DNA of 64,000 nt from Haloarcula vallismortis ATCC 29715 (GTDB taxonomy: Archaea > Halobacteriota > Halobacteria > Halobacteriales > Haloarculaceae): positions 57,886-121,885 of the forward strand of contig NZ_AOLQ01000040.1 of NCBI RefSeq assembly GCF_000337775.1. Reading direction: 5' to 3'. Positions 1-64,000 of this stretch are shown piece after piece. Under the pieces are notes generated by a model. The model worked only from the letters and a program-made list of their open reading frames with translations. It did no database searches and was not told the origin of the DNA. The position numbers and the translations under genes are program-made. The first letter of the stretch is position 1. Each line of letters begins with the position of its first letter.

Positions 1-300
1 GTTGTGAGCCGCGTTGATTGTCCCGCCGGTGTACCAGTCAGTGAACTGTGGCCCCTCGCTGTTGTCTCTGACTTCGTCGTACGTTTCGAAGAACTCGATG
101 TCGAGATACTCCGGAAGCAGGTCCCAGAACCACTCGACGCCGGAGTCGGGTTCGTCCGGTATGTCTGTGGTCGTTCGCTCGATGAGCTGGTCGTAGTTGT
201 CGATGTCGTATTCCTGCATGAACTCCCAGACGTTCGTCGATTCGACGAACGCATGGCTCGGTTCGTGGACGATGGAGTCTACGTGGTTTTGTTCGCTCAT
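1..300 (-). CDS. AMP-forming acyl/acetyl-CoA synthetase, N-terminal part (3' end outside window)
   Basis: Only the first 100 codons are present; the gene runs off the left edge. The ATG at 298-300 is the natural start and the reading frame is open to base 1. The fragment has the layout of the N-terminal cap of acetyl/propionyl-CoA synthetases: an acidic helical segment, a Trp-Phe-Trp-Asp patch near residue 53, and a Trp-Tyr-x-Gly-Gly-x-x-Asn stretch near residues 89-97 that precedes the ATP-binding domain in this family. These enzymes activate a short organic acid with ATP and CoA. The adenylation motifs lie outside the window, so the substrate cannot be judged. It is followed on the same strand by no gene in the window; upstream lies the SDR gene, also on the minus strand. 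Confidence 0.75.
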   Translation of the reverse strand, partial: MSEQNHVDSIVHEPSHAFVESTNVWEFMQEYDIDNYDQLIERTTTDIPDEPDSGVEWFWDLLPEYLDIEFFETYDEVRDNSEGPQFTDWYTGGTINAAHN

Positions 301-435
301 TGCGTCAGTATTCCGTAGTGTTTGGTCGTCTGGTATAAACTGGTACCGCTGCCCGGCACACGATACCCGTGGGCCGGTCCGGTAGTCCGGTTCCGCACCG
401 CCTGTGTGACACAGGGGCCGTTCATTTCTGCTGTC

Positions 436-1305
436 TCACTCGTACGTTTTTGTCATGCCGCCGTCGAACAGCAGGTCGCCGCCGTTGAGGTGGTCGGCGT
501 GGGTCGAGAAGCCGAACACGAAAAGGTTCGCCACGTCGACCGGGTCCATCATCTCCTTGACCCGGGCCTGCCCCAGCATCACGTCGTCGATGACTTCATC
601 GACGCTGATACCCCGTTGTTCGGCGGTGTCGGGGATCTGGTCGACGACGAGCGGCGTCTTGACGTAGCCCGTACTGATGGAGAACCCACGAAGGCCGTCG
701 CCGCCCTCGGCGGCGATAGACTGCGTCAGCCCCCGCAGGCCGAACTTCGAGACGTTGTAGGCCACCTTATCAGAGGTGACGTAGTGGCCGTGGACCGACG
801 CCATGTTGCCGATGGCCCCCACGCCGTCGTCAGTCCCGCGGATGTGGGGGATGACGCGCTTCGAGAGCGCGAGCGGGGCGCGAAGCATTACGTCGTGCAT
901 CTGATCGTACTTCTCCATCGGGAAGTCTTCGATGGCGTCGATGTGCTGGAGGCCGGCGATGTTGGCGAGGTAGCGAACCGTGCCGTGAGAAGCCGCGGTC
1001 TCGACGATGGTCTCGATGTCCGCATCATTCGCGAGGTCGCCGGTCACTGTCTCGACGGTCCCGTCGAGGTCGAGGCCCGCCGCCGTGTCCGCGACTTCGG
1101 CGAGGCCGTCCGCGTCGATGTCCGTCGCGACGGCGGTCACCCCGTTGGCGGCCATTGCCAGCGCCGTCGCCCGACCGATGCCAGACCCACCACCGGTCAC
1201 CAGACAGACGGTGTCGCTCGTGTAGTGGTCGTCGTCGACGAACAGGATCGAGGACTCGTCGATTGGCTCGACTTCGAGCCGTTCGTGAGAGGTGCTGGAT
1301 GCCAT
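436..1305 (-). CDS. Short-chain dehydrogenase/reductase, 3-hydroxybutyrate dehydrogenase-like
   Basis: A 289-residue classical SDR with cofactor motif TGGGSGIG at 37-44, NIAG at 115-118, catalytic Ser170, and Tyr183-x3-Lys187. Asp62 after the second strand suggests NAD(H) preference. The C-terminal part resembles D-3-hydroxybutyrate dehydrogenases, which oxidise hydroxybutyrate to acetoacetate, but many SDRs share this pattern and the substrate is inferred. It has an acidic N-terminal extension of about 30 residues beyond the usual SDR start. It lies between an acyl-CoA synthetase and a divergently transcribed Liv-type importer, which fits a role in catabolism of an imported acid. The shared 247-bp upstream region carries a good inverted repeat. 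Confidence 0.8.
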   Translation of the reverse strand: MASSTSHERLEVEPIDESSILFVDDDHYTSDTVCLVTGGGSGIGRATALAMAANGVTAVATDIDADGLAEVADTAAGLDLDGTVETVTGDLANDADIETIVETAASHGTVRYLANIAGLQHIDAIEDFPMEKYDQMHDVMLRAPLALSKRVIPHIRGTDDGVGAIGNMASVHGHYVTSDKVAYNVSKFGLRGLTQSIAAEGGDGLRGFSISTGYVKTPLVVDQIPDTAEQRGISVDEVIDDVMLGQARVKEMMDPVDVANLFVFGFSTHADHLNGGDLLFDGGMTKTYE

Positions 1306-1428
1306 TCAGTCACACGTTCTCCAGACACGCCCGAATAGGGGCGGGTTGACATGTATACCCGATTGGCTGCTGCGACGGACCCGCAGTCCGACGCGAGAAC
1401 GCCGCTCCGCTGTTTCACCGGCTTCCGT

Positions 1429-1444
1429 GGTTTACGTGTAAACC
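1429..1444. promoter_or_regulatory. Inverted repeat in the divergent SDR / importer promoter region
   Basis: Two perfect 7-bp arms, GGTTTAC and GTAAACC, separated by GT. The repeat lies in the 247-bp region between the divergently transcribed SDR and the first gene of the importer operon, about 110 bp upstream of the importer start. Size and symmetry suit a dimeric regulator. No regulator has been assigned; the HTH gene at the far end of the importer operon is a candidate by position only. Confidence 0.4.
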
Positions 1445-1552
1445 TCCCGTTATTCGGGGGTTACGTCGGAAGCATCAGCTATCCCTGTGAGCGTGGCACA
1501 CACCACGTGACCAGACAGCCCAGACTCGTCCGGGCGTCGTTGGGACATACCT

Positions 1553-2902
1553 ATGAAACGAACGACAACGGACCATGACAGCGAAGGTATCGGCAGACGA
1601 CAACTGCTCTCCGCGGTCGGTGGCTCAGCCGTCGCCGCAGCGCTCGCCGGCTGCTCGACACTGCTAAGCGACGGCGAGGCGGCAGACCAGGGCGGGCAGT
1701 CCGGTGGCGGAATTTCAGACGAACCGATACAGGCCGGGCTGTTGACCTTCACCCGCGGCGCGCCGGGCGTCCTCGGGATTCAGGCACAGCGCGGGGCCGA
1801 ACTCGCAGTCCAGCGCATCAACGAAGCGGGCGGTATCGGTGGGCAACGCGAAATCGAACTGGACGTGGTCAACGAGGGGTCGAATCCGCTCGACAGCTAC
1901 AACCAGTTCATCGAGGAGGGGAAAGAGGTCACCTTCGGCCCGATTTCCAGCGGTACGCACAGCCAGATCGCTCCGGAGGTCGAGAAAAACGAGGTCATCA
2001 ACCTCGGGACCGACGGAACGGTGACGACGCTGTACGAGGAGACTGTCCCCGACCCGACCTACTCCTTCCGCTTCCAGAACTACGACATCATGGAGGTGGT
2101 GACGATGGCCCGGGAAGCCGTCCAGCGGGTCGGCGCGGACAACATCTCGACCGTCGCCGGCGTCAACCCCGGCTACTCCTTCGGCGAGGACGAGATGCGG
2201 GTGTTCACGCAGGCCATCCAGCAGCTCACTGACGCCGAAATCGTCTACGAGGGGTTCCCGGAACTGGGGGCCAGCGACATGGCGAACCACATCACCTCCA
2301 TCAACAACGAGGAGCCGGACGTGACCTTCTCGAGTCTATGGGGCGGCGACGTGACGACGTTCGTCCGGCAGGCCAGCGCGAACAACATGTTCGAGAACAC
2401 GACGGTGTTCGGGACGACGCTGTACAGCGCGGCCGGCGACGTCCCGGCTGATGCGCTGGCCGGGACGGACATCTACTCCGGCTCTCGCAACTACTACTGG
2501 GGCCTGCCGGCGCTCGGGAACTGGCAGCCCGGCCGCGAACTGTTCGACGCCGCGACACAGCAGGAGGGCGTAACGGTCCCGACGGCCCACTACATGAGCG
2601 GGTACGGCGCGGTCACCGCCTGGGCGACGGCCGTCGAGAAGGCTATCGACCTGCTGGGCACCTACCCCAGTCAGGAGCAGATCGCCCAAGTGCTGGAGGG
2701 TCACGGCTTCTTCACGCCAGCAGGCTATCACAACATCGCCGAGGACCACCAGGGGGCGTCGAACTCCTTCGCCGGGCAGATGGTGTACGACGACGACCTC
2801 GGCGCGGCCAGGCTCGAGGACGTGAACACCTACCCGGCGACCGAAACCGCGCCGCCGCCAGGCGTCACCGGGAGCGACTGGCTGGACAGCTGGAGCGCCT
2901 GA
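1553..2902 (+). CDS. Liv-type ABC importer, substrate-binding lipoprotein
   Basis: A 449-residue periplasmic-binding-type protein of the LivK/peripla_BP_6 family. The N terminus carries a twin-arginine motif (Arg15-Arg16), a hydrophobic stretch and a lipobox LAGC at 31-34, so it is probably exported folded by Tat and lipid-anchored at Cys34, facing outward. The mature part starts with the family's typical 'G-x-L-x-x-x-x-G-A' strand and has the two-lobe binding fold. It is the first gene of a five-gene operon (K-H-M-G-F) with gaps of only a few bases. The family binds branched-chain amino acids, amides, urea or organic acids. The neighbouring acyl-CoA synthetase and SDR argue for an organic acid, but that is inference. 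Confidence 0.88.
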   Translation: MKRTTTDHDSEGIGRRQLLSAVGGSAVAAALAGCSTLLSDGEAADQGGQSGGGISDEPIQAGLLTFTRGAPGVLGIQAQRGAELAVQRINEAGGIGGQREIELDVVNEGSNPLDSYNQFIEEGKEVTFGPISSGTHSQIAPEVEKNEVINLGTDGTVTTLYEETVPDPTYSFRFQNYDIMEVVTMAREAVQRVGADNISTVAGVNPGYSFGEDEMRVFTQAIQQLTDAEIVYEGFPELGASDMANHITSINNEEPDVTFSSLWGGDVTTFVRQASANNMFENTTVFGTTLYSAAGDVPADALAGTDIYSGSRNYYWGLPALGNWQPGRELFDAATQQEGVTVPTAHYMSGYGAVTAWATAVEKAIDLLGTYPSQEQIAQVLEGHGFFTPAGYHNIAEDHQGASNSFAGQMVYDDDLGAARLEDVNTYPATETAPPPGVTGSDWLDSWSA

Positions 2903-2911
2903 TACCGAGCC

Positions 2912-3856
2912 ATGGCAGTCTCAGCTACAGCCGCGCTCGTCCAGACGCTCAACGGCATCCAGTTCGGGTTCATCCTGTTTATGATCGCTTCGGGGCTGAC
3001 CGTCATTCTGGGGATTCTGGATGTCCTGAACCTGGCCCACGGGGAACTGTTCTCACTGGGCGCGTACACCGCTATCGGCGTGTTCGGGTTCATCATCGGC
3101 GTCATCGGCCCACCGGGCGGTGGCGTCGTCGGCACCGTCGTGTTCGTCCTCGCGGTCATCGCCGCCGTCCTCGTCACGGCGGCTATTCTCCTTCCCGTGG
3201 GAACCATCTTCGAGGCGGTGTTCCTCCGGCAGATCTACGACCGCGACCAGGTGTACCAGCTCGTCTTGACCTTCGCTCTCTTGCTCATCCTGCTGGACGT
3301 CAAGAAGTTCATCTGGGGAGACAGCTCGATACGGACCGACGCTGTCTACAGTGCTATCAACACGATCCCGACGAGCGAACTCGTCGGCCTGAACTACCCG
3401 ACCTACAACGTGTTCGTCATCCTCGTCGGCTCGGCCGTCGTCGCGGGCCTGTTCTGGTTCTTCGAGCGCACGAAGACCGGGCGCATCATCCGCGCGACGG
3501 CCATCGACCGCGAGATGGCGACCGCTATCGGCGTCAGCACCGACCGCGTGTTCACGCTTGTGTTCGCACTCGGGGCGTTCCTCGCCGGCTTTGCGGGGGC
3601 GATGGCGGTGCCGCCGACGTCGGCGACGCTGGAGATGGGTACCAATCCGCTGGTGCTCTCCTTCGTCGTCATCGTCATCGGCGGCCTCGGCAGCCTCCGT
3701 GGCGCGTTCGTCGGCGCGCTCTTGGTCGGCGTCATACGGAGCTGGATGATCACGCTGTACCCACCAGGCGAGATTGCGGCCCCCTTCGCAATCATGGCAC
3801 TCATCCTGCTGGTCAAGCCTGAAGGCCTGTTCGGAACGTGGGGTGAGACGGCATGA
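2912..3856 (+). CDS. Liv-type ABC importer, membrane permease H
   Basis: A 314-residue LivH-family permease with about eight hydrophobic helices. It contains the family's 'LNLAHGELF' segment near residue 40 and the cytoplasmic 'A-x-A-x-D-x-x-x-A' loop (near residues 190-205) that contacts the ATPases. It starts 9 bp after the binding-protein stop and overlaps the next permease gene through ATGA, which indicates translational coupling. It should form a heterodimeric pore with the M subunit downstream. Confidence 0.9.
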   Translation: MAVSATAALVQTLNGIQFGFILFMIASGLTVILGILDVLNLAHGELFSLGAYTAIGVFGFIIGVIGPPGGGVVGTVVFVLAVIAAVLVTAAILLPVGTIFEAVFLRQIYDRDQVYQLVLTFALLLILLDVKKFIWGDSSIRTDAVYSAINTIPTSELVGLNYPTYNVFVILVGSAVVAGLFWFFERTKTGRIIRATAIDREMATAIGVSTDRVFTLVFALGAFLAGFAGAMAVPPTSATLEMGTNPLVLSFVVIVIGGLGSLRGAFVGALLVGVIRSWMITLYPPGEIAAPFAIMALILLVKPEGLFGTWGETA

Positions 3857-5004
3857 TGCCGGAGCGCGTCGACCGCGACGGGACGCCGGCGTATCGCTTC
3901 CTCGGGGTTGAAATGACCCGTCGGGAGGCTGCCTTCCTCGGCCTCGGGGTCGTGTTCCTGTTCGTCATTCCCGACATCGCGGGCCTCTCCGACAGCCTCC
4001 AGCTCAGCGTCATCCACCAGGGCCTGCTGTTTGGCTTCGCGGCGGTCGGCCTGAACCTCCTGCTTCGGCACACGAAACTCACGTCGTTCGGCCACGCGGC
4101 CTTCTTTGGCACCGGCGCGTACGCGACCGCAGTCCTCGCACGGTATGCGGGCGTCCAGAGCGTCGGCCTGCTGTTGCTCGGCGCTATCGCGGCAGCGACG
4201 GTGATGGCGGCCATCATCGGGGCGCTGTCGCTACGACACACGGGGCTGTACTTCGCTCTCCTGACGCTGGCGTTCGGCCAGCTTCTGTATGCCATCGCAC
4301 TCGGCCAGAGCGCACTCGGCGGAAGCGACGGACTGCCGATTCGGCCCGGTCCCGCCAATCAGCCGCTCCTGTTCGGAACCGCGTTCAGCCCGGACGTGTA
4401 CCAGGTGCTCACCTACTACCTGACAGTGGTCGTCATCCTCATCGGCCTGTTTGTGATGTACCGCATCACGCAGTCGCCGTTCCGCAACGCGCTTGACGCC
4501 ATCGGACAGGAACGGACCCGGGCGCGGTTCATCGGCCTGCCGGTCCGCCGCTACGTCTGGGCCGCGTTCGTCATCTCGGGCATCTACGGCGGCGTCGCGG
4601 GCGGGCTGTACGCCGTCGTCCGCCAGTACGTCCGCCCGGAGGGGACGCTGTTTTTCCTCCGGTCGGGCGACATCCTGTTCATGGCGATTCTGGGCGGGTT
4701 CCGGACGCTGGTCGGTCCGCTCATCGGCGGTGTCGTCCTCATTTTCCTGCAGGACGTGGGTCAGGACGTTACTCAGTACTACGAGTTCCTGACTGGCGTA
4801 GTGCTCCTGATACTGGTGTATGGCTTCCCGCGGGGCATCGTCGGGTCACTCCGGTCCGGCGGCATCGTCAACACGCGGCTCGGTGAACTCCGCCGGGAAC
4901 CGTCCGTCCTGTCGACGTGGGGTCGGACCGCCGTGCAGTCGATAGAACGGAAGGTGACAGCGGCGCTGACCAGCCTGCGGATAATCCTCTTTGGAGTCGA
5001 CTGA
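3853..5004 (+). CDS. Liv-type ABC importer, membrane permease M
   Basis: A 383-residue LivM-family permease. The start chosen is the first of two adjacent ATG codons and overlaps the stop of the H permease by four bases. Early residues form a hydrophilic lead of about 25 residues before the first helix. The family segment 'SFGHAAFFGTGAY' lies near residue 77. The C terminus has a basic cytoplasmic tail of about 50 residues after the last helix, somewhat longer than in many bacterial homologues. It partners permease H and the two ATPases that follow directly. Confidence 0.9.
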   Translation: MMPERVDRDGTPAYRFLGVEMTRREAAFLGLGVVFLFVIPDIAGLSDSLQLSVIHQGLLFGFAAVGLNLLLRHTKLTSFGHAAFFGTGAYATAVLARYAGVQSVGLLLLGAIAAATVMAAIIGALSLRHTGLYFALLTLAFGQLLYAIALGQSALGGSDGLPIRPGPANQPLLFGTAFSPDVYQVLTYYLTVVVILIGLFVMYRITQSPFRNALDAIGQERTRARFIGLPVRRYVWAAFVISGIYGGVAGGLYAVVRQYVRPEGTLFFLRSGDILFMAILGGFRTLVGPLIGGVVLIFLQDVGQDVTQYYEFLTGVVLLILVYGFPRGIVGSLRSGGIVNTRLGELRREPSVLSTWGRTAVQSIERKVTAALTSLRIILFGVD

Positions 5005-5005
5005 T

Positions 5006-5761
5006 ATGCTCGAAGCACGCAATCTACGGAAGTCCTTCGGTGAACTGGTCGCGACTGACGACATCACGCTTGAGTTCGGCAAAGAGGAGGGCGAACTCGT
5101 CTTCATCGTCGGCCCGAACGGGGCCGGGAAGACGACGTTCATCAACCTCCTGACGGGCTTTCTCTCGCCGGACGAGGGCTCAATCATCCTCGACGGTGAC
5201 GACATCACCGGGATGTCGGCAAACGGGCGGGTCGACGCCGGCATCGCCCGGAGCTTCCAGGTCGTCAAGGTGTTCGAGGAGATGACGGTCCGAGAGAACC
5301 TTCGGACGGTCGTGCTGACTGAACAGGGCAAGACGTGGAGCCTCTTCTCGATGGCTGACGGCCACGAAGATGTGGAGGCGCAGGTCGAAGACCTGCTTGA
5401 GAAGTTCCGTCTGGAAGACGCCGCCGACACCGTCGCCGAGGAACTCCCCCACGGCGACCGGAAACTGCTCGACGTGGCGATGTCCTTCGGCCTCGACCCG
5501 GATTATCTCCTGCTCGACGAGCCGACTTCCGGGGTGTCGACCCGCGAAAAGGAGTACGTCATCGAGACGATTGTCGAGGTCGGCCGAGCAGAGGGCGTGA
5601 CGACAGTGACCATCGAGCACGACATGGACATCGTCACGGAGTACGCCGACCGCGTCGTCGCCCTCCATCAGGGGGCCGTCCACGGGGTCGGCCCGCCGAC
5701 GATGCTGGAAACCGACGACGAACTCCGGCGGCTCCTCTTGGGGGTGGGCGAAGATGAGTAG
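5006..5761 (+). CDS. Liv-type ABC importer, ATPase G
   Basis: A 251-residue ABC ATPase. Walker A GPNGAGKTT is at 36-44 and a Walker B of the form LLLDEP lies near 168-173. The signature loop is degenerate (LPHGD instead of LSGGQ), as is common in LivG-type subunits. The ATG at 5006, one base after the preceding stop, is preferred over an in-frame TTG 15 bases upstream because it begins with the family's usual 'L-x-x-x-x-L-x-K-x-F-G' strand. It ends eight bases inside the next ATPase gene. Confidence 0.9.
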   Translation: MLEARNLRKSFGELVATDDITLEFGKEEGELVFIVGPNGAGKTTFINLLTGFLSPDEGSIILDGDDITGMSANGRVDAGIARSFQVVKVFEEMTVRENLRTVVLTEQGKTWSLFSMADGHEDVEAQVEDLLEKFRLEDAADTVAEELPHGDRKLLDVAMSFGLDPDYLLLDEPTSGVSTREKEYVIETIVEVGRAEGVTTVTIEHDMDIVTEYADRVVALHQGAVHGVGPPTMLETDDELRRLLLGVGEDE

Positions 5762-6491
5762 CGAGCCGTTGCTGTCCGTTCGCGGCCTCAACGCTGCCGT
5801 CGAAGGATTTCAGGTGACCGAGGACATCGACCTCGACGTGAACGCCGGGGAGGCGGTCGGGCTGGTCGGCCGCAACGGTGCCGGCAAGACCAGCACCTTC
5901 CGCGGCATCATGGGTCTGACGCCGGTCTGGAGCGGCTCAGTCAAATTTCGCGGCGAGGAACTGACCGACATTCGTTCAGAGCTCATTCCAAAGCGGGGCA
6001 TCGGCTATCAACCGGAGGACCGGAAACTGTTTACCGGGATGACCGTCGACGAGAACTTCCGGCTCCCCATCTGGACCAGCGGGAAAGCCCGCGGTATCGA
6101 CGACGAGGACGCGGTCGTCGAGAGCGTCTACGACGTGCTCACCGAACTTGACGACCGACGGAACGCGAAGGTCCAGAATCTCAGCGGCGGCCAGGCAAAG
6201 ATGGTTGCCATCGGCCGAGCGCTGGCGCTCCAGCCCGATTTGCTCATCCTTGATGAACCGCTTGAGGGACTGGCCCCGGTCGTCGTCGAGAACCTCAAGC
6301 GCTATATCCGGGCCATCAACGACCGTGACATCGCGGTCCTCATCGCCGAATCGAACGTCACGCACGTCCCAGAGGTCGTGGACCGCCTGTATGTTATCGA
6401 GCGCGGCGATATCATCGCCAGCGGCGACCCGGCGGAACTGGCGGCCGATGAAGACATCCAGAAGCTGATGCAGGGCAGCGGGGCCGAATAG
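5754..6491 (+). CDS. Liv-type ABC importer, ATPase F
   Basis: A 245-residue ABC ATPase, last gene of the importer operon. Walker A (GRNGAGKTS) lies at about 39-47, a full signature LSGGQ near 144, and Walker B LILDEP near 164-169. LivF-type subunits pair with LivG to energise the permease dimer. It overlaps the preceding ATPase by eight bases. A convergent HTH regulator gene ends 30 bp downstream. Confidence 0.9.
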   Translation: MSSEPLLSVRGLNAAVEGFQVTEDIDLDVNAGEAVGLVGRNGAGKTSTFRGIMGLTPVWSGSVKFRGEELTDIRSELIPKRGIGYQPEDRKLFTGMTVDENFRLPIWTSGKARGIDDEDAVVESVYDVLTELDDRRNAKVQNLSGGQAKMVAIGRALALQPDLLILDEPLEGLAPVVVENLKRYIRAINDRDIAVLIAESNVTHVPEVVDRLYVIERGDIIASGDPAELAADEDIQKLMQGSGAE

Positions 6492-6521
6492 TTCTCACAG
6501 ACAGAGCGTCGGGCCAGCCCC

Positions 6522-7226
6522 TCACTCGGTCACGTCGTTCATCGCCGTCGTGACGCGGTCGAGTATCTTCCGCTGGCCACGCCGGAGGTTCTTCGAGATG
6601 GCCATTTTCGACACGTCGAACTCATCAGCGAGCGACGACAGGGTCGCGTCCCGGGGCGTGTCGAAGTAACCGCCTTCGACGGCTTTCTCTAAGGTGTCTC
6701 GTTCCACCTCTGAGAGTTCGCGACAGCCGTTGACCAGCCGCTTCGCCGAGTCGATGTTCTGTAGCAGGTCGTAGTAGTCTTCGAGGTCAACCGACTCCCG
6801 TGACCGAATCGTGTAGTCGTTATCGCGCTCCAGTTCCGATAGGGTCCCCTCGGCGACGCGTTCGGTGTCGAAGCCGACGTGCCAGATCTCCGACCCATCC
6901 CGGATGCGGAACGGCCCGGTGATGTAGCCGCTGTGGTCGCGGATGACGCTCATCGCGTTCGTCTCGTCGATACGCGAGCGGATGAGCGCCAGATCACCTT
7001 TCCGGCGGAGCAGCTGGTACGACTCCATGTGGTCGTGTGCTTCGAGCGCGTTCAGCCCGCGGTCCAGTTCTTCTCGGTCCGCGCCGTTGACCATGATCCG
7101 GGTCTCCAGCTCTCGCTCGACAGGGTGAAAATCCCATTGTTTGGCCAGAAACGACACCTCATACTCTCGTGTTGTGTCGATGTACGGACAGTCGTACTGG
7201 ACCATATCCATTTCGAGCGATATCAT
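6522..7226 (-). CDS. Bacterio-opsin-activator-type HTH regulator
   Basis: A 234-residue protein with an N-terminal sensor-like region of about 160 residues and a C-terminal HTH_10 (bat-type) domain of about 55 residues, seen as 'T-L-x-x-A-x-x-x-G-Y-F-D-T-P-R' followed by a helix-turn-helix with 'V-S-K-x-A-I-S-K'. The ATG at 7224-7226 is preferred over a TTG six bases upstream because the resulting N terminus aligns directly with the paralogue at 40600-41304. The paralogue also sits beside a Liv-type importer. The gene is convergent with the importer operon. A role as its transcriptional regulator is inferred from position. Confidence 0.85.
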   Translation of the reverse strand: MISLEMDMVQYDCPYIDTTREYEVSFLAKQWDFHPVERELETRIMVNGADREELDRGLNALEAHDHMESYQLLRRKGDLALIRSRIDETNAMSVIRDHSGYITGPFRIRDGSEIWHVGFDTERVAEGTLSELERDNDYTIRSRESVDLEDYYDLLQNIDSAKRLVNGCRELSEVERDTLEKAVEGGYFDTPRDATLSSLADEFDVSKMAISKNLRRGQRKILDRVTTAMNDVTE

Positions 7227-7334
7227 GGGCAATCAATCATGTTGAACTGTCTTAGTGGTTGCCTCTTTCCCACGTCGTCACCCCGTGTCAGTCACGCCGC
7301 AAACCCTTTTGACTGCGGCAGTTAAGTTTCAGGT

Positions 7335-7919
7335 ATGTACGTCCGGGATGCGAAAAACCGCGAAGAAGTCTGGCTGCTCGACCGTATCGAAGAGATGGGG
7401 CTGGACGAGACGGCTTTCAGATCCCGGGACTACGTCGTCGCTATCGACGAGGAGAGCCACGAAAAGGCGGGATTCGGCCGCATCCGCATCCACAAGGGCG
7501 GCGACAAACCAGTGTGTGAACTGACCAGCATCGGCGTCCTGCCCGAGTGGCGCAATCAGGGCGTCGGTGCCCACGTCATCGAGCGGCTGGTCGAGTACGC
7601 GGGCGATGAAGGGTTCGACACCGTCTACTCGCTGACGAACGCCTCGGAGTTCCTCGCGCAGTTCGGCTTCGAGCGCATCGAGCCGGCACAACTCCCTGAT
7701 CCGCTCCGGGACCGGCTCGCGACCAAGCAGGAGAACATCCAGCCGGATGCGGTGCCGCTCCGGGTGGCCGTCGACCGCTTCGAGGTGCCCGGCCACCTCC
7801 GCAAGCGATTCAAAGAGGCCAGTGCCGGGGACCCTGAAGAGTCCGAGCCACAAGAGGGGCCCGAAGACTTCGGCATCGACCCCGACGAAGCGACCTATAA
7901 GTACGACACGGGCGACTGA
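7335..7919 (+). CDS. GNAT-family N-acetyltransferase
   Basis: A 194-residue protein whose first 120 residues form a GNAT fold. The acetyl-CoA pyrophosphate-binding motif RNQGVG lies near residue 75 after the strand 'SIGVLPEW'. The family's late 'F-L-x-x-F-G-F' motif lies near residues 110-116. The C-terminal 70 residues are acidic, rich in Glu/Pro, and without a recognised domain. It transfers an acetyl group from acetyl-CoA to an unknown amine. It is a single gene with no obvious operon partner. Confidence 0.82.
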   Translation: MYVRDAKNREEVWLLDRIEEMGLDETAFRSRDYVVAIDEESHEKAGFGRIRIHKGGDKPVCELTSIGVLPEWRNQGVGAHVIERLVEYAGDEGFDTVYSLTNASEFLAQFGFERIEPAQLPDPLRDRLATKQENIQPDAVPLRVAVDRFEVPGHLRKRFKEASAGDPEESEPQEGPEDFGIDPDEATYKYDTGD

Positions 7920-7941
7920 CCAGCTACTGACGACGGACTGA

Positions 7942-8415
7942 TTATCTGATGTCGACGACTTCGATATCGAACACAAGCGTCTTACCGGACAGCTCGTGGT
8001 TGAAATCCACCTCGACGGCGTCATCCCGGACAGCAGTTACGTCCCCGTGAAGCCCGTTTTCGGCCTCGACGTGGATGCCGACCTCCGGCTCTTTTCCCAC
8101 CATACCCTCGAACGTTTCGGGGTCGTACTCACGGACGCGGTCGGGCTGAAACTCGCCGTAGCCCTTCTCCGGGGGCACTGTGATAGTTCCCTCCTCGCCG
8201 GCGGTCATTCCGACGATGGCCTCGTCGATTCCCTCGATGATCTCCCCTGCACCGACAGTGAAGGAAAGCGGTGCGTACTCGCTCGCCTCGACGCCCTGTG
8301 CCTCGATGAGTCCGTGCTCTCTGGCGACCTCGGGACGTGACGTATCGAAGACGTTCCCATCCTCGAAGCGGCCGACGTATTCGATGGTGACGCCGTCACC
8401 CGGTTCGATTGGCAT
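7942..8415 (-). CDS. FKBP-type peptidyl-prolyl cis-trans isomerase, SlyD-like
   Basis: A 157-residue archaeal FKBP with an inserted chaperone flap. It begins with 'V-x-I-x-Y-x-G-R-x-x-D-G-x-x-F-D-T', has the active-site stretch '[14 protein letters not shown]' near 62-75, then the insert (about 85-130), and finishes with the last FKBP strand. This organisation matches archaeal short-type FKBPs that speed proline isomerisation and hold unfolded proteins in the cytoplasm. It is convergent with the GNAT gene and divergent from the mutase gene. Confidence 0.9.
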
Positions 8416-8502
8416 ACGTCCTCGGTAATTGGCGACGATATAAACCCACCTCGGAACAGCACGCCGCCGACTGCCGCGGGGTGTATATTACAAACCGTGA
8501 AG

Positions 8503-8510
8503 GATTTAAG
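8503..8510 (+). promoter_or_regulatory. Probable TATA element for methylmalonyl-CoA mutase
   Basis: An A/T-rich GATTTAAG in a GC-rich background, about 35-42 bases upstream of the ATG at 8545. It supports that start over the in-frame GTG at 8497, which lies upstream of the element and would therefore not be in the mRNA. Confidence 0.45.
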
Positions 8511-8544
8511 AACCCTTAAGCCTCCGCCGTCCGACAATCCGTCC

Positions 8545-10227
8545 ATGTTTGACCCCGACGAGCTGGCGGAGATACGGGAGTCGAAGGCTCAGTGGGAGGA
8601 AGACGATGTCCAGCCCACCGTCGACCGTTTCGGCGAACGCAAGGAGACGTTCACCACGGACACCGAAGGGCACGAGGTAGACCGCCTATACACCCCCGAC
8701 GACATCTCCAACCTCGACTACGAGGCGGACCTCGGCTTCCCTGGCCAGGAGCCGTACACTCGCGGCGTGTATCCGACCGGCTATCGGGGCCGGCTCTGGA
8801 CGATGCGCCAGTACGCCGGGATGGGGACCGCGACAGAAACCAACGAGAGATTCAATTACTTGCTCGACCAGGGCCAGACCGGACTCTCGATGGCGTTTGA
8901 TCTCCCCACCCAGATGGGCTACGACTCCGATCACGCGATGGCCGCCGGCGAGGTGGGCAAAACCGGCGTCGCCATCGACTCGCTGGACGACATGGAGACC
9001 GTATTCGACGGCATCCCGCTCGACGAGGTTTCGACGAGTATGACTATCAACGCCCCGGCGTCAGTGCTGTTGGCGATGTACATCGCTGTCGGCGACAAGC
9101 AGGGCGTCGACCGCGAGGAGCTTCGCGGGACTATCCAGAACGACGTGCTGAAGGAGTACATCGCCCGAAATACGTTCATCTACCCGCCAGAGCCGTCGAT
9201 GCGGCTCATCACCGATATCTTCGAGTTCTGCGCCGCCGAAACGCCGAGTTTCAACACCATCTCAATCTCGGGCTATCACATCCGTGAGGCCGGCTCGACG
9301 GCCGCCCAGGAGATCGCCTTCACGCTCGGCGACGGCATCGAGTACGTTGAGGCCGCCATCGAGGCCGGGCTGGACGTCGATGAGTTCGCCCCCCAACTCT
9401 CGTTCTTTTTCGCCTCTTACAACAATATCTTCGAGGAAGTGGCGAAGTTCCGGGCGGCGCGTCGCCTCTGGGCGAAAATCATGGACGAGCGCTTCGACGC
9501 CCAGAATCCCAAGTCGAAGCAGTTGAAGTTCCACACCCAGACCGCCGGCTCGACGCTGACCGCTCAACAGATCGAGAACAACGTCGTTCGCGTGTCCTAC
9601 CAGGCACTGGCGGCGGTCCTCGGTGGAACCCAGAGCCTCCACACCAACGGGAAAGACGAGGCCATCGGCCTGCCGACCGAGGAGTCCGTGCGAACGGCCC
9701 TGCGGACCCAGCAGATTCTGGCCCACGAGTCCGGCGCGGCCGACACCATCGACCCGCTGGCCGGGAGCTACTACGTCGAATCACTGACTGACGAACTCGA
9801 AGCCGAGGCCCGTGAACTCATCGAAGAGGTCGACGAGCGCGGCGGGATGCGCCGTTCCATTGAGGAGCAGTGGGTCCAGCGCCAGATTCAGGACGTGGCG
9901 TTCGAACGCCAGCGAGAACAGGAAGAGGGCGACCGCATCATCGTCGGCGTCAACGAGTATCAGGTCGAGGAAGAGGGCGAGCAAGACATCGAGGAGGTCG
10001 ACGAAGCGGTCGAGCAAGCCCAGCAGGACAACGTCGCCACCGTCCGCGAGGAGCGCGACGACGAGACCGTCGAGGCGAAACTCGACGCACTCCGACAGGC
10101 CGCCGAGGGCGATGAGAACGTGATGCCCTACATCATCGACGCGGTGAAGGCCTACGCCACGACCGGCGAGGTGTGTGACGTGTTCCGGGACGTGTTCGGC
10201 GAATACCAGCCCGGCTCGTCGATGTAG
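8545..10227 (+). CDS. Methylmalonyl-CoA mutase, catalytic (large) subunit without B12 domain
   Basis: A 560-residue alpha-type subunit of methylmalonyl-CoA mutase. It interconverts (R)-methylmalonyl-CoA and succinyl-CoA using adenosylcobalamin. The TIM-barrel substrate-binding signature '[19 protein letters not shown]' lies at about 73-91, followed by 'N-x-R-x-x-x-L-L-x-x-G-Q-T-G-L-S-x-A-F-D-L-P'. The protein stops before the cobalamin-binding domain, so a separate small subunit must be encoded elsewhere, as is usual in haloarchaea. The C-terminal 80 residues are Glu-rich. The epimerase gene for the same pathway follows 83 bp downstream, consistent with propionyl-CoA or odd-chain acid metabolism. 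Confidence 0.93.
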
Positions 10228-10281
10228 GGTCGGTCGAAACGTAAATCGCGGCCTGCCTTCCAGCTCTCCATGCTCCCAGAA

Positions 10282-10288
10282 TTATAAG
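10282..10288 (+). promoter_or_regulatory. TATA box of the epimerase gene
   Basis: TTATAAG about 23-29 bases before the ATG at 10311, the spacing expected for a leaderless haloarchaeal transcript. It suggests the epimerase has its own promoter despite lying just downstream of the mutase. Confidence 0.6.
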
Positions 10289-10310
10289 CTATCCCGATGT
10301 ACAGCCGTCC

Positions 10311-10700
10311 ATGCAATTCGACCACGCCGGTATCGCGACGGACGACGCCGACTCGCTTGCGGCACTGTTCACTGACGCCTTCGGGACGCCTGTCGTCCAC
10401 GAGGAGACGTTTGACGGCCTCCAGGTGACGTTTCTGGAGATGGACAACGGCTACTTCGAGCTGCTGGAACCGCTGCCGGACGCCGATGGTGCGATTCCAC
10501 GCTACCTCGACAGCAACGGGCCGGGCATCCATCACGTCGCGCTGGAAACCGACGACATCTCCGCCGCACTAGAGACGGTCAGTGCCTGTGGGATCGACCG
10601 CATCGACGAGGAGCCGAGGCCGGGCGCGTGGGGCCACGATGTGGCGTTCCTCCATCCGAAGACGACTGGCGGCGTCCTCGTGGAATTAGTCGAACACTAA
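10311..10700 (+). CDS. mce: Methylmalonyl-CoA epimerase
   Basis: A 129-residue vicinal-oxygen-chelate protein with two beta-alpha-beta-beta-beta modules. Likely metal ligands are His4 (motif FDHAGIA), His in 'GIHHVAL' near residue 71, and a late Glu in 'VLVELVEH'. Length and motif order match methylmalonyl-CoA epimerases, which interconvert the (S) and (R) forms of methylmalonyl-CoA between propionyl-CoA carboxylase and the mutase. Its place directly downstream of the mutase gene makes the assignment firm. Confidence 0.92.
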   Translation: MQFDHAGIATDDADSLAALFTDAFGTPVVHEETFDGLQVTFLEMDNGYFELLEPLPDADGAIPRYLDSNGPGIHHVALETDDISAALETVSACGIDRIDEEPRPGAWGHDVAFLHPKTTGGVLVELVEH

Positions 10701-10720
10701 TCGGCGGTGTTGCGGCTGTG

Positions 10721-11368
10721 TTACTCGTCGCTGTCGTCGAGGAAGGCCGCGAACCGTTCTTCGGCTCCCGGTGTCAGCCGCTCCGGCGGCTCTGCGAACC
10801 ACGCCGCGCCCACGATCTCCGACTCATCCACGTCGAGCGCCCCTTTCTTGTACTCTGCTTCGAGGTAGATGTCCAGCGTGTGGACCGACCCCTGTGCGTC
10901 GGTGTCTGGATAGTACTTCGAGTGAACGACCTCCGCGACGCCGGTGACCGTACAGCGGATACCGGTCTGTTCGTTGACCCGTCGGACGGCGGTCCCTTGC
11001 ACTGATTCGTACTCGCCGCCCTTGCCGCCGCCCGGAAGTGCCCACACGTCAGCACCCCGGCCCAGCACGAGCAGGACACGGTCGCGGGTGTCGCCGGCCG
11101 CCTGATCGGGAATCTGGTCGCTCAGTTCCGGGAAGTCGGTGCCATCACGCGTGACGAACACAACGCTGTTCCCGGAGTAACCGGTCCCGCGTGTCGCGGC
11201 GAACACGTCCGCGTATTCGTCAGGTGATAGCTCGAAGGTTTCCTCGGTGACCGGGACCTCGTCGTAAGCCGCCTCCAGGCTCGAAACCCGCTCGTCGACG
11301 TTCGTCTGATTGATTTTCTCCGTGAGGTTCACGTCCTCAGTCCCCCGGCCGTCGGCGTCGTCAGTCAT
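10721..11368 (-). CDS. Nudix-fold protein with an altered Nudix box
   Basis: A 215-residue protein. The first 95 residues are a family-specific acidic extension and the rest is a Nudix fold with a 'LPGGGKGGEYES' loop. The Nudix box is degenerate: the RE-x-x-EE core reads R-R-V-N-E-Q, so two of the three metal-binding glutamates are replaced. This may mean loss of pyrophosphohydrolase activity, use as a sensor domain, or an unusual metal site. The ATG at 11368 is preferred over a longer upstream reading because it leaves a normal divergent promoter gap to the next gene. Substrate unknown. Confidence 0.72.
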   Translation of the reverse strand: MTDDADGRGTEDVNLTEKINQTNVDERVSSLEAAYDEVPVTEETFELSPDEYADVFAATRGTGYSGNSVVFVTRDGTDFPELSDQIPDQAAGDTRDRVLLVLGRGADVWALPGGGKGGEYESVQGTAVRRVNEQTGIRCTVTGVAEVVHSKYYPDTDAQGSVHTLDIYLEAEYKKGALDVDESEIVGAAWFAEPPERLTPGAEERFAAFLDDSDE

Positions 11369-11452
11369 ACGCGGTTGTACTCCGGACCACCGATAAGTGC
11401 CGCGGTCCAGTCGATGCAAAAGAACTTGTATTCTGGTTGTCCCTTTGCAGAC

Positions 11453-12423
11453 ATGAAGGCGATTGTCCTCGCGGGCGGGTACGCCACCCGGCTCTGGCCA
11501 GTTACCAAGCACCGGCCCAAGATGCTCCTTCCTGTCGGTGAAACAACCATCATCGACCGGATTCTCGGCGAGTTAGAGGCGGACAATCGCATTACGGACG
11601 TGTTTGTCAGCACGAACCAGCGGTTTGCCGACGACTTTCGGGACCACATCGCCGCGAGCAGCTTCGAGAAGCCGTCTCTGACCGTCGAGGAAACCGCTGA
11701 GGAGGACGAAAAGTTCGGCGTCGTCGGCGCGATCGCCCAGTTGGTCGACCGCGAGGGGCTTGGCGATGAAGACCTGCTGGTCATCGCCGGCGACAATCTC
11801 ATTAGCTTCGATATTGCGGCGTTCATCGATTACTTCCAACAGTACGGCGACCCAACGCTCGCCGCCTACGATGTCGGGTCCCGCGAGAAAGCCCTAGTTC
11901 CTACGGCCTCATCGAACTGGACGGCGAGGAGGTCGTGGACTTCCAGGAAAAGCCCGACGACCCCAATAGCACGCTCGTCTCGATTGCCTGTTACGCGTTC
12001 CCGGCCGACTCGATTCGCTTCGACGAATATCTCGAAGATGGGAACAATCCCGACGAACCCGGCTGGTTCATCCAGTGGCTCGTCAACGACGGTCCCGTCC
12101 GCGCGTTCACGTTTGACGACGCTTGGTACGATATCGGGACGCCGGAAAGCTATCTGGAGGCCGTCGCGTGGGAACTCGACGGGCACAACGTCGTCGCAGA
12201 GGATGCTACCATCGAGAACACCACTCTCGGCGAGAATGTCCACGTCCTCTCGGGAGCCGAACTCGTCAACTCAAGTCTCGACCGGACCATCGTGTTCCCG
12301 GATACAACCATCATCGATTCGGACATCCGCCAGTCAATAATCGATCAGGATACGCACGTCGAGAGTCTGGACCTGGCGGGTGCGCTTATCGGTGCACACA
12401 CGCAATTAACCGACGGCAATTAA
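11453..12423 (+). pseudogene. Sugar-1-phosphate nucleotidyltransferase, frameshifted
   Basis: The first 147 codons encode the N-terminal Rossmann domain of a GlmU/RmlA-type nucleotidyltransferase, with signature GGYATRLWPVTKHRPK near residues 7-22. The remainder, in the next frame from about 11893, begins 'SSYGLIELDGEEVVDFQEKP' and continues through the rest of the catalytic domain into a short left-handed beta-helix tail. A single missing base in the C run at 11892-11894 joins the two halves: adding one C restores an uninterrupted protein of about 323 residues. Either the gene is inactivated or the base was lost in sequencing. The family makes NDP-sugars for surface polysaccharide or glycosylation. 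Confidence 0.8.
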
Positions 12424-12451
12424 CCCCGCTCAGCCGTTTTGTCTCTCCTGA

Positions 12452-13171
12452 TTACGCCAGCCACGCGTCTTCAATCTGGAGCGTCCCGCGACTCCCGTCC
12501 CACTCCGTCTCGTACTCCAGTTCGATTCGACGGTCCATATGTGGCCCGTCGGTCACAAGCGTCTCGAATTCGCCGCCTTCGCCGAGGATGTGAACGCCGT
12601 ACTCATCGTTGAGCGCCTCCAGTTCGTCGAGCGCGTCGGCATCGAGCGTGCGCCCCAGCCAGGACTCGTCGAGCCCGTACGCAGCCACCCGGATAATGCG
12701 GATTTCGAAGCCGGCATCGAGCATCGCGTCGGCGAGGTCGCGGGGGTTCTCCTGCCATAGCGGCGCAAACACGTTGGCTTCGAGGCGGTCGGCCATCGAT
12801 TCGATGCGGGTCGTCTGGTACTCGCTCTCGACAGCCCCGGCAGTGACACCAGTGATACCGCCGTCCAGTTCAGCATCGAGTTCGCGCAGTGCCGCTTCGA
12901 GCGGTTCGAGTTCGGCATCGCCCTGTGCGCCGGAATCAAGCACGTCGTCGGCCTCGAAATCAGCAGGTTCAATCTCGACCAGTGGAATGCCGATACTCTC
13001 GGCGGCCAAGCGGGCTAACCGGGTCGCCGGGACGTGGTACATGTAGGAGTCGCCGTCGGGGTGGACCGTCACCAGACGTTCGACGGGATGGTCCCGTTCC
13101 AGTGCCCGGTACAGCGCCCACGAGGAGTCTTTGCCGCCGGAGAACAGTGAAACCCACGCGCCGTCTGTCAT
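12452..13171 (-). CDS. Diphthine--ammonia ligase-type PP-loop ATPase (DUF71/Dph6 family)
   Basis: A 239-residue N-type ATP pyrophosphatase. The PP-loop SGGKDS lies near residue 11. The family-specific stretch 'G-x-T-A-G-A-V-E-S-E-Y-Q' lies near 110-121, and the C terminus has 'GEGGEFETLV'. This architecture matches archaeal homologues of Dph6, which amidate diphthine on elongation factor 2 using ATP and ammonia. The ATG at 13171 is used because the longer upstream reading is low-complexity and starts outside the family alignment. The specific activity rests on family membership. Confidence 0.85.
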   Translation of the reverse strand: MTDGAWVSLFSGGKDSSWALYRALERDHPVERLVTVHPDGDSYMYHVPATRLARLAAESIGIPLVEIEPADFEADDVLDSGAQGDAELEPLEAALRELDAELDGGITGVTAGAVESEYQTTRIESMADRLEANVFAPLWQENPRDLADAMLDAGFEIRIIRVAAYGLDESWLGRTLDADALDELEALNDEYGVHILGEGGEFETLVTDGPHMDRRIELEYETEWDGSRGTLQIEDAWLA

Positions 13172-13206
13172 AGCCGCCGGTAGCCGGCGGCGGCGTAAAT
13201 CGCTGT

Positions 13207-14328
13207 CTATTCCACCAGTTCGTCCTCGATATCGGTGTGACTGACGTAGGTCGCTACCCGGACACCGACGATGCTGATGAGGATACCTGCGAGGATGAAC
13301 AACCCGAGACGGGTGCCAGCCTCTAGCGAGAAGCCCTGAATCTGTACGATGCCGAGGTTCGTTTCCGGCACCTGAAACGGCTCGAACACGCCGCCGCGTT
13401 CGAGGAAGTATGCAGAAAAGCCGCGAACGACGAGCCCGACCGCAACCGCACCGAACGGGAGATTCACGTACGCGCTCCGGACCCCCTCTTGCTGGATGAG
13501 TTCGTCCAGCAGGCGACCGAGCGAGGCCGCCAGCGCAGCGCCGGTCAGCCACGGCACAGACGCGAAGGCAAAGCGATTCGCGAGCAGGAAGGGGCTGATA
13601 TCGCCGACCGCAGAGACGCCCAGCACGCCGGCGAAAATACCGACGAGCGAGAGGCCGGCGGCGACGACGTAGGTCACGAGCGACACCTGGCCCGAGTACA
13701 GGGCTTCCCGGGTCTGGCTGGGCAACCGGGAGAGGTACGTGTCGATACCGAGTCCCTTGTAGATGAGAAACACGCCGATGGCGGCCGCGATAGCGCCGAC
13801 GGCGATGGTCGGGCTGGTGACGACGAGCAACAGCGGGAACGCGAGCATGATGATCCCGACGGGGACCAGCACCGTCTTGCGCAGTTCCTCATCGGCCAAG
13901 AACTGTTTGAGCAGGTAGTACGTCGATTCGATGTCGCGGGCCTGGCGGACGACGACCCGGTCGACAGCGTCGACCCTGACGCGGCTCTCGATGATGGGGA
14001 CCAGCCGCTCGTCGTCGGCGCTGTCGACGACGACAACGGCGGAATCGGGGTCGTGCTCGGCGACCAGATCGTCGATCTGGCTTGCGATTTCCCGGTCCGA
14101 ACCGACGCTGTCGCTCCCACCGCCGACGACAGCGAGGACCGGCGAGGACCCCTCGGCTTCGAGTTCATCCGCGACTGCGAGCCCTTCGAGCAGGCAGTTG
14201 ACTCGGCTGTCCTCCGGGTCAACGACGCCTGTCTGGGTGATGAGTGACTCGACAGCGTCGCGGCCGACGACGGGACACGCCGCTGCGGCCGGACTGTCCC
14301 TGTCGATACACACCACCAGCGTAGTCAC
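13207..14328 (-). CDS. DUF373-family integral membrane protein
   Basis: A 373-residue protein with a soluble N-terminal half of about 140 residues and a C-terminal half of about six hydrophobic helices. The soluble half starts with the DUF373 hallmark 'L-V-V-C-I-D-R-D', here just after a GTG start. The next in-frame ATG upstream would add a basic stretch with no family match. DUF373 proteins are archaeal and of unknown function. The gene is followed 35 bp away by the Dph6-type gene and preceded by an SppA-type protease, all on the minus strand. Confidence 0.85.
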   Translation of the reverse strand: MTTLVVCIDRDSPAAAACPVVGRDAVESLITQTGVVDPEDSRVNCLLEGLAVADELEAEGSSPVLAVVGGGSDSVGSDREIASQIDDLVAEHDPDSAVVVVDSADDERLVPIIESRVRVDAVDRVVVRQARDIESTYYLLKQFLADEELRKTVLVPVGIIMLAFPLLLVVTSPTIAVGAIAAAIGVFLIYKGLGIDTYLSRLPSQTREALYSGQVSLVTYVVAAGLSLVGIFAGVLGVSAVGDISPFLLANRFAFASVPWLTGAALAASLGRLLDELIQQEGVRSAYVNLPFGAVAVGLVVRGFSAYFLERGGVFEPFQVPETNLGIVQIQGFSLEAGTRLGLFILAGILISIVGVRVATYVSHTDIEDELVE

Positions 14329-14368
14329 ACTACGGCGAAGGCGGTCCCCGAATAAAAAACCTCCCGAG

Positions 14369-15364
14369 CTACCGCCGGAAGGAGAGGCCCTCGATATCGC
14401 CGTCGGCGACGCCGGCGATACCCGCACCCAGCGCGAACGCGACCTGCTGTGCGCCCCCGCGGAGTTTCCCTGCCAAGCCGCGCTCGGGCTCGTACTCCTT
14501 GATCGTCACATCCTCGCCCAGCCGTTGTTCCAGACTCGCCTCGACATCGTCTCGTGTCCCGAGTCGGTCGACGAGCCCGCGCTCCTCGGCCGCGTCGCCG
14601 AGATAGATGCGCGCTTCGGTGTCTCTGAGCGTCTCGGCGTCCATCTCGCGGCCCTCGGCCACGGTGTCGATGAACTGGTCGTAGTAGTCGTCGACGATGC
14701 CCTGCAGGTACTCGCGCTCGTCCTCGGTCATTTCCTTCAGCGGGACGCCGGCGTCCTTGTACTCGCCGGCGGTGAACTGCTCGTAGGAGAGCCCGAGGCG
14801 GTCGGCCAGATCCTTGGCATTGACCCGCGAGCCGACGACGCCGATGGAGCCGACGATAGAGCCCTCACGCGCCCACAGTTCGTCACAGCCGGCGGCGATG
14901 TCGTAGCCGCCGCTGGCACAGACATCCGTCGCGTAGGCGATGGTCGGGCCGTCGAACTGCTGGGCAGCGATGCGGATGTCCTCGCTGGGGACGATTTCGC
15001 CGCCCGGCGTGTTCAGCTTCAGAAGCAGCGCCTCCGAGCCGCGGTCGGAATCAGCGCGTTCGATCTGGTCGACGATGTCGTCGGCCGACGCACCGACCGG
15101 CGGACTGGTGATACCACCGCCGCCGTCACGGCTGATCGGCCCTTCGACAGTGACTTCTGCGACGTTGTGTGCCGGGAGGAGCGAGCCGGCGATACTGCTA
15201 CCGATACGGGCTGTGGCAACGGCGACAGCAACGACCAGCAGGACGCCGAGCAACTGGGCGAGGTTGTCAGGCGTTCTGACAAACAACACCCACCCTAGAA
15301 CCGCGCCAATCCCGACGATAACTGCGATCAGTAACCCACGAACGATGTCGTCTGCGCCCGCCAT
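14369..15364 (-). CDS. sppA: Signal peptide peptidase SppA-type membrane protease (family S49)
   Basis: A 331-residue S49 serine protease. Two hydrophobic helices at the N terminus (about 8-28 and 36-64) anchor it in the membrane. The nucleophilic Ser is in 'CASGGYDIAAG' near residue 152. The general-base Lys fits 'VNAKDLADRLG' near residue 185, the same relative position as in Bacillus SppA. Such enzymes degrade signal-peptide remnants and membrane fragments. It is coupled to the upstream PAC2 gene by a one-base TAATG overlap. Confidence 0.88.
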   Translation of the reverse strand: MAGADDIVRGLLIAVIVGIGAVLGWVLFVRTPDNLAQLLGVLLVVAVAVATARIGSSIAGSLLPAHNVAEVTVEGPISRDGGGGITSPPVGASADDIVDQIERADSDRGSEALLLKLNTPGGEIVPSEDIRIAAQQFDGPTIAYATDVCASGGYDIAAGCDELWAREGSIVGSIGVVGSRVNAKDLADRLGLSYEQFTAGEYKDAGVPLKEMTEDEREYLQGIVDDYYDQFIDTVAEGREMDAETLRDTEARIYLGDAAEERGLVDRLGTRDDVEASLEQRLGEDVTIKEYEPERGLAGKLRGGAQQVAFALGAGIAGVADGDIEGLSFRR

Positions 15365-16101
15365 TACTGATACATCCCGAGCGGCTGTGCGCTCGTGCTC
15401 TCCTCTTGATTCTCCTGTAGTTGCTGTGCCAGCTGTGCCTTGGCGCGCCCGATTTCCTCAGCCTGCTCGACCAGCGCTTCGGTTTCGATCTCGAAGTCAG
15501 CGAGCGGACTGATGCCCGTCTGGAGCAGCGCCCGTGCCGCTTCCGGGTCAGGGAACCGCTGGTCGGCTTCGACGATAAGGCCGACGCTCGTCAGCCCCAT
15601 CCGCTGTGACTCGTGAACGAGCGCGCCGGTCGGTCCGGTGATTGCGCCGTTCTCAGAGGGTGGATTCACGTCCGCCTCCGCAAGCATTCCCGCCCCGTCG
15701 CCCGTCGAGATACCGTACACGTCTGGGACCCCATCTTTCTCGGCGGGACGGCCGCTGAGGTAGATCGGCGTTGCGTCGTTGGCCTCGAACCAACTGACCA
15801 TGCAGCTAGCGAACTCTTTCGCGCCGGACGGGGAGATCGGAGCGTCGCTCTGAAGCACGAGCAGGTCACGGTCTGCGTCCGCGTACAGCCGGACCGGTGG
15901 GCGAACGTCCGGGTCGTCTGTCCCGTATACGGCTATTTCTGGCAGCCCTTCGCAGTGAGCCGACGCGTAGTACTCCATGTCGTAGAGCTCGACAAGATGG
16001 TCCGCGGCTATCTTCCCGACGAGGCCGACACCCGGGAGCCCCTCAACCAGTGTTGGCGAATCGAGGGAAATATCCTCGCGGTGGACCTGTATGTGTGCCA
16101 T
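15364..16101 (-). CDS. PAC2-family proteasome assembly chaperone homologue
   Basis: A 245-residue protein of the PAC2 / COG2047 family. It carries the diagnostic 'L-V-E-G-L-P-G-V-G-L-V-G-K-I-A' near 18-32 and the later 'GLIVEADQRFPDPEAA' near 195-210. A Gln-rich coiled-coil tail closes the protein. Archaeal members are proposed proteasome-assembly or ATPase-interacting factors; some were annotated as acyl-CoA ligases in error. The ATG at 16101 gives the standard N terminus. It is probably co-transcribed with the S49 protease. Confidence 0.85.
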   Translation of the reverse strand: MAHIQVHREDISLDSPTLVEGLPGVGLVGKIAADHLVELYDMEYYASAHCEGLPEIAVYGTDDPDVRPPVRLYADADRDLLVLQSDAPISPSGAKEFASCMVSWFEANDATPIYLSGRPAEKDGVPDVYGISTGDGAGMLAEADVNPPSENGAITGPTGALVHESQRMGLTSVGLIVEADQRFPDPEAARALLQTGISPLADFEIETEALVEQAEEIGRAKAQLAQQLQENQEESTSAQPLGMYQ

Positions 16102-16188
16102 ATCTCGAATGTCGGCCGCCGGCGGCTTGAAAGCCATGGGCGGGTCCCGTTCGAAACCCACAAACCGACCGCCAGCGAACGCCGGATA

Positions 16189-17100
16189 ATGGAACCACTC
16201 GACCGCTACCGGCCCATCATCGACGACTTCGAGGCGTTCACCGACGCGTGTGAACGCCCGCTGCCGTCGGCTGTCCGGGTCAACAGCATCAAAGCCACCG
16301 TCGAGCGGGTCCGGACGGCGCTTACGGAAGCGGACATCGCCTACGACCCCGTCGACTGGCACGACGGCCTGTTCGTCCTGCCCGAAGACTCTCCCGGCGC
16401 GAACTGGCCGTACTTCCACGGCTGGATTCACGGCCAGGAGGAGGTGTCCGTGATTCCCGCGACCGTACTGGACCCCCAGCCCGGCGAGCGAGTCTGGGAC
16501 GCCTGTGCGGCACCGGGCAGCAAGACGACCCAGCTCGCCGCGCTGATGGACGACACCGGCGAAGTCGTCGCGACCGACAACAACCTCGGCCGTATCTCGG
16601 CGTTGCGGACCAACACCGAGCGGCTGGGCGCGACGACGGTGGCCGTCACCCACGAAGACGGCCGCAACCACTCGCTCAAGCCATTCGGCGGCGAGGGATA
16701 CGACCGGGCGCTCGTTGATGTCCCCTGCTCGTGTGAGGGGACGATCCGCAAGAATCCGGATACGCTGGAGGACTGGACGCTCTCGCACGTCGAAGGCATC
16801 TCCGGCGTCCAGAAAGGCATCCTCAAACGCGCCGTCGAGGTGACTGAGCCCGGCGGAACCGTCGTCTACTCTACCTGTACGTTCGCTCCGGAGGAAAATG
16901 AGGCCGTACTGGACTACGTGCTTGGCGAAGTAGACTGTGAGATTGTAGAGTACGACCTCCCGCTCGACCATGCGCCCGGAATCACCGAGTGGCAAGACGA
17001 GACCTACGACCCGAGCGTGACAAACGCCAAGCGAATCTACCCGCATCACAACGACACGGGCGGGTTCTTCTGTGCGAAACTGGAGGTGCCCGCCGAATGA
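16189..17100 (+). CDS. NOL1/NOP2/Sun-family RNA (cytosine-5) methyltransferase
   Basis: A 303-residue m5C RNA methyltransferase. SAM motif I is 'DACAAPGSKTTQL' near 103-115. Motif IV 'DVPCSCEGT' near 178-186 and motif VI 'YSTCTFAPEEN' near 226-236 supply the two cysteines used for catalysis and product release. The ATG at 16189 starts at the family's N terminus. It overlaps the next gene by ATGA. Archaeal NSUN proteins modify tRNA or rRNA, and the exact target cannot be read from sequence. Confidence 0.9.
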   Translation: MEPLDRYRPIIDDFEAFTDACERPLPSAVRVNSIKATVERVRTALTEADIAYDPVDWHDGLFVLPEDSPGANWPYFHGWIHGQEEVSVIPATVLDPQPGERVWDACAAPGSKTTQLAALMDDTGEVVATDNNLGRISALRTNTERLGATTVAVTHEDGRNHSLKPFGGEGYDRALVDVPCSCEGTIRKNPDTLEDWTLSHVEGISGVQKGILKRAVEVTEPGGTVVYSTCTFAPEENEAVLDYVLGEVDCEIVEYDLPLDHAPGITEWQDETYDPSVTNAKRIYPHHNDTGGFFCAKLEVPAE

Positions 17101-17597
17101 GCGACCAGAGCACAGTGTTCACGCGGCTCCCCGAAACGGACGACGAGCGCGAGGACCCCGAGCGAGCGACCCGCGAGGAAGTACTCGACTTCTGGACCGA
17201 GCGATTCGGCGTCCCGCCGGAGACCTTCGACGGGTACACGTTCTGGGAGCGCGGCGCTGGCAAACTGTGGCTGTATCAGGGCAGCCCTCCCTCGCCTGTC
17301 GACATTGAAGGGCTGGGCATGACGGTCCTGCGGACGCGCCAGGAACACTGGAAGCCGACGCTTGAGGCCGTCCAGCGGTTCGGCGAGCACGCCTCGAAGA
17401 ACGTCATCCACCTCGACGAGGACGCTGCCCGGGCGTTCGTGGCCGGTGAGGACCAGGAACTCGACTGGGACGGTGACTGGGGCTATCTGGTCGTCACCCA
17501 CGACCTTGCTGGTGAGGCTGAACCGGTCGGCGTCGGCCTGTACGTCTACGGTGAACTCAGGTCACAGGTGCCGAAGGGCCGCCGCCGAGAAGTCTGA
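17097..17597 (+). CDS. PUA-like RNA-binding partner of the NSUN methyltransferase
   Basis: A 166-residue acidic protein. It starts inside the stop of the methyltransferase gene (ATGA), so translation is coupled. In several bacterial and archaeal NSUN enzymes a C-terminal PUA-like domain follows the catalytic domain. The alternation here ('F-W-E-R-G-A-G-K-L-W-L', a hydrophobic strand, then 'L-Y-V-Y-G-E-L-R') fits that domain split off as a separate gene. A role in guiding the methyltransferase to RNA is inference. Confidence 0.65.
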   Translation: MSDQSTVFTRLPETDDEREDPERATREEVLDFWTERFGVPPETFDGYTFWERGAGKLWLYQGSPPSPVDIEGLGMTVLRTRQEHWKPTLEAVQRFGEHASKNVIHLDEDAARAFVAGEDQELDWDGDWGYLVVTHDLAGEAEPVGVGLYVYGELRSQVPKGRRREV

Positions 17598-17630
17598 TTC
17601 GAGCAGTGTGACTGCTCCGGCGAGAGCGGC

Positions 17631-19439
17631 TCAGCCGCTTGAGGACTTTGCGGCCGCCGTACCCTGCATCGCGTACAACTCCGCGTACGTTCCATCGTCG
17701 TCGAGCAGCTCGGCGTGGCTGCCCTGTTCTGTGACCTGCCCGTCCTCGACGGTGTAGATTCGGTCGGCGTTAGAGACGGTCGAGAGCCGGTGGGCGATTG
17801 CGATTACGGTCTGGTCCCGGTCAAGCGTCTCGATGGTTCGATGGATTTGTCGTTCCAGGTTCGAGTCGAGGTTGCTGGTGGCTTCATCGAGCACGAGTAC
17901 TTCAGCATCCATCAGGAGCGCACGGGCCAGCGCGACGCGCTGGCGCTGTCCGCCGGAGAGTTTCACGCCATCGTCGCCAAGCACCGTATCGAGTCCCTGC
18001 GGAAGGTCATCGAGGAATTCGGGGATGTGGGCCTTCTCAGCGACTTCGTACAGCGTCTCGTCGGAGACATCCCCACCAACGGTGAGGTTGTACCGCAAGG
18101 AGTCGTTGAAGATATGTGGGTCCTGTCGGACCATCGCAACAGCGTCACGCCAGTCCGCAAGAGCATAGGTCGAAATCGGCGTTCCGTTCGCCAGAACGTC
18201 ACCGCTATCCGGAGCATAGAGTCGAGTGAGTAGCGAGACGACTGTCGATTTGCCGCCGCCAGACTCGCCGACGATGCCGACGAACTCTCCTCGCTCGACG
18301 GCCATGGAAAAGTCCGTAAGCACTGGCTCGTCCTCGTAGGCGAACGAAACATCCTCGAATGCGATTTCCTCAATTCGGTCCGGAACTGGCTGGCCGTCAG
18401 TTGGCTCCTGTTGGGATTCGAGGTGGTCGATGAACTGGTGCGTTCGAACAAGGTGTGGCAACTCGCCCTCTATAGCGTAGACGGTGGAATTGAGCGAACT
18501 CAACCGGGGCGCGAGTCGGAGCATCACAAACAGGAACACGCCAAGTTCCGCGATGGACAGCGCCCGGAAACTGAGTGCAACGTAGACGAGGCCGAACAGG
18601 AGCAGCGAGACCGAGAGCCGATAGAGGCTTCCGATTGCGACTTGGTTCCGGCGAACGGCGACGCTGGTTACGGTGTATCGGTCGAGTGTGGCCCGGAACT
18701 CGGCGAGCAGTCCGTCACACATCCCGAACAGCTTCACGTCGCGAATACCCTGGGTTCCCGCCTGTGTTGTCTCCTGTAGCTGTTCGTTTGCCGTCGCCAC
18801 ACGGTCGCCAATTGCATACCCGGGCTCAATGCCGTATCTGATGAGCGCCGTAATGCCGCCCAGAGCGACAGCCGCACCGACTGCCAGCATCGGCGCGATA
18901 GCCAGCGCGATTCCGATATACACCAGACAGAGGATACCCTGCTGGAAGAACTGGATGATTCGGCCGATGACACTGCTGGCATACCGGGTCTGTGTCAGAA
19001 TCGTGTTCATGATGTCGTCGGACCCCTTGTCGTCGTAGTAGGCGACCGACGCACCCATTGCCAGTCCGTAGGCCCGGTCTTTGAGGTCGCGTTCGTACGT
19101 CTGGGTAAGCTTCGCCGCAAGCCATTTCACTGTAAACGACATCGTGAACCGGACGACCATCACGCATGCAAGACCAAGGAGCAGGAAGTCGAGCGTAAGC
19201 GGCAAGCCGGCAGCGGCATACGCAGACAGAAACCGGCCGGTGACGCCGCCGGCTTGCAGCGGGGGCCCCTGTCCGGTCTGTGCGGCGTCGAGTATCGGAA
19301 ACAGAAACGAGAGGCCAACCCCCTCCAGTAGCATCACGAATAGGCTGGCGGCGACGATACTCCCCGTCAGCGCCGGACGATAGAGCGCTACGCGGCGCAG
19401 CGATGCGTATTTCTCACTGATGGAGGGAGTCCCGGCCAT
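17631..19439 (-). CDS. ABC exporter (fused membrane and ATPase domains), RiPP locus
   Basis: A 602-residue type-IV ABC exporter half-transporter. About six transmembrane helices lie in residues 20-310. The nucleotide-binding domain follows, with Walker A GESGGGKST near 390-398, signature LSGGQRQRVALARAL near 493, and Walker B 'VLVLDEATSNLD'. The ATG at 19439 gives a short cytoplasmic lead. It is divergently transcribed from the PqqD-like gene with 149 bp between starts, and the last of the RiPP genes lies to the other side. In lasso-peptide clusters the D protein of this type exports the mature peptide and confers immunity; that role is inferred from context. No peptidase domain is present. 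Confidence 0.88.
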   Translation of the reverse strand: MAGTPSISEKYASLRRVALYRPALTGSIVAASLFVMLLEGVGLSFLFPILDAAQTGQGPPLQAGGVTGRFLSAYAAAGLPLTLDFLLLGLACVMVVRFTMSFTVKWLAAKLTQTYERDLKDRAYGLAMGASVAYYDDKGSDDIMNTILTQTRYASSVIGRIIQFFQQGILCLVYIGIALAIAPMLAVGAAVALGGITALIRYGIEPGYAIGDRVATANEQLQETTQAGTQGIRDVKLFGMCDGLLAEFRATLDRYTVTSVAVRRNQVAIGSLYRLSVSLLLFGLVYVALSFRALSIAELGVFLFVMLRLAPRLSSLNSTVYAIEGELPHLVRTHQFIDHLESQQEPTDGQPVPDRIEEIAFEDVSFAYEDEPVLTDFSMAVERGEFVGIVGESGGGKSTVVSLLTRLYAPDSGDVLANGTPISTYALADWRDAVAMVRQDPHIFNDSLRYNLTVGGDVSDETLYEVAEKAHIPEFLDDLPQGLDTVLGDDGVKLSGGQRQRVALARALLMDAEVLVLDEATSNLDSNLERQIHRTIETLDRDQTVIAIAHRLSTVSNADRIYTVEDGQVTEQGSHAELLDDDGTYAELYAMQGTAAAKSSSG

Positions 19440-19456
19440 TGTTCCGGATGCGAGCT

Positions 19457-19469
19457 CTATGTAACATAG
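19457..19469. promoter_or_regulatory. Inverted repeat between exporter and RiPP operon
   Basis: CTATG-TAA-CATAG, a perfect 5-bp-arm repeat with a 3-bp centre, just upstream of the exporter start in the divergent promoter region. A second weaker pair (CCGAC and GTCGG) lies about 5 bases beyond. It could bind a regulator that controls both directions. Confidence 0.3.
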
Positions 19470-19587
19470 TTACCGACCCACTACGGTCGGGTAGCTCTGG
19501 AGCGAAGGACGTGTTTACCGGCGGTCAGGGTTGTGATGGCGACGAAAAGGGGCCATAACAATCCGTGTGAGTATCGCCGATGCCCTC

Positions 19588-19884
19588 ATGGTAGCGATAG
19601 ATTCCGGATCGGCTGTCGTCGCGACTGACGACTGTGTCACAACGACAATCGACGGCGAGGTCGTACTGCTCAACAATAAGACAGGACGGTACCAAGGATT
19701 GTTGGGGGCCGGTCCGGATATCTGGGACCTGATTCAGGAACCGACAGAGCCAGCTGACATCGTCTCTGCGCTGGTCGAGGAGTACGATATCGACAGAGAC
19801 CGAGCGGCAAATGACGTGGAGCAGTTTCTGGAAACGCTTGCCGCGGAGCAACTCATCAATGTCGATGCGAGCCCGACTCGGTGA
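19588..19884 (+). CDS. PqqD-family leader-peptide-binding protein (B1/RRE)
   Basis: A 98-residue PqqD-fold protein. It has the family pattern of a beta-hairpin 'T-T-T-I-D-G-E-V-V-L-L-N' followed by 'G-x-x-I-W-D-L-I' and a C-terminal helical pair. In lasso and other RiPP pathways these proteins (B1, RRE) bind the precursor leader and deliver it to the peptidase. The ATG at 19588 is chosen because an AT-rich CATAAC element lies 26-35 bases upstream, fitting a leaderless transcript; an in-frame GTG at 19567 would add seven residues. The next gene overlaps its 3' end. Confidence 0.85.
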   Translation: MVAIDSGSAVVATDDCVTTTIDGEVVLLNNKTGRYQGLLGAGPDIWDLIQEPTEPADIVSALVEEYDIDRDRAANDVEQFLETLAAEQLINVDASPTR

Positions 19885-20302
19885 ATTCAGGGCGTTGTCA
19901 CGGGCGCAGAAACTGTTGCTCTGTGAAGCAATGGCATTGCTGGTTGCGAGCAAGGTACTGCTTGCAGTCGCTGGGCTGGCGGACGCAGAGCGATATTTTG
20001 CCACGGTTTCTCAGCTTCTCCCGTGTCATCGTCAGTCTGGGTCACCAGAGTCAGTACGCTGGGCAGTTCTGACAGCAGGATCGCATCTTCCGGGCACCTA
20101 CGATTGTCTCGACCGAGCACTCACTGGTAGTACACTGCTGGTGGCTAACGGCCTGCCGCATTGTCTTCGCTTCGGCGTGGATACACAATCCAATACCTTC
20201 GAGGCTCACGCTTGGATCGAATCGAACGGTAGGGTCATTATCGGGGGTGTCGATAACTTTGAGCGTTTCCGAACACTCACAGAACGAGAAGTACATGACT
20301 AA
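19859..20302 (+). CDS. Lasso-type B2 leader peptidase (transglutaminase-like, Transglut_core3)
   Basis: A 147-residue protein matching the B2 peptidase of lasso-peptide pathways. The N-terminal helices contain the family's 'L-S-R-A-Q-K-L-L-L-C-E-A'. The catalytic triad is visible as Cys83 in YDCLDRA, His117 in EAHAW, and Asp132 in GGVDNF. B2 proteins cut the leader from the precursor two residues after a conserved Thr. The ATG at 19859 has a CGGAG about 10 bases upstream; a second ATG at 19865 is also possible. It overlaps the PqqD-like gene by 26 bases, so the two are translationally coupled and act together. Confidence 0.87.
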   Translation: MSMRARLGEFRALSRAQKLLLCEAMALLVASKVLLAVAGLADAERYFATVSQLLPCHRQSGSPESVRWAVLTAGSHLPGTYDCLDRALTGSTLLVANGLPHCLRFGVDTQSNTFEAHAWIESNGRVIIGGVDNFERFRTLTEREVHD

Positions 20303-20348
20303 CGGCTAATAAACACGCTATTCTACGAGAATTCAACAGTAATAGATG

Positions 20349-20356
20349 CTATAACA
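20349..20356 (+). promoter_or_regulatory. Possible TATA element for the precursor peptide gene
   Basis: CTATAACA in a locally AT-rich 90-bp gap, about 38-45 bases before the precursor ATG. It would give the small precursor gene its own strong promoter, separate from the B1-B2 transcript. Confidence 0.4.
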
Positions 20357-20393
20357 AATACACGGATATCTGAAAGCAGAGTCGGGGTAACCC

Positions 20394-20492
20394 ATGAAGG
20401 AATACGAAACGCCGTCGGTCGAAACGTACGGAACTGTCGAAGAAAAGACGAACTGGTGGGACCACGACGACGGATACGGGAAGTGGAGCTAA
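20394..20492 (+). CDS. RiPP precursor peptide, lasso-type leader, 32 residues
   Basis: A 32-codon gene below usual length cut-offs. The leader has Tyr4, Pro7, Val9, Gly13 and Thr19, i.e. Y-x2-P-x-V-x3-G-x5-T. This is the lasso leader pattern with the same spacings as in fusilassin/fuscanodin, where Thr is at -2 and the core begins with Trp. By that rule cleavage falls after Asn20, giving the core WWDHDDGYGKWS (12 residues). The core's Asp residues are at 3, 5 and 6. None is at 7-9, where lasso peptides need the ring-closing acid. The C-terminal residue is Ser, the residue phosphorylated by HPr-kinase-like enzymes in paeninodin-type clusters. It sits between the B2 peptidase and the kinase gene, all on the same strand. 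Confidence 0.82.
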   Translation: MKEYETPSVETYGTVEEKTNWWDHDDGYGKWS

Positions 20493-20724
20493 CGTCTACA
20501 GTCGGTTCACGTATCTAACAAATTCCTCTTTTATCCGTCGTTGAAACCTGCACGCTTCAGTGGCTACGTCGCGGCGGTTTCGTAGCTGTGTGTCGAAAGT
20601 AGAGAGTGCATTCTTATCCACCACAGCAGTCAAGCGGTCTGGTATGAACCAGGGGTGTCATGTATGGGGTGTATTTCAGTACGGACGGAATCGACGGACA
20701 ACTACGCAAGGAGGACTCTAAGAG

Positions 20725-21639
20725 ATGGCAACGGCGAACACAGCCACGTACGAGGCCTTCGGGCTGACAGTCCGCTCAGCTTTCGACGTACCGGAACTTC
20801 CGTCCGCTGAGACAGCGCCCGACGGGCAAGTCGACGTCACCATCACTGAAGAACGGATCTCTCGCCCACTGTCGGCTGACCCCGGGTCCACCTTTCACGC
20901 GGTAACCGAGCGCGAATACTATCTGCTATACGATGCAGCAACGGTCAGAATTTGCGACGGCAAGTCCATCGCTGTCGACCCGGCAGCAGATGTCCCCAGT
21001 GAAGTCCTCCGCCACGTGCTGGTCGGCCCAGCGTTGAACCACCTGCTTGATCAACGGGGCTATTTTGTACTGCATGCAAGCACTGTCAGCGTTGACGGGC
21101 GCGCAGTGGCGTTCGTCGGGGCGTCCGGAGCCGGGAAAACGACAACTGCGATGGCCTGCCTGCTTGACGGGCATCGTGTCCTCAGTGACGACGTGGCCGC
21201 GATAGCGCTGGATGATGGGCGACCAGTTGTCCGGAGCGGCTATCCATCAATGAAACTCGATCCGGAGGCAGTTGCGGCGTTTGACCCCCCGGTCGAACCA
21301 CCGGAACAGGTCCACAGCGAGCGCCCTCGACACTTCTACGGGCTCAGACATGACCAGCCCGCAACCCCGGTACCGTTAGCACGCATCTACCTCCTCGAAG
21401 ACGGCGAAACAATCGAAGTGGAATCAGTCAGGCCGAACGAACAGATCATGGCGCTCATAGAGAACACGTACACGCTGGGCGCGCTGGAAGCCGACGGTCA
21501 GGCTGTGTTTAATTTCAGCGCCTGCGGGGAGATCGTCGACACAGCGGAAATAAAACGGCTTCGCCGGCCGCGAAATCTCGATGCGATTCCGGATATCGCA
21601 GCCAAGATTCGGTCTGATATCACGAGCGATTCATGCTGA
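20725..21639 (+). CDS. HPr-kinase-like protein (lasso-tailoring kinase family)
   Basis: A 304-residue protein whose C-terminal half is an HprK-type kinase. The P-loop GASGAGKTT lies near 132-140, followed by 'LSDDVAAI' with the paired aspartates used by HprK. There is no HPr-binding N-terminal domain of the bacterial kind; instead the first 110 residues match the family found in RiPP clusters. Related kinases phosphorylate the C-terminal Ser of lasso precursors (paeninodin, pseudomycoidin). The precursor here ends in Ser. AAGGAGGA nine bases before the ATG gives a strong ribosome site. It overlaps the next gene by seven bases. Confidence 0.85.
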   Translation: MATANTATYEAFGLTVRSAFDVPELPSAETAPDGQVDVTITEERISRPLSADPGSTFHAVTEREYYLLYDAATVRICDGKSIAVDPAADVPSEVLRHVLVGPALNHLLDQRGYFVLHASTVSVDGRAVAFVGASGAGKTTTAMACLLDGHRVLSDDVAAIALDDGRPVVRSGYPSMKLDPEAVAAFDPPVEPPEQVHSERPRHFYGLRHDQPATPVPLARIYLLEDGETIEVESVRPNEQIMALIENTYTLGALEADGQAVFNFSACGEIVDTAEIKRLRRPRNLDAIPDIAAKIRSDITSDSC

Positions 21640-22856
21640 CGGAGGCTGAGCCCGAACTTCAGGTGGTGCTCGACTGCGCTCGGACCGCAATTGTGACCGA
21701 CGCTTCCCCTGACCCTCTCCCGCTGGCTGACACGCCAGACTGGGACCGCGTCGTCGAACTCGCCCGGTATCACGGCGTTGTGCAACTCCTCTATGAAGGG
21801 CTGGAAGCGGTGGCACGCAAGAGCGGTACCGAGTTTGCTGTCCCGAAGACTGTGCTGACGCAACTTAGCAGCATCGTACAGCAAAAACGGATGCAGAATC
21901 TCGCATTCACGACCGAGTTACAGGAGCTACTAGAACGCTTCGAGACCCGCGGTGTGCGCACGCTGCCGTTCAAAGGACCAGTGCTCTCGGCCGCTGCATA
22001 CGACGACGCAACGGTGCGCGAGTACAACGACTTGGATCTGCTCGTCCATCCGGAAGATATCACTGTTGCCGCGGACATCCTGGAAGAGCGAGGATACGAG
22101 TGGCGCAGGGGGATGCCGCGGTTGGACGACGCAGCGCTGTTAGGCGGTCCTGTGACGAAGGCAATCGTTCACGAGTACGAGATGCGAGGGCCGGAGTTCG
22201 ACGTGGAGCTCCGCTGGCGGGTTGGGGACGCCGAGCGCCCATTTTCCACGCCGTTCAGTGAGCTCTGGGACCGCCGAGACACCGTAGCGGTCGGCGGCCA
22301 ACCGCTCCCGGCGCTTGCAGAGCCGGACCGGCTACTCGTGCTGGCGTTCCACGGAACCAAGCACCGTTGGTATCTCCTGAAATGGCTCTGTGACTTCGTT
22401 GCGGCACTGGAGGCGACAGAAACCGACTGGCGACATGTGCTCGCACGGGCGCGAGAAACTGGTGTCGAGCGGAATCTACTGCTCGGGGCCGAACTCGCCC
22501 GAAATGTCTTCGAGTATGCCCTCCCAGCCCCGATACTGGACCGTCTGCGTATGGACGGCCGTGTTTCCGAATTGGGCGAGGCTGTCGTCGAGTCGCTGGC
22601 TGCTGGGACGCCACAGGCGCCCACGCAGTTCGAGGTTGCTCGGTTTCATGTCGCCGCCAGCGATTCGATAACTACGCTGGTGCCGCTCGTGCTATTACAT
22701 TCCTCGCTTCACCCGACGTACTCAGAGTACCAGTTTTGCCCACTCCCCGGGCCGCTACATCTGCTGTACTACGCCATCTGGCCGCTTCGACTTCTCGTCG
22801 AAACGCCACAGTGGCAACGCCAGCGGTCCGAGGGGGCGCTCGACGAGACGACCTGA
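21633..22856 (+). CDS. Nucleotidyltransferase-like protein (PF14907 type), RiPP tailoring
   Basis: A 407-residue protein. The nucleotidyltransferase core near 105-135 shows 'LPFKGPVLSAAAY' followed by 'YNDLDLLVHPED', where the Asp-x-Asp pair would bind metal. Members of this family accompany HPr-kinase-like genes in lasso clusters, and in the pseudomycoidin pathway the homologue extends the phosphorylated C terminus. The C-terminal half is helical and family-specific. The start overlaps the kinase gene by seven bases. It is the last gene of the RiPP operon; a convergent nuclease gene ends 62 bp downstream. Confidence 0.85.
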   Translation: MLTEAEPELQVVLDCARTAIVTDASPDPLPLADTPDWDRVVELARYHGVVQLLYEGLEAVARKSGTEFAVPKTVLTQLSSIVQQKRMQNLAFTTELQELLERFETRGVRTLPFKGPVLSAAAYDDATVREYNDLDLLVHPEDITVAADILEERGYEWRRGMPRLDDAALLGGPVTKAIVHEYEMRGPEFDVELRWRVGDAERPFSTPFSELWDRRDTVAVGGQPLPALAEPDRLLVLAFHGTKHRWYLLKWLCDFVAALEATETDWRHVLARARETGVERNLLLGAELARNVFEYALPAPILDRLRMDGRVSELGEAVVESLAAGTPQAPTQFEVARFHVAASDSITTLVPLVLLHSSLHPTYSEYQFCPLPGPLHLLYYAIWPLRLLVETPQWQRQRSEGALDETT

Positions 22857-22918
22857 GCGCTGACTTGCTCGCTTCATTCCGGCGGGACGCTGAGTTTCAG
22901 CGATGTCCCACAGGCGAC

Positions 22919-24487
22919 TCACTCTCGCGGTTCGATAGTCCCGTTTCCCAGCCCTTCCCAGACAACCCGATAGCCCAGTCGTGCGAGGGCGGCGCTGTCG
23001 TCCTCGATTCCGTGGGCATCCAGTCGCTCGCTCGCCGTCTCGTAGGCCATGCCGGGCTCGATCTGCTCGGCCAGCTCGTCCAGCACGGCAGGGTCGACGA
23101 GTGTGCGGCCGACCAGTTCGTGACCCGGAAAAACCACGTCCTCCAGCGCATCCTCGCTGACGCCGTACGCCACAGCGAGGTCGGCAAGCGAGATGACAGC
23201 GTCGTCCGGTCGGAGTTCGTCGGGTATCTCTGCGGCACTCTCCCGCACCAGCCGTTCCTCGTAGGGCCGCAGCGCGTCCCGGACGTCCTTCACGCTAACC
23301 GTCCCGGTGTAGGGAATCGCCCTGTTATCCGTCGCTTCGATTTTCTCTCCGACGCCGAGTGACTCGTCGACGGCGACCAGCATCTCCACGTCCTCCAGTG
23401 CGTCAAGGCGAGCAAGTTTCTTCTCGACGTACTCCGGCGTCCAGAAGCCCATAATCTCGAAGAAGACGCGGAACGGTGCGTCGCCGTCGGTCCCATCTGG
23501 CTCCTCTCCACCCGTATCCCGTACCCCGGTGTCCGCGCCAGGTCGCCACTCGAAGGCGAAATCCGGAATGACGACGTGTTCGCCCGCCGCCAGCGGCTCG
23601 GGTTCGCGGAGCAGGTCCCAGTCGAGGTCCAGCGCCCCGAACCGGCCGGCGAAGTCGGCCTCGACGCCGCTGTCATAGCTGACCGCCGTGACGGGCTCGA
23701 CGCCGGGCACGGAAACATCTCCGTCCGAGAGGGTGAGTTCCCGCTCGGTGCCCCGGTCGTCGATAGTCGCCGTCAGCTCCCACTCGCTCGCGGCCGCGAC
23801 CGTCCGAAGGAGGCGAGCGAAGCGAGTGCCGTACCGTCGGGTGTTCGAGAACAGCGCGTCCGGCCCCGTGACGACGACCTCACGTCCGTTCTCAGTCCGG
23901 CGAATTTCGTACATCAGCCGGAGGCGCTTGACCGCCGAGACGAGCGCCTTCGGGTCGGAGGAGCGGACACGTACCTCGGTCGCGTCGAACAGCGCCGTCT
24001 GCGCCAGCGAGAGGTTGTACTGGGCTCGCAGTTCGGCCGGTCCCCAGCGGGAGTCGACAGCGGTGAGAATCTGGCGCGAGTCCCGGTCAGCGTACAGCGC
24101 GTCGGCCAGCGTCGCGGCGTCCGTGCCGAAGTGGGCGGCTGCCTCGGCAAGCACCTGTTCGCGCTCGACCTCGGTCACGACGCCGATGTCCGCCGCGGTC
24201 TCGAACACCCGACGACGGGCTCGAACGGGGTCAACAGGAGCCTGCGTCTCGAACGTGGCTTCTCGCTCGACGAGCTTCGCCAGCCCGCGGACGAGCTTGA
24301 AATCGTCGGCCTCTCGCTCTATGTCTGTGAGTGCGGCCTCCAGCGTCTCGCGGGACTCGCCGACGTGGCCCTGATAGATGCCGAGGACGCGGGCCGCCAG
24401 TCGCTCCGCGTCGGCGTCGGCGAACTGCAGGTGATAGCCGCCGCCCGCCCGAGACACCCGCAGGAGGTCTTTCGTCAGCACACGCAT
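22919..24487 (-). CDS. bax1: Bax1-type nuclease (DUF790), partner of XPB helicase
   Basis: A 522-residue DUF790 protein. The C-terminal half contains a nuclease core with 'VIPDFAFEW', then 'FFEIMGFWTPEYVEKKLARL' and 'LVAVDESL', the spaced Asp, Glu and Lys residues expected of an archaeal Holliday-junction-resolvase-like fold. Bax1 binds and stimulates archaeal XPB and cuts DNA near its bubble edge in a repair function analogous to eukaryotic nucleotide excision repair. The partner helicase gene lies immediately upstream on the same strand. Confidence 0.9.
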   Translation of the reverse strand: MRVLTKDLLRVSRAGGGYHLQFADADAERLAARVLGIYQGHVGESRETLEAALTDIEREADDFKLVRGLAKLVEREATFETQAPVDPVRARRRVFETAADIGVVTEVEREQVLAEAAAHFGTDAATLADALYADRDSRQILTAVDSRWGPAELRAQYNLSLAQTALFDATEVRVRSSDPKALVSAVKRLRLMYEIRRTENGREVVVTGPDALFSNTRRYGTRFARLLRTVAAASEWELTATIDDRGTERELTLSDGDVSVPGVEPVTAVSYDSGVEADFAGRFGALDLDWDLLREPEPLAAGEHVVIPDFAFEWRPGADTGVRDTGGEEPDGTDGDAPFRVFFEIMGFWTPEYVEKKLARLDALEDVEMLVAVDESLGVGEKIEATDNRAIPYTGTVSVKDVRDALRPYEERLVRESAAEIPDELRPDDAVISLADLAVAYGVSEDALEDVVFPGHELVGRTLVDPAVLDELAEQIEPGMAYETASERLDAHGIEDDSAALARLGYRVVWEGLGNGTIEPRE

Positions 24488-24570
24488 GCCTCTGCGACGG
24501 AGCGATAAAAAACAGGGAGTCAGGCAATCCCATCTGGACGAATGAGCGCCACCTCGACACGCATCGCCTC

Positions 24571-25905
24571 CTATCTGCGTCGCCTGGCGACCCGCTCTTC
24601 TGCGGTTTCTTCGGTCACGAGTTCGTACAGTAGCGCCCGTCCGCCGTCAGCTTTCGGCCGGAGAATACGACCAAGCCGCTGTGTGAACTCCCGCTCTGAC
24701 CCGCTCCCCGAGAGTACGACCGCGACGTTTGCGTCGGGCACGTCCACCCCTTCGTCGAGGACATTCGCCGTCACGACGCGGGAATACGTTCCGTTGCGGA
24801 ACCGCTCTAATATCTCCCGGCGCTCGCTCGCGCCGGTCTCGTGTGTTATCGCCGGAATGAGAAACCGCTCGGAGAGCCGGTACACGAGGTCGGTGTGGGC
24901 GGTGAAGACGATGATTCGGTCCTCGCGGTGGCGGTCCAGAATCGTCGCCAGCCGGTCGACCTTTCGCTGGGCGTTCATCATCACCTCACGGGCTTGCTGT
25001 TTCGCCAGCAGCGCATCGCGGGCCGCCGGGTCGTTGCCCGACCGCTTGACGAGCTCCTGGTAGTCGCTACCGGAGCGGAGCTGGATGTTCGACTGCGTGA
25101 GGTAGTCGGTGAACGTTCCCTGATGCTCCTCGTAGCGGTCCCGCTCATCCGGGGTAAGTGCGACCTCGATTCGCTTGATGTCGTAGTCCGCGAGGTGCTC
25201 GCCCGCCAGGTCGTCGACGCTGACCCGCTGGACGAGCGGCCCGACGAGGTCCTCGATAATCTCGTGAGCCCCGTCCGACCGCTCGAACGTCGCCGTCAGT
25301 CCGAGCCGTGCCGGCGCGGCGAGCAGTCGAGCGATATCCCGATAGCCCTCCCCGCCGAGGTGGTGGACCTCGTCGAAGACCACGAGCCCGAACCGGTCGC
25401 CGAGTTCGTCGGCCCGCAGGTATGCCGAGTCGTACGTCGACACCGTGATGTCCTCGACGCGCTGCTCGCCGCCGCCCATACGACCGACCGGCCGGTCGAA
25501 CTCCCGCTGTAGCTCGCGCTGCCACTGCTCAAGCAGGTCAATGGTCGGGACCACGACCAGCGCGGGCGTCCCCAGCGCGACCATCGCCGCGATACCGATG
25601 ACGGTCTTGCCGCTTCCCGTCGGTAGCTCCAGACATCCCCTGTCGGCAGCGTCCCGCCAGGCGTCCAGCGCCGCCTGCTGATACTCTCGGAGGTCGTACG
25701 TCGTCGAGAGCGACAGCGACGGGAGCGAATTGACGTGGTCCTCGTACGCCAGCCCACGCTCATTGAGCTCAGCAGCAAGTTCGGCGTACCGGTAGGCCGG
25801 CGCTCGCCCCGTCTGCGTGCGCTCGTCGTACTCGACGCCGGGCAGGTCCGACGGCGGGTCCCCCGACACGCGGATTGTTCCCGACTCGTACGTCAACTCC
25901 AGCAC
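24571..25905 (-). CDS. XPB-type superfamily 2 DNA helicase
   Basis: A 444-residue SF2 helicase. An N-terminal damage-recognition domain of about 65 residues precedes the helicase core, which has 'LREYQQ-A' (motif Q-like), Walker A 'LPTGSGKT' near 92-99, 'FDEVHH' near 175 (Walker B), and motif VI 'QRLGRILR' near 417. Length and architecture match archaeal XPB, which opens DNA at lesions. A GTG start at 25905 is used; it gives the family's N-terminal strand. It is followed by its cognate Bax1 nuclease 83 bp downstream. Confidence 0.9.
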   Translation of the reverse strand: MLELTYESGTIRVSGDPPSDLPGVEYDERTQTGRAPAYRYAELAAELNERGLAYEDHVNSLPSLSLSTTYDLREYQQAALDAWRDAADRGCLELPTGSGKTVIGIAAMVALGTPALVVVPTIDLLEQWQRELQREFDRPVGRMGGGEQRVEDITVSTYDSAYLRADELGDRFGLVVFDEVHHLGGEGYRDIARLLAAPARLGLTATFERSDGAHEIIEDLVGPLVQRVSVDDLAGEHLADYDIKRIEVALTPDERDRYEEHQGTFTDYLTQSNIQLRSGSDYQELVKRSGNDPAARDALLAKQQAREVMMNAQRKVDRLATILDRHREDRIIVFTAHTDLVYRLSERFLIPAITHETGASERREILERFRNGTYSRVVTANVLDEGVDVPDANVAVVLSGSGSEREFTQRLGRILRPKADGGRALLYELVTEETAEERVARRRR

Positions 25906-26019
25906 ACGCAGGGGTTCGCCGGTCCGGCCGATAACGCTTTCGCGGGCCGCACCACTGCGTGTGCTACCGAGTGAAAGAACACTACGGTTTACATCTATTC
26001 GCCCCCTATCACTCCAACT

Positions 26020-26752
26020 GTGAGCGACACGCGTACGAAGCTGTCTACCCTCTTGTTATCGATACTGCTGGCACTGGCTGTCATGCCAGCCGGCGTGGCT
26101 GGGACCAGGCAGCAGCGGACACATTGACCGTCGACAAATCCGGGAGTCCCGAGTATCGGTCGATACAGGCTGCCGTGGATGCCGCCGATAGCGGTGACAC
26201 CGTCGAAGTCCGACCGGGCATTACCGCGAAAAAGTCCGGATTAACGAGAGTATAACCCTCACCGCACCTGACCCGGCGATACTGGACGGCTCGCGGTTCG
26301 TCAACGGAACCGGTGTCACGGTGGCCGGCACAGCCGAGGCGACCGTCACCGGATTTGCCGTGCGGAACTACCGCTTTGGTGTCGCCGAAAACGGAACCAG
26401 CGGTGACTGGACGGTAACTGACACGACTGTCATCGCTGCCGATGTCGGCGTCTACGCGCCAAACACGACCGGGGACTGGACTATCGAGAGCGCCGCCGTC
26501 TCCAGCACGACCTACAGCGGCGTCTTCGCCGCTCGAACGACCGGCGCGTGGTCGGTCCAGAATACGACCATCAAAAGCCGGCAACAGGGCATCCACGCCG
26601 TCGAGACGAACGCGTCGTGGACTGTCTCCGGTTCGACTATCTCCGTGACCGCAGACCGGAACGCCATCGGTGTCGACGCCCGGTCCGCAAGCGAAGGCTG
26701 GTCGCTCGACGACGTTACCATCGACAGCCCCGGTATCGAGGTCGCCGAGTGA
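26020..26752 (+). pseudogene. Secreted parallel beta-helix protein, two frameshifts
   Basis: Three adjacent frames form one protein. The first (GTG at 26020) encodes a signal peptide with a hydrophobic stretch LSTLLLSILLALAVM. The second covers 'DTLTVDKSGSPEYRSIQAAV', the usual start of a NosD/PbH1 beta-helix. The third covers the beta-helix itself. Single missing bases near 26098 (in GGG) and 26221 (between A and T of GCATTA) join them; adding one base at each restores 'PGTYREKVRINES'. The helix part has about five turns, each with Gly/Ala-x-Trp-[ST]-[VIL] at intervals of about 23 residues. The gene is probably inactive unless the bases were lost in sequencing. Confidence 0.75.
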
Positions 26753-26816
26753 CGGGGACACGCCAACACCGCCAACCCCGTCACGGGCTGGCACTCTCGT
26801 CACCAAAGCGAAGCCC

Positions 26817-26826
26817 TTAATTAAAA
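26817..26826 (+). promoter_or_regulatory. TATA element of tRNA-Pro
   Basis: TTAATTAAAA centred about 26 bases before the mature tRNA 5' end, in a GC-rich background. Confidence 0.55.
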
Positions 26827-26847
26827 CACCCCCTTCTCCCAGAGTGC

Positions 26848-26918
26848 GGGACCGTGGGGTAGCGGTATCCTCGGCGGATGGGGTCCGTCGGACCTGAGTT
26901 CGAATCTCGGCGGTCCCA
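26848..26918 (+). tRNA. tRNA-Pro (anticodon GGG)
   Basis: The cloverleaf can be folded by eye. The acceptor stem GGGACCG (26848-26854) pairs perfectly with CGGTCCC (26911-26917), followed by discriminator A. The anticodon stem GGCGG/CCGTC (one G-U pair) encloses the loop ATGGGGT, giving anticodon GGG. The T arm CTGAG-TTCGAAT-CTCGG carries the invariant TTCGA. CCA is not encoded, as usual in haloarchaea. No intron is present. Five T residues follow. Confidence 0.95.
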
Positions 26919-26919
26919 C

Positions 26920-26924
26920 TTTTT
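26920..26924 (+). terminator. Oligo-T terminator after tRNA-Pro
   Basis: TTTTT starting two bases after the tRNA 3' end, a typical archaeal termination signal. Confidence 0.55.
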
Positions 26925-26997
26925 ACGAAGCGAAATGAGATGTGCGAAAGGAGCGACGGAGTCGTTCAAACAGGCAATCGATGAAAGCTGCCACGCG

Positions 26998-27279
26998 TCA
27001 CTTCCAGGTGAAGTACGTCAGTACGCCGATACCAATCGTTTCGAGCATCTGGAGCACCATCATCACCTGAACGGCAACCGCGGGCATCGCCGGAGCGGTG
27101 AAGTAGAAGTACAGGGCAACGGCGTTTTCCGCCAGCAGGAACGACGCGAACACGATAGAGCCAAGCGTCAGTGGGGCGCGGATTTCCCGGTACGTCTGCA
27201 CCCAGATACTGATGAGGACGCCCAGTAGCAGGATGTTCACTGCGGCGGCGATACGAGCCCCATTCAATACGAGACTCAT
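26998..27279 (-). CDS. Small membrane protein with three predicted helices
   Basis: A 93-residue hydrophobic protein. Helices lie at about 7-27, 37-58 and 64-90, with a short basic loop 'QTYREIRAP' between the first two, putting that loop inside by the positive-inside rule. No catalytic motif is visible and no family is recognised with certainty; similar small haloarchaeal membrane proteins are often encoded next to winged-helix regulators, as here. It lies 60 bp downstream of such a regulator and is probably co-transcribed with it. Confidence 0.75.
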   Translation of the reverse strand: MSLVLNGARIAAAVNILLLGVLISIWVQTYREIRAPLTLGSIVFASFLLAENAVALYFYFTAPAMPAVAVQVMMVLQMLETIGIGVLTYFTWK

Positions 27280-27339
27280 GGTGCGGGCTCCTGCCGTTGG
27301 CCAGTGTCCAACTGTCGGCGATGTGGTGTCGTGCTCATA

Positions 27340-27618
27340 TCAATCGTCCACCTGTGTGAGGATTTGTTCGACCGTGTCCCAGTGGGTTCTCGCGCGCTCG
27401 CTGGGGAGATAGATAACGCCGTAGTCGGCATCGCTGCTGGTGATGACTCCGTTGTCTTCGAGGACATCGAGATGGTACCGGACTGTGTTGTACGCGAGGT
27501 CAAGGTCATCAGCGAGCTGGTTGGCGTTTCGCGGCTGGTCGGCTAGCGCGCGAAGTACGCGGGCACGGTTGGGTCCTCCGCGGGTACCTGCAAGCGTTTG
27601 CCAGAGGACCGTCTCCAT
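27340..27618 (-). CDS. Winged helix-turn-helix transcriptional regulator
   Basis: A 92-residue ArsR/MarR-like winged helix. The sequence 'TRGGPNRARVLRALADQPRN' leads into the recognition helix 'LAYNTVRYHLDVLED' and the wing 'GVI'. This is the common single-domain haloarchaeal type that binds DNA as a dimer. The ATG at 27618 is chosen; the reading upstream is Cys/Arg-rich and unlike the family. It is followed on the same strand by the small membrane protein. Confidence 0.82.
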   Translation of the reverse strand: METVLWQTLAGTRGGPNRARVLRALADQPRNANQLADDLDLAYNTVRYHLDVLEDNGVITSSDADYGVIYLPSERARTHWDTVEQILTQVDD

Positions 27619-27893
27619 TCTGGTTCCATTTCCGGACGGGGTGGCAAGAATCCACCGACATGGTGCACGACCGACCACACACGCCCGGAGACTGCGTCCA
27701 ACGACCAAGTGTGAGGCATTGAGGGTTGAAAACGCCTCCGTTTAGCCCGGCGCTGAGAATCGCCGCCGTACCCAGCGCGAGAAACCTGTTGTCCATGTTG
27801 CAAACGTCCGGGAATGTTCGATAAAACAGTTTCGGGGAATTCGAGCAAACGGCGGGTTCGAACTCTCTAGCCGGATTTGAGAGAGAATTGAGA

Positions 27894-27912
27894 GAGTCAC
27901 GTCCGAGTCACG
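27894..27912. promoter_or_regulatory. Direct repeat GAGTCACG x2 upstream of the DUF4397 promoter
   Basis: Two identical 8-bp copies, 27894-27901 and 27905-27912, are offset by 11 bp (one helical turn) and end 7 bp upstream of the TATA box. The arrangement suits a regulator bound on one DNA face next to TFB. Confidence 0.35.
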
Positions 27913-27919
27913 AAATGTA

Positions 27920-27927
27920 CTATTTAG
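27920..27927 (+). promoter_or_regulatory. TATA box of the DUF4397 lipoprotein gene
   Basis: CTATTTAG, 24-31 bases before the ATG at 27951, fitting a leaderless transcript. Confidence 0.55.
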
Positions 27928-27950
27928 CTGACAATCCCAGCAGATGATGG

Positions 27951-29417
27951 ATGTCATCAGACACGACCCGACGACGGATCTTGCTCGGTATCGGAACCGG
28001 TGTGACAGTCGGCATCGCTGGCTGTAGCGGCGGCGGTAACGGCGGTGCCGAAGAGCCAGACACCGAGACGGACAGCGGCATGGACACGCCGATGGAGACC
28101 GAAACAGGGACTCAGACTGAAGAGGAAACCGATCCGGGGACTGCGGCGGTCCGAGTGGCGCACATGTCGCCGAACGCCCCGAACGTGGACGTCTATCTTG
28201 AGGGCGATGCAGTCCTCGAAGACGTTCCCTTCGGTGCGGTGAGTCAGTACCTCGACGTGCCCGCGGGAGAGCGGTCGGTCGAGATAACCGCCGCTGGCAA
28301 TCCGGACACGTCGGTGTTTTCGGGGCCCGTTCCGGTGGAAGCAGACACAGCGTACACCATCGCCGCTCTCGGCGAAATCGGCGACGACGCCGACCAGGCG
28401 TTCGAACCGCTCGTGCTGGAAGACGACAACAGCGACCCCGGCGGCGACACCGCACGCGTCCGCCTGGTCCACGCTTCGCCCGACGCGCCGGCCGTCGACG
28501 TGACCCTTGCGTCAAACGGGGACGCGCTGTACGACGGCGTCGAGTACGGCGGTTCCGGCTACGTTGAAGTGCCTTCGGGCGACTATACGCTCCAGGTACG
28601 TGGTGACACGGAGAGCAACGACGGCGACGTCGCCGCGGAGTTCGACGTGAGCCTGTCCGGTGGCGAAGTGTACACGGCCTTCGCAGCAGGCTATCTCACG
28701 CCGGACGACGACCCGGCGGACACGCCTTTCGACCTGCTCGTGACACAGGACACTGGCGGCAGCGCTACGCAGACTGAAACAGAGTCCGAGCCAGCGAGCG
28801 TCCGGGTGGCACACATGTCGCCGAACGCCCCGAACGTTGACGTGTACGTCGACGGGTCGGCCATGCTCGAAGACGTGCCCTTCGGCGCTGTCAGTGACTA
28901 TCTGGAGGTCCCCGCTGGCGCGCGAACGGTCGAAATCACTGCTGCCGGCGACCCGGACACGTCGGTGTTCGAGGGTGACGTGACCGTTGAGGGCGGACAG
29001 GCGTACACCGTCGCGGCGGCCGGCGAAATCGGCGACGATACCGGTGACCCCTTCCAGCCACTCGTGCTCGCCGACAATACCACCGCACCCAGCGATGGGA
29101 CAGCCCGCCTCCGACTGGTCCACCTCTCGCCCGATGCCCCACAAGTCGACGTGACAGTCGGATCGCGCGGCGACGTGCTGTTCGATGCTGCCGACTTCCG
29201 GGAATTCGACAGCGTCGAGGTGCCAGCGGGCGAGTATACGATACAGGTCCGCGGAGCGACACCTGATAACGATGGGGACGTTGTCGCGGAGTACGACCTC
29301 AGCCTGGCTGGCGAAACCGGATACACCGCCTTTGCGGCGGGCTATCTCACACCGGACGACGAACCGGCCGACACACCCTTTGATCTGATTGTCGCACAGG
29401 ACACCGGCGGAATGTAG
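27951..29417 (+). CDS. Secreted DUF4397 lipoprotein with duplicated domains
   Basis: A 488-residue lipoprotein. The N terminus has a Tat-type run of arginines (Arg7-Arg9), a hydrophobic core and lipobox IAGC with Cys at about 25, then a Gly/Glu/Thr-rich linker. Four DUF4397 units follow, each opening with 'VR-[LV]-[AV]-H-x-S-P-[ND]-A-P-x-V-D-V' and alternating beta strands. They form two pairs whose DNA repeats with an exact 651-bp period. DUF4397 domains are beta-sandwich surface modules of unknown ligand. Probably displayed on the cell surface. No operon partner. Confidence 0.85.
   Translation: MSSDTTRRRILLGIGTGVTVGIAGCSGGGNGGAEEPDTETDSGMDTPMETETGTQTEEETDPGTAAVRVAHMSPNAPNVDVYLEGDAVLEDVPFGAVSQYLDVPAGERSVEITAAGNPDTSVFSGPVPVEADTAYTIAALGEIGDDADQAFEPLVLEDDNSDPGGDTARVRLVHASPDAPAVDVTLASNGDALYDGVEYGGSGYVEVPSGDYTLQVRGDTESNDGDVAAEFDVSLSGGEVYTAFAAGYLTPDDDPADTPFDLLVTQDTGGSATQTETESEPASVRVAHMSPNAPNVDVYVDGSAMLEDVPFGAVSDYLEVPAGARTVEITAAGDPDTSVFEGDVTVEGGQAYTVAAAGEIGDDTGDPFQPLVLADNTTAPSDGTARLRLVHLSPDAPQVDVTVGSRGDVLFDAADFREFDSVEVPAGEYTIQVRGATPDNDGDVVAEYDLSLAGETGYTAFAAGYLTPDDEPADTPFDLIVAQDTGGM
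28146..29416 (+). repeat. Internal tandem duplication (651-bp period)
   Basis: Copy 1 (about 28146-28765) and copy 2 (about 28797-29416) keep a constant offset of 651 bp at every anchor compared: the CACATGTCGCCGAAC block at 28161 and 28812, and the CTATCTCAC block at 28691 and 29342. No insertion or deletion has accumulated between these anchors, so the duplication keeps register over 217 codons while substitutions, mostly at third positions, have built up. Confidence 0.8.
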
Positions 29418-29526
29418 CGGCCCGCGAGACGCCGTGGGCTCCCCGCAGGTATCGGACACAGTCGATTATGTCGGAACGAGACCGATTTCCTCTACACTTT
29501 TGTAACGCCAATAGCAAGCGAGGGGT

Positions 29527-30777
29527 ATGGGAAAGGCAAACGACGTAGACTACGCTGACCTGCACGACCCGAACGCAGAGTACACCATGCGGGAGCTCTC
29601 TGCGGAGACAATGGGCGTCACCGCCAAGCGCGGCGGCGGCCGTGACGTGGAGATCACAGACGTTCAGACGACGATGGTCGACGGGAACTTCCCGTGGACG
29701 CTCGTCCGCATCTACACTGACGCAGGCATCGTCGGCACGGGCGAGGCCTACTGGGGTGCGGGCGTCCCGGAACTCATCGAGCGGATGAAACCGTTCGTCG
29801 TCGGCGAGAATCCGCTGGATATCGACCGCCTCTACGAGCACCTCATCCAGAAGATGAGCGGCGAGGGGTCTGTCGAGGGCGTCACCGTCACCGCCATCGC
29901 CGGCATCGAGGTTGCGCTGCACGACCTCGCGGGCAAGATCCTCGAAGTCCCGGCCTACCAGCTACTCGGTGGCAAGTACCGCGACGAGATGCGCGTGTAC
30001 TGTGACTGTCACACCGAAGAGGAGGCCGACGCCGACGCCTGCGCCGCGGAGGCTCGCCGCGTCGTCGACGAGCTGGGCTACGACGCCCTGAAGTTCGATC
30101 TCGACGTACCAAGCGGTCTAGAGAAGGATCGTGCGAACCGACACCTCCGTCCGGGTGAAATCCGCCACAAGGCCGAAATCGTCGAGAAGGTCACGGAAGA
30201 GGTCAAAGACGAGGCCGACGTGGCCTTCGACTGTCACTGGACGTTCTCGGGTAGCTCGGGCAAGCGCCTCGCAGACGCCATCGAAGAGTACGATGTCTGG
30301 TGGCTCGAAGATCCTGTTCCGCCGGAGAATCTCGAGGTACAGGAGGAAGTCACCAAGTCCACGACTACGCCGATCACCGTCGGTGAGAACCGCTATCGCG
30401 TCACCGAGGAGCGACGCCTCATCGAGAACCAGGCCGTCGACATGATCGCGCCGGATATGCCGAAGGTCGGCGGCATGCGAGAGACGCGGAAGGTCGCCGA
30501 CGTGGCGAACCAGTATTACATCCCGGTGGCGATGCACAACGTCTCCTCGCCGATTGCGACGATGGCGAGCGCACACGTCGGGGCATCTGTCCCGAACTCG
30601 CTGGCCGTCGAATACCACTCCTACGAACTCGGCTGGTGGGAGGATCTGGTCGAGGAGAGCGTCATCGAGGACGGCTACATCGAGATTCCGGAAGAGCCGG
30701 GCCTCGGCCTGACACTCGACCTCGACGCCGTCGAAGAGCACGTCGTCGAGGGCGACACCGTCTTCGACGAAGCGTAA
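29527..30777 (+). CDS. Enolase-superfamily sugar-acid dehydratase (gluconate/galactonate dehydratase type)
   Basis: A 416-residue member of the mandelate racemase / muconate lactonizing enzyme group. The capping domain is at about 40-160 and the barrel holds the metal ligands: Asp in 'FDCHWTF' near 236, Glu in 'WLEDPVPPENL' near 262, and Glu in 'TVGENRYR' near 286. The His in 'AMHNVSSP' near 339 would be the base. Haloarchaeal members dehydrate gluconate, galactonate or xylonate to the 2-keto-3-deoxy acid. The KDG kinase and pyruvate kinase genes in the same window favour gluconate and the semi-phosphorylative Entner-Doudoroff path, but substrate is inferred. Confidence 0.82.
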   Translation: MGKANDVDYADLHDPNAEYTMRELSAETMGVTAKRGGGRDVEITDVQTTMVDGNFPWTLVRIYTDAGIVGTGEAYWGAGVPELIERMKPFVVGENPLDIDRLYEHLIQKMSGEGSVEGVTVTAIAGIEVALHDLAGKILEVPAYQLLGGKYRDEMRVYCDCHTEEEADADACAAEARRVVDELGYDALKFDLDVPSGLEKDRANRHLRPGEIRHKAEIVEKVTEEVKDEADVAFDCHWTFSGSSGKRLADAIEEYDVWWLEDPVPPENLEVQEEVTKSTTTPITVGENRYRVTEERRLIENQAVDMIAPDMPKVGGMRETRKVADVANQYYIPVAMHNVSSPIATMASAHVGASVPNSLAVEYHSYELGWWEDLVEESVIEDGYIEIPEEPGLGLTLDLDAVEEHVVEGDTVFDEA

Positions 30778-30853
30778 CGTCCGGCCACCCATTTGGTGTT
30801 GACTGGGGCGGCACCGGGTGACGTGGTGGTCACCCGATACCACGGCGACACGG

Positions 30854-32710
30854 TTACGCCGTCTCGAACTCGACGCCGGTGATCTCGAAGCGAGCACCGC
30901 CGGCGTCGCTTTCTGCGACCGTTATCGACCAGCCGTGGGTGTCGACGATTTCATCGACGATTCGAAGCCCAAATCCGGAGCCCGAAACAAGCGAGTAGCC
31001 GCTCTCGAACACGTTCTCGCGCTCGTCCGCCGGAATCCCGACGCCGTCGTCCGCGACGTAGAAGCCGTCGGCCAGTTCGCCGACAGTCAGCGTCAGGTCG
31101 GAGGCCGCTCCCTGTGACTGTGATCTCGGGGTTATTACACGTTGCTCGTCAGTGCCGTCCTGTCTGTCAGTGTGTGGTGTTTGGCTGTGTTCGACGCTGT
31201 TGCGAATCAGGTTCTCGAACAGTTGTCGAAGCCGACTCGGATCTGCCCGGATCACGGCGGAAGTCCGCAGCTCCAGCGTCGCGTCATCGGTCTCGACGGT
31301 TTGCCAGCATTGCTCGACGACGGTCTGGAGCGGTACCGGCTCGCTGTCGAGCGCTGCCTCGCCGTTCTGGGCCAGCGTCAGGAGGTCTTCGATGAGCTGT
31401 CCGATACGGTCGTGAGATCGCTTGACCGCATCGAGATGTTCGCTATCGTGGTCTCTCCGTGCGAGTTCTAGCTGGCCCCGAGCAACGTCTAGTGGATTCC
31501 GGAGGTCGTGACTGACGACGCTGACAAACTCTTCGAGGCGCTCGTTTTGCCGTTCAAGGGCCTGTTGGTGACTGTCGCGGGGAGCAGTATTCCGACCGAT
31601 ACCGGCCACGCCGAGCGCCGAGCCGTCAGCAGTTGTTATCCGGCCACCTGTGAACTCGTACGGGGCTGCCGTTCCATCGGCGGTCAGCAGATCGGCTTCG
31701 AACGCTGTCTCACCGGTCGCAAAAGCCGTCTCGATACCTTGGCGAACGCTCTCTCGGTCGGCTGGGGCGAAGAGGGCTGTCAGTGCCATCGACGCGAGAT
31801 CAGCGTCTTCGTGCCCGGTGGCTGCCGCGAGCGCGTCATTCCAGCGAACGAGATTGCCGTTCTCGTCGAGTGCATAGAACAGGTCCGGCACTGCATCGAC
31901 CGGTGTGTCGGGGCTATCCAGTTCCGCGGCGCGTTCGGACTCGCGTCGCTTCTGCTCGGTGATGTCGCGCGAGGCTCCGACGATTCTGGCGACTGTGCCA
32001 TCCTCGACAATTGGTTGGGCCGTGGCCCGTACCCAGCGCTGTTCGCCATCCGGCCGGGTGATGCGGAATTCGAGCTCGGTGGATTCGCCGGCTGAGACGC
32101 GCTGCATCGCCTGCATAACACTGTCCTGATCTGCGGGATGAATCGCCGTCATGAACTCCGCGGGATTGGCCTGCAAGGACTCGACGGAGCGGCCGTAGAT
32201 GGTTTCGTATGCCGAATTGACGAACTGTATCTCGGTCCAGTCTCCGGAGAACACCCACAGCAGTTCGTTCGACTGTTCCGCCAGTTCTGTGAGTTGCCGT
32301 CTGGTCTGGCTAGCGATTGCTGTCGACTGGTGGTGTTCGACGAGCAACCGAATCCGATTGGCGAGGAGGTCGCCACACCCGACAGCCGTGTCTCTGCGGA
32401 AAACGTCAGTGACTCCGTTCGAGAGTGCGTCGCTGGCGACGGATTCAGACTCGGTCAGCAGCAGTACCGGGACATTGTTGTCCCGCTCGCGGACCGCGTC
32501 GACGAACGCACGGCCGGACCGGTCCGGGAGGTCGTCCGCGGCAACGATACCATCGATAGCGGTGCCTTCGAGGCGTGCAAGCGCACTGTCAGCCCGGTCG
32601 GTCGTGGTCAGCGTCAGCGAGTCCGGGCCTCGACTGTCCGGAAAACCGACAGGCTCGTCGAGTAGTGGTGTGTCGTCTACCTGCAACACGTGCATTGAGT
32701 CCGCGGTCAT
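30854..32710 (-). CDS. Sensor histidine kinase (receiver-like, two PAS domains, HisKA, HATPase)
   Basis: A 618-residue soluble kinase. The first 120 residues are receiver-like, but the phospho-acceptor position in 'IVAADDLPDRSG' reads Ala where an Asp is expected. Two PAS domains follow (about 150-260 and 275-390; the first closes with 'RDITEQKRRE'), then HisKA with the phospho-His in 'VVSHDLRNPL', and a HATPase with N box 'LFENLIRNSVEHS' and G boxes 'DDGVGIP' and 'GSGFGL'. The start at 32710 is chosen because CTATTTA lies about 24 bases upstream; ATG codons at 32749, 32725 and 32695 are alternatives. No response regulator is adjacent. Confidence 0.83.
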   Translation of the reverse strand: MTADSMHVLQVDDTPLLDEPVGFPDSRGPDSLTLTTTDRADSALARLEGTAIDGIVAADDLPDRSGRAFVDAVRERDNNVPVLLLTESESVASDALSNGVTDVFRRDTAVGCGDLLANRIRLLVEHHQSTAIASQTRRQLTELAEQSNELLWVFSGDWTEIQFVNSAYETIYGRSVESLQANPAEFMTAIHPADQDSVMQAMQRVSAGESTELEFRITRPDGEQRWVRATAQPIVEDGTVARIVGASRDITEQKRRESERAAELDSPDTPVDAVPDLFYALDENGNLVRWNDALAAATGHEDADLASMALTALFAPADRESVRQGIETAFATGETAFEADLLTADGTAAPYEFTGGRITTADGSALGVAGIGRNTAPRDSHQQALERQNERLEEFVSVVSHDLRNPLDVARGQLELARRDHDSEHLDAVKRSHDRIGQLIEDLLTLAQNGEAALDSEPVPLQTVVEQCWQTVETDDATLELRTSAVIRADPSRLRQLFENLIRNSVEHSQTPHTDRQDGTDEQRVITPRSQSQGAASDLTLTVGELADGFYVADDGVGIPADERENVFESGYSLVSGSGFGLRIVDEIVDTHGWSITVAESDAGGARFEITGVEFETA

Positions 32711-32779
32711 ATATGTGTCAGACATATTGTGTAAATAGAACTGCATCATCCCTCTTGAAGATACGCCTGCATTGCTGGA

Positions 32780-34429
32780 TTACGCCCCAAAGCGGTCCGA
32801 GACGGCATCCCGGTCAATCTTGTCCGGACCGCTGGTCGGCATCGCCTCGACGAACGCGATGTCACGAGGGTGTTTATACCGCGCCAGGCGGTCATCGAGG
32901 AACGCCCGGAGGTCGTCAAGCGTGAGCGGCTGGTCGCCGGCTCCCTCCGTCGTGACACTGGGCGCAGGTTCGATGACAGCTTTCCCGACCTGTCCCCACC
33001 TGTCATCTGGAACTGGGATCACGACGACGTCGGCGACCGAAGGGTGGCCGGCGATGGCGTCCTCGACCTCCGCGGGATAGACGTTTTCGCCGCCGCTGAC
33101 GAACATATGTTTGGTACGCCCCTCGATGTAGTAGTAGCCATCCGCGTCGACGCGGGCGAGGTCGCCGGTCGACACCCAGCTGTCGCTGAACGTCTCAGCC
33201 GTGGCCTCGGGGTTGTCGAGGTAACCCGTCGCAGCGTGGGGCGAACGTAACTGGAGTTCGCCGACGGTGCCGCGCTCGACCGGCTCCCGCGGGCTGGTAT
33301 GCTTGTCCCCCTCGTCTCCGTCTTCGGGCTTGACGACTCTGGCATCGACGTGCAGCACCGGCTTGCCGACCGAATCGGCTTTCTCACGGGGCCAGTCCTC
33401 GGGCATCGCGAAGTTGTTCGGGCCACATTCGGTGAGGCCGTACCCCTGCGAGAGGTCGACATCGCGGTCCCACCACGTCTCCATCACGCTCTTTCGACAG
33501 GGGCCGCCGCCGGACTTGGCAAAGCGGAGCGTCGAGAGGTCCGTCTCCGCCCACCGGTCGTGGTCTGTCATCATCCGCAGCACCGCGGGGACAGCGACGA
33601 GGACGGTCCCGCTCTCCGCGTCGATGGTCTCCAGCACGTCGCCGGGGTCGAACTCGCGGGCGATGACGACGGTCCCGCCCATATGCCACAGCGGGACGGT
33701 GAGGACGTTCCAGCCGCCGGTGTGGAACATGGGAAACACCATCGGCGTCACGTCGTCGGCCCGCAGCCCCCAGGCCGTAATCGTGTTCAGGGAGTTCCAG
33801 ACGAGGCCGCGGTGGGTGATTTCCGTCTCCTTTGGCGTCCCCGTCGACCCGCCGGTGTGCAGGAGAAGATGCGTGTCGCCGGGGGCCGGCGTCGCCGTCT
33901 CGACGAGTGTGTCGTCCTCGGGGAGGGCCGAAGCGTAGGGCGTACTGTCGAGCGTAGCAGCCGAGGACGCGCCGTCGGAGGCGGTTTCGAGATGGAAGAG
34001 TCGGGGATTTGGCGTGCCGGCCGCCTCCAGAGCCGCCGAGACAGTCTCGGCGAAGGGTGTCTCGACGACGAGGACGTCCGGGTCCACGCGGTCGAGGAGT
34101 TCGGCGAGTTCCGGGGGCGCGAGCCGGTGGGACAGCGGTGCCAGTCGACTCCCGGTCTTGCCGGTGGCAAAAAACAGGTCGACAACGGCGGGGCGGTTCC
34201 GCGAGACGACGGCGACGGTACCAGCAGTGTCAGAGCCGGCGGCCTCGCCGTCCGCGCCGACGCCGCACTCCCGGAGCAGGCGAGCGGTCCGGTTCGCGCG
34301 CCGGTCCAGCTCGGCGTAGGTGAACCGTTCACCGGTCGTCGCATCCACCAGCCCCTCGCGGTCCGGAGTGAGTGCGGCCCGTCGCTCGCTCCAGGCACCG
34401 ACCCATTCCTGTGGCGTCCCCTCAGACAT
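32780..34429 (-). CDS. AMP-dependent acyl-CoA ligase
   Basis: A 549-residue acyl-adenylating enzyme. The P-loop 'TGGSTGTPKE' lies near 215, 'YGLTECGPN' near 350, and the hinge region 'STGDLARVDADGYYYIEGR' near 430. The catalytic C-terminal Lys is in 'SGPDKIDRD' close to residue 540. These enzymes activate fatty or aromatic acids to CoA thioesters. The ATG at 34429 gives a normal N terminus. It overlaps the hydrolase gene upstream by eight bases and is the last gene of the second Liv-type importer operon, so it probably activates the imported compound. Confidence 0.88.
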   Translation of the reverse strand: MSEGTPQEWVGAWSERRAALTPDREGLVDATTGERFTYAELDRRANRTARLLRECGVGADGEAAGSDTAGTVAVVSRNRPAVVDLFFATGKTGSRLAPLSHRLAPPELAELLDRVDPDVLVVETPFAETVSAALEAAGTPNPRLFHLETASDGASSAATLDSTPYASALPEDDTLVETATPAPGDTHLLLHTGGSTGTPKETEITHRGLVWNSLNTITAWGLRADDVTPMVFPMFHTGGWNVLTVPLWHMGGTVVIAREFDPGDVLETIDAESGTVLVAVPAVLRMMTDHDRWAETDLSTLRFAKSGGGPCRKSVMETWWDRDVDLSQGYGLTECGPNNFAMPEDWPREKADSVGKPVLHVDARVVKPEDGDEGDKHTSPREPVERGTVGELQLRSPHAATGYLDNPEATAETFSDSWVSTGDLARVDADGYYYIEGRTKHMFVSGGENVYPAEVEDAIAGHPSVADVVVIPVPDDRWGQVGKAVIEPAPSVTTEGAGDQPLTLDDLRAFLDDRLARYKHPRDIAFVEAMPTSGPDKIDRDAVSDRFGA

Positions 34430-35294
34430 CGTCAATGAACTCCCGGATCTGTGTGTTGACGCGCTCGTACTCCTCGATGAACAGCAGGTGCGGGCCACCG
34501 TGGACGGTGACAAAGTCGGCGTTCGGGAGGCCGCTGGCCAGCAGTTTTCCATTCTCGTAGGGGACTACCTCGTCGGCGGTCCCGTGGATAACCAGACACG
34601 GCTCTGTAATCTCATCGAGCCGGTCCGACGCGTCAAACGCCTGCACCGCCGCGCCTTGCCATTCCAGTGCTTGGTCGCTGGCGTCGCTGTCGATGCGCCA
34701 GTCGATGATGCGCTCGATGAGGTCCTCGTGGGTTTCCATGAACCGCTCCGAGAGCGCCGGCTGCATCTTGTACCGCCGGAGTTCGCGCTCGTCAAGGTCA
34801 TCGGAGACGGCGAACATCCGTTGCTGTGTCGCCTCTGGGACCGGCTTGGCATCCGGCCCGCCCGGTGAGGTACAGATAAGCGTCAGCGACTGCGCCCGGT
34901 CGTACTCTAGAGCGTACTGCTGGGCGATCATCCCGCCCATGCTGGCTCCGACGACGTGGGCCTGCTCGACGCCAGCGTCGTCGAGCACTGCTTCCAGGTC
35001 ACTCGCCATCTGGCTCATCGTGTACGGACCGTCGGGTGCATCGGAGTCGCCGGTGCCGCGGTTGTCCCACACGATGGTCTGGTACTCCTCGACGAGCGCC
35101 TCCTGTTGCCACAGCCACATCCAGCGGCCATAACCGATGCCTTCGACGAAGACGACAGTCTCGGCGTCGGGCGGCCCGTCGCGTTCGTAGGCGATATCGA
35201 CGCCATCGTTGGTCACGTGTTGCATACTGTCTGTTTCTGGTTGGATATGCTTCAAGTGGTCCGGTTCGATTGGCTCTCTCCCTGTTCTCGTCAT
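34422..35294 (-). CDS. Alpha/beta-fold hydrolase
   Basis: A 290-residue alpha/beta hydrolase. The nucleophile elbow is GASMGG (Ser near 118). The acid is probably Asp in 'HGTADEVVP' near 247 and the base His in 'GGPHLLF' near 275. The oxyanion strand is 'VFVEGIGYGRWMW'. The ATG at 35294 overlaps the stop of the M permease (ATGA), which supports it; an internal ATG at 35225 would remove a 23-residue lead. It likely cleaves an ester, thioester or lactone. Between importer and acyl-CoA ligase genes it could release an acid from an imported ester. Confidence 0.82.
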   Translation of the reverse strand: MTRTGREPIEPDHLKHIQPETDSMQHVTNDGVDIAYERDGPPDAETVVFVEGIGYGRWMWLWQQEALVEEYQTIVWDNRGTGDSDAPDGPYTMSQMASDLEAVLDDAGVEQAHVVGASMGGMIAQQYALEYDRAQSLTLICTSPGGPDAKPVPEATQQRMFAVSDDLDERELRRYKMQPALSERFMETHEDLIERIIDWRIDSDASDQALEWQGAAVQAFDASDRLDEITEPCLVIHGTADEVVPYENGKLLASGLPNADFVTVHGGPHLLFIEEYERVNTQIREFIDDV

Positions 35295-36598
35295 TCCGAC
35301 TCACCCCAGAGTTTCGCCGGGAGCGCCTTTGCGAACGTGCCACCGAGACGCGTCCGCAACGTCCCAAGCAGGCCGTCGGGGACGTAGAGGACGAACAGCA
35401 CGAACACGAGGCCGACATAGAGGCTCGCGTGGCCGTTCAACAGCAGGTCGATGAGCCCGCCGATGGTCGTGTCGCCGACGAGCGTGGCGTCCAGCGTCTC
35501 CTGACCCAGCAGTGCGCGAAGGTACGGCAGGAGGCCGCCGCCCTGCCCGGCCTTCGAGAGGAACTCCCGAACTGTCTCGTCGAACAGGTGGCCGTACAGC
35601 GACCCGGCGAGCGTGCCGAAGCCGCCGATAATACTCGCCAACAGGGCGTCGCCGGTCACCAGGAAATAAAAGGAGTTCTCCGGGCTGGCCGACCGCTTGA
35701 AGCCGGCGAATAGTCCACCGGCGACGGCGGCGAAGAAGCCGCTGATGGCGAAGGCCCCGAGCTTGTACAGGTACGTGTTGTAGCCGACGGCGATGGCACG
35801 GTCTTCGTTTTCCCGGATGGCTATCATCACCCGGCCGAACGGGGAGTGGATGACTCGCTGCATGGCGAAATAGCAGGCAAGGACGACGAGGCCGATCATG
35901 TAGTACGACACTTCCGTCCCTGACAGCGTCGACCCGAGCAGTGCCACCTCATCGCCGGTGAGGACGCCGATAGACAGCGACAGTTGGTCGATGCCGGGGA
36001 CGCCGATCTGGAACCCCTCGACGTGGCTCGGCCCGACCGCCGGACCGTCGCGTGGGTTGGTCGCCACGTAATCCCAGCCGCGGACGAACACGTAGAACAC
36101 CTGCGCGAAGCCGAGCGTAATCATCGCGAAGTAGACGCCCGAAAGCCGGAACGATACCAGCCCGACGAGCATCGCCAACACGACGGCGATGAGGCCACCG
36201 ACCAGCAACGACAACATAAACGGCGTTCCGGGGCCGAGCAGCGGCATCTTCCCGTTGGCGATGAGGATGACCGTGTACGCGCCGGTCCCGTAGAACACCG
36301 CGTGGCCGAACGAGAGGTAGCCGGTGTAGCCGCTGATAAAGTCGAATGAGATGGCAAAGAGACCGAAGTACAGCACGCCGACCATCGTCTCCACCGTCGG
36401 CAGGAGCATCTGCGTTTCCGCGCCCACCGCCGAGTTCAACAGCGTGTGATACACCGGCGGGTACAGCGCCAGCAGGGCGATGACGACGATGTGGGCGGTG
36501 TGGTCCCGCAGGTACTCGCGGGGCCACCCGGTCTCGACGGTCGTGGTGGCCTGTGGCTCGGACGCCGCCTCGGCGTCGGTCTCGGTTTCGGCGCTAAT
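35291..36598 (-). CDS. Liv-type ABC importer 2, permease M (probable ATT start)
   Basis: A 435-residue LivM-family permease if read from an ATT codon at 36596-36598. The first ATG/GTG in frame is a GTG at 36454, which would start inside the first membrane helix ('HIVVIALLALYPPVYHTLL') and cut it. Upstream in frame there is a family-like acidic N terminus (about 25 residues with repeated Glu-Thr) back to the ATT. That ATT overlaps the stop of the H permease and is preceded by a strong ribosome site GGAGGTG with 7 bases between. No in-frame ATG, GTG or TTG lies between. The remaining features match LivM ('SFGHAVFYGTGAY'). Confidence 0.82.
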   Translation of the reverse strand: MSAETETDAEAASEPQATTTVETGWPREYLRDHTAHIVVIALLALYPPVYHTLLNSAVGAETQMLLPTVETMVGVLYFGLFAISFDFISGYTGYLSFGHAVFYGTGAYTVILIANGKMPLLGPGTPFMLSLLVGGLIAVVLAMLVGLVSFRLSGVYFAMITLGFAQVFYVFVRGWDYVATNPRDGPAVGPSHVEGFQIGVPGIDQLSLSIGVLTGDEVALLGSTLSGTEVSYYMIGLVVLACYFAMQRVIHSPFGRVMIAIRENEDRAIAVGYNTYLYKLGAFAISGFFAAVAGGLFAGFKRSASPENSFYFLVTGDALLASIIGGFGTLAGSLYGHLFDETVREFLSKAGQGGGLLPYLRALLGQETLDATLVGDTTIGGLIDLLLNGHASLYVGLVFVLFVLYVPDGLLGTLRTRLGGTFAKALPAKLWGESE

Positions 36599-37583
36599 GG
36601 CCCCCCACCTCCTCGACGCCGAACAGGCCCTGCGGGCGGACGATGAGCGTCACCACGAGCACGAGGAACAGCACCAGTTCCGGCAGCCCCGTGAACTGGA
36701 TGGCGTTCTGGAACCACCAGGTCGTCACCGCGTCGGCCATCCCCACCACGAGGGCGGCGACGACGGTCCCGCGGAACGTGCCGAGGCCGCCGACGATGAC
36801 GACGATGAACGCCGGCAGCAGTGTCTCGGCCGCCAGCGGGACGCTCGCGCCCCACGTCGGGTCCCACATCAGCAGTGTGCCGGCCGCGCCGGCCAGACCG
36901 ATACCGAGCGCAAACACGACGGTGAACACCTGGCGAACGTCGATGCCGAGCGCCGACGCCATCTCGGTGTCCTCGCTTCCGGCACGGATGTACAGCCCGT
37001 AGCGGGTCTTCGTGAGGAACGCCCAGATGCCGACGACGGTCACAATTCCCAGCAGTATCTGGAACAGCGACATCCACCCGGCGCTGACGGGGCCGAGGGC
37101 GACTGGTTCCCGGAGAAACTGGGGCTTTGTCGCCAGCGCGGCCTGCCAGTCCGACAGCGGCTGGAGGTCATAGATTCCCAGCACGATGCGGACGACCTCC
37201 TCAATGACCAGCGTCAGCCCGAACGTCAGCAGGATCTGGTATATCGGCGGCCGGTCGTACAGCGGCCGGATGATGGTCGTCTCGATTGCGCCGCCGAGCA
37301 CCGTTAACAGCGCGAACACGACGACGATGGCGACGAAAAACAGCCCGAGACGCGTCAGCGGCGCTGTCCCGCCCGTTACGGTGACAACCATCAGGAGGCC
37401 GCCCAGATATGCGCCGACCATCGTCAGCGACCCGTGGGCGAAGTTCAACACGCCCATGAGGCCGAAGATGAGGGTGAGGCCGCTGGCTATCATCACGTAT
37501 AGCGCCGACTTGGCGAGCCCGCTGACAATGACGCCGCCGAGTTCGCTGAGCGTCAGAAACTCCGCGAGCGCTTCGAGTATCAT
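36594..37583 (-). CDS. Liv-type ABC importer 2, permease H
   Basis: A 329-residue LivH-family permease with about eight helices, containing 'LNFAHGSLTMVGAY' near 46-59 and the cytoplasmic loop 'IRAGSEDTEMASALGID' near 205. It overlaps the upstream LivF-type ATPase gene by ATGA and the M permease by three bases at the ATTAG junction. The subunit order of this operon is K-G-F-H-M, different from K-H-M-G-F in the first importer. Confidence 0.9.
   Translation of the reverse strand: MILEALAEFLTLSELGGVIVSGLAKSALYVMIASGLTLIFGLMGVLNFAHGSLTMVGAYLGGLLMVVTVTGGTAPLTRLGLFFVAIVVVFALLTVLGGAIETTIIRPLYDRPPIYQILLTFGLTLVIEEVVRIVLGIYDLQPLSDWQAALATKPQFLREPVALGPVSAGWMSLFQILLGIVTVVGIWAFLTKTRYGLYIRAGSEDTEMASALGIDVRQVFTVVFALGIGLAGAAGTLLMWDPTWGASVPLAAETLLPAFIVVIVGGLGTFRGTVVAALVVGMADAVTTWWFQNAIQFTGLPELVLFLVLVVTLIVRPQGLFGVEEVGGH
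36606..36612 (-). promoter_or_regulatory. Ribosome binding site that supports an ATT start
   Basis: GGAGGTG on the minus strand, complementary to the 3' end of 16S rRNA, seven bases upstream of ATT at 36598. It lies inside the end of the H permease gene, fitting translational coupling. Confidence 0.6.
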
Positions 37584-38278
37584 GCAGACAGGTACCTCCT
37601 GAACCGCTCGTCATCGGCCGTGACGTTCCCAGTCTCGCCGTCGTCGACGACCCGGCCCTTGTCGAGGATGTAGAACCGGTCGGCCAGGTCCAGCGCCAGC
37701 GGGAGGTTCTGCTCGACCAACAGCATCGTCACGTCGTCGCTCGCTTTCGACAGCGCCTCGGCCACGTCAGCGACGATTTGTGGGGCCAGTCCTTCGCTCG
37801 GCTCGTCGACCAGCAACAGGTCGTTATCACCAACCAGCCCGCGGGCGATGGCGAGCATCTGCTGTTGGCCCCCCGACAGCGTGCCGGCGTCCTGGCCCCG
37901 CCGCTCTTCAAGGATGGGAAAGGAATCGAAGGCCAGTCGGAGGCCGTCGCGCACGTCGTCGGGCTCCGGAATCGCCGCCCGGAGGTTCTCCTCGACCGTG
38001 AGCTGGCCGAATATCCGGCGGTCCTCCGGAATCCAGCCCAGCCCCCGCGACGCGACTTCGTGGGTCTCCAGCCCGACCAGCGATTCGTCGCGGAACGTGA
38101 TCGACCCTTCGCGGGGCGGCGTCAGCTGGAGAATCGTCCGGAGGGTCGTCGTCTTGCCGACGCCGTTGCGGCCGGCCAGCGCGACCACCTCTCCCTCCTC
38201 GACGGCGAGGTCGACCCCTTCGAGGATGTGGCTGTCGCCGTAGTACGTGTGGACGCCGGCGAGTTCGAGCAGACTCAC
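37580..38278 (-). CDS. Liv-type ABC importer 2, ATPase F
   Basis: A 232-residue LivF-family ATPase. Walker A 'GRNGVGKTT' lies near 37-45, signature LSGGQQQ near 138 and Walker B 'LLLVDEPSEGL' near 158. It begins with GTG at 38278, overlapping the stop of the G ATPase (GTGA). Pairs with the G subunit to power the permeases. Confidence 0.9.
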   Translation of the reverse strand: MSLLELAGVHTYYGDSHILEGVDLAVEEGEVVALAGRNGVGKTTTLRTILQLTPPREGSITFRDESLVGLETHEVASRGLGWIPEDRRIFGQLTVEENLRAAIPEPDDVRDGLRLAFDSFPILEERRGQDAGTLSGGQQQMLAIARGLVGDNDLLLVDEPSEGLAPQIVADVAEALSKASDDVTMLLVEQNLPLALDLADRFYILDKGRVVDDGETGNVTADDERFRRYLSA

Positions 38279-39084
38279 GCCGTCCCCTCCTCCGGGTCCA
38301 GTTCGGACCCGGCTGTCGTGTCGTCGTCCAGACTGCCCGGTTCGTAGCCGCCGAGATACGCCGACTGCACGTCGGGGTTGGCCCGGACCTCCGCCGGCGG
38401 GCCGTCAGCGATGACAGCGCCCTGATGCAGGACGACCACGCGGTCGGAGACGCCCATCACAATGTCCATATTGTGCTCGACCAGCAGGACGGGGTAGTCC
38501 TCCGCTACCGCTTCGATGAGGTCACGGATTTCGTCGACGCTCTCCGAGGAGACGCCGGCGTTTGGCTCGTCGAGTAGGAGGACTGCGGGGTCGCCTGCCA
38601 GCGCGATAGCGACTTCGAGCTTTCGCTTTGCGCCGTGGCTGAGTGTACTCGCAAGGTCGTCGGTCCGGTGGGAGAGGCCGACCCGCTCCAGAATCTCGTG
38701 GGCGCGCTCAGTGAATTCGTCGTAGTGATCGACGTTGCGCCAGAACGTCGTGGCGTCGTCGCTGTGGGCCTGTTCCGCGACCCGGACGTTCTCTAAGACG
38801 GTGCTGTTCGGGAAGACGTTCGTCACCTGATAGGAGCGGTGGAGGCCCCGGCTGGCCGTCTCGTGGGGGGCGGCGTCGGTGATGTCCTCCCAGGCCCCGT
38901 TCCGCCGAAGTTCGACCGTTCCTTCGGTGGGCGAAAGCGCCCCGGTCAACAGATTGAAAAACGTCGTCTTGCCGGCCCCGTTCGGACCGATGAGGGAGCA
39001 CAGTTCCGCCTCCAGTTCGAAGTCGACGCTTTCAACGGCGGTGAGTCCCCCGAACTCCTTCGTCAGTCCCTGTGTTCTGAGCAT
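38275..39084 (-). CDS. Liv-type ABC importer 2, ATPase G
   Basis: A 269-residue LivG-family ATPase. Walker A 'GPNGAGKTT' lies near 33-41, a degenerate signature 'LSHGAKRKLEVA' near 163, and Walker B 'VLLLDEPNAGV' near 182-192. An acidic C-terminal tail of about 25 residues follows the family's 'YLGGYEPG'. The ATG at 39084 starts the usual first strand. It lies 2 bp after the binding-protein stop. Confidence 0.9.
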   Translation of the reverse strand: MLRTQGLTKEFGGLTAVESVDFELEAELCSLIGPNGAGKTTFFNLLTGALSPTEGTVELRRNGAWEDITDAAPHETASRGLHRSYQVTNVFPNSTVLENVRVAEQAHSDDATTFWRNVDHYDEFTERAHEILERVGLSHRTDDLASTLSHGAKRKLEVAIALAGDPAVLLLDEPNAGVSSESVDEIRDLIEAVAEDYPVLLVEHNMDIVMGVSDRVVVLHQGAVIADGPPAEVRANPDVQSAYLGGYEPGSLDDDTTAGSELDPEEGTA

Positions 39085-39086
39085 AC

Positions 39087-40499
39087 CTACAGTGAACAGC
39101 CCATCTGGTCGCTGTCCTGTGGGATGGTCGTCTCGTCCTGACTGATACGGGCCAGTGGCTCGCCGGGCATGATGGCTGCCCCCCAGTTGTCGGCCCACTC
39201 GTCGGTCGTCGGAATCGGGTTCGCGACGGTCATCGCCGACCGTGCCTGATTGTTGTACTCCTGGAAGGTGTAGCCGTTCTCGCCTTTCGGCGTGTCGGTG
39301 ACGGTCATCCCCTTCAGAGCGTTGGCGATGTCCGCACCCTCTGTCGACCCGCTCTCCTGAATGGCCTGGTGAATCGCCGATGCGCCCGTGAACGTCCCCG
39401 CGGTGAAGAGGTCTGGGACGACGCCGTAGGCATCGGTGTAGCTCTCGACGAAGGCGTCGTTGATCGGGTTGTCGTACTGGTTCCAGTGGTAGCGCGTCGT
39501 GAACGGGCCGAGCCGGGACTCCCTGATTTTCTCCTCGGTCAGCGGTTCGCCGAGCACGCTCTGCATCGTCCCGCCGACCACGTTGTTCGTTATTCGGGTG
39601 GCGAACCCGCCGAACACCCGATAGGAGTACTCGCCCGAGAGGAACGCGTTGAACATGGCCGGCAGCGTCGCAACAGTGAACCCACCGACGACGCCCTCGG
39701 CCCCGGCTTCCTCGGCGTTGTCAAGCAGCCCCTCCCACTCGGCGTACCCCTGTTCGACGAAGCGCTCGCCGACGATATCGACGCCCTCGGCCTCCAGCAC
39801 GTCCCGGTAGTTGTTGACGACGGCGCGGCCGAAGCTGTAGTCAGCACCGAAGAGATAGACGTTTGAAACGTCCGTCTCTCTGGCGACGTACTTTCCGCCC
39901 GAGCGGGCATCCATCGCGGTGTTCTCGCTGGCCCGGTAGACGAGATCGCTACAGGTTTCGGCGTTCGACGTGATATCGGCTGACGCTGCCGGCCCGAGCA
40001 TGATGGGGACCTGCGCCTGATTGACGACCGTCGTGACGACCCGGCTGGCCACCGCCGAGGATGCACAGCCGGCGAGCAGGTCTACGTCCTCGTTCTCGAC
40101 GAGGTTCGTCGCCGCCGTCTGGGCGGTGTCCGCCGAGAACTCCGTGTCCCGTATCAGCAGTCTGTACTCCGTGTCGTCGGCGGTAATCGTCACCTCGCCG
40201 CTGCTGGCGTCTGTCGGTGGCTCCGTCTCCCCTTTGTACGCCAGCCCGGAGAGAAAGCCCCACAGCGACTGGTCGCCGTAGTACTTCAGGTCGCCAGCGC
40301 GGGGCTGTAGCACGCCGATACTGACAGTCTGTGTCGAGCCGCTCCCGCCCGATTCACCGTTTGTGCCGCTGTCCGTCGTCCCGCCGTCCGAATCGTCCTG
40401 TTCTGTCATGGATGAGTCGTCACTGACACAGCCGCTGAGTCCGACAATCCCGGCACCGAACACGCCGAGAACGCGTCGCCGCGTAGCCGTATTCTGCAT
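39087..40499 (-). CDS. Liv-type ABC importer 2, substrate-binding lipoprotein
   Basis: A 470-residue peripla_BP_6 protein. A Tat-type motif (Arg7-Arg9), hydrophobic stretch and lipobox LSGC (Cys near 24) precede an acidic Ser/Gly/Asp-rich linker and the binding domain, which opens with 'VSIGVLQPRAGDLKYYG'. The C-terminal half shows the family's 'A-x-A-L-K-G-M'. It is the first gene of the operon K-G-F-H-M-hydrolase-ligase. The ligand is probably an organic acid or ester rather than an amino acid, judged from the downstream enzymes. Confidence 0.88.
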   Translation of the reverse strand: MQNTATRRRVLGVFGAGIVGLSGCVSDDSSMTEQDDSDGGTTDSGTNGESGGSGSTQTVSIGVLQPRAGDLKYYGDQSLWGFLSGLAYKGETEPPTDASSGEVTITADDTEYRLLIRDTEFSADTAQTAATNLVENEDVDLLAGCASSAVASRVVTTVVNQAQVPIMLGPAASADITSNAETCSDLVYRASENTAMDARSGGKYVARETDVSNVYLFGADYSFGRAVVNNYRDVLEAEGVDIVGERFVEQGYAEWEGLLDNAEEAGAEGVVGGFTVATLPAMFNAFLSGEYSYRVFGGFATRITNNVVGGTMQSVLGEPLTEEKIRESRLGPFTTRYHWNQYDNPINDAFVESYTDAYGVVPDLFTAGTFTGASAIHQAIQESGSTEGADIANALKGMTVTDTPKGENGYTFQEYNNQARSAMTVANPIPTTDEWADNWGAAIMPGEPLARISQDETTIPQDSDQMGCSL

Positions 40500-40540
40500 A
40501 ACAAATTACTGTAGACTCGCTGCCCACATAGTGTGCTGAG

Positions 40541-40565
40541 TTAACATGTTAATGCGAGACGTCTC
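40541..40565. promoter_or_regulatory. Two palindromes in the promoter of importer 2
   Basis: TTAACATGTTAA (40541-40552) is a perfect 12-bp palindrome, and GAGACGTCTC (40556-40565) is a perfect 10-bp one three bases away. Both are in the 100-bp gap upstream of the binding-protein gene, where the operon promoter must be. The adjacent HTH_10 gene is a candidate regulator by position. Confidence 0.4.
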
Positions 40566-40599
40566 TCGTGTGAGAACGCAACTGGACAGACGGCCAGAA

Positions 40600-41304
40600 T
40601 CAGTCCTCGATATCGTCGAGCGCCTCGACGACGCGTTCGATCATCTTCCGCTCGCCACGCCGGAGATTCTTCGAGACAGCAGGCTTGGACACGCCGAAGT
40701 CCTCGGCCAGCGACCCCAGCGTCGCGTCCCGGGGTGATTCGAAGTACCCCTCGGAGACGGCGGTTTCCAGCGTCTCGCGTTCGGTATCCGAGAGGTCACG
40801 ACAGCCGTCGACGAGTGTCATGGCCGCGCCGGCGTTCTGGACGAGGTCCTGAAGCTGGGGGAGCGTCGTCGACGTGCGTTCGACCACGTCGTACTCGTTG
40901 TCGCGGTCGAGTTCCGAGAGCGTCGTGTCGGCGTCCCGGCCACGGTCAAAGCCGACGTGCCAGGTCTCGCTGCCTGCCTCGATGTGGAACGGCCCGGTGA
41001 TGTAGCCGCCGTTGTCCCTGATTGTCCCCATCGCCGCCGTTTCCTCGATAGTGGTCCGAATGTGTGCGGCGTTGTCCTCGCGGCGCAACAGCGTACACTC
41101 GTTCATGTTCCCGTGGGCCTGCAAACTGCCCAGCCCCGTATCGAGTACTCCCGCGTCCTCGGCTTCCACGACCATCCGCGTCTCCAACTCCCGCACACGC
41201 TGGTCGAAGTCCCAGTGTACCGCTGCAAAGGCGACATCGTGGTCTGCCGTCGTGTCGATGAAGGGGCAGTCGTACTGCTCCATGTCGAGAGCGATATCTA
41301 TCAT
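40600..41304 (-). CDS. Bacterio-opsin-activator-type HTH regulator, paralogue
   Basis: A 234-residue protein, the same length as the regulator at 6522-7226 and alignable along its whole length: both open with 'M-I-x-I/L-x-L/M-D-M-x-Q-Y-D-C-P' and end in an HTH_10 domain ('TLETAVSEGYFESPRDATLGSLAEDFGVSK' region). It lies upstream of the second Liv-type operon on the same strand. A role as its regulator, with the N-terminal region sensing a related ligand, is inferred from the repeated association. Confidence 0.86.
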   Translation of the reverse strand: MIDIALDMEQYDCPFIDTTADHDVAFAAVHWDFDQRVRELETRMVVEAEDAGVLDTGLGSLQAHGNMNECTLLRREDNAAHIRTTIEETAAMGTIRDNGGYITGPFHIEAGSETWHVGFDRGRDADTTLSELDRDNEYDVVERTSTTLPQLQDLVQNAGAAMTLVDGCRDLSDTERETLETAVSEGYFESPRDATLGSLAEDFGVSKPAVSKNLRRGERKMIERVVEALDDIED

Positions 41305-41457
41305 TGGCAGTCCACTGTGTTGTGTAGAATTCGTGTGATATGGTAAAGAACCCCACGATTACTGATGCCTGGTTCCCGAAATCGGATTCTTCACGAACGT
41401 CTATCCCTGATACACCGTTTCAATAGTGTTTTAGGGCTCGGTTCTGGATGAAGTGGT

Positions 41458-44154
41458 ATGACTTTGCACGCCAGAGAGATAAACCAGGACGTACGGGAGC
41501 TGGGTGCGCTCCTGGGCGAAGTGCTGGAGGCACAAACCTCGACCGAGGCGTTCGAAACGGTAGAAACGATTCGGAACTCGTGTATCGATTACCGACGCGG
41601 AGACACCGAGACACGGGACGAAGTCCACCGGGCGCTGAACCGACTGAACCCGGAGACCCAGGATATCGTTGCCCGCGCGTTTACCACCTATTTCGAACTT
41701 ATCAATCTCGCCGAGGAGCGCGAACGGGTCCGCGAAATCCGGGAGGGCAGCCAGGAGGGCGTTCTTGCCGACAGCGTCGAGGAGGCCGTCCGGGACTTGG
41801 CCGAACGCGGCGCGGACCCGGAGGAGTTTGAGCAGGTACTCGAAGACGTGCTCATCCAGCCGACGTTTACAGCCCATCCGACCGAAGCCCGCCGGAAAAC
41901 GGTGAAGGCCAAACTCCGGTCGGTTGCCCGCGACATCGAACGGCTCGACGAGCGACGACTCACCGACCGCGAGCAAAAGCGCATCGAGCGCGACCTCGAC
42001 GCCGAAGTGACGAGTCTCTGGCAGACCCCGCAGGTCCGGGACCGCCGGCCCGAGGTCACCGACGAGGCGCTGAACGTCCAGTGGTACTTAGAGAACGTTC
42101 TCTTTGACGTTATCGACGAAGTGTACGACGAACTCGAGGCCACGCTCGACGATGTCTACGACGAGGACATCGATATCGACACCCTCTATGAATTCCGCTC
42201 GTGGGCCGGCTCCGACCGCGACGGCAACCCGTTCGTCACGACCGATGTGACTGAGGAAACGCTTGAGCGCCAGCGCGAGACCGTCCTGCCGCTGTACCGC
42301 ACCAAGCTCAAGGAACTCTCCGGCGTGCTGAGTCAGGACGCCTCGAACATCGCAACGGACGCGCTGTTCAACGAGCGACTCGACCGTCACAAGTCCCGGC
42401 TTCCCGGCATCGCCGCGGAGGCCGAGGAACGATATCCGGACGAGCCATACCGCCAGAAGCTCCGGCTGATGCGCGAGTCAGTCATCCGGGTCAGCGATGT
42501 CCGTCAGGGCGGCTACGAGAGCGAGGAGGAATTGCTGACGGACCTCCGTGTCATTGCCGACAGCCTCCGAGAAAACGACGCCGAGGTAATCGCGGAGGCT
42601 CACGTCGACCCGCTGATCCGCAAGGTCGAGACGTTCGGCTTCACCCTCGCCAGCCTCGACCTGCGCGACCACCGGAAGATGCACACCGACGCCATCGCCG
42701 AGGCTGTTGACCGGCAAGGTATCGACTACGCGTCGATGGACGAGGAAGAGCGCGTCGAGTTCCTGACCGAGGCCATCCTGCAGGACAACACCGTCATCGA
42801 CATGGAGGACACCGAAGGGCTCTCCGAGGACGCCACCCGCGTCCTCGACCGCTTCCGTGTCACCGCCGACTGGCAGAACGAATTCGGCATCGACGCTATC
42901 GATACCTACGCCATTTCGTGGTGTGAGGAGCCCAGCCACGCGCTTGAGGTCCTGTTCCTCGCTGATCAGGTCGATATCGTCGACCTGCCCGGTTACTGTG
43001 GATTCGACGTGGTTCCCCTGCTGGAGTCGGAGTATGCGCTCTCCGGAGCCCGCCGTATTATGGGCACGCTGTTCGAGAACGAGGCCTACTCCCAGGCGCT
43101 TGCGGCCCGGGACAACATCCAAGAGATCATGCTGGGCTACTCCGACTCGAACAAGGAGAACGGCTTCCTCGCCGCCAACTGGTCGCTGTACAACAACCAG
43201 AAGCGACTCGCGGACATTACCGACGACTACGACGTCGAGATGCGCCTGTTCCACGGGCGCGGTGGCTCAATCTCCCGCGGTGGCGGTCCGATGAACGACG
43301 CCATGCTGGCCCTACCAAACGAGACAGTGACCGGCCAGATCAAGTTCACCGAGCAGGGCGAGGCCATCGCCGAGAAGTACGCCAACCACGACATCGCCGA
43401 GCGAAACCTCGAACAGATGCTCAACGCCCAGATTCGGGCGCGACAAAACGCAATCGAGGAGCCGGTCGAGGAGATTCCAGACGAGTGGGAAGAAGCCATG
43501 GAGACAGCGGCCGATGCCGCCCGCGACGAGTATCAGGACCTGCTTGAGACTGACGGCTTCGTCGAGTTCTTCGAGCAGGCGACGCCGATCACCGTCATCG
43601 AGAACCTCAACATGGGCTCGCGGCCGGCTTCCCGAAGCGAGGATCGCAGCGTCGAGGACCTCCGGGCCATCCCGTGGGTGTTCTCCTGGACGCAGGCCCG
43701 CTGTATCATCCCCGGCTGGTACTCCATCTCGACGGGGCTAGATGCCTACCTCGAAAACGGCGGCGACATGGAAACGCTCCAGGAGATGTACGAGAACTGG
43801 CCGTTCTTCCAGACGAAACTCGACAACGCGTCGCTGGCACTCGCCCGTACCGACCTCGGAATCGCCGAGGAGTACGCCGACCTCGCCGACCCTGAACTCC
43901 GCGAGCGTATCTACCCGCGGATCGTCGAGGAGTACGAGGACACTGTCGAGAAGGTCCTCGAAATCACCGGCCAGGACGGCCTGCTCTCGCGCGAGTGGCT
44001 ACAGGAGAACCTCGAGCGCCGGAACCCATACGTCGACCCGCTGAACCTGTTGCAAGTCCGCCTGCTCAAGCAGTCCCACCGGACCGAGACCGAGCGCCGG
44101 ACGCTGCGGCTGACCGTCCAAGGCATCGCAGCCGGCATGAAAAACACCGGATAA
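41458..44154 (+). CDS. ppc: Phosphoenolpyruvate carboxylase
   Basis: An 898-residue bacterial-type PEP carboxylase. It adds bicarbonate to PEP to give oxaloacetate, feeding the citric-acid cycle. The catalytic His140 is in 'TAHPTEARRKT'. The substrate loop 'GSDRDGNPFVT', 'GYSDSNKENGF' and 'FHGRGGSISRGGGP' are all intact. The C terminus ends 'GIAAGMKNTG', the usual family end. Length is normal. A T-rich element lies about 25 bases before the ATG. The gene stands alone. Confidence 0.95.
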   Translation: MTLHAREINQDVRELGALLGEVLEAQTSTEAFETVETIRNSCIDYRRGDTETRDEVHRALNRLNPETQDIVARAFTTYFELINLAEERERVREIREGSQEGVLADSVEEAVRDLAERGADPEEFEQVLEDVLIQPTFTAHPTEARRKTVKAKLRSVARDIERLDERRLTDREQKRIERDLDAEVTSLWQTPQVRDRRPEVTDEALNVQWYLENVLFDVIDEVYDELEATLDDVYDEDIDIDTLYEFRSWAGSDRDGNPFVTTDVTEETLERQRETVLPLYRTKLKELSGVLSQDASNIATDALFNERLDRHKSRLPGIAAEAEERYPDEPYRQKLRLMRESVIRVSDVRQGGYESEEELLTDLRVIADSLRENDAEVIAEAHVDPLIRKVETFGFTLASLDLRDHRKMHTDAIAEAVDRQGIDYASMDEEERVEFLTEAILQDNTVIDMEDTEGLSEDATRVLDRFRVTADWQNEFGIDAIDTYAISWCEEPSHALEVLFLADQVDIVDLPGYCGFDVVPLLESEYALSGARRIMGTLFENEAYSQALAARDNIQEIMLGYSDSNKENGFLAANWSLYNNQKRLADITDDYDVEMRLFHGRGGSISRGGGPMNDAMLALPNETVTGQIKFTEQGEAIAEKYANHDIAERNLEQMLNAQIRARQNAIEEPVEEIPDEWEEAMETAADAARDEYQDLLETDGFVEFFEQATPITVIENLNMGSRPASRSEDRSVEDLRAIPWVFSWTQARCIIPGWYSISTGLDAYLENGGDMETLQEMYENWPFFQTKLDNASLALARTDLGIAEEYADLADPELRERIYPRIVEEYEDTVEKVLEITGQDGLLSREWLQENLERRNPYVDPLNLLQVRLLKQSHRTETERRTLRLTVQGIAAGMKNTG

Positions 44155-44229
44155 GACGCCACACAATCGAATTACTACGAAAGTAGTACCCATCGAAGGA
44201 TTTAGGCGTCTTCCTGCGGAGTAGCCGGT

Positions 44230-44682
44230 ATGGCACTCGAAACAGTTCTTCTTGCAGTTGGACCAAACGACGCCGACCGAATCGACGAACTCGCAGATGC
44301 CGTGCTCGATATCGCGAGTCCGGCCAACGCGACGGTCATCGTTGCACACGTCTTCACCGACGACCAGTACGACGGCGTCGTCGACAGGCTCGAATTCGAA
44401 TCGACCGGCGAAGCCGACCCCGACGAAGTCGCGGACCGACACACCACCGTTCGGGAACTCGTCTCGCGGTTTGAGGACGGCGGCCTGTCGACACAGGTCC
44501 GTGGTGCCGTGGGCAACCACGGCGAGCAGATCGTCAGCCTTGCCGAGGTGACGGATTCAGACCTCGTCGTCGTCGGCGGCCGAAAGCGCTCGCCGACCGG
44601 GAAGGCCGTGTTCGGCTCCACCGCTCAGGAAGTCATGCTGAACGCGCCGTGTCCGGTCACGTTCGTCCGCGGCGAGGACTGA
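44230..44682 (+). CDS. Universal stress protein, UspA family
   Basis: A 150-residue single-domain Usp. The ATP-binding motif G-x2-G-x9-G-[ST] appears as 'VGGRKRSPTGKAVFGSTAQEV' near residues 117-136. Strand-helix order is standard. These proteins bind ATP and act under stress, and the exact partner is unknown. Convergent with glpC. Confidence 0.88.
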   Translation: MALETVLLAVGPNDADRIDELADAVLDIASPANATVIVAHVFTDDQYDGVVDRLEFESTGEADPDEVADRHTTVRELVSRFEDGGLSTQVRGAVGNHGEQIVSLAEVTDSDLVVVGGRKRSPTGKAVFGSTAQEVMLNAPCPVTFVRGED

Positions 44683-44705
44683 GACCGCAGAAAACGGATT
44701 TTCGG

Positions 44706-46082
44706 TTACTCCACCAGCGCAGCTTCCAGCAGTTCGAGCGGATGCCGGATCTCGTAGCCGCTGCCGTGTTCCATCTGCATCGCGCAGGTCGGACACTCGG
44801 TCATACCGGTTTCGCCTTCGGCATGTTCCATGTGCTCGAACATCTCCTCGCCGATCTCCATAGACTTCTCGTACTTCTCTTCCTTCCAGCCGTAGGTCCC
44901 CGAGATGCCGGAACAGGAGTCGCCCACGTCCTCGACCGCAGCGCCGTCGAGGTCACGGAACAGTTCGACGGCCTGGCGGTCAAGGCCCTGATTCCGTGAG
45001 TGACACGGGGCGTGGTAAGCGAACTCCTCTGCCAGCTCGCCGTCCACGTCGGCCGCCTGCACTTCGCCTTTGAGGTCCTCGTGGATGCGCAGATACTCGA
45101 TGGCCTCGAAGGTGTTCTCCGCCACCTCATCGATGCCCTCGATGTCGAACAGCTCGGGGTACTCCTGGCGGAGCGCCATCGAACACGAGGTACAGGAGGC
45201 GATAGCGTGGTACCCCTCCTCGACGAGTTCGGACATCGACGAGACGTTCGTCTCGGCGTGGCGGCGGGCGTCGTCGAGCATGCCGTTTGCGAACATCGGC
45301 GTCCCCGAACACTTCTGTTCTGGCGCGACGACTTCGTAGCCGAAGTGCTCGTACACCCGGACCATCGCCTTGGCGACTTCCGGCGTGTTGTAGTTGGAGT
45401 AACAGCCATGGAAGTACGCGACCTTCTTGTCGGCGTCCTCGGGGAGGCCGCGGCGCTCGCGGGCTTCGCGGGCGTTCTCCCGTGACTGGACCTGTCCGCC
45501 GCGGTCGGCCCACCAATCGCGGAAGGTCTGTTTTGCGAAGGCGGGGAAGTCGCGTTCGCTGGTGACACCAAGCGTCTTCTCCATGACCCAGCGGGCCGGC
45601 CCGAAGTTCATCGCGAAGTTCGCCAGTCGGGGGACCTTGCTCGCGAGGAACGCGGAGGTGCGGTAGTTCGCGAGAATGCGGTTGCGGATGTACTCCACGG
45701 AGAGCTTGTCCATCTGCTCGCTGACGTACTCCCCGCGAGCGGTGTTGTGCATCTGGCTGAGCGGGACGCCCGACGGACAGGCGTTGTCACAGCGCATGCA
45801 GTTCGAGCAGTCCATCACCGAGTCATCAACGGTGTAGTCGTCGTCGGACTGCTTGAGCCGCCACTGTTCGGGGCCCTGGAACTTCGGGCCGGGGAAGTCG
45901 TCGTCGACCTCCGCGACGGGACAGTTCGTATCGCAGGTCGAGCATTTGTAACAGGAGTCCGCGCCGGGCCGGAGGTCAAAGTCGTCGCTGTCGGGGAAGA
46001 CATCAACTGGTTCGAACTCCTCGCCTGTATTCGGTGCTACCGGGTCAAACTCTGAATCTGGTGGGGTTTCAGCGTCACTCAT
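44706..46082 (-). CDS. glpC: Anaerobic-type glycerol-3-phosphate dehydrogenase, subunit C
   Basis: A 458-residue iron-sulfur subunit. Two 4Fe-4S motifs appear in the N-terminal part: 'CYKCSTCDTNCPV' near 42-54 and 'CSNCMRCDNACPSG' near 92. Two CCG-type domains follow, with 'HGCYSNY', 'HAPCHSRNQG' and 'DSCSGISG', which may bind a further cluster. GlpC anchors GlpAB to the membrane and passes electrons to menaquinone. It overlaps glpB by ATGA and is the last gene of glpA-glpB-glpC. Confidence 0.92.
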   Translation of the reverse strand: MSDAETPPDSEFDPVAPNTGEEFEPVDVFPDSDDFDLRPGADSCYKCSTCDTNCPVAEVDDDFPGPKFQGPEQWRLKQSDDDYTVDDSVMDCSNCMRCDNACPSGVPLSQMHNTARGEYVSEQMDKLSVEYIRNRILANYRTSAFLASKVPRLANFAMNFGPARWVMEKTLGVTSERDFPAFAKQTFRDWWADRGGQVQSRENAREARERRGLPEDADKKVAYFHGCYSNYNTPEVAKAMVRVYEHFGYEVVAPEQKCSGTPMFANGMLDDARRHAETNVSSMSELVEEGYHAIASCTSCSMALRQEYPELFDIEGIDEVAENTFEAIEYLRIHEDLKGEVQAADVDGELAEEFAYHAPCHSRNQGLDRQAVELFRDLDGAAVEDVGDSCSGISGTYGWKEEKYEKSMEIGEEMFEHMEHAEGETGMTECPTCAMQMEHGSGYEIRHPLELLEAALVE

Positions 46083-47353
46083 CGTGCCTCCTGTGCGGCG
46101 CGCTGGCCCGCCGCGTAGCCTGTTGCAATCGAGACCCCGCTACCGGACTTCTCGGCGGCGAAGTCGTACCCGCCCAGCACGGAGCCGGCGGCGCGTAGGT
46201 TCTCGAACTCGCTGTGCTCGCTCGCGTCAAGGGGTCGCAGGTCGTCGTCGGTCGCCACGCCGTAGCGGGCGAACTCGTGGTCGCCGAACAGTTCGCCCTC
46301 GAACCAGTCGTAGCGGTCCGTCGCGTGGGGAACGTGGCAGTCGAAGACGGGTTCGTACACCCCATCGCGGTCGGACTCGACGCCCTTGCCGACGAAGCCG
46401 CCGGTCGCGAGGACGTACTGGTCGGCGCTGTTGGGGATTTTCGCCCCGTTCTTCTCGATGTACACCTGTTCGATACGGTCCTCGCCCTCGAAGTCGACGA
46501 CGGGGTTGCCAGTTTCGATGCTCGCGCCGGCCTCGTCCAGTGCCGCGAACAGCGCGTCTTCGAGGCGGAGGCCGGGCAGCGACGGCGGCCCCATGGGAAC
46601 CTCGAATACGTCGACACCGAGATGGTCGCCAAGTGCGTCGCGGATCGCGCCGGGGTTGTCGTCGCCCAGAATCGCCGGGAAGCCGACTCGCTCTTCGCCC
46701 TCCAGCAGTGGGTTCACGCGCTGTGCCAGCGCCTCGCGGGCCGGGACCATTCGCCCGCGAACTGCTACCTCGCTGTTGGTATCGAGCAGTTTGGCGTAGC
46801 GGGTAACCTTCGCGTCGGCGCGCAGGTCGCCCGGGAACCGGATTGTCTCACCGCGGACATCGAACGGGACGCCCGTCGCGTCGAGATGGGCAGCGACGTG
46901 GGGGGCGTCGAAGTCGACCATCTCCTCGATGCCGACAAGCAGCGTGTCCCGCGTGTCGCTGGCGAGGCCGGCACTGGCTCCAGCCGGGTAGCGGGCGGTC
47001 GGCTTGATACTCCCGCCGTGGGTCGGCAGGAGCGCGTTCGTCTCCGTGTGTTCGCCCTCGTAGGTCGGGACCGCATCGTCGAACAGCGACAGCGCATCTC
47101 GGACCGTCCCGACGCCCACTTTCCGGTACGGGTGGGTCTCGGGCAGGGACGGAATCGCCTCGTACGGGTTGGTTAGTGGACCGTCGCCGTCTGGCGTGTA
47201 GCCGAGCACATCGACCAGGCCCGACGCCTGTCGGAGCGTGCTCTGTTTGTAGGAGACCAGTCGCACATCCGCTCCCTCGCGGGCAGCAGCCAGCGCGCTG
47301 GTCAGTCCGCCGAGACCGCCGCCGATGACGAGCACCTCCGACTCAATAGCCAT
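46079..47353 (-). CDS. glpB: Anaerobic-type glycerol-3-phosphate dehydrogenase, subunit B
   Basis: A 424-residue FAD/FMN-type subunit with the dinucleotide motif '[15 protein letters not shown]' near 7-21. Length and the late '[13 protein letters not shown]' match GlpB. The ATG at 47353 is chosen because it starts directly at the flavin motif; it overlaps glpA by 11 bases. Works with GlpA and GlpC. Confidence 0.9.
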
Positions 47354-49073
47354 CTGTCCCTCCGTCGGCGGCGACGTCCGCGCTGTCGACACTGCCGCCC
47401 GTCTGTCCGCGGCCCGAATCGAACGCCGAGAAGTCGACTGGCTCGCCGTCTGCCGGGTCCTGATCGCGGTTCTGCGTGGTGGCGTGCAGTGCGTAGTTCA
47501 GCGCGGCCTGTGAGAGCTGTTCGCCCCAGAGGGCGTGTCGCTGCCCCTTCCAGCGCTCCTGAAGCAGTTCGTCCCATGCCTCGCGGACGACGGGCTCGTC
47601 GTACTCCGAGTGGAGTTCGCTCGCCATCCGGTGCGAGCAGAAACCGCCCTGACAGTTGCCCATCGACGCGCGGGTTCGGATGCGGACGGCGTTGAGGTCA
47701 GAGCCGGACCCCCTGATTGCGTCCTGAATTTCGGCGCGGGTGACGCCCTCACACGCACAGACGGTCGGATTAGGCCCGTCTGTCTTGAGCACCTCGTCGG
47801 CCCGGGAGCCGAGCCGCTCGACGCTCCGACGGCCGATGGGTGAGCGAAGCCCGAACTCGTCCATGTAGTCCCGGAGTACGGAGAAGTCCTCACTGCCCGG
47901 GAGCGGCTCGTCGGCGGTCCGGCAGTCGGCGTCGATGCCGAACTTCCCGCAGACGTGGTCGGCGATCTGTTCGCCCATCATCCGGTAGGTGGTGAACTTC
48001 CCGCCGACGATGCTGGTCATGCCGGGCAGGTCGTCGCGCTCGTCGTGGTCAAGCAGGAAGAAGTCCCGCGTGATATCCGTCGGGTCGTCGCTGCCGACGT
48101 CCGGCGGTTCGTACAGCGGGCGGACGCCCCAGAACGAGCGAATCGTCCGTGCCTCGTCAAGCATCGGAATCAGTTCCGAGAGGGTGTCGATCATCATGTC
48201 GACCTCCCACTGCTCTTCGGGGTAATCCTCTGGGTCCTCGACCTCCTCGTCTGTCGTGCCCAGAATCGCGGTCGTCTCGTGGGGCACGACGATGTCGGCG
48301 TCGCCTTTCGGCCGACAGCGGTTAATGACGGTGTCGACCTGCCGGATGTTCATGATGGTCATGACGCCCTTGGAGGGGCGGACCTCGATGTCCAGCCCGG
48401 CCATGTCGCCGATGCGACCGGCCCAGGCTCCCGTCGCGTTCACGACGTAATCGGCGCGGATCTGTTCGGTTCCGCCCTCGGTTCCGTGGACGCGCTTCCC
48501 GGGACTGGAGTCGTGTTCGACCTCGATGCCGACGACTTCGCCGCTCTCGACGAGAAGGTCGGTCACTTTGCTGTGTGTCTCGATGCGTGCCCCGTGCTCC
48601 TGTGCGCTCGCGGCGTTGGCGACGACCAGCCGAAACGGGTCGATAGCCCCGTCGGGGACGCTGATTGCCTTGTCGATGTCTTTTGCCAGGTGCGGCTCCA
48701 TCGCGCGGGCCTCTTCGCCCGAAATTACTTCGGCGGGGATACCGCATTCCTCGCAGCCGCTGAGCTTCTTCTGGAAGTACTCCTCAGAGTCCTCAGGTCG
48801 CTTAACAAACAGGCCACCGGTCATTTCGACACAGTGGCTCGCGATATCCCGCAGTACCCGGTTTTCCTCGATACACTCGGTCGCGCTGGCCTGGTCCGAA
48901 ACAGCGTATCGCCCGCCGCTGTGGAGCAGCCCGTGCATTCGACCGGTGGTCCCGTGGGTCAGGTTTCCCTGTTCTACGAGGGTCACGTCGAGCCCGCGCA
49001 TCGCGAGGTCCCGCGCGATGCCCGCCCCAGTCGAGCCGCCACCGATGACGGCGATGTGTGGTGTCGGTCCCAT
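47343..49073 (-). CDS. glpA: Anaerobic-type glycerol-3-phosphate dehydrogenase, subunit A
   Basis: A 576-residue catalytic subunit that oxidises glycerol-3-phosphate to dihydroxyacetone phosphate. The FAD motif '[19 protein letters not shown]' is at residues 9-27. The C-terminal domain carries a BFD-like [2Fe-2S] site, '[11 protein letters not shown]' and 'NCQGGFC' near 420-475. First gene of glpABC. With glpK across the transducer gene it forms a glycerol catabolic locus. Confidence 0.93.
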
Positions 49074-49419
49074 CTATCTTTCCGTGATTTTGGAGCGCAC
49101 ACACTTCACTTTACCGTTGCTGGTGCTTGGGTAGTAAATTTTCTATGTAATAATGAAGAATACTGACACGCCATACTGCCTACTGTGAACAGTACTCACA
49201 TTATTTGCAGCTGAAAATTCAGCACATAGAATGGACAATCGTGTACTTATCATAGATTGATGTTCTGTATCTCTATAATTGCCGTTTCTAGCCCAAATTC
49301 AACAAAAAGAACGGCTTCTAAACGGTAGTTATCACCGATGCCGGTGCGACAGTAACTATTATGTATTTTGATAGTTGATTTCCTCAGAACGATTGGCTGT
49401 TTGGCCAACGAGAGCGACA
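49074..49419. other. Divergent regulatory region between glpA and the transducer gene
   Basis: A 346-bp, clearly AT-rich region. No convincing gene is seen; short readings in it lack family features. It must carry promoters for both glpA (minus) and the transducer gene (plus). An inverted repeat GCTGAA-AA-TTCAGC lies at 49210-49223. AT-rich stretches near 49140-49160 and 49360-49380 could hold TATA boxes. Confidence 0.5.
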
Positions 49420-51957
49420 ATGAGTAAATGGAATCCATTTAATTCTGACGAGGACCGGTCCGGTGACCGATGCACCGACGGCGGCGTCCCAGAGGAAGTA
49501 GAGCGGACAACGCCGACACCAGACCGTTTCGAGGAACAATCTGAAGCCGGCAGTACTGAGAACCCCTCTCGACAGGCGGAACTGGAAGCGCGGTGTGAGC
49601 AACTGGCGGCGGAACTCGAACAGGAGCGGGCAGACCGTCAAGCGCTCGAAACCACTGTCGACCGTCTCACGTCTGTTGCCAGGGCTAACGCTGACGGCGA
49701 CCTGACTGCGAAACCCGGCCAGCCACCGTCTGAGGCGGCTGAGCCGTTGTACAACGCATACGAGGACCTGCTTCGTGAGTGGACAGACACCGTCGACCGG
49801 ATGGCGTCGTTCAGCGAACAGGTGACCGCTGCAACGGAACAGGTGGACACCCGTCTCGGGTCTGTCAAGTCCGCCAGCCGGGACGTGAGCGGCGCTGTCG
49901 GCGAAATTTCGACCGGTTCAGACGAGCAACGCGACGAGATACAGTCGATATCCGACGAGATGCGGAACCTCTCGGCGACGATCGAGGAGATAGCGAGCGC
50001 CGCAAACGAGGTCGCAGACACCTCTAGTGAGGCCAGTGACCGAGGCGAATCCGCACTGGAGTCGGCGTCCTCGGCGATGACGACGCTTGACCGATTGACC
50101 GACAACGCCGAAGCGACTGTCGACAAGGTCGAACAGCTGAACGACCTGCTGTCTGACATCGAGGAGATTGTCGGTTTCATCACGGATGTCGCGGATCAGA
50201 CCAATATGTTGGCGCTGAACGCCAACATCGAAGCGGCCCGAGCGGGAGAGTCGGGCGACGGGTTCGCCGTTGTGGCCGAGGAGGTCAAATCGCTCGCAAC
50301 CGAGACGAAAGAGGCGACTGACGAGATTGCGGCCTCCATCCAGGAGGTCCACGAACAGGCTGACGCGACGGTTTCAGAGATGCACGACACCCGGGAGAGT
50401 GTCGAAGACACCCGGTCGTCAGTCGCCAGCGCGCTTGAGGAACTGGATTCCGTCGTCTCGATGGTCGCGGAGGTCGATTCGAGCGTCCAGGAGATCGACG
50501 ATGCGACGGATACGCAGGCCGATTCCACGCAGGAAGTCGTGTCGATGGTCGACGATGTCGAGGACATCAGTGCCCGGACAGCCGAGGAAGCGGCCGTCGC
50601 CGCCGACGCCGCAGCAGACCAGACGACGGAGCTCGCGGAGGTTTCGACGCGGGTTTCGACGCTCACCGAACGGGCCGAATCGCTGGAAGCATCGCTTGAC
50701 GCCTTCGAACTGGCAACTGGGTCGGCGGCGGCGAACACGGACGAAACCGTTGTCGAGTTCTGGCACGCGATGGGCGGCGAGAAGGCGTTACTGCTGGAAG
50801 ACCTCGTCCGCGAGTTCGAATCACAGACCGAGGGGATTAGTCTCGCACTGCGGTCGAAAGGGAGCTACCGCGGAACACTCGATGCGACGCTGAACGCCGC
50901 CGAAAACGGTGATCCACCGGCCATCGCACAGATATTTGAGATCGGCACTACGCGTGCGCGCGTCAGTGAATACTTCATGCCTGTCGAGGAACTCCTCCCG
51001 ACAGCCCACGTCGACTCGCTGCTCGACCCGGTGACGAACTACTATCGTTTCGACGGAACGCTCCACTCACTGCCGTTCAACGCGTCGAACCCGGTGATGG
51101 CGTACAACCGCGATGCGTTCAGACGGGCTGGCCTCGACCCCGATTCGCCGCCGGAAACCCTCGCTGCCGTTCGGAGCGCGGCTGAACAGCTTGTCGACGA
51201 GAGTGGCGTAGAGGCCGGTATCACGTTCGCGAACTACTCGTGGTTCGTCGAGCAGTGGTTCGCCGAGGCTGACCAGCTTCTCGTGGACCAGCGCAACGGT
51301 CGCGCCGGGTCGCCGACGGAGAGCTATCTTGACGGGGAATTCGCCCACGACTTATTCGAGTGGTGGCAAGGTCTCGAAGCGGACGGACTGTACTACGACC
51401 CCGGGATTGAAGCCAGAGGTGCCGCTCGAACTCACTTCACAGAAGGGAACGCCGCGATGCTGATTGGCTCGACGTCGTCCCTGAACAGCATCGAGAGCAG
51501 CGCTGACTTCGATGTCGGGACCGGCCGATTCCCCGTACTTGACGACCGGGCCGGCGTACTCGTCGGCGGTGCATCCCTCTGGGTCGGCAACGACGTCTCC
51601 GGCGCTGTCCACGACGCTGTCGGCGAATTCCTGACCTGGCTCACTGAACCGGCCCAGCAGCGCCGGTGGCATCAGGAAACCGGGTATTTCCCAGTTCACG
51701 CTGACGCGATTCCACAGCTCCGGTCGGCAGACTGGTTCGAACAGAACCCGCATTACAGGACGGCGTTTGACCAGCTTATAGACACACGTGACACCACGGC
51801 GACGCGGGGCGCACAGATCGGCCCGTTCGATACAGTTCGGACAATCATCGAAGATGCTGTCGACAGTATGGATGGGCCTGATTCGGTCCCGTCCGCACTC
51901 GACCGACTCGACACACAGGTCACAAAACAGCTTGAACGGTACGGTTCTGACCGGTAA
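49420..51957 (+). CDS. Soluble methyl-accepting transducer fused to a UgpB-like binding domain
   Basis: An 845-residue protein with no membrane helix or signal peptide. Residues about 50-435 form the coiled-coil signalling part of a haloarchaeal transducer, with the CheA/CheW-binding tip '[19 protein letters not shown]' near 259-277. From about 443 to the end it matches the solute-binding protein of sn-glycerol-3-phosphate ABC importers (UgpB): it opens '[13 protein letters not shown]', then '[12 protein letters not shown]', '[13 protein letters not shown]', 'GGASLWVGN' and '[10 protein letters not shown]'. The ATG at 49420 is preferred over a TTG 45 bases upstream. It lies between glpABC and glpK, so a cytoplasmic sensor for glycerol-3-phosphate or a related compound is likely (inference). 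Confidence 0.9.
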
Positions 51958-52004
51958 CGCCGCCGCGCCCTTTCTTTACTAGCCAAACATCACCATTAGT
52001 AATC

Positions 52005-52012
52005 TTTATAAT
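52005..52012 (+). promoter_or_regulatory. TATA box of glpK
   Basis: TTTATAAT about 74-81 bases before the glpK ATG, implying a transcript with a leader of roughly 50 bases that includes the hairpin at 52041-52064. Confidence 0.55.
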
Positions 52013-52040
52013 GGTTCACTATGTTGTTTACTGGCAAGGT

Positions 52041-52064
52041 GGTAGCTTTCATAAATAAGCTACC
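52041..52064 (+). promoter_or_regulatory. Hairpin in the glpK mRNA leader
   Basis: Perfect 8-bp arms GGTAGCTT and AAGCTACC around an 8-base loop. It lies between the TATA box and the ribosome site (GGAG at 52073-52076, about 9 bases before the ATG). It could be an RNA stem-loop or a DNA operator just downstream of the transcription start. Confidence 0.5.
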
Positions 52065-52085
52065 TCCACCACGGAGAAAACAACA

Positions 52086-53618
52086 ATGGCAGACACATAC
52101 GTTGGCGCGATCGACCAGGGAACGACTGGCACTCGCTTCATGGTATTCGACCATAGCGGCCAGGTCGTTGCGAACGCTTACGAGAAGCACGAACAGATCT
52201 ATCCGGAGCCCGGCTGGGTCGAACACGACCCCGTCGAAATCTGGGAAAACACGCAGGAAGTCGTGACGAAAGGGCTGGCGGATGCAGGTGTCGGTGCCGA
52301 ACAGCTTGAAGCACTCGGCATCACGAACCAGCGTGAGACGACGATTGTCTGGGACAAGGAGACCGGCAAACCGGTCCACAACGCGCTGGTCTGGCAGGAC
52401 CGCCGAACCACTGACCGCGTCGAAGAGATCCAGGAAGAGGACAAGGTCGAATGGATTCGGGGGAAGACCGGACTGGAATGTGATGCCTACTTCTCGGCGA
52501 CGAAGACCGAGTGGATCCTCGACAACGCGGAGCCGCTCAAGATGCAGAGCTCGCGCGGCGCTGACCTCCGCGAACGGGCCGAAGACGGCGAGCTTCTGAT
52601 GGGAACCATCGACGCGTGGCTCATCTACAAGCTCACCGGCAACCACATCACGGATGTCTCGAACGCATCGCGGACGATGCTGTACAACATCCACGACATG
52701 GAGTGGGACGATGAACTCCTCGAAGAGTTCGGTGTTCCGAAGTCCATGGTGCCGGAGGTCCGCCCATCCTCCGACGAGAGCCTGTACGGCCACACTGACG
52801 CGGACGGCTTCCTCGAAGAGGAAGTTCCCGTCGCGGGCGCGCTGGGCGACCAGCAGGCCGCGCTGTTCGGCCAGACCTGCTTCGATAAGGGCGACGCCAA
52901 AAACACCTACGGGACCGGCGCGTTCTACCTGATGAACACCGGTTCCGAAGCAGTCGCCTCCGATAACGGCCTGCTGACGACCGTCGGCTTCCAGATGTCT
53001 GGCGAGCCCGTCCAGTACGCGCTTGAGGGCTCCATCTTCATCGCCGGCGCAGCCATCGAATGGCTCGAAGACGTCGATCTCATCAACAACGCCGCCCAGA
53101 CAGCGGAACTGGCCCGCTCGGTCGAATCGACCGACGGTGTCTACATGGTGCCGGCCTTCACGGGTCTCGGCGCTCCGCACTGGGACGGCCGCGCCCGCGG
53201 GACGATTGTCGGGATGACTCGCGGAACGCGAAAAGAACACATCGTGCGTGCGACTCTGGAATCCATCGCGTACCAGACCCGCGACCTCGCGGAAGCGATG
53301 GAGGAAGACTCCGGTGTCGAGATGACGACGCTGCGAGTCGACGGCGGTGCTGTCAAGAACAACTTCCTCTGTCAGCTCCAGTCCGACATTATCCAGACGG
53401 ACATCGCCCGCCCGCAGGTCGACGAGACGACCGCACTGGGTTCGGCGTACGCGGCCGGTCTCGCCGTCGGGTACTGGGACACCGTCGACGAACTCCGGGA
53501 CAACTGGCAGGTCGACGAGGAGTTCTCGCCGGAGATGGACGCCGAGGATGCAGACAAGATGTACGCTCGCTGGGACGACGCCGTCGACCGTTCCCGCGAC
53601 TGGGCACAGGAGGAATAA
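52086..53618 (+). CDS. glpK: Glycerol kinase
   Basis: A 510-residue FGGY-family kinase that phosphorylates glycerol to sn-glycerol-3-phosphate. It begins with the ATP/phosphate motif 'GAIDQGTTGTRF', has 'GWVEHDP' near 42-48, 'QDRRT' near 102, 'GTGAFYLMNTG' near 278 and 'VDGGAVKNNF' near 418-427. Length is standard. The next gene starts 3 bp downstream, so the two are one transcript. Confidence 0.96.
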   Translation: MADTYVGAIDQGTTGTRFMVFDHSGQVVANAYEKHEQIYPEPGWVEHDPVEIWENTQEVVTKGLADAGVGAEQLEALGITNQRETTIVWDKETGKPVHNALVWQDRRTTDRVEEIQEEDKVEWIRGKTGLECDAYFSATKTEWILDNAEPLKMQSSRGADLRERAEDGELLMGTIDAWLIYKLTGNHITDVSNASRTMLYNIHDMEWDDELLEEFGVPKSMVPEVRPSSDESLYGHTDADGFLEEEVPVAGALGDQQAALFGQTCFDKGDAKNTYGTGAFYLMNTGSEAVASDNGLLTTVGFQMSGEPVQYALEGSIFIAGAAIEWLEDVDLINNAAQTAELARSVESTDGVYMVPAFTGLGAPHWDGRARGTIVGMTRGTRKEHIVRATLESIAYQTRDLAEAMEEDSGVEMTTLRVDGGAVKNNFLCQLQSDIIQTDIARPQVDETTALGSAYAAGLAVGYWDTVDELRDNWQVDEEFSPEMDAEDADKMYARWDDAVDRSRDWAQEE

Positions 53619-53621
53619 TCC

Positions 53622-54755
53622 ATGATAGAGACGCTTCCCCTACAGATTCCGGTTTTCGGCATGGGAGTTCCGGATCTCCTGCTGCTGATAATCGCCGCCT
53701 TCGCCGGCGGTGCCTTCGGCGCAGCAGTCGGCGCGCTCCCGGCGTTCTGTTTCACCGGCTTCATGGTCATCGCCGGACAGGCAGTCGCGATTCTCCGGGG
53801 CAGTATCGTCGGCCAACTCGGAGAACTCGGAGCTGATGGGCTGGCGACTGGCGTGACCGGTGCTATCGCGTTCGGTCCCGTCTTCGGACCACACATCTCC
53901 TTCGCGGGTGGTGCCGCAGCGGCCGCGTACGCCGCGAAGAGCGACGGAATGTACGAGCCGGACGACGGCGACTACCACCCCGCAAAGGACATCGCCTACG
54001 CGCTCGGAACGCGACCGGATATCCTCGCAGTCGGTGGCCTGTTCGGTATCTTCGGGATGGTCGTCCGTCAAGTGTCCGGCGGACTCGCGCTCCCGTGGGA
54101 CCCAATCGCGCTGGGTGTCGTCCTGTCAGCTGCCGCCCACCGCGTCGTGTTCGGCTACCCGCTGATCGGCGCTGGCAGTCGGAACATCCTCGATATGTCG
54201 CCGTTCGAGAACGGTGAGAAACGCGTGGCAACAGACGGTGGCAGTGGTGAAGCGACCACTGACGGCGGCGTTGCGGAATCGTACCGCCTTGCTGTCGAGC
54301 CGTGGCTGCCCCACCAGTACCGGTGGGCAAACGTCGCGATGATCGGCCTCGTCGCCGGCCTGCTCGGTGGCTGGATCGCTCTCCAGACCGGCAGTGCGTT
54401 CCTCGGCTTCGGTATCTCCGCAGCGAGCCTGACATTCCTCAACCTCGGCGTTGAGAAAATCCCGGTGACCCACCACATGACCTTGCCCGCGAGCACGGCT
54501 GCACTGGCCGTCTTCGGCGGTGCACCGGAGCTGGGTACGATGGCCGCCGTCGTCGCCATCCTCGTTGCCGGCGTGTTCGGTGCCTACGGCGCACTCATCG
54601 GAGAGGTCGTCCAGCGCGTGTTCTACGCACATTCGGACACGCACTTCGACCCGCCCGCAGCGGCAATCGTTGTCGCGACGTTGACCGTCTTTATCCTCGC
54701 TGTCGTGGGCGTCTTTGGCGGCACTTCCTGGGTCCCGGCCCTAGGTATGGTCTAA
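53622..54755 (+). CDS. Integral membrane protein of the glycerol operon, candidate glycerol uptake protein
   Basis: A 377-residue protein with about eight to ten hydrophobic helices, Gly/Ala-rich, and a soluble acidic loop near 190-225. It contains no NPA motifs, so it is not an aquaporin-type GlpF. It starts 3 bp after glpK. Similar haloarchaeal genes next to glpK have been proposed as glycerol uptake or facilitator proteins. That role is inferred from position. No ATP-binding or other enzyme motif is seen. Confidence 0.72.
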   Translation: MIETLPLQIPVFGMGVPDLLLLIIAAFAGGAFGAAVGALPAFCFTGFMVIAGQAVAILRGSIVGQLGELGADGLATGVTGAIAFGPVFGPHISFAGGAAAAAYAAKSDGMYEPDDGDYHPAKDIAYALGTRPDILAVGGLFGIFGMVVRQVSGGLALPWDPIALGVVLSAAAHRVVFGYPLIGAGSRNILDMSPFENGEKRVATDGGSGEATTDGGVAESYRLAVEPWLPHQYRWANVAMIGLVAGLLGGWIALQTGSAFLGFGISAASLTFLNLGVEKIPVTHHMTLPASTAALAVFGGAPELGTMAAVVAILVAGVFGAYGALIGEVVQRVFYAHSDTHFDPPAAAIVVATLTVFILAVVGVFGGTSWVPALGMV

Positions 54756-54785
54756 AGCGGTACCTCTATATTCCCGTCCCAAACG

Positions 54786-54793
54786 CTATAACA
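54786..54793 (+). promoter_or_regulatory. TATA box of the Orc1/Cdc6-type gene
   Basis: CTATAACA about 17-24 bases before the ATG at 54810, near the spacing expected for a leaderless transcript. Confidence 0.45.
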
Positions 54794-54809
54794 CATATCT
54801 CTCTGAACG

Positions 54810-55985
54810 ATGGACATCGAAGCGAGAATCAAGCGACGACAACGCCGGAACGGTGAGCCACGGCTCATTCAGGATTACGAGGCCATCTCACCGGTCGTCC
54901 ACATAGAGGAACCGGCTGACCGCGGTCCAGTGCTTGAGCGGCTCCTCGACCACCTCGATCCGGTGTTCGATGGGCAGCTTCCCCCGAACGCGTACGTGTA
55001 CGGCCCATCTGGTTCAGGGAAGTCCGCAGTTATCACGGCACTTTTCGCCAGTCTGGAACAGCTCCCGACGGAGCAACAGGCGATTATCCATACGACAACC
55101 CGCGCACAGCCACCGACCTCCCCGTCGTTCGTCTACGTAAACGCCCGGGAAACCGCAAGCGAGTTCGCGTTCTATCACGCTATCTTGGACGCACTCGTGG
55201 ACGACTCGGTGCCTGAACACGGAATCGGGACGGAGACGCTCAAGTCTCGCCTCCACGACCTGGTCCGGGAGCAACGCACGGGTATCGTCATTGCAGTTGA
55301 CCACATCAGCGAACCGGAGAGCATCCAAGCCTCGGCTCTCGTTGACCTGTTTGCCGGCTTACCGAGTAACGTCAGCTGGCTGGCTATCGGTCGGGATGAC
55401 CCGTCGGCGACTGAGCTGACACGGTACACCGCTGAGTCGATCAGTATCGACCGCTATCAACGGCAGATGCTCGTCGACGTGTTGATGACCAGAACCTCGA
55501 ACGGACTGGCCCAGCAGGGACTCGGCCACGGTCTGGCGCGGCATATCGCGGACTGGGCAGACGGAAACGCTCACGACGCCCTTGCCGCGTTGTTTATCGC
55601 TGCAGAACTTGCCCAGGAACGGGGACAGGACCGCATCACACAGGCCAACGTCGACGCGGCCATCGCAGAAGTGCCCGATCCATGTGTTTCGTTGGGCGTT
55701 GTCCTCTCTCTGCCGACGAACAGGCAAATCGTCCTCAGAGAACTCATCGACTTAGAGGAGAGCGAACGCTCTTCAGTAACGGCGACGACAGAGGCGATTG
55801 CGTCGGCACAATCAGTCGACCTCTCACCCGGGACCGTCAAGCGATTCCTCTACGAAATGGCTGAATCCGGCGTGGTCGACCGCGTCGAGGCGACGGCCAC
55901 CAACGGTCAGGGACGCCCGCCGAGCCGTGTCGAACCGCGGTTTCCACCGACGGCCTTCCGGCGGCTGTACGACCTACAACAGTAG
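54810..55985 (+). CDS. Orc1/Cdc6-type AAA+ ATPase with altered Walker B
   Basis: A 391-residue Orc1/Cdc6-family protein. The N terminus 'IQDYEAISPVVHIEEPADR' leads to Walker A GPSGSGKS at 65-72. Walker B reads 'GIVIAVDHI' with His165 in place of the catalytic Glu, so ATP binding may be kept but hydrolysis lost. A winged helix follows in the last 90 residues. No repeated origin-recognition boxes or AT-rich duplex-unwinding element are visible in the short gaps around the gene, so it is probably one of the accessory Orc paralogues common in haloarchaea rather than an origin marker. Confidence 0.82.
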   Translation: MDIEARIKRRQRRNGEPRLIQDYEAISPVVHIEEPADRGPVLERLLDHLDPVFDGQLPPNAYVYGPSGSGKSAVITALFASLEQLPTEQQAIIHTTTRAQPPTSPSFVYVNARETASEFAFYHAILDALVDDSVPEHGIGTETLKSRLHDLVREQRTGIVIAVDHISEPESIQASALVDLFAGLPSNVSWLAIGRDDPSATELTRYTAESISIDRYQRQMLVDVLMTRTSNGLAQQGLGHGLARHIADWADGNAHDALAALFIAAELAQERGQDRITQANVDAAIAEVPDPCVSLGVVLSLPTNRQIVLRELIDLEESERSSVTATTEAIASAQSVDLSPGTVKRFLYEMAESGVVDRVEATATNGQGRPPSRVEPRFPPTAFRRLYDLQQ

Positions 55986-56015
55986 TCCAACGTGCGGCGG
56001 TCAGGTCGACGTTTT

Positions 56016-56987
56016 TCAGACGCGCTGTGACGGATCGCCTGTGCCACCGGTCAGCGCTGACGCCAGTGCGCCGCGAACCACGACGTCGTCGCCGAACTGC
56101 GTCAACTGAATGTCCGGGATGTTCGACATCACCATGTCATCGAGCCGGTCCCGAATCGGGTCTAGTACCTGCTCCGGGTTGTTGAGCGCAACGGCCCCGC
56201 CGACGTAAACGACGAGAGGCGCGTACGCGTGAACGATGTTTGCAACGCCGATAGCGTTCCAGTGACAGATCTGATCGAGAACGTGGGATGCGAACTGGTC
56301 TTCACCAGCGTATTCGAAGATATCCGCCGCCGAAAACTCCTCAGTCTCGATTGGGAGTGCCGTCTCGACGGGGTCTTCTCGGTGCAGTTGCGTGGCATAC
56401 CGCGGGATGTTCTCGCCCGAGCAGTACGCCTCCCAGTGGCCGTCGTGCCCACACCCGCAGGTCATGAAACCGTGTGGGTCAATGGTCAGGTGGCCGACTT
56501 CCCCGGCGTTGCCGTCCCAGCCTGACAGAATGTTCCCGTCGACGGCGACCCCCGCGCCGACCCCGGAGGAGATAGTGAGATACACCATGTCATCGGGGCT
56601 CCGGTCCGAGTAGAACCGCTCGCCGATAACGCCGGCGTTGGCGTCGTTGTGCAAGGAGACCCGCTCGGTGCCGATGAGATTCTCGACCGGCCCGGTCAGC
56701 GGAATTCGGTCGATAGTGTCAGGAAGGTTCGCGGGGTTTTCGACGACACCTTCGGCCAGATCCATCGGACCGAAGGACCCGATACCAGCGGCAACCACGT
56801 CCGTGGGGGCGATATCGGCGGCGTCACACGCCTGCCGGATTGCGTCAAGAACCGCTTCCGTAACCGCGATACCTGCCGGTCCACGCGGTGTCTCAGTTTT
56901 ATGTGACGCGACTATCGAACCTGTCTCGTCACCAATAACAGCCCGAATATGTGTCGCTCCGAGGTCGACCCCTGCGTAAGCGCCCAT
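56016..56987 (-). CDS. ROK-family sugar kinase, probable glucokinase
   Basis: A 323-residue ROK kinase. The phosphate motif 'GVDLGATHIRAVIGDETG' is at residues 5-22. The sugar-binding 'GEVGHLTID' near 178-186 and the zinc site 'CGCGHDGHWEAYC' near 192-204 follow; the usual third Cys of the zinc motif is His here. Haloarchaeal homologues phosphorylate glucose. Since sugars are degraded mostly without early phosphorylation in this group, its role may be biosynthetic. The ATG at 56987 starts the family alignment. Confidence 0.82.
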   Translation of the reverse strand: MGAYAGVDLGATHIRAVIGDETGSIVASHKTETPRGPAGIAVTEAVLDAIRQACDAADIAPTDVVAAGIGSFGPMDLAEGVVENPANLPDTIDRIPLTGPVENLIGTERVSLHNDANAGVIGERFYSDRSPDDMVYLTISSGVGAGVAVDGNILSGWDGNAGEVGHLTIDPHGFMTCGCGHDGHWEAYCSGENIPRYATQLHREDPVETALPIETEEFSAADIFEYAGEDQFASHVLDQICHWNAIGVANIVHAYAPLVVYVGGAVALNNPEQVLDPIRDRLDDMVMSNIPDIQLTQFGDDVVVRGALASALTGGTGDPSQRV

Positions 56988-57011
56988 GCTGGTCGAAGGG
57001 TTGCCCCACCG

Positions 57012-57019
57012 ATACTTAA
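57012..57019 (-). promoter_or_regulatory. TATA element of the ROK kinase gene
   Basis: TTAAGTAT on the minus strand, about 25-32 bases upstream of the ATG at 56987, fitting a leaderless transcript. Confidence 0.5.
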
Positions 57020-57039
57020 CTACACAGATTCTACTGCGA

Positions 57040-58830
57040 TCAGTAGTCTCGCTCGCTGCCCGAGATGTCCTCTCGGCCAACGGCTTCCTCATAGACGACG
57101 CCGCGCTCGGAATCCAGTGTGACAGTCGACCCGTCAGAGACAGCATCGGGCAAGTCCGCGTTCGAGATCATCGGAATCGAAAGCTCGCGGGCGACGATGG
57201 CCGCGTAGCTCGTGACGCCCTCGTGGGCGTCGATGATGCCGCCGATACGGCTGGTGTCGCCGACGAACTCGCCGTCGAACCCTTCGGGCACTGCCAGAAT
57301 GGCCCCGTCGGGGATGTTCGAGAGGTCGCCCGGCGACTCCCGGGGCGGTGCTGTCGAAATCCGATGGACGGGACCGGTCACTAAACCGTCGACGATGGAC
57401 CGACCACTGGCGACCGTTTCGGCCGCGACGTGGACTTTCAGCATGTTCGCCGTGTTCATCCCCTCCAGTTCGGTCATCATCCCCGAAAGGACGACAACCG
57501 TGTCACCGCTGTCCGCGGCTTCGGTGTCGAGGGCCGCCTGGACTGCGGTCTGGATGACGGCATCAGCGCCTTCGGTGGTGTACTCGGTCGTTACGGGTGT
57601 GATACCCCACGAGAGTGCGAGCTTCCGGCGGACGCGCTCGCTCGGCGTCGACGCAACGATAGGAATCGACGGCCGATACTTCGCCGATTTCAGGGCGGTG
57701 TAGCCGGATTCGGAGGCAGCGACAATCGCCGACGCCCCGATATCGCGGGCGAGGAACCGACCGGAGCGTGCGAGCGCGTCGGTTCGGGTATCACCGGCGT
57801 TCGGCACGCGCTGTTCGCGTGACTCGGCGTACTCATCGCTACCCTCGACATCGCAGATGATGCGGTCCATCGTCTCGACGACTCGTGCCGGGTGGTCACC
57901 GATAGCGGTTTCGCCTGAGAGCATCACCGCGTCGGTGCCGTCGAGCACTGCGTTGGCCACGTCCGAGGCCTCTGCGCGGGTCGGTCGCCGCGAGTGAACC
58001 ATCGAGTCCAGCATCTCGGTGGCGGTGATGACGGGAACGCCCGCCTCGTGACACCGCCGGATGATGCGCTTCTGGATTATCGGAACGTCTTCCAGCGGGC
58101 ACTCGACGCCGAGGTCGCCGCGGGCGACCATCACGCCGTAGGCCTCGTCGATGATCGAGTCGAGGTTCTCGACGGCTCCGGCGCGTTCGATCTTGGCGAT
58201 AATCGGGATATCGACGCCGCGCTCTTCGAGCGCCTGGCTGATCTCGTAAATATCATCGCCGTCACGGACGAACGACGCGGCCACGAAATCTGGCTCTTTC
58301 TCGGCGGCCACGTCGAGTTCTCGCTCGTCGTTTGCCGTAATCGTCGGCAGGTCGAGCTCGACACCGGGGACGTTGACTCCCTTGCGGGCGGCCAGCTTGC
58401 CGCCGTTCTCGACGGTCGCAAACACTGTGTCGCCCTCGACGCGCTCGACAGTCGTCTCGATGCGGCCGTCGTCAAGGAGCACGCGGTCACCCGGTTCGAC
58501 TGCCGTAATCGATTGCGAGAGGCCGACCTCCTCGGGCGTCGCGTCGTCACCGACGACATACCGGATGGTTGACCCCTCCGTCAGCTGAATCGGTTCGTCT
58601 ATCTCCGCAGTTCGGACCTCCGGCCCGGGCATATCCAGCATTGCCGCGACCGGTTCCTCGACTGCCTCGTCTACCTCACGGATGCGGTCGATCATCTCTC
58701 GGCGGTGTTCCGGCGAGCCGTGACTCGCGTTCAGCCTGGCAACGGACATACCGGCCTTTGCAAGTGACGCGATGTCGTCGACGGAATCAGATGCGGGACC
58801 GAGGGTACAGACGATTTTTGCGCTACGCAT
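57040..58830 (-). CDS. pyk: Pyruvate kinase with C-terminal swivel domain
   Basis: A 596-residue pyruvate kinase, which makes pyruvate and ATP from PEP. The N-terminal 'KIVCTLGPAS', 'IIAKIERAGAVENLDSI' (active-site Lys) and 'MVARGDLGVECPLEDVP' are all present. The last 90 residues form an extra PEP-utilising-enzyme swivel domain, as in Bacillus pyruvate kinases. In the corresponding loop 'HEGVTSYAAIVA' the phospho-His position is Tyr, so the domain is not a phosphotransfer module. The ATG at 58830 gives the family start. Upstream on the same strand is KDG kinase. Confidence 0.94.
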   Translation of the reverse strand: MRSAKIVCTLGPASDSVDDIASLAKAGMSVARLNASHGSPEHRREMIDRIREVDEAVEEPVAAMLDMPGPEVRTAEIDEPIQLTEGSTIRYVVGDDATPEEVGLSQSITAVEPGDRVLLDDGRIETTVERVEGDTVFATVENGGKLAARKGVNVPGVELDLPTITANDERELDVAAEKEPDFVAASFVRDGDDIYEISQALEERGVDIPIIAKIERAGAVENLDSIIDEAYGVMVARGDLGVECPLEDVPIIQKRIIRRCHEAGVPVITATEMLDSMVHSRRPTRAEASDVANAVLDGTDAVMLSGETAIGDHPARVVETMDRIICDVEGSDEYAESREQRVPNAGDTRTDALARSGRFLARDIGASAIVAASESGYTALKSAKYRPSIPIVASTPSERVRRKLALSWGITPVTTEYTTEGADAVIQTAVQAALDTEAADSGDTVVVLSGMMTELEGMNTANMLKVHVAAETVASGRSIVDGLVTGPVHRISTAPPRESPGDLSNIPDGAILAVPEGFDGEFVGDTSRIGGIIDAHEGVTSYAAIVARELSIPMISNADLPDAVSDGSTVTLDSERGVVYEEAVGREDISGSERDY

Positions 58831-58930
58831 TGTGACCTCCGTCTCCGGGGAGCCACAGTTTACAGCGTTCATAGTTAATCATACCCTGCCGTTCCCCGCG
58901 AAGGGATAAGAAGCTTGCTGGACGCCGCAG

Positions 58931-59890
58931 CTACCGCGAAATCGCTTCCGTGTCGCCGCTGAGAATCGAACGGATTTCATCGGGCGACACGACAGCAATA
59001 TCGCCCGGAATCGTCCGTTTGAGCGCGGCTGTCGCGGCACCCCAGGCAAGCCCGTCTGCAACGGTGCCCCCAGAGAGATACTGCGACAGGAAGCCGCCGA
59101 CGAAGGAGTCGCCGGTCCCGACCGGATGCGCGTCGGTTGACTCGAACGTCGGTTGCTCCGTCACAGTCCCGTCGGCGAGTGCGAGCGCCCCGTCGCTACC
59201 GCGGGTGATTACTGTCGCGTCGAACTCGTACTCGGCCGCGAGGTCCCGCGCAATCGCTTCCGCGTCGCCGGTCCGGTCAAGCACGACGTTCGCATCGCGT
59301 TCGGCGACCACGAGCACGTCCACGGCCGGGAACAACTCAGTCAGCACTGAACGGGCTTTGGCTGGTGTCCAGAGCTTCGAGCGGTAGTTCAGGTCGAGGC
59401 TCGTGGTTGTGCCCGCCTCCTGTGCGAGCGAGAGGAGGTCAGCAGTGGTCGATTCGAGTGTCTCCGAGAGCGCCGGTGTGATACCCGACGTGTGGAACGC
59501 CGCAGCGTCCGTGATGGTCTCGGTTGGAAGCTCCGCCGGTGTGACGGTTGTGACACTGGCGTTTTGGCGGTCGTAGATGACATCGTTACCTCGCGGTGGA
59601 CTGCCCTGCTCGAGGTAGTAGGTTCCCTGTCGGGCGCTGTCTGAGTCGTCCCAGGCAACATCGACCGACACGCCATGCTGTTTGAGTTCACCCGTAACTC
59701 GGTGGCCGACCGGCGAATCCGGGAGTTTTGAGGTCCACATCGCATCGAGTCCAAGCCGTTGAGCAGCGACTGCGACGTTTGACTCTGCGCCAGCCGCCCT
59801 GACGGTGTACTGGTCCGCAGTCTCCAGTCGCTCGTCGTCAGGTGGCGATAACCGCAGCATTGTCTCACCGAACGTAACTAACTCCGTCAT
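58931..59890 (-). CDS. kdgK: 2-keto-3-deoxygluconate kinase, PfkB family
   Basis: A 319-residue PfkB kinase. It starts 'VTFGETMLRLSPPD', the KDG-kinase variant of the family N terminus, has 'AAGAESNVAVAAQRLG' near 32-47, and ends with the catalytic 'VGTGDSFVGGF' near 257-267. It phosphorylates 2-keto-3-deoxygluconate to KDPG in the semi-phosphorylative Entner-Doudoroff path used by haloarchaea. It is 100 bp upstream of pyruvate kinase on the same strand. Confidence 0.88.
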   Translation of the reverse strand: MTELVTFGETMLRLSPPDDERLETADQYTVRAAGAESNVAVAAQRLGLDAMWTSKLPDSPVGHRVTGELKQHGVSVDVAWDDSDSARQGTYYLEQGSPPRGNDVIYDRQNASVTTVTPAELPTETITDAAAFHTSGITPALSETLESTTADLLSLAQEAGTTTSLDLNYRSKLWTPAKARSVLTELFPAVDVLVVAERDANVVLDRTGDAEAIARDLAAEYEFDATVITRGSDGALALADGTVTEQPTFESTDAHPVGTGDSFVGGFLSQYLSGGTVADGLAWGAATAALKRTIPGDIAVVSPDEIRSILSGDTEAISR

Positions 59891-59914
59891 AGCCGACGTT
59901 GCTCACTGGCTGGG

Positions 59915-59920
59915 TATAAA
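59915..59920 (-). promoter_or_regulatory. TATA box of KDG kinase
   Basis: TTTATA on the minus strand within GGATTTATACC, about 25-30 bases upstream of the ATG at 59890. Confidence 0.6.
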
Positions 59921-60033
59921 TCCCGGAGAACCAGTCGTCTGGCGAGCCCAGTAGCCATCCCTTACCTGAACCGTAGACAGTGACTTCATAGCTCTGATGC
60001 GTGATTACTGGCAGTATCAATCTTCTCCAAAAG

Positions 60034-60041
60034 TTTATGTG
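60034..60041 (+). promoter_or_regulatory. TATA box of the LivK-transducer operon
   Basis: TTTATGTG, 25-32 bases upstream of the ATG at 60066, in an AT-rich stretch. Confidence 0.5.
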
Positions 60042-60065
60042 CTATAGTAATTTACACACGCGAGT

Positions 60066-61436
60066 ATGGATTCAGGGAGAAATGGTGGTGGGCCGACCGT
60101 CTCTAGGCGGAACCTACTCCGTTCGATTGGTGCGTCCGGACTGGCCGGACTCGCGGGCTGCGGTGGTAGCGAGGGTGTGACAGATGGGGACGAGACGCCG
60201 ACCCCAACTCCAGTTGGAAACTTTCCCGTGTCCGGGGAGTCGGTGACGTTCGGTTTCAACGTCGCTTCTTCGGGGGCGTACTCAACGGCCGGCAAGCAGG
60301 AGATACGAGGCTTCAAACTCGCGGTCAAGCACATTAACAACGGTGGTGGGTGGGTAACGAGCGAGACGTACGAGTCACCGCTGGACGGTGACGGACTTCT
60401 CGGTAAGGATGTCGAATTCGCTGTCGAAGACACGGGTGGCAGTTCAGATACCGCCCGGAGCAACGCACAGCGGCTCATTGATAGTGAGGATGTCATTATG
60501 CTTGCTGGTGGCACGTCCAGCAGTTCCGGCCGGGCCAATCAGGAGGTTGCTGCGCAGAACCAGGTCGTGTATATGTCGACGATGGGTAACACGAACTCGC
60601 TCACGGGGGCCGACTGTAACCGGTACTCCTTCCGCGAGATGTTCAACAACCGCATGGCGGCCGAAGCGCTTGCTCCGGCCCTCAGTGACGAGTTCGGAGA
60701 CGACGTCGATTACGTCAAGATCTCTCAGGACAATGAGTGGGGACGGACGCTCCGGGACGATATGGATACAGCCCTCGGGAACCTTGGCTGGGCACCTGTT
60801 TGGGACACGACTGCACAGGTCGGAACAACAGACTACTCTCAGTACGCAGAGGACCTCGGGGCGGTCGATTTCGACGTGATCGTGCTCGGTCTCGGGGGCC
60901 TCGACGCAGTAAACGCACTCAAAGCGTTCCGAGATGAGTTCCCGGAGTCGAGTATCGTCCTTCCGATGGCTTCGAAAAATATTGCCCAGACCGCAGGGGG
61001 TGCGATAGAGGGCGTTATCGGAACTGTCGCCTGGAGTCCGGCAATCAACTCGCCGCTGTCTAATACATTCCGAGAGACGTTCCGTGAGGAGTACGGCAGT
61101 TCGACTGGGTCCTCGAAATCAGCCACGCCATCAGGCCCAGCGCATATCGCATATACGCAAACGCTGCAATACGCCAGCGCAGTCGAGCGGGCGGGGACGT
61201 TCAATCCGCTCGAGGTAATCGGAGCGCTTGAAGGACACGAGTACGACGCCGGCCTCGGACCGCAAACGCTCCGTGCCTGTGATCATCAGGCGATGCGCCA
61301 GGTGCCGGTCGTGAGAGGAAAATCGGAGGTACAGCAGTCCTATGGCACCTACTACGATCTGATCGGGGACCCAGTGGATGTACAATACGCGTGCGATAGC
61401 GGCCCAGCGGCGAACTGCTCGCTTGGAGGGAGCTAA
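60066..61436 (+). CDS. LivK-type binding lipoprotein paired with a transducer
   Basis: A 456-residue peripla_BP_6 protein. Tat motif Arg-Arg with 'NLLRSIGASGLAGLAGC' (lipobox Cys near 32) and a Thr/Pro linker precede the binding domain, which opens 'VTFGFNVASSGAYSTAGKQEIRG'. There is no permease or ATPase nearby; instead the next gene, 2 bp downstream, is a membrane transducer. The pair resembles BasB-BasT of Halobacterium, where a LivK-type lipoprotein presents amino acids to a transducer. A chemosensory or signalling role, not transport, is therefore likely (inference). Confidence 0.85.
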   Translation: MDSGRNGGGPTVSRRNLLRSIGASGLAGLAGCGGSEGVTDGDETPTPTPVGNFPVSGESVTFGFNVASSGAYSTAGKQEIRGFKLAVKHINNGGGWVTSETYESPLDGDGLLGKDVEFAVEDTGGSSDTARSNAQRLIDSEDVIMLAGGTSSSSGRANQEVAAQNQVVYMSTMGNTNSLTGADCNRYSFREMFNNRMAAEALAPALSDEFGDDVDYVKISQDNEWGRTLRDDMDTALGNLGWAPVWDTTAQVGTTDYSQYAEDLGAVDFDVIVLGLGGLDAVNALKAFRDEFPESSIVLPMASKNIAQTAGGAIEGVIGTVAWSPAINSPLSNTFRETFREEYGSSTGSSKSATPSGPAHIAYTQTLQYASAVERAGTFNPLEVIGALEGHEYDAGLGPQTLRACDHQAMRQVPVVRGKSEVQQSYGTYYDLIGDPVDVQYACDSGPAANCSLGGS

Positions 61437-61438
61437 CT

Positions 61439-63361
61439 ATGAGTTCAGGAGACACACAGATACCAGATAGTTCAGAGACCGATTCGAACGCCTCCGGTGG
61501 GATTCTGGCGACAGTCGTCCCAGATTTCATCCGGCGGAACTTCGCACTCAAATTCGGGATTGTCCTCTTCATCATGGCGCTGTCGGTTGGGCTTATCGGC
61601 CTTGCCGCGACAGAGCAAGTCAGGACGTACACTGAACAACAGGTTCTGAGTGACTACGAAAACGCCGCCACACAGGAAGCGGACATCCTGTCACAGTGGG
61701 TAGACAGAAACCGGCTATCGACTCAGTTTGTCTCTTCCGACGACATCTGGGCCAGTAGTGATATCGACGATATCAATATCGAACTTAACAATCGGAAAGC
61801 CGCCTTGTCGGCAGACGCGGCCGATATCCATCTGATAGAACGGAACGCCGCTCAATCTCAAGTTATCGCCAGCACATCTAACTCACAGGTACTGACTAAC
61901 TCGCCGCTCGAATCGACGAGCAGGGGCTGGCTTAGCGGTGCCGACTTCGAGACGGCAAGCGATGTCATCATCTCCGACGTGTACCAGACGAACTCCGGCC
62001 CGGTCGTTGGCTTCGTCAGCCCTGTCGATGCCTCGCAGAACCGGTATATCCTCATCGAATACTCGCTCGACGAAATCGCGAACTCGCTACAGGGGAACAA
62101 CAGGGCCGAAGGCGGATTCACGCAGGTCGTCAACGGGTCGGCGGTCGTCATGATTGACGAGCCCAGAGACGGGAGCCGCGGCCTCGGCGAGAACACACTG
62201 CAGCCGTACAGCGAGAACAACCGTGCCACCGGACCGATCAGCGACGCGAACGACCTCCGGTCGTCGGAGCAGCAATCTGGTGTCACCGCTGACATGCCGG
62301 CAGCCGACGTGCTCAGCGAACGCTACACCGTCGGCTATGCACCAATACAGGGGACGGACTGGGTCGTCCTCGTACACGCGCCCAACTCTGCGGTCTTTGG
62401 TTTCGTCCAGAACGTCCAGCAGTACGGACTCATCGGCACGGCACTGATGGTGCTACTCATCGCGGGTGTCGGTGCGATACTCGGGTACAACACGGCGACA
62501 TCGATCGACCGCCTGACCCGGAAAACGGACCAGATGCGACAGGGGAACCTCGACGTCGAAATCGCCACGGGTCGTATCGACAACATCGGCCGTCTGTACA
62601 GCGGGTTCGCTGACATGCGCGACGGGCTCAAACAGCAGATTAACGAGGCCGAGCGTGCACAGAAGGAGGCGGAGGTTTCCCGGGCCGAAGCCCTCGAAGT
62701 CAACAAATACCTGCAAAAGAAGGCCGAAGAATTCTCCGACGTGATGGAGGAGACAGCCGCTGGGAATCTCACCGAGCGGATGGCGACCGACGGCGAGAAC
62801 GAATCGATGGATCGTATCGCCAGCGAGTTCAACGGCATGGTCGACGAACTCGAAAAGACAATCGGCCAGCTCAACAGTTTCGCCGATGAAGTCGCGGAAT
62901 CCGGGGATGTCGTCCTGTCCAGTGCGGAATCCGTCCGTGACGCATCCGAACAGGTCGCCGAATCGACACAGAAGATCTCCGACGACGCCTACGACCAGAA
63001 GGACCGTCTCGCAACTATCTCGGAAGACCTCGATGCCCTCGTGGACACGCTCGAAGAACTGGAAGCCGATAATCCGGATATCGAGCTTGGTGACTCGCTT
63101 GAACGGTTCCGGACGGTGGCGACGACGCTACAGTCGGCCGCCGAGACGAGCGACCAGATGATGGCAGAGACCCAGACCGTCGCTGGGGCAGCTGAAGAGC
63201 AGGCCGCAGAGCTCAACGAGGTGTCGTCGCGGGCCGAGCAGCTCAAACGCTACGCGAAGCCACTCGGTGACATCCTGAACCGTTTCGAGACCGAAGCCGA
63301 ACACGAGTTCGTCTTCTCGGGCGGTCCGTCACAGAGTCTCGGCGAAGAGGAAGAAGAGTAA
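61439..63361 (+). CDS. Membrane transducer-like protein without the CheA/CheW tip
   Basis: A 640-residue protein. Helix 1 is at about 33-60, an extracellular Cache-like domain at about 61-305, helix 2 at about 318-346, then a HAMP unit (about 347-400), a coiled coil and a second HAMP-like stretch to about 480. The C-terminal part keeps adaptation-type helices ('VAGAAEEQAAELNEVSSRAEQL') and the acidic tail. However, the highly conserved hairpin tip with '[16 protein letters not shown]' is absent; the stretch between the two arms is a short acidic linker ('LEELEADNPDIELGDSL'). It should not dock CheA/CheW in the normal way. It has a GGAGGG site and follows the binding-protein gene directly. Confidence 0.85.
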   Translation: MSSGDTQIPDSSETDSNASGGILATVVPDFIRRNFALKFGIVLFIMALSVGLIGLAATEQVRTYTEQQVLSDYENAATQEADILSQWVDRNRLSTQFVSSDDIWASSDIDDINIELNNRKAALSADAADIHLIERNAAQSQVIASTSNSQVLTNSPLESTSRGWLSGADFETASDVIISDVYQTNSGPVVGFVSPVDASQNRYILIEYSLDEIANSLQGNNRAEGGFTQVVNGSAVVMIDEPRDGSRGLGENTLQPYSENNRATGPISDANDLRSSEQQSGVTADMPAADVLSERYTVGYAPIQGTDWVVLVHAPNSAVFGFVQNVQQYGLIGTALMVLLIAGVGAILGYNTATSIDRLTRKTDQMRQGNLDVEIATGRIDNIGRLYSGFADMRDGLKQQINEAERAQKEAEVSRAEALEVNKYLQKKAEEFSDVMEETAAGNLTERMATDGENESMDRIASEFNGMVDELEKTIGQLNSFADEVAESGDVVLSSAESVRDASEQVAESTQKISDDAYDQKDRLATISEDLDALVDTLEELEADNPDIELGDSLERFRTVATTLQSAAETSDQMMAETQTVAGAAEEQAAELNEVSSRAEQLKRYAKPLGDILNRFETEAEHEFVFSGGPSQSLGEEEEE

Positions 63362-63417
63362 CCCGCTTCACTGCGGTCACCGAAACCGATTTTCGCGCTG
63401 GCGACGTACCGCGTTCA

Positions 63418-63843
63418 ATGAACGACGACGTGGGCGATATCTCACAGGCTGAACTCGCCGAGTACTGTCGAACTCAGGCTGCGATTCTTGCAGGCCATCT
63501 GGAACAGCGCAGCGCGGAGCTCTCCGATTTGCTCGACGAGATCGAACAGGACACCGCCGACGCTCGTGCGACAGTAACCGAGAGTTCCGAGCGTCCGGAC
63601 AGTGATGTAGAAATTACTATCGCTGAGGTCGAGGCCAAGCAGGAGCGAGCGCAGGCAAAACAGACGGCAATCGATGAATACCGGACGCTCACTGAGGGAT
63701 ACACGGATCTTGCTGAACAACTCGCCGAGGGCTCTGGAGATCTCGAAACCGTTCTTGAATTCGAAATCGAAACCGATGCACCGACGTATTTCGACGCTGA
63801 GACGACGATTCTGGGAGTAGCGACCGGAAAAGACAGAGACTGA
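63418..63843 (+). CDS. Small coiled-coil protein downstream of the transducer
   Basis: A 141-residue acidic protein, almost entirely helical through residue 115 with heptad-like spacing, then a short strand-rich end. No family is recognised. It starts 56 bp after the transducer gene on the same strand, so it may be a cytoplasmic partner of that protein. Confidence 0.6.
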   Translation: MNDDVGDISQAELAEYCRTQAAILAGHLEQRSAELSDLLDEIEQDTADARATVTESSERPDSDVEITIAEVEAKQERAQAKQTAIDEYRTLTEGYTDLAEQLAEGSGDLETVLEFEIETDAPTYFDAETTILGVATGKDRD

Positions 63844-64000
63844 CGGATTTCACAGTGGTGGCCCAGACTACGAATCGCCAGACATACAGCGCTGGTTTCT
63901 GCCGATAGCTATCCTTTTCGCGGGGTCCCAACGCTGAGTTCGAGTGGCTCGTGAGCATAGCCTGCCCCAGCTGGGGGTCCCTGACCCGACTCGATCGTGT

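What the first reader, a model, noticed from the sequence alone, without database searches (positions are those of the whole stretch)
17631..22856. Lasso-like RiPP locus in a haloarchaeon without a cyclase gene
Six genes form a locus: ABC exporter, PqqD-type leader binder, B2-type Cys-His-Asp leader peptidase, 32-residue precursor, HPr-kinase-like protein and PF14907-type nucleotidyltransferase. This is the gene set of kinase-bearing lasso clusters (paeninodin, pseudomycoidin), but the asparagine-synthetase-like cyclase that defines lasso biosynthesis is absent from the locus. No reading in either strand of 17.6-22.9 kb has its length or motifs. The retained genes would cut, modify and export a peptide but not thread it. 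This may be a distinct RiPP class derived from lasso pathways.
Basis: partly seen in the sequence, partly recalled or inferred. Interest (0 to 1): 0.93.

Follow-up and report, generated by a model that had tools for sequence, protein, structure and literature searches.

The report
Lasso-peptide cassette without its knot-maker
In several salt-loving archaea a compact set of six genes resembles the machinery for knotted "lasso" peptides, but no gene in those genomes passes the standard test for the knot-tying enzyme, so the set likely makes a short, straight peptide that is predicted to be chemically tagged, cut and exported instead.

Summary
Window 17631-22856 encodes a lasso-type exporter (D), PqqD-like B1, B2 peptidase, 32-residue precursor (A), HprK-like kinase (K) and PF14907 nucleotidyltransferase (NT), and no cyclase. 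Of 391 Halobacteria genomes, 31 pass the B2 cut-off. Fifteen of these have a cyclase over cut-off, always beside B2; the other 376 genomes have none. Fifteen B2 genomes (16 loci; window and 10 congeners included) lack one; G002 was set aside. Scored in full, these 15 and two later finds have no cyclase over cut-off, and four of the 17 no match at all. Cyclase-free kinases form one clade (100/97) among lasso kinases, L052 excepted. Three congeners have clean empty sites, so the unit is a 5.3-kb cassette. Median dN/dS is 0.16-0.22, and the precursor is identical in 9 of 11 Haloarcula genomes. Cyclase-free cores average 12.8 residues against 25.6, and the window's core has no Asp/Glu at ring positions 7-9. 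Eight of 17 distinct cores lack Ser/Thr though the kinase motif is intact; 16 of 17 have Tyr. Best reading: a lasso-derived cassette making a short linear peptide, tagged by K/NT, cut by B1/B2, exported by D. The chemistry is untested.

The parts
17631..19439 (-). D: ABC exporter (membrane + ATPase domains; no peptidase domain listed)
   Evidence: PF00664 and PF00005 over cut-off; divergent from the rest
19567..19884 (+). B1: PqqD-like leader-binding protein (RRE), GTG start
   Evidence: PF05402 68 bits vs 23.4; NF033536 E 3e-19, below its cut-off
19865..20302 (+). B2: lasso-type leader peptidase, overlapping B1
   Evidence: NF033537 84.1 bits vs cut-off 33; Cys81 and His115 in 49 of 49 rows
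20394..20492 (+). A: precursor, 32 residues: leader 1-20 with Y4..P7.V9...G13.....T19, predicted core WWDHDDGYGKWS (21-32)
   Evidence: identical protein in 9 of 11 Haloarcula genomes, synonymous-only variation in 7 sense codons; boundary from the rule YxxPxL = -17 to -12 (PMC10368454, passages)
20725..21639 (+). K: HprK/PEPCK-fold kinase with intact His117-Lys138-Asp155-Asp156
   Evidence: TIGR04352 E 1.4e-10, below cut-off; model pLDDT 92.5, PEPCK and HprK as best PDB folds; motif
21633..22856 (+). NT: PF14907 nucleotidyltransferase-fold protein, Asp133-x-Asp135
   Evidence: 216.5 bits vs 31.2; D133, D135 in 36 of 36 rows; fold matches MenT1, LnuA, ANT(2'')-Ia, FKRP
17598..22918 (.). approximate extent of the cassette: absent as a block in three congeners
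   Evidence: blastn of the window to G082, G341, G269: alignment stops at 17597-17599 and resumes at 22918-22923

Best explanation
This is a compact six-gene cassette, likely derived from a lasso-peptide cluster, that carries no cyclase gene and likely makes a short linear peptide rather than a threaded ring. Inferred order of events, by analogy with phosphorylated lasso pathways: B1 binds the YxxPxV leader; K phosphorylates the core of the full-length precursor, most likely at Tyr28 of the Y-G motif (Ser32 at the C-terminus is the alternative); NT adds a sugar or nucleotide to that phosphate; B2 cuts after Asn20; D exports the roughly 12-residue peptide. Shown: the gene set, the absence of a cyclase over cut-off, conservation, clade structure and empty sites. 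Inferred: every chemical step, the modified residue, the linear product and the export substrate.
For: No cyclase over cut-off in the own genome or in 17 cyclase-free genomes with all candidates scored. Of 391 genomes the 15 over cut-off are exactly those with an AsnB-like gene beside B2 (one search scored at most two candidates per genome). G054, G153 and G036 carry the genes and have no cyclase match even at E 0.001 (G440, 87% complete, likewise). For G054 and G153 the only PF00733 matches at E<=1e-10 are the short homologue found in 32 of 32 congeners. Kinases of 12 of 13 cyclase-free rows form one clade, 100/97, with bacterial outgroup; 15 of 16 in the first tree, 99/93; NT 13 of 17, 100/100. 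Empty sites in 3 congeners. Median pairwise dN/dS K 0.16, B2 0.17, NT 0.17, B1 0.22. Cores: mean 12.8 aa vs 25.6; YG in 10 of 17 vs 0 of 36; no Ser/Thr in 8 of 17 vs 0 of 36; Tyr in 16 of 17 vs 20 of 36. The L039 core has no Asp/Glu, so it cannot form a lasso macrolactam. HKDD in 41 of 42 kinases; the exception, L075, is bacterial.
Against: No product has been seen. BsfK, a lasso kinase, phosphorylated Ser3 and S3T but not S3Y of its precursor (PMC10368454, section 23 read), which speaks against Tyr. Nine of 11 Haloarcula genomes, the window included, keep a C-terminal Ser, the site used by PadeK and PsmK (reviews, passages). By my boundary 9 of 17 cyclase-free cores do have Asp/Glu at position 7, 8 or 9 and only 18 of 36 cyclase-bearing cores do, so that test discriminates poorly. 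Distant AsnB-like frames of cyclase length exist in G184, G317, G322 and G390. L089 has a broken asparagine-synthase-type gene in its locus. L052 (G390) does not join the main kinase clade, and in the NT tree L038, L039, L052 and L064 lie outside the main clade.
Confidence: 0.67

Rival explanations
1. It makes a true lasso or macrolactam: a cyclase encoded elsewhere, such as AsnB or a distant AsnB-like protein, closes the ring in trans.
For: The genome holds AsnB (629 aa) and a 365-aa Asn_synthase homologue. G184, G317, G322 and G390 hold distant AsnB-like frames of 600-640 aa (two of G390's score best as asparagine synthase, below cut-off). L089 has an AsnB-type gene, broken, inside its locus.
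Against: G054 and G153 carry the cassette with no match to the cyclase model at E 0.001 and no PF00733 match at E<=1e-10 except the short homologue, which is in 32 of 32 congeners with or without the cassette. The window core has Gly, Tyr, Gly at positions 7-9.
Confidence: 0.08
2. It is a decaying lasso cluster that lost its cyclase and no longer functions.
For: The cassette is patchy: 11 of 32 congeners have the kinase of this type, and three have an empty site.
Against: Median dN/dS 0.16-0.22 in four genes and synonymous-only change in the precursor apart from its last residue; the clade spans four genera in two families; catalytic motifs intact.
Confidence: 0.06
3. The same linear, exported peptide, but K phosphorylates the C-terminal Ser32 as in paeninodin; the strains with Asp there carry a natural stand-in for phospho-Ser.
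For: Ser32 in 9 of 11 Haloarcula genomes; PadeK and PsmK use a C-terminal Ser (reviews); BsfK did not accept Tyr.
Against: Asp in G054 and G184; no Ser/Thr in 8 of 17 distinct cores although their kinases keep the HKDD motif.
Confidence: 0.3
4. K and NT form a different crosslink or ring, for example by activating a carboxylate, so the product is cyclic without a lasso cyclase.
For: The K model resembles PEPCK and HprK and the NT fold is that of adenylyl- and related transferases; several cores are rich in Asp.
Against: K, and often NT, also accompany cyclase genes in lasso clusters, where reviews report phosphorylation and hexose addition.
Confidence: 0.08

Closest known systems
Pseudomycoidin cluster (psm; phosphoglycosylated lasso)
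   Same: Precursor, HprK-like kinase, nucleotidyltransferase-like protein (passages in reviews)
   Different: That cluster makes a lasso; here no cyclase gene is in the cassette and the predicted core is 12 residues
Paeninodin cluster (pade)
   Same: B1/B2, kinase with His-Lys-Asp-Asp motif, C-terminal Ser in the window's precursor (passages; motif)
   Different: No cyclase; the C-terminal residue is Asp in 2 of 11 Haloarcula genomes and is Ser in only 3 of 17 distinct cores of the clade
bsf cluster of Bradymonas sediminis
   Same: B1 stimulates the kinase and helps B2; YxxPxL leader; BsfA ends in Asp (PMC10368454, passages and section 23)
   Different: It is described as a lasso cluster with a Gly1-Asp8 ring; its kinase uses Ser3
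Haloarchaeal lasso clusters (L040-L046, L048, L060, L061, L063, L065-L068, L091, L092, L095-L097)
   Same: B1 and B2, usually K and D, often NT; same leader motif
   Different: Cyclase present; in the 36 precursors counted (L093, L094 and L098 included) cores are twice as long with a G-S motif in 32
RRE-dependent RiPP cluster reported in Haloarcula hispanica Boch-4 (PMC10093198)
   Same: antiSMASH cluster with B1, B2 and a kinase in the same genus (passages); possibly this cassette
   Different: The passages seen do not remark on a missing cyclase, name a precursor or compare relatives; identity with this cassette was not tested

Membership tests
Lasso peptide biosynthesis | ATP-dependent lasso cyclase (C protein) | tested here: not met
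   No NF033535 match over cut-off in the genome nor in 17 cyclase-free genomes, own included
Lasso peptide biosynthesis | B1 (PqqD/RRE) and B2 leader peptidase | tested here: met
   PF05402 and NF033537 over cut-off; the lasso-specific PqqD models are below their cut-offs
Lasso peptide biosynthesis | Leader motif YxxPxL with Thr at -2 | tested here: met
   Y4, P7, V9 and T19, with Val for Leu (rule)
Lasso peptide biosynthesis | Asp or Glu at core position 7-9 as ring acceptor | tested here: not met
   Window core has Gly7, Tyr8, Gly9. Across the clade 9 of 17 cores have one, and only 18 of 36 cyclase-bearing cores by the same boundary, so this is weak for the group
Lasso peptide biosynthesis | Threaded macrolactam product | not testable with these tools
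   Needs mass spectrometry or NMR
Kinase-bearing (phosphorylated) lasso clusters | HprK-like kinase with His-Lys-Asp-Asp | tested here: met
   H117, K138, D155, D156
Kinase-bearing (phosphorylated) lasso clusters | Conserved C-terminal Ser in the precursor | tested here: inconclusive
   Ser in the window and 8 congeners, Asp in 2; 3 of 17 distinct cores in the clade end in Ser
Pseudomycoidin-type phosphoglycosylated lasso | Nucleotidyltransferase-like tailoring protein | tested here: inconclusive
   NT is PF14907, 216.5 bits; whether PsmN is of the same family was not tested

The most novel reading that the evidence does not exclude
A separate class of ribosomal peptides in archaea: lasso leader machinery re-used, after loss of the cyclase, to make short linear peptides whose kinase and nucleotidyltransferase have shifted from Ser to a conserved Tyr-Gly motif, giving secreted tyrosine-phosphate sugar or nucleotide conjugates.
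Probability: 0.33. Interest if true: 0.86.

Novelty: new variant of a known kind. Interest (0 to 1): 0.72.

Why it matters
The cyclase defines lasso peptides. A conserved, selected clade that keeps the rest of the machinery but not the cyclase, set apart from clusters that have it, suggests that leader removal, phosphorylation and export can work as a pathway of their own. It makes two open questions testable: what the kinase/nucleotidyltransferase pair does when no ring is made, and how one RiPP class can change into another. It also suggests that genome-mining rules calling 'lasso' from B1, B2 and kinase alone would mislabel these loci. A precursor identical in nine Haloarcula genomes of different species would be an unusual archaeal secreted peptide, more like a signal than an arms-race toxin (speculation).

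Tried and rejected
Cyclase hidden in the module: no; the only frames over 400 aa there are D and NT. Cyclase elsewhere: PF00733 matches in the own genome are AsnB, a short homologue and, by my reading of the frames, LarE-like and ArgG-like proteins (the last two names are recalled, not tested). Because one search scored at most two candidates per genome, I repeated it with all candidates scored for 17 genomes; this turned up distant AsnB-like frames in G184, G317, G322 and G390, so the in-trans rival went from 0.07 to 0.08 and the main reading from 0.68 to 0.67. Another shared modifying enzyme: in the six non-Haloarcula loci compared the frames shared with other cyclase-free loci lie opposite the known genes, except two L056 frames that match frames of Haloarcula loci well outside the cassette; these look like shadow frames of a flanking gene and were not followed. 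Ring-acceptor position as a discriminator: weak. Solved relatives by sequence: K matches HprK and PEPCK; NT has only a chance-level hit (E 0.52) and B2 none. G002 was first counted without cyclase and set aside after one search showed a 320-bit hit about 20 kb away. G221 and G203 (sub-cut-off B2 matches) were not followed. Pairwise dN/dS values are not independent of one another. The core counts are not corrected for relatedness; nine identical Haloarcula precursors count once, the three L052 cores are tallied apart, bacterial precursors are left out, and motif hits that I judged to be chance (out of place or without a plausible leader) were dropped before the count. Literature: searches showed no description of a cyclase-free lasso-type cluster in the titles, abstract starts and passages that I saw; the library lacks most subscription journals.
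Full report
What is there. The six genes are at the stated coordinates. On the minus strand D (17631-19439); on the plus strand B1 (19567-19884), B2 (19865-20302, overlapping B1), the precursor A (20394-20492), K (20725-21639) and NT (21633-22856, overlapping K). Family scans: B2 passes the curated NF033537 cut-off (84.1 vs 33 bits), B1 matches lasso PqqD models below their cut-offs and PF05402 above it, NT passes PF14907 by a wide margin, and K matches HprK-type models only below cut-off. The K model (pLDDT 92.5) has PEPCK and HprK as best PDB folds, and the His-Lys-Asp-Asp motif is intact. The NT model (pLDDT 83.5) matches MenT1, LnuA, ANT(2'')-Ia and FKRP, two of them at E<=0.001.

The cyclase is absent, not merely misplaced. 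In the window's genome the best match to the lasso cyclase model is 159.7 bits against a cut-off of 525 and is an AsnB-type protein next to a glycosyltransferase-like frame. In 391 Halobacteria genomes B2 was found in 33, 31 over cut-off. I took 31 further loci from 30 of these genomes; with the window that is 32 loci in 31 genomes. Fifteen have an AsnB-like gene within about 9 kb of B2 and 17 do not. The cyclase model passes its cut-off in 15 of 391 genomes, and these are exactly the genomes of those 15 loci (at most two candidates scored per genome). Of the 16 genomes without, G002 has a 320-bit sub-cut-off hit about 20 kb from its B2 with a kinase and precursor beside it and was set aside. 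That leaves 16 loci in 15 genomes. A kinase search of 146 Haloarculaceae genomes matched 22. Of the seven genomes new to me, five have a cyclase over cut-off, and G436 and G440 do not; these two fall in the cyclase-free kinase clade. L090 (G440) is cut by its contig end, so its B1 and B2 are not seen.

With all candidates scored, 0 of these 17 genomes have a cyclase over cut-off. Eight congeners, the window's genome included, have AsnB-level hits (best 152-186 bits). G436 has 127 bits, from a broken AsnB-type gene inside its locus. G184, G317, G322 and G390 have only weak hits (22-71 bits) to frames of about 600-640 aa. G054, G153, G036 and G440 have no match at E 0.001. Two of G390's frames score best as asparagine synthase, below cut-off, so for G390 (L052) a divergent cyclase is least excluded.

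Could a general enzyme stand in? In cassette-bearing G054 and G153 the only PF00733 matches at E<=1e-10 are the short homologue, and that gene is in 32 of 32 congeners, of which 11 carry the cassette kinase. It is therefore not tied to the cassette.

It is a unit, and it is kept. In congeners G082, G341 and G269 the flanks are 84-91% identical and the alignment breaks at 17597-17599 and resumes at 22918-22923, with a short unaligned stretch between. The cassette is lower in G+C (0.59) than its flanks (0.64). Median pairwise dN/dS among 10 Haloarcula genomes is 0.16 (K), 0.17 (B2), 0.17 (NT) and 0.22 (B1). The precursor protein is identical in 9 of 11 Haloarcula genomes; among 10 of them seven sense codons vary, all synonymously, apart from the last residue (Ser or Asp).

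Where it comes from. In a tree of 45 kinases with eight bacterial rows as outgroup, all eight from loci with an AsnB-like gene, 12 of 13 cyclase-free rows (L089 and L090 counted as such) form one clade (100/97) inside the haloarchaeal kinases; L052 lies apart on a long branch. Five near-identical Haloarcula rows were left out of that tree; the first tree, with them, agrees (15 of 16, 99/93). In the NT tree 13 of 17 rows without an adjacent cyclase form one clade (100/100), while L038, L039, L052 and L064 lie elsewhere. Of 20 loci found in named genomes by the kinase, four are Haloarcula (amylolytica, argentinensis, sebkhae, salina) and 16 bacterial. Of the bacterial ones 10 show both B1 and B2, and all 10 have an AsnB-like gene; L075 (9.9 kb contig) shows B2 and K but neither B1 nor AsnB, L085 has an AsnB-like gene and K but no B1 or B2, and the rest are short contigs. 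One loss of the cyclase explains the main clade; L052 would be a second.

What the precursor says. By the published rule (YxxPxL at -17 to -12, Thr at -2; PMC10368454, passages) the window's core is WWDHDDGYGKWS. Across 17 distinct cores of the main clade the mean length is 12.8 residues (8-18), against 25.6 (15-32) for 36 precursors of cyclase-bearing loci. Y-G occurs in 10 of 17 against 0 of 36, and G-S in 5 of 17 against 32 of 36. No Ser/Thr is found in 8 of 17 against 0 of 36, and Tyr is found in 16 of 17 against 20 of 36. These counts are not corrected for relatedness. The L039 core has no acidic residue. Kinases whose precursors lack any core Ser or Thr (L051, L056, L057, L089, L090) keep the catalytic motif. 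This is why I place the modification on Tyr, but with caution: BsfK did not phosphorylate a Tyr variant of its own precursor, and the window's own core still has a C-terminal Ser.

Mechanism proposed. By analogy with reviews on paeninodin and pseudomycoidin (passages) and the bsf work: leader bound by B1, precursor phosphorylated by K, phosphate decorated by NT, leader cut by B2 after residue 20, product exported by D. Each step is inferred. D shows no peptidase domain, so leader removal would rest on B2.

Standing against known systems. It works like a kinase-bearing lasso pathway up to cyclisation, but fails the defining test of a lasso cluster, so I do not file it as one. A 2023 genome report (PMC10093198, passages) mentions an antiSMASH cluster with B1, B2 and a kinase in Haloarcula hispanica, which may be the same cassette. 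An archaeal RiPP survey names lassopeptides in the one passage seen (PMC12144867). I found no account of the cyclase-free state in searches.

Noticed in passing
L089:5418-7401 (G436): An asparagine-synthase-type gene, broken over two reading frames in this assembly, lies between the precursors and D of a cyclase-free-clade locus.
   Followed up: partly
G184, G317, G322, G390 (L132-L134): Frames of about 600-640 aa with weak similarity to the lasso cyclase model, several per genome in G390, G317 and G322, away from B2; an AsnB-like paralogue family of unknown role.
   Followed up: partly
B2 alignment, position 116 of the window's protein: The residue after the catalytic His is Ala in 17 of 17 haloarchaeal cyclase-free B2 rows and in 11 of 11 bacterial ones, but Ser in 21 of 21 other haloarchaeal rows (20 with a cyclase nearby, plus L064 of G002).
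   Followed up: partly
L038:14729-18429 (G322): Six short precursors with nearly identical leaders and very different cores lie in a row in a cyclase-free locus; the same genome has a second such locus (L039).
   Followed up: partly
L052:9733-11175 (G390): Three precursors, one with 19 glycines in a row in its core; the locus kinase does not join the main clade.
   Followed up: partly
L075 (Planctomycetota contig, 9,882 bases): B2, K and a lasso-like precursor without B1 or an AsnB-like gene on the contig; K reads HKDE instead of HKDD. Possibly a bacterial cyclase-free case or a cut contig.
   Followed up: no
L092, L093 (G396): A genome of the window's own genus carries three cyclase-like genes: two over cut-off in L092 and one below it in L093 (K and a precursor there, no B1 or B2), so both kinds of cluster occur in one genus.
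   Followed up: partly
NT model m932dadb03e15: Its fold matches FKRP, recalled to be a ribitol-phosphate transferase, as well as adenylyltransferases; this might bear on whether PsmN-type proteins move sugars or nucleotides.
   Followed up: no
window 20604-20663: A stretch upstream of K is more conserved among congeners (0.94-0.97) than the bin just before it (0.85); possibly a promoter.
   Followed up: no
L064 and L098 (G002): A lasso-like cluster seems split: B1, B2 and NT about 20 kb from a kinase, a precursor and a sub-cut-off cyclase.
   Followed up: partly
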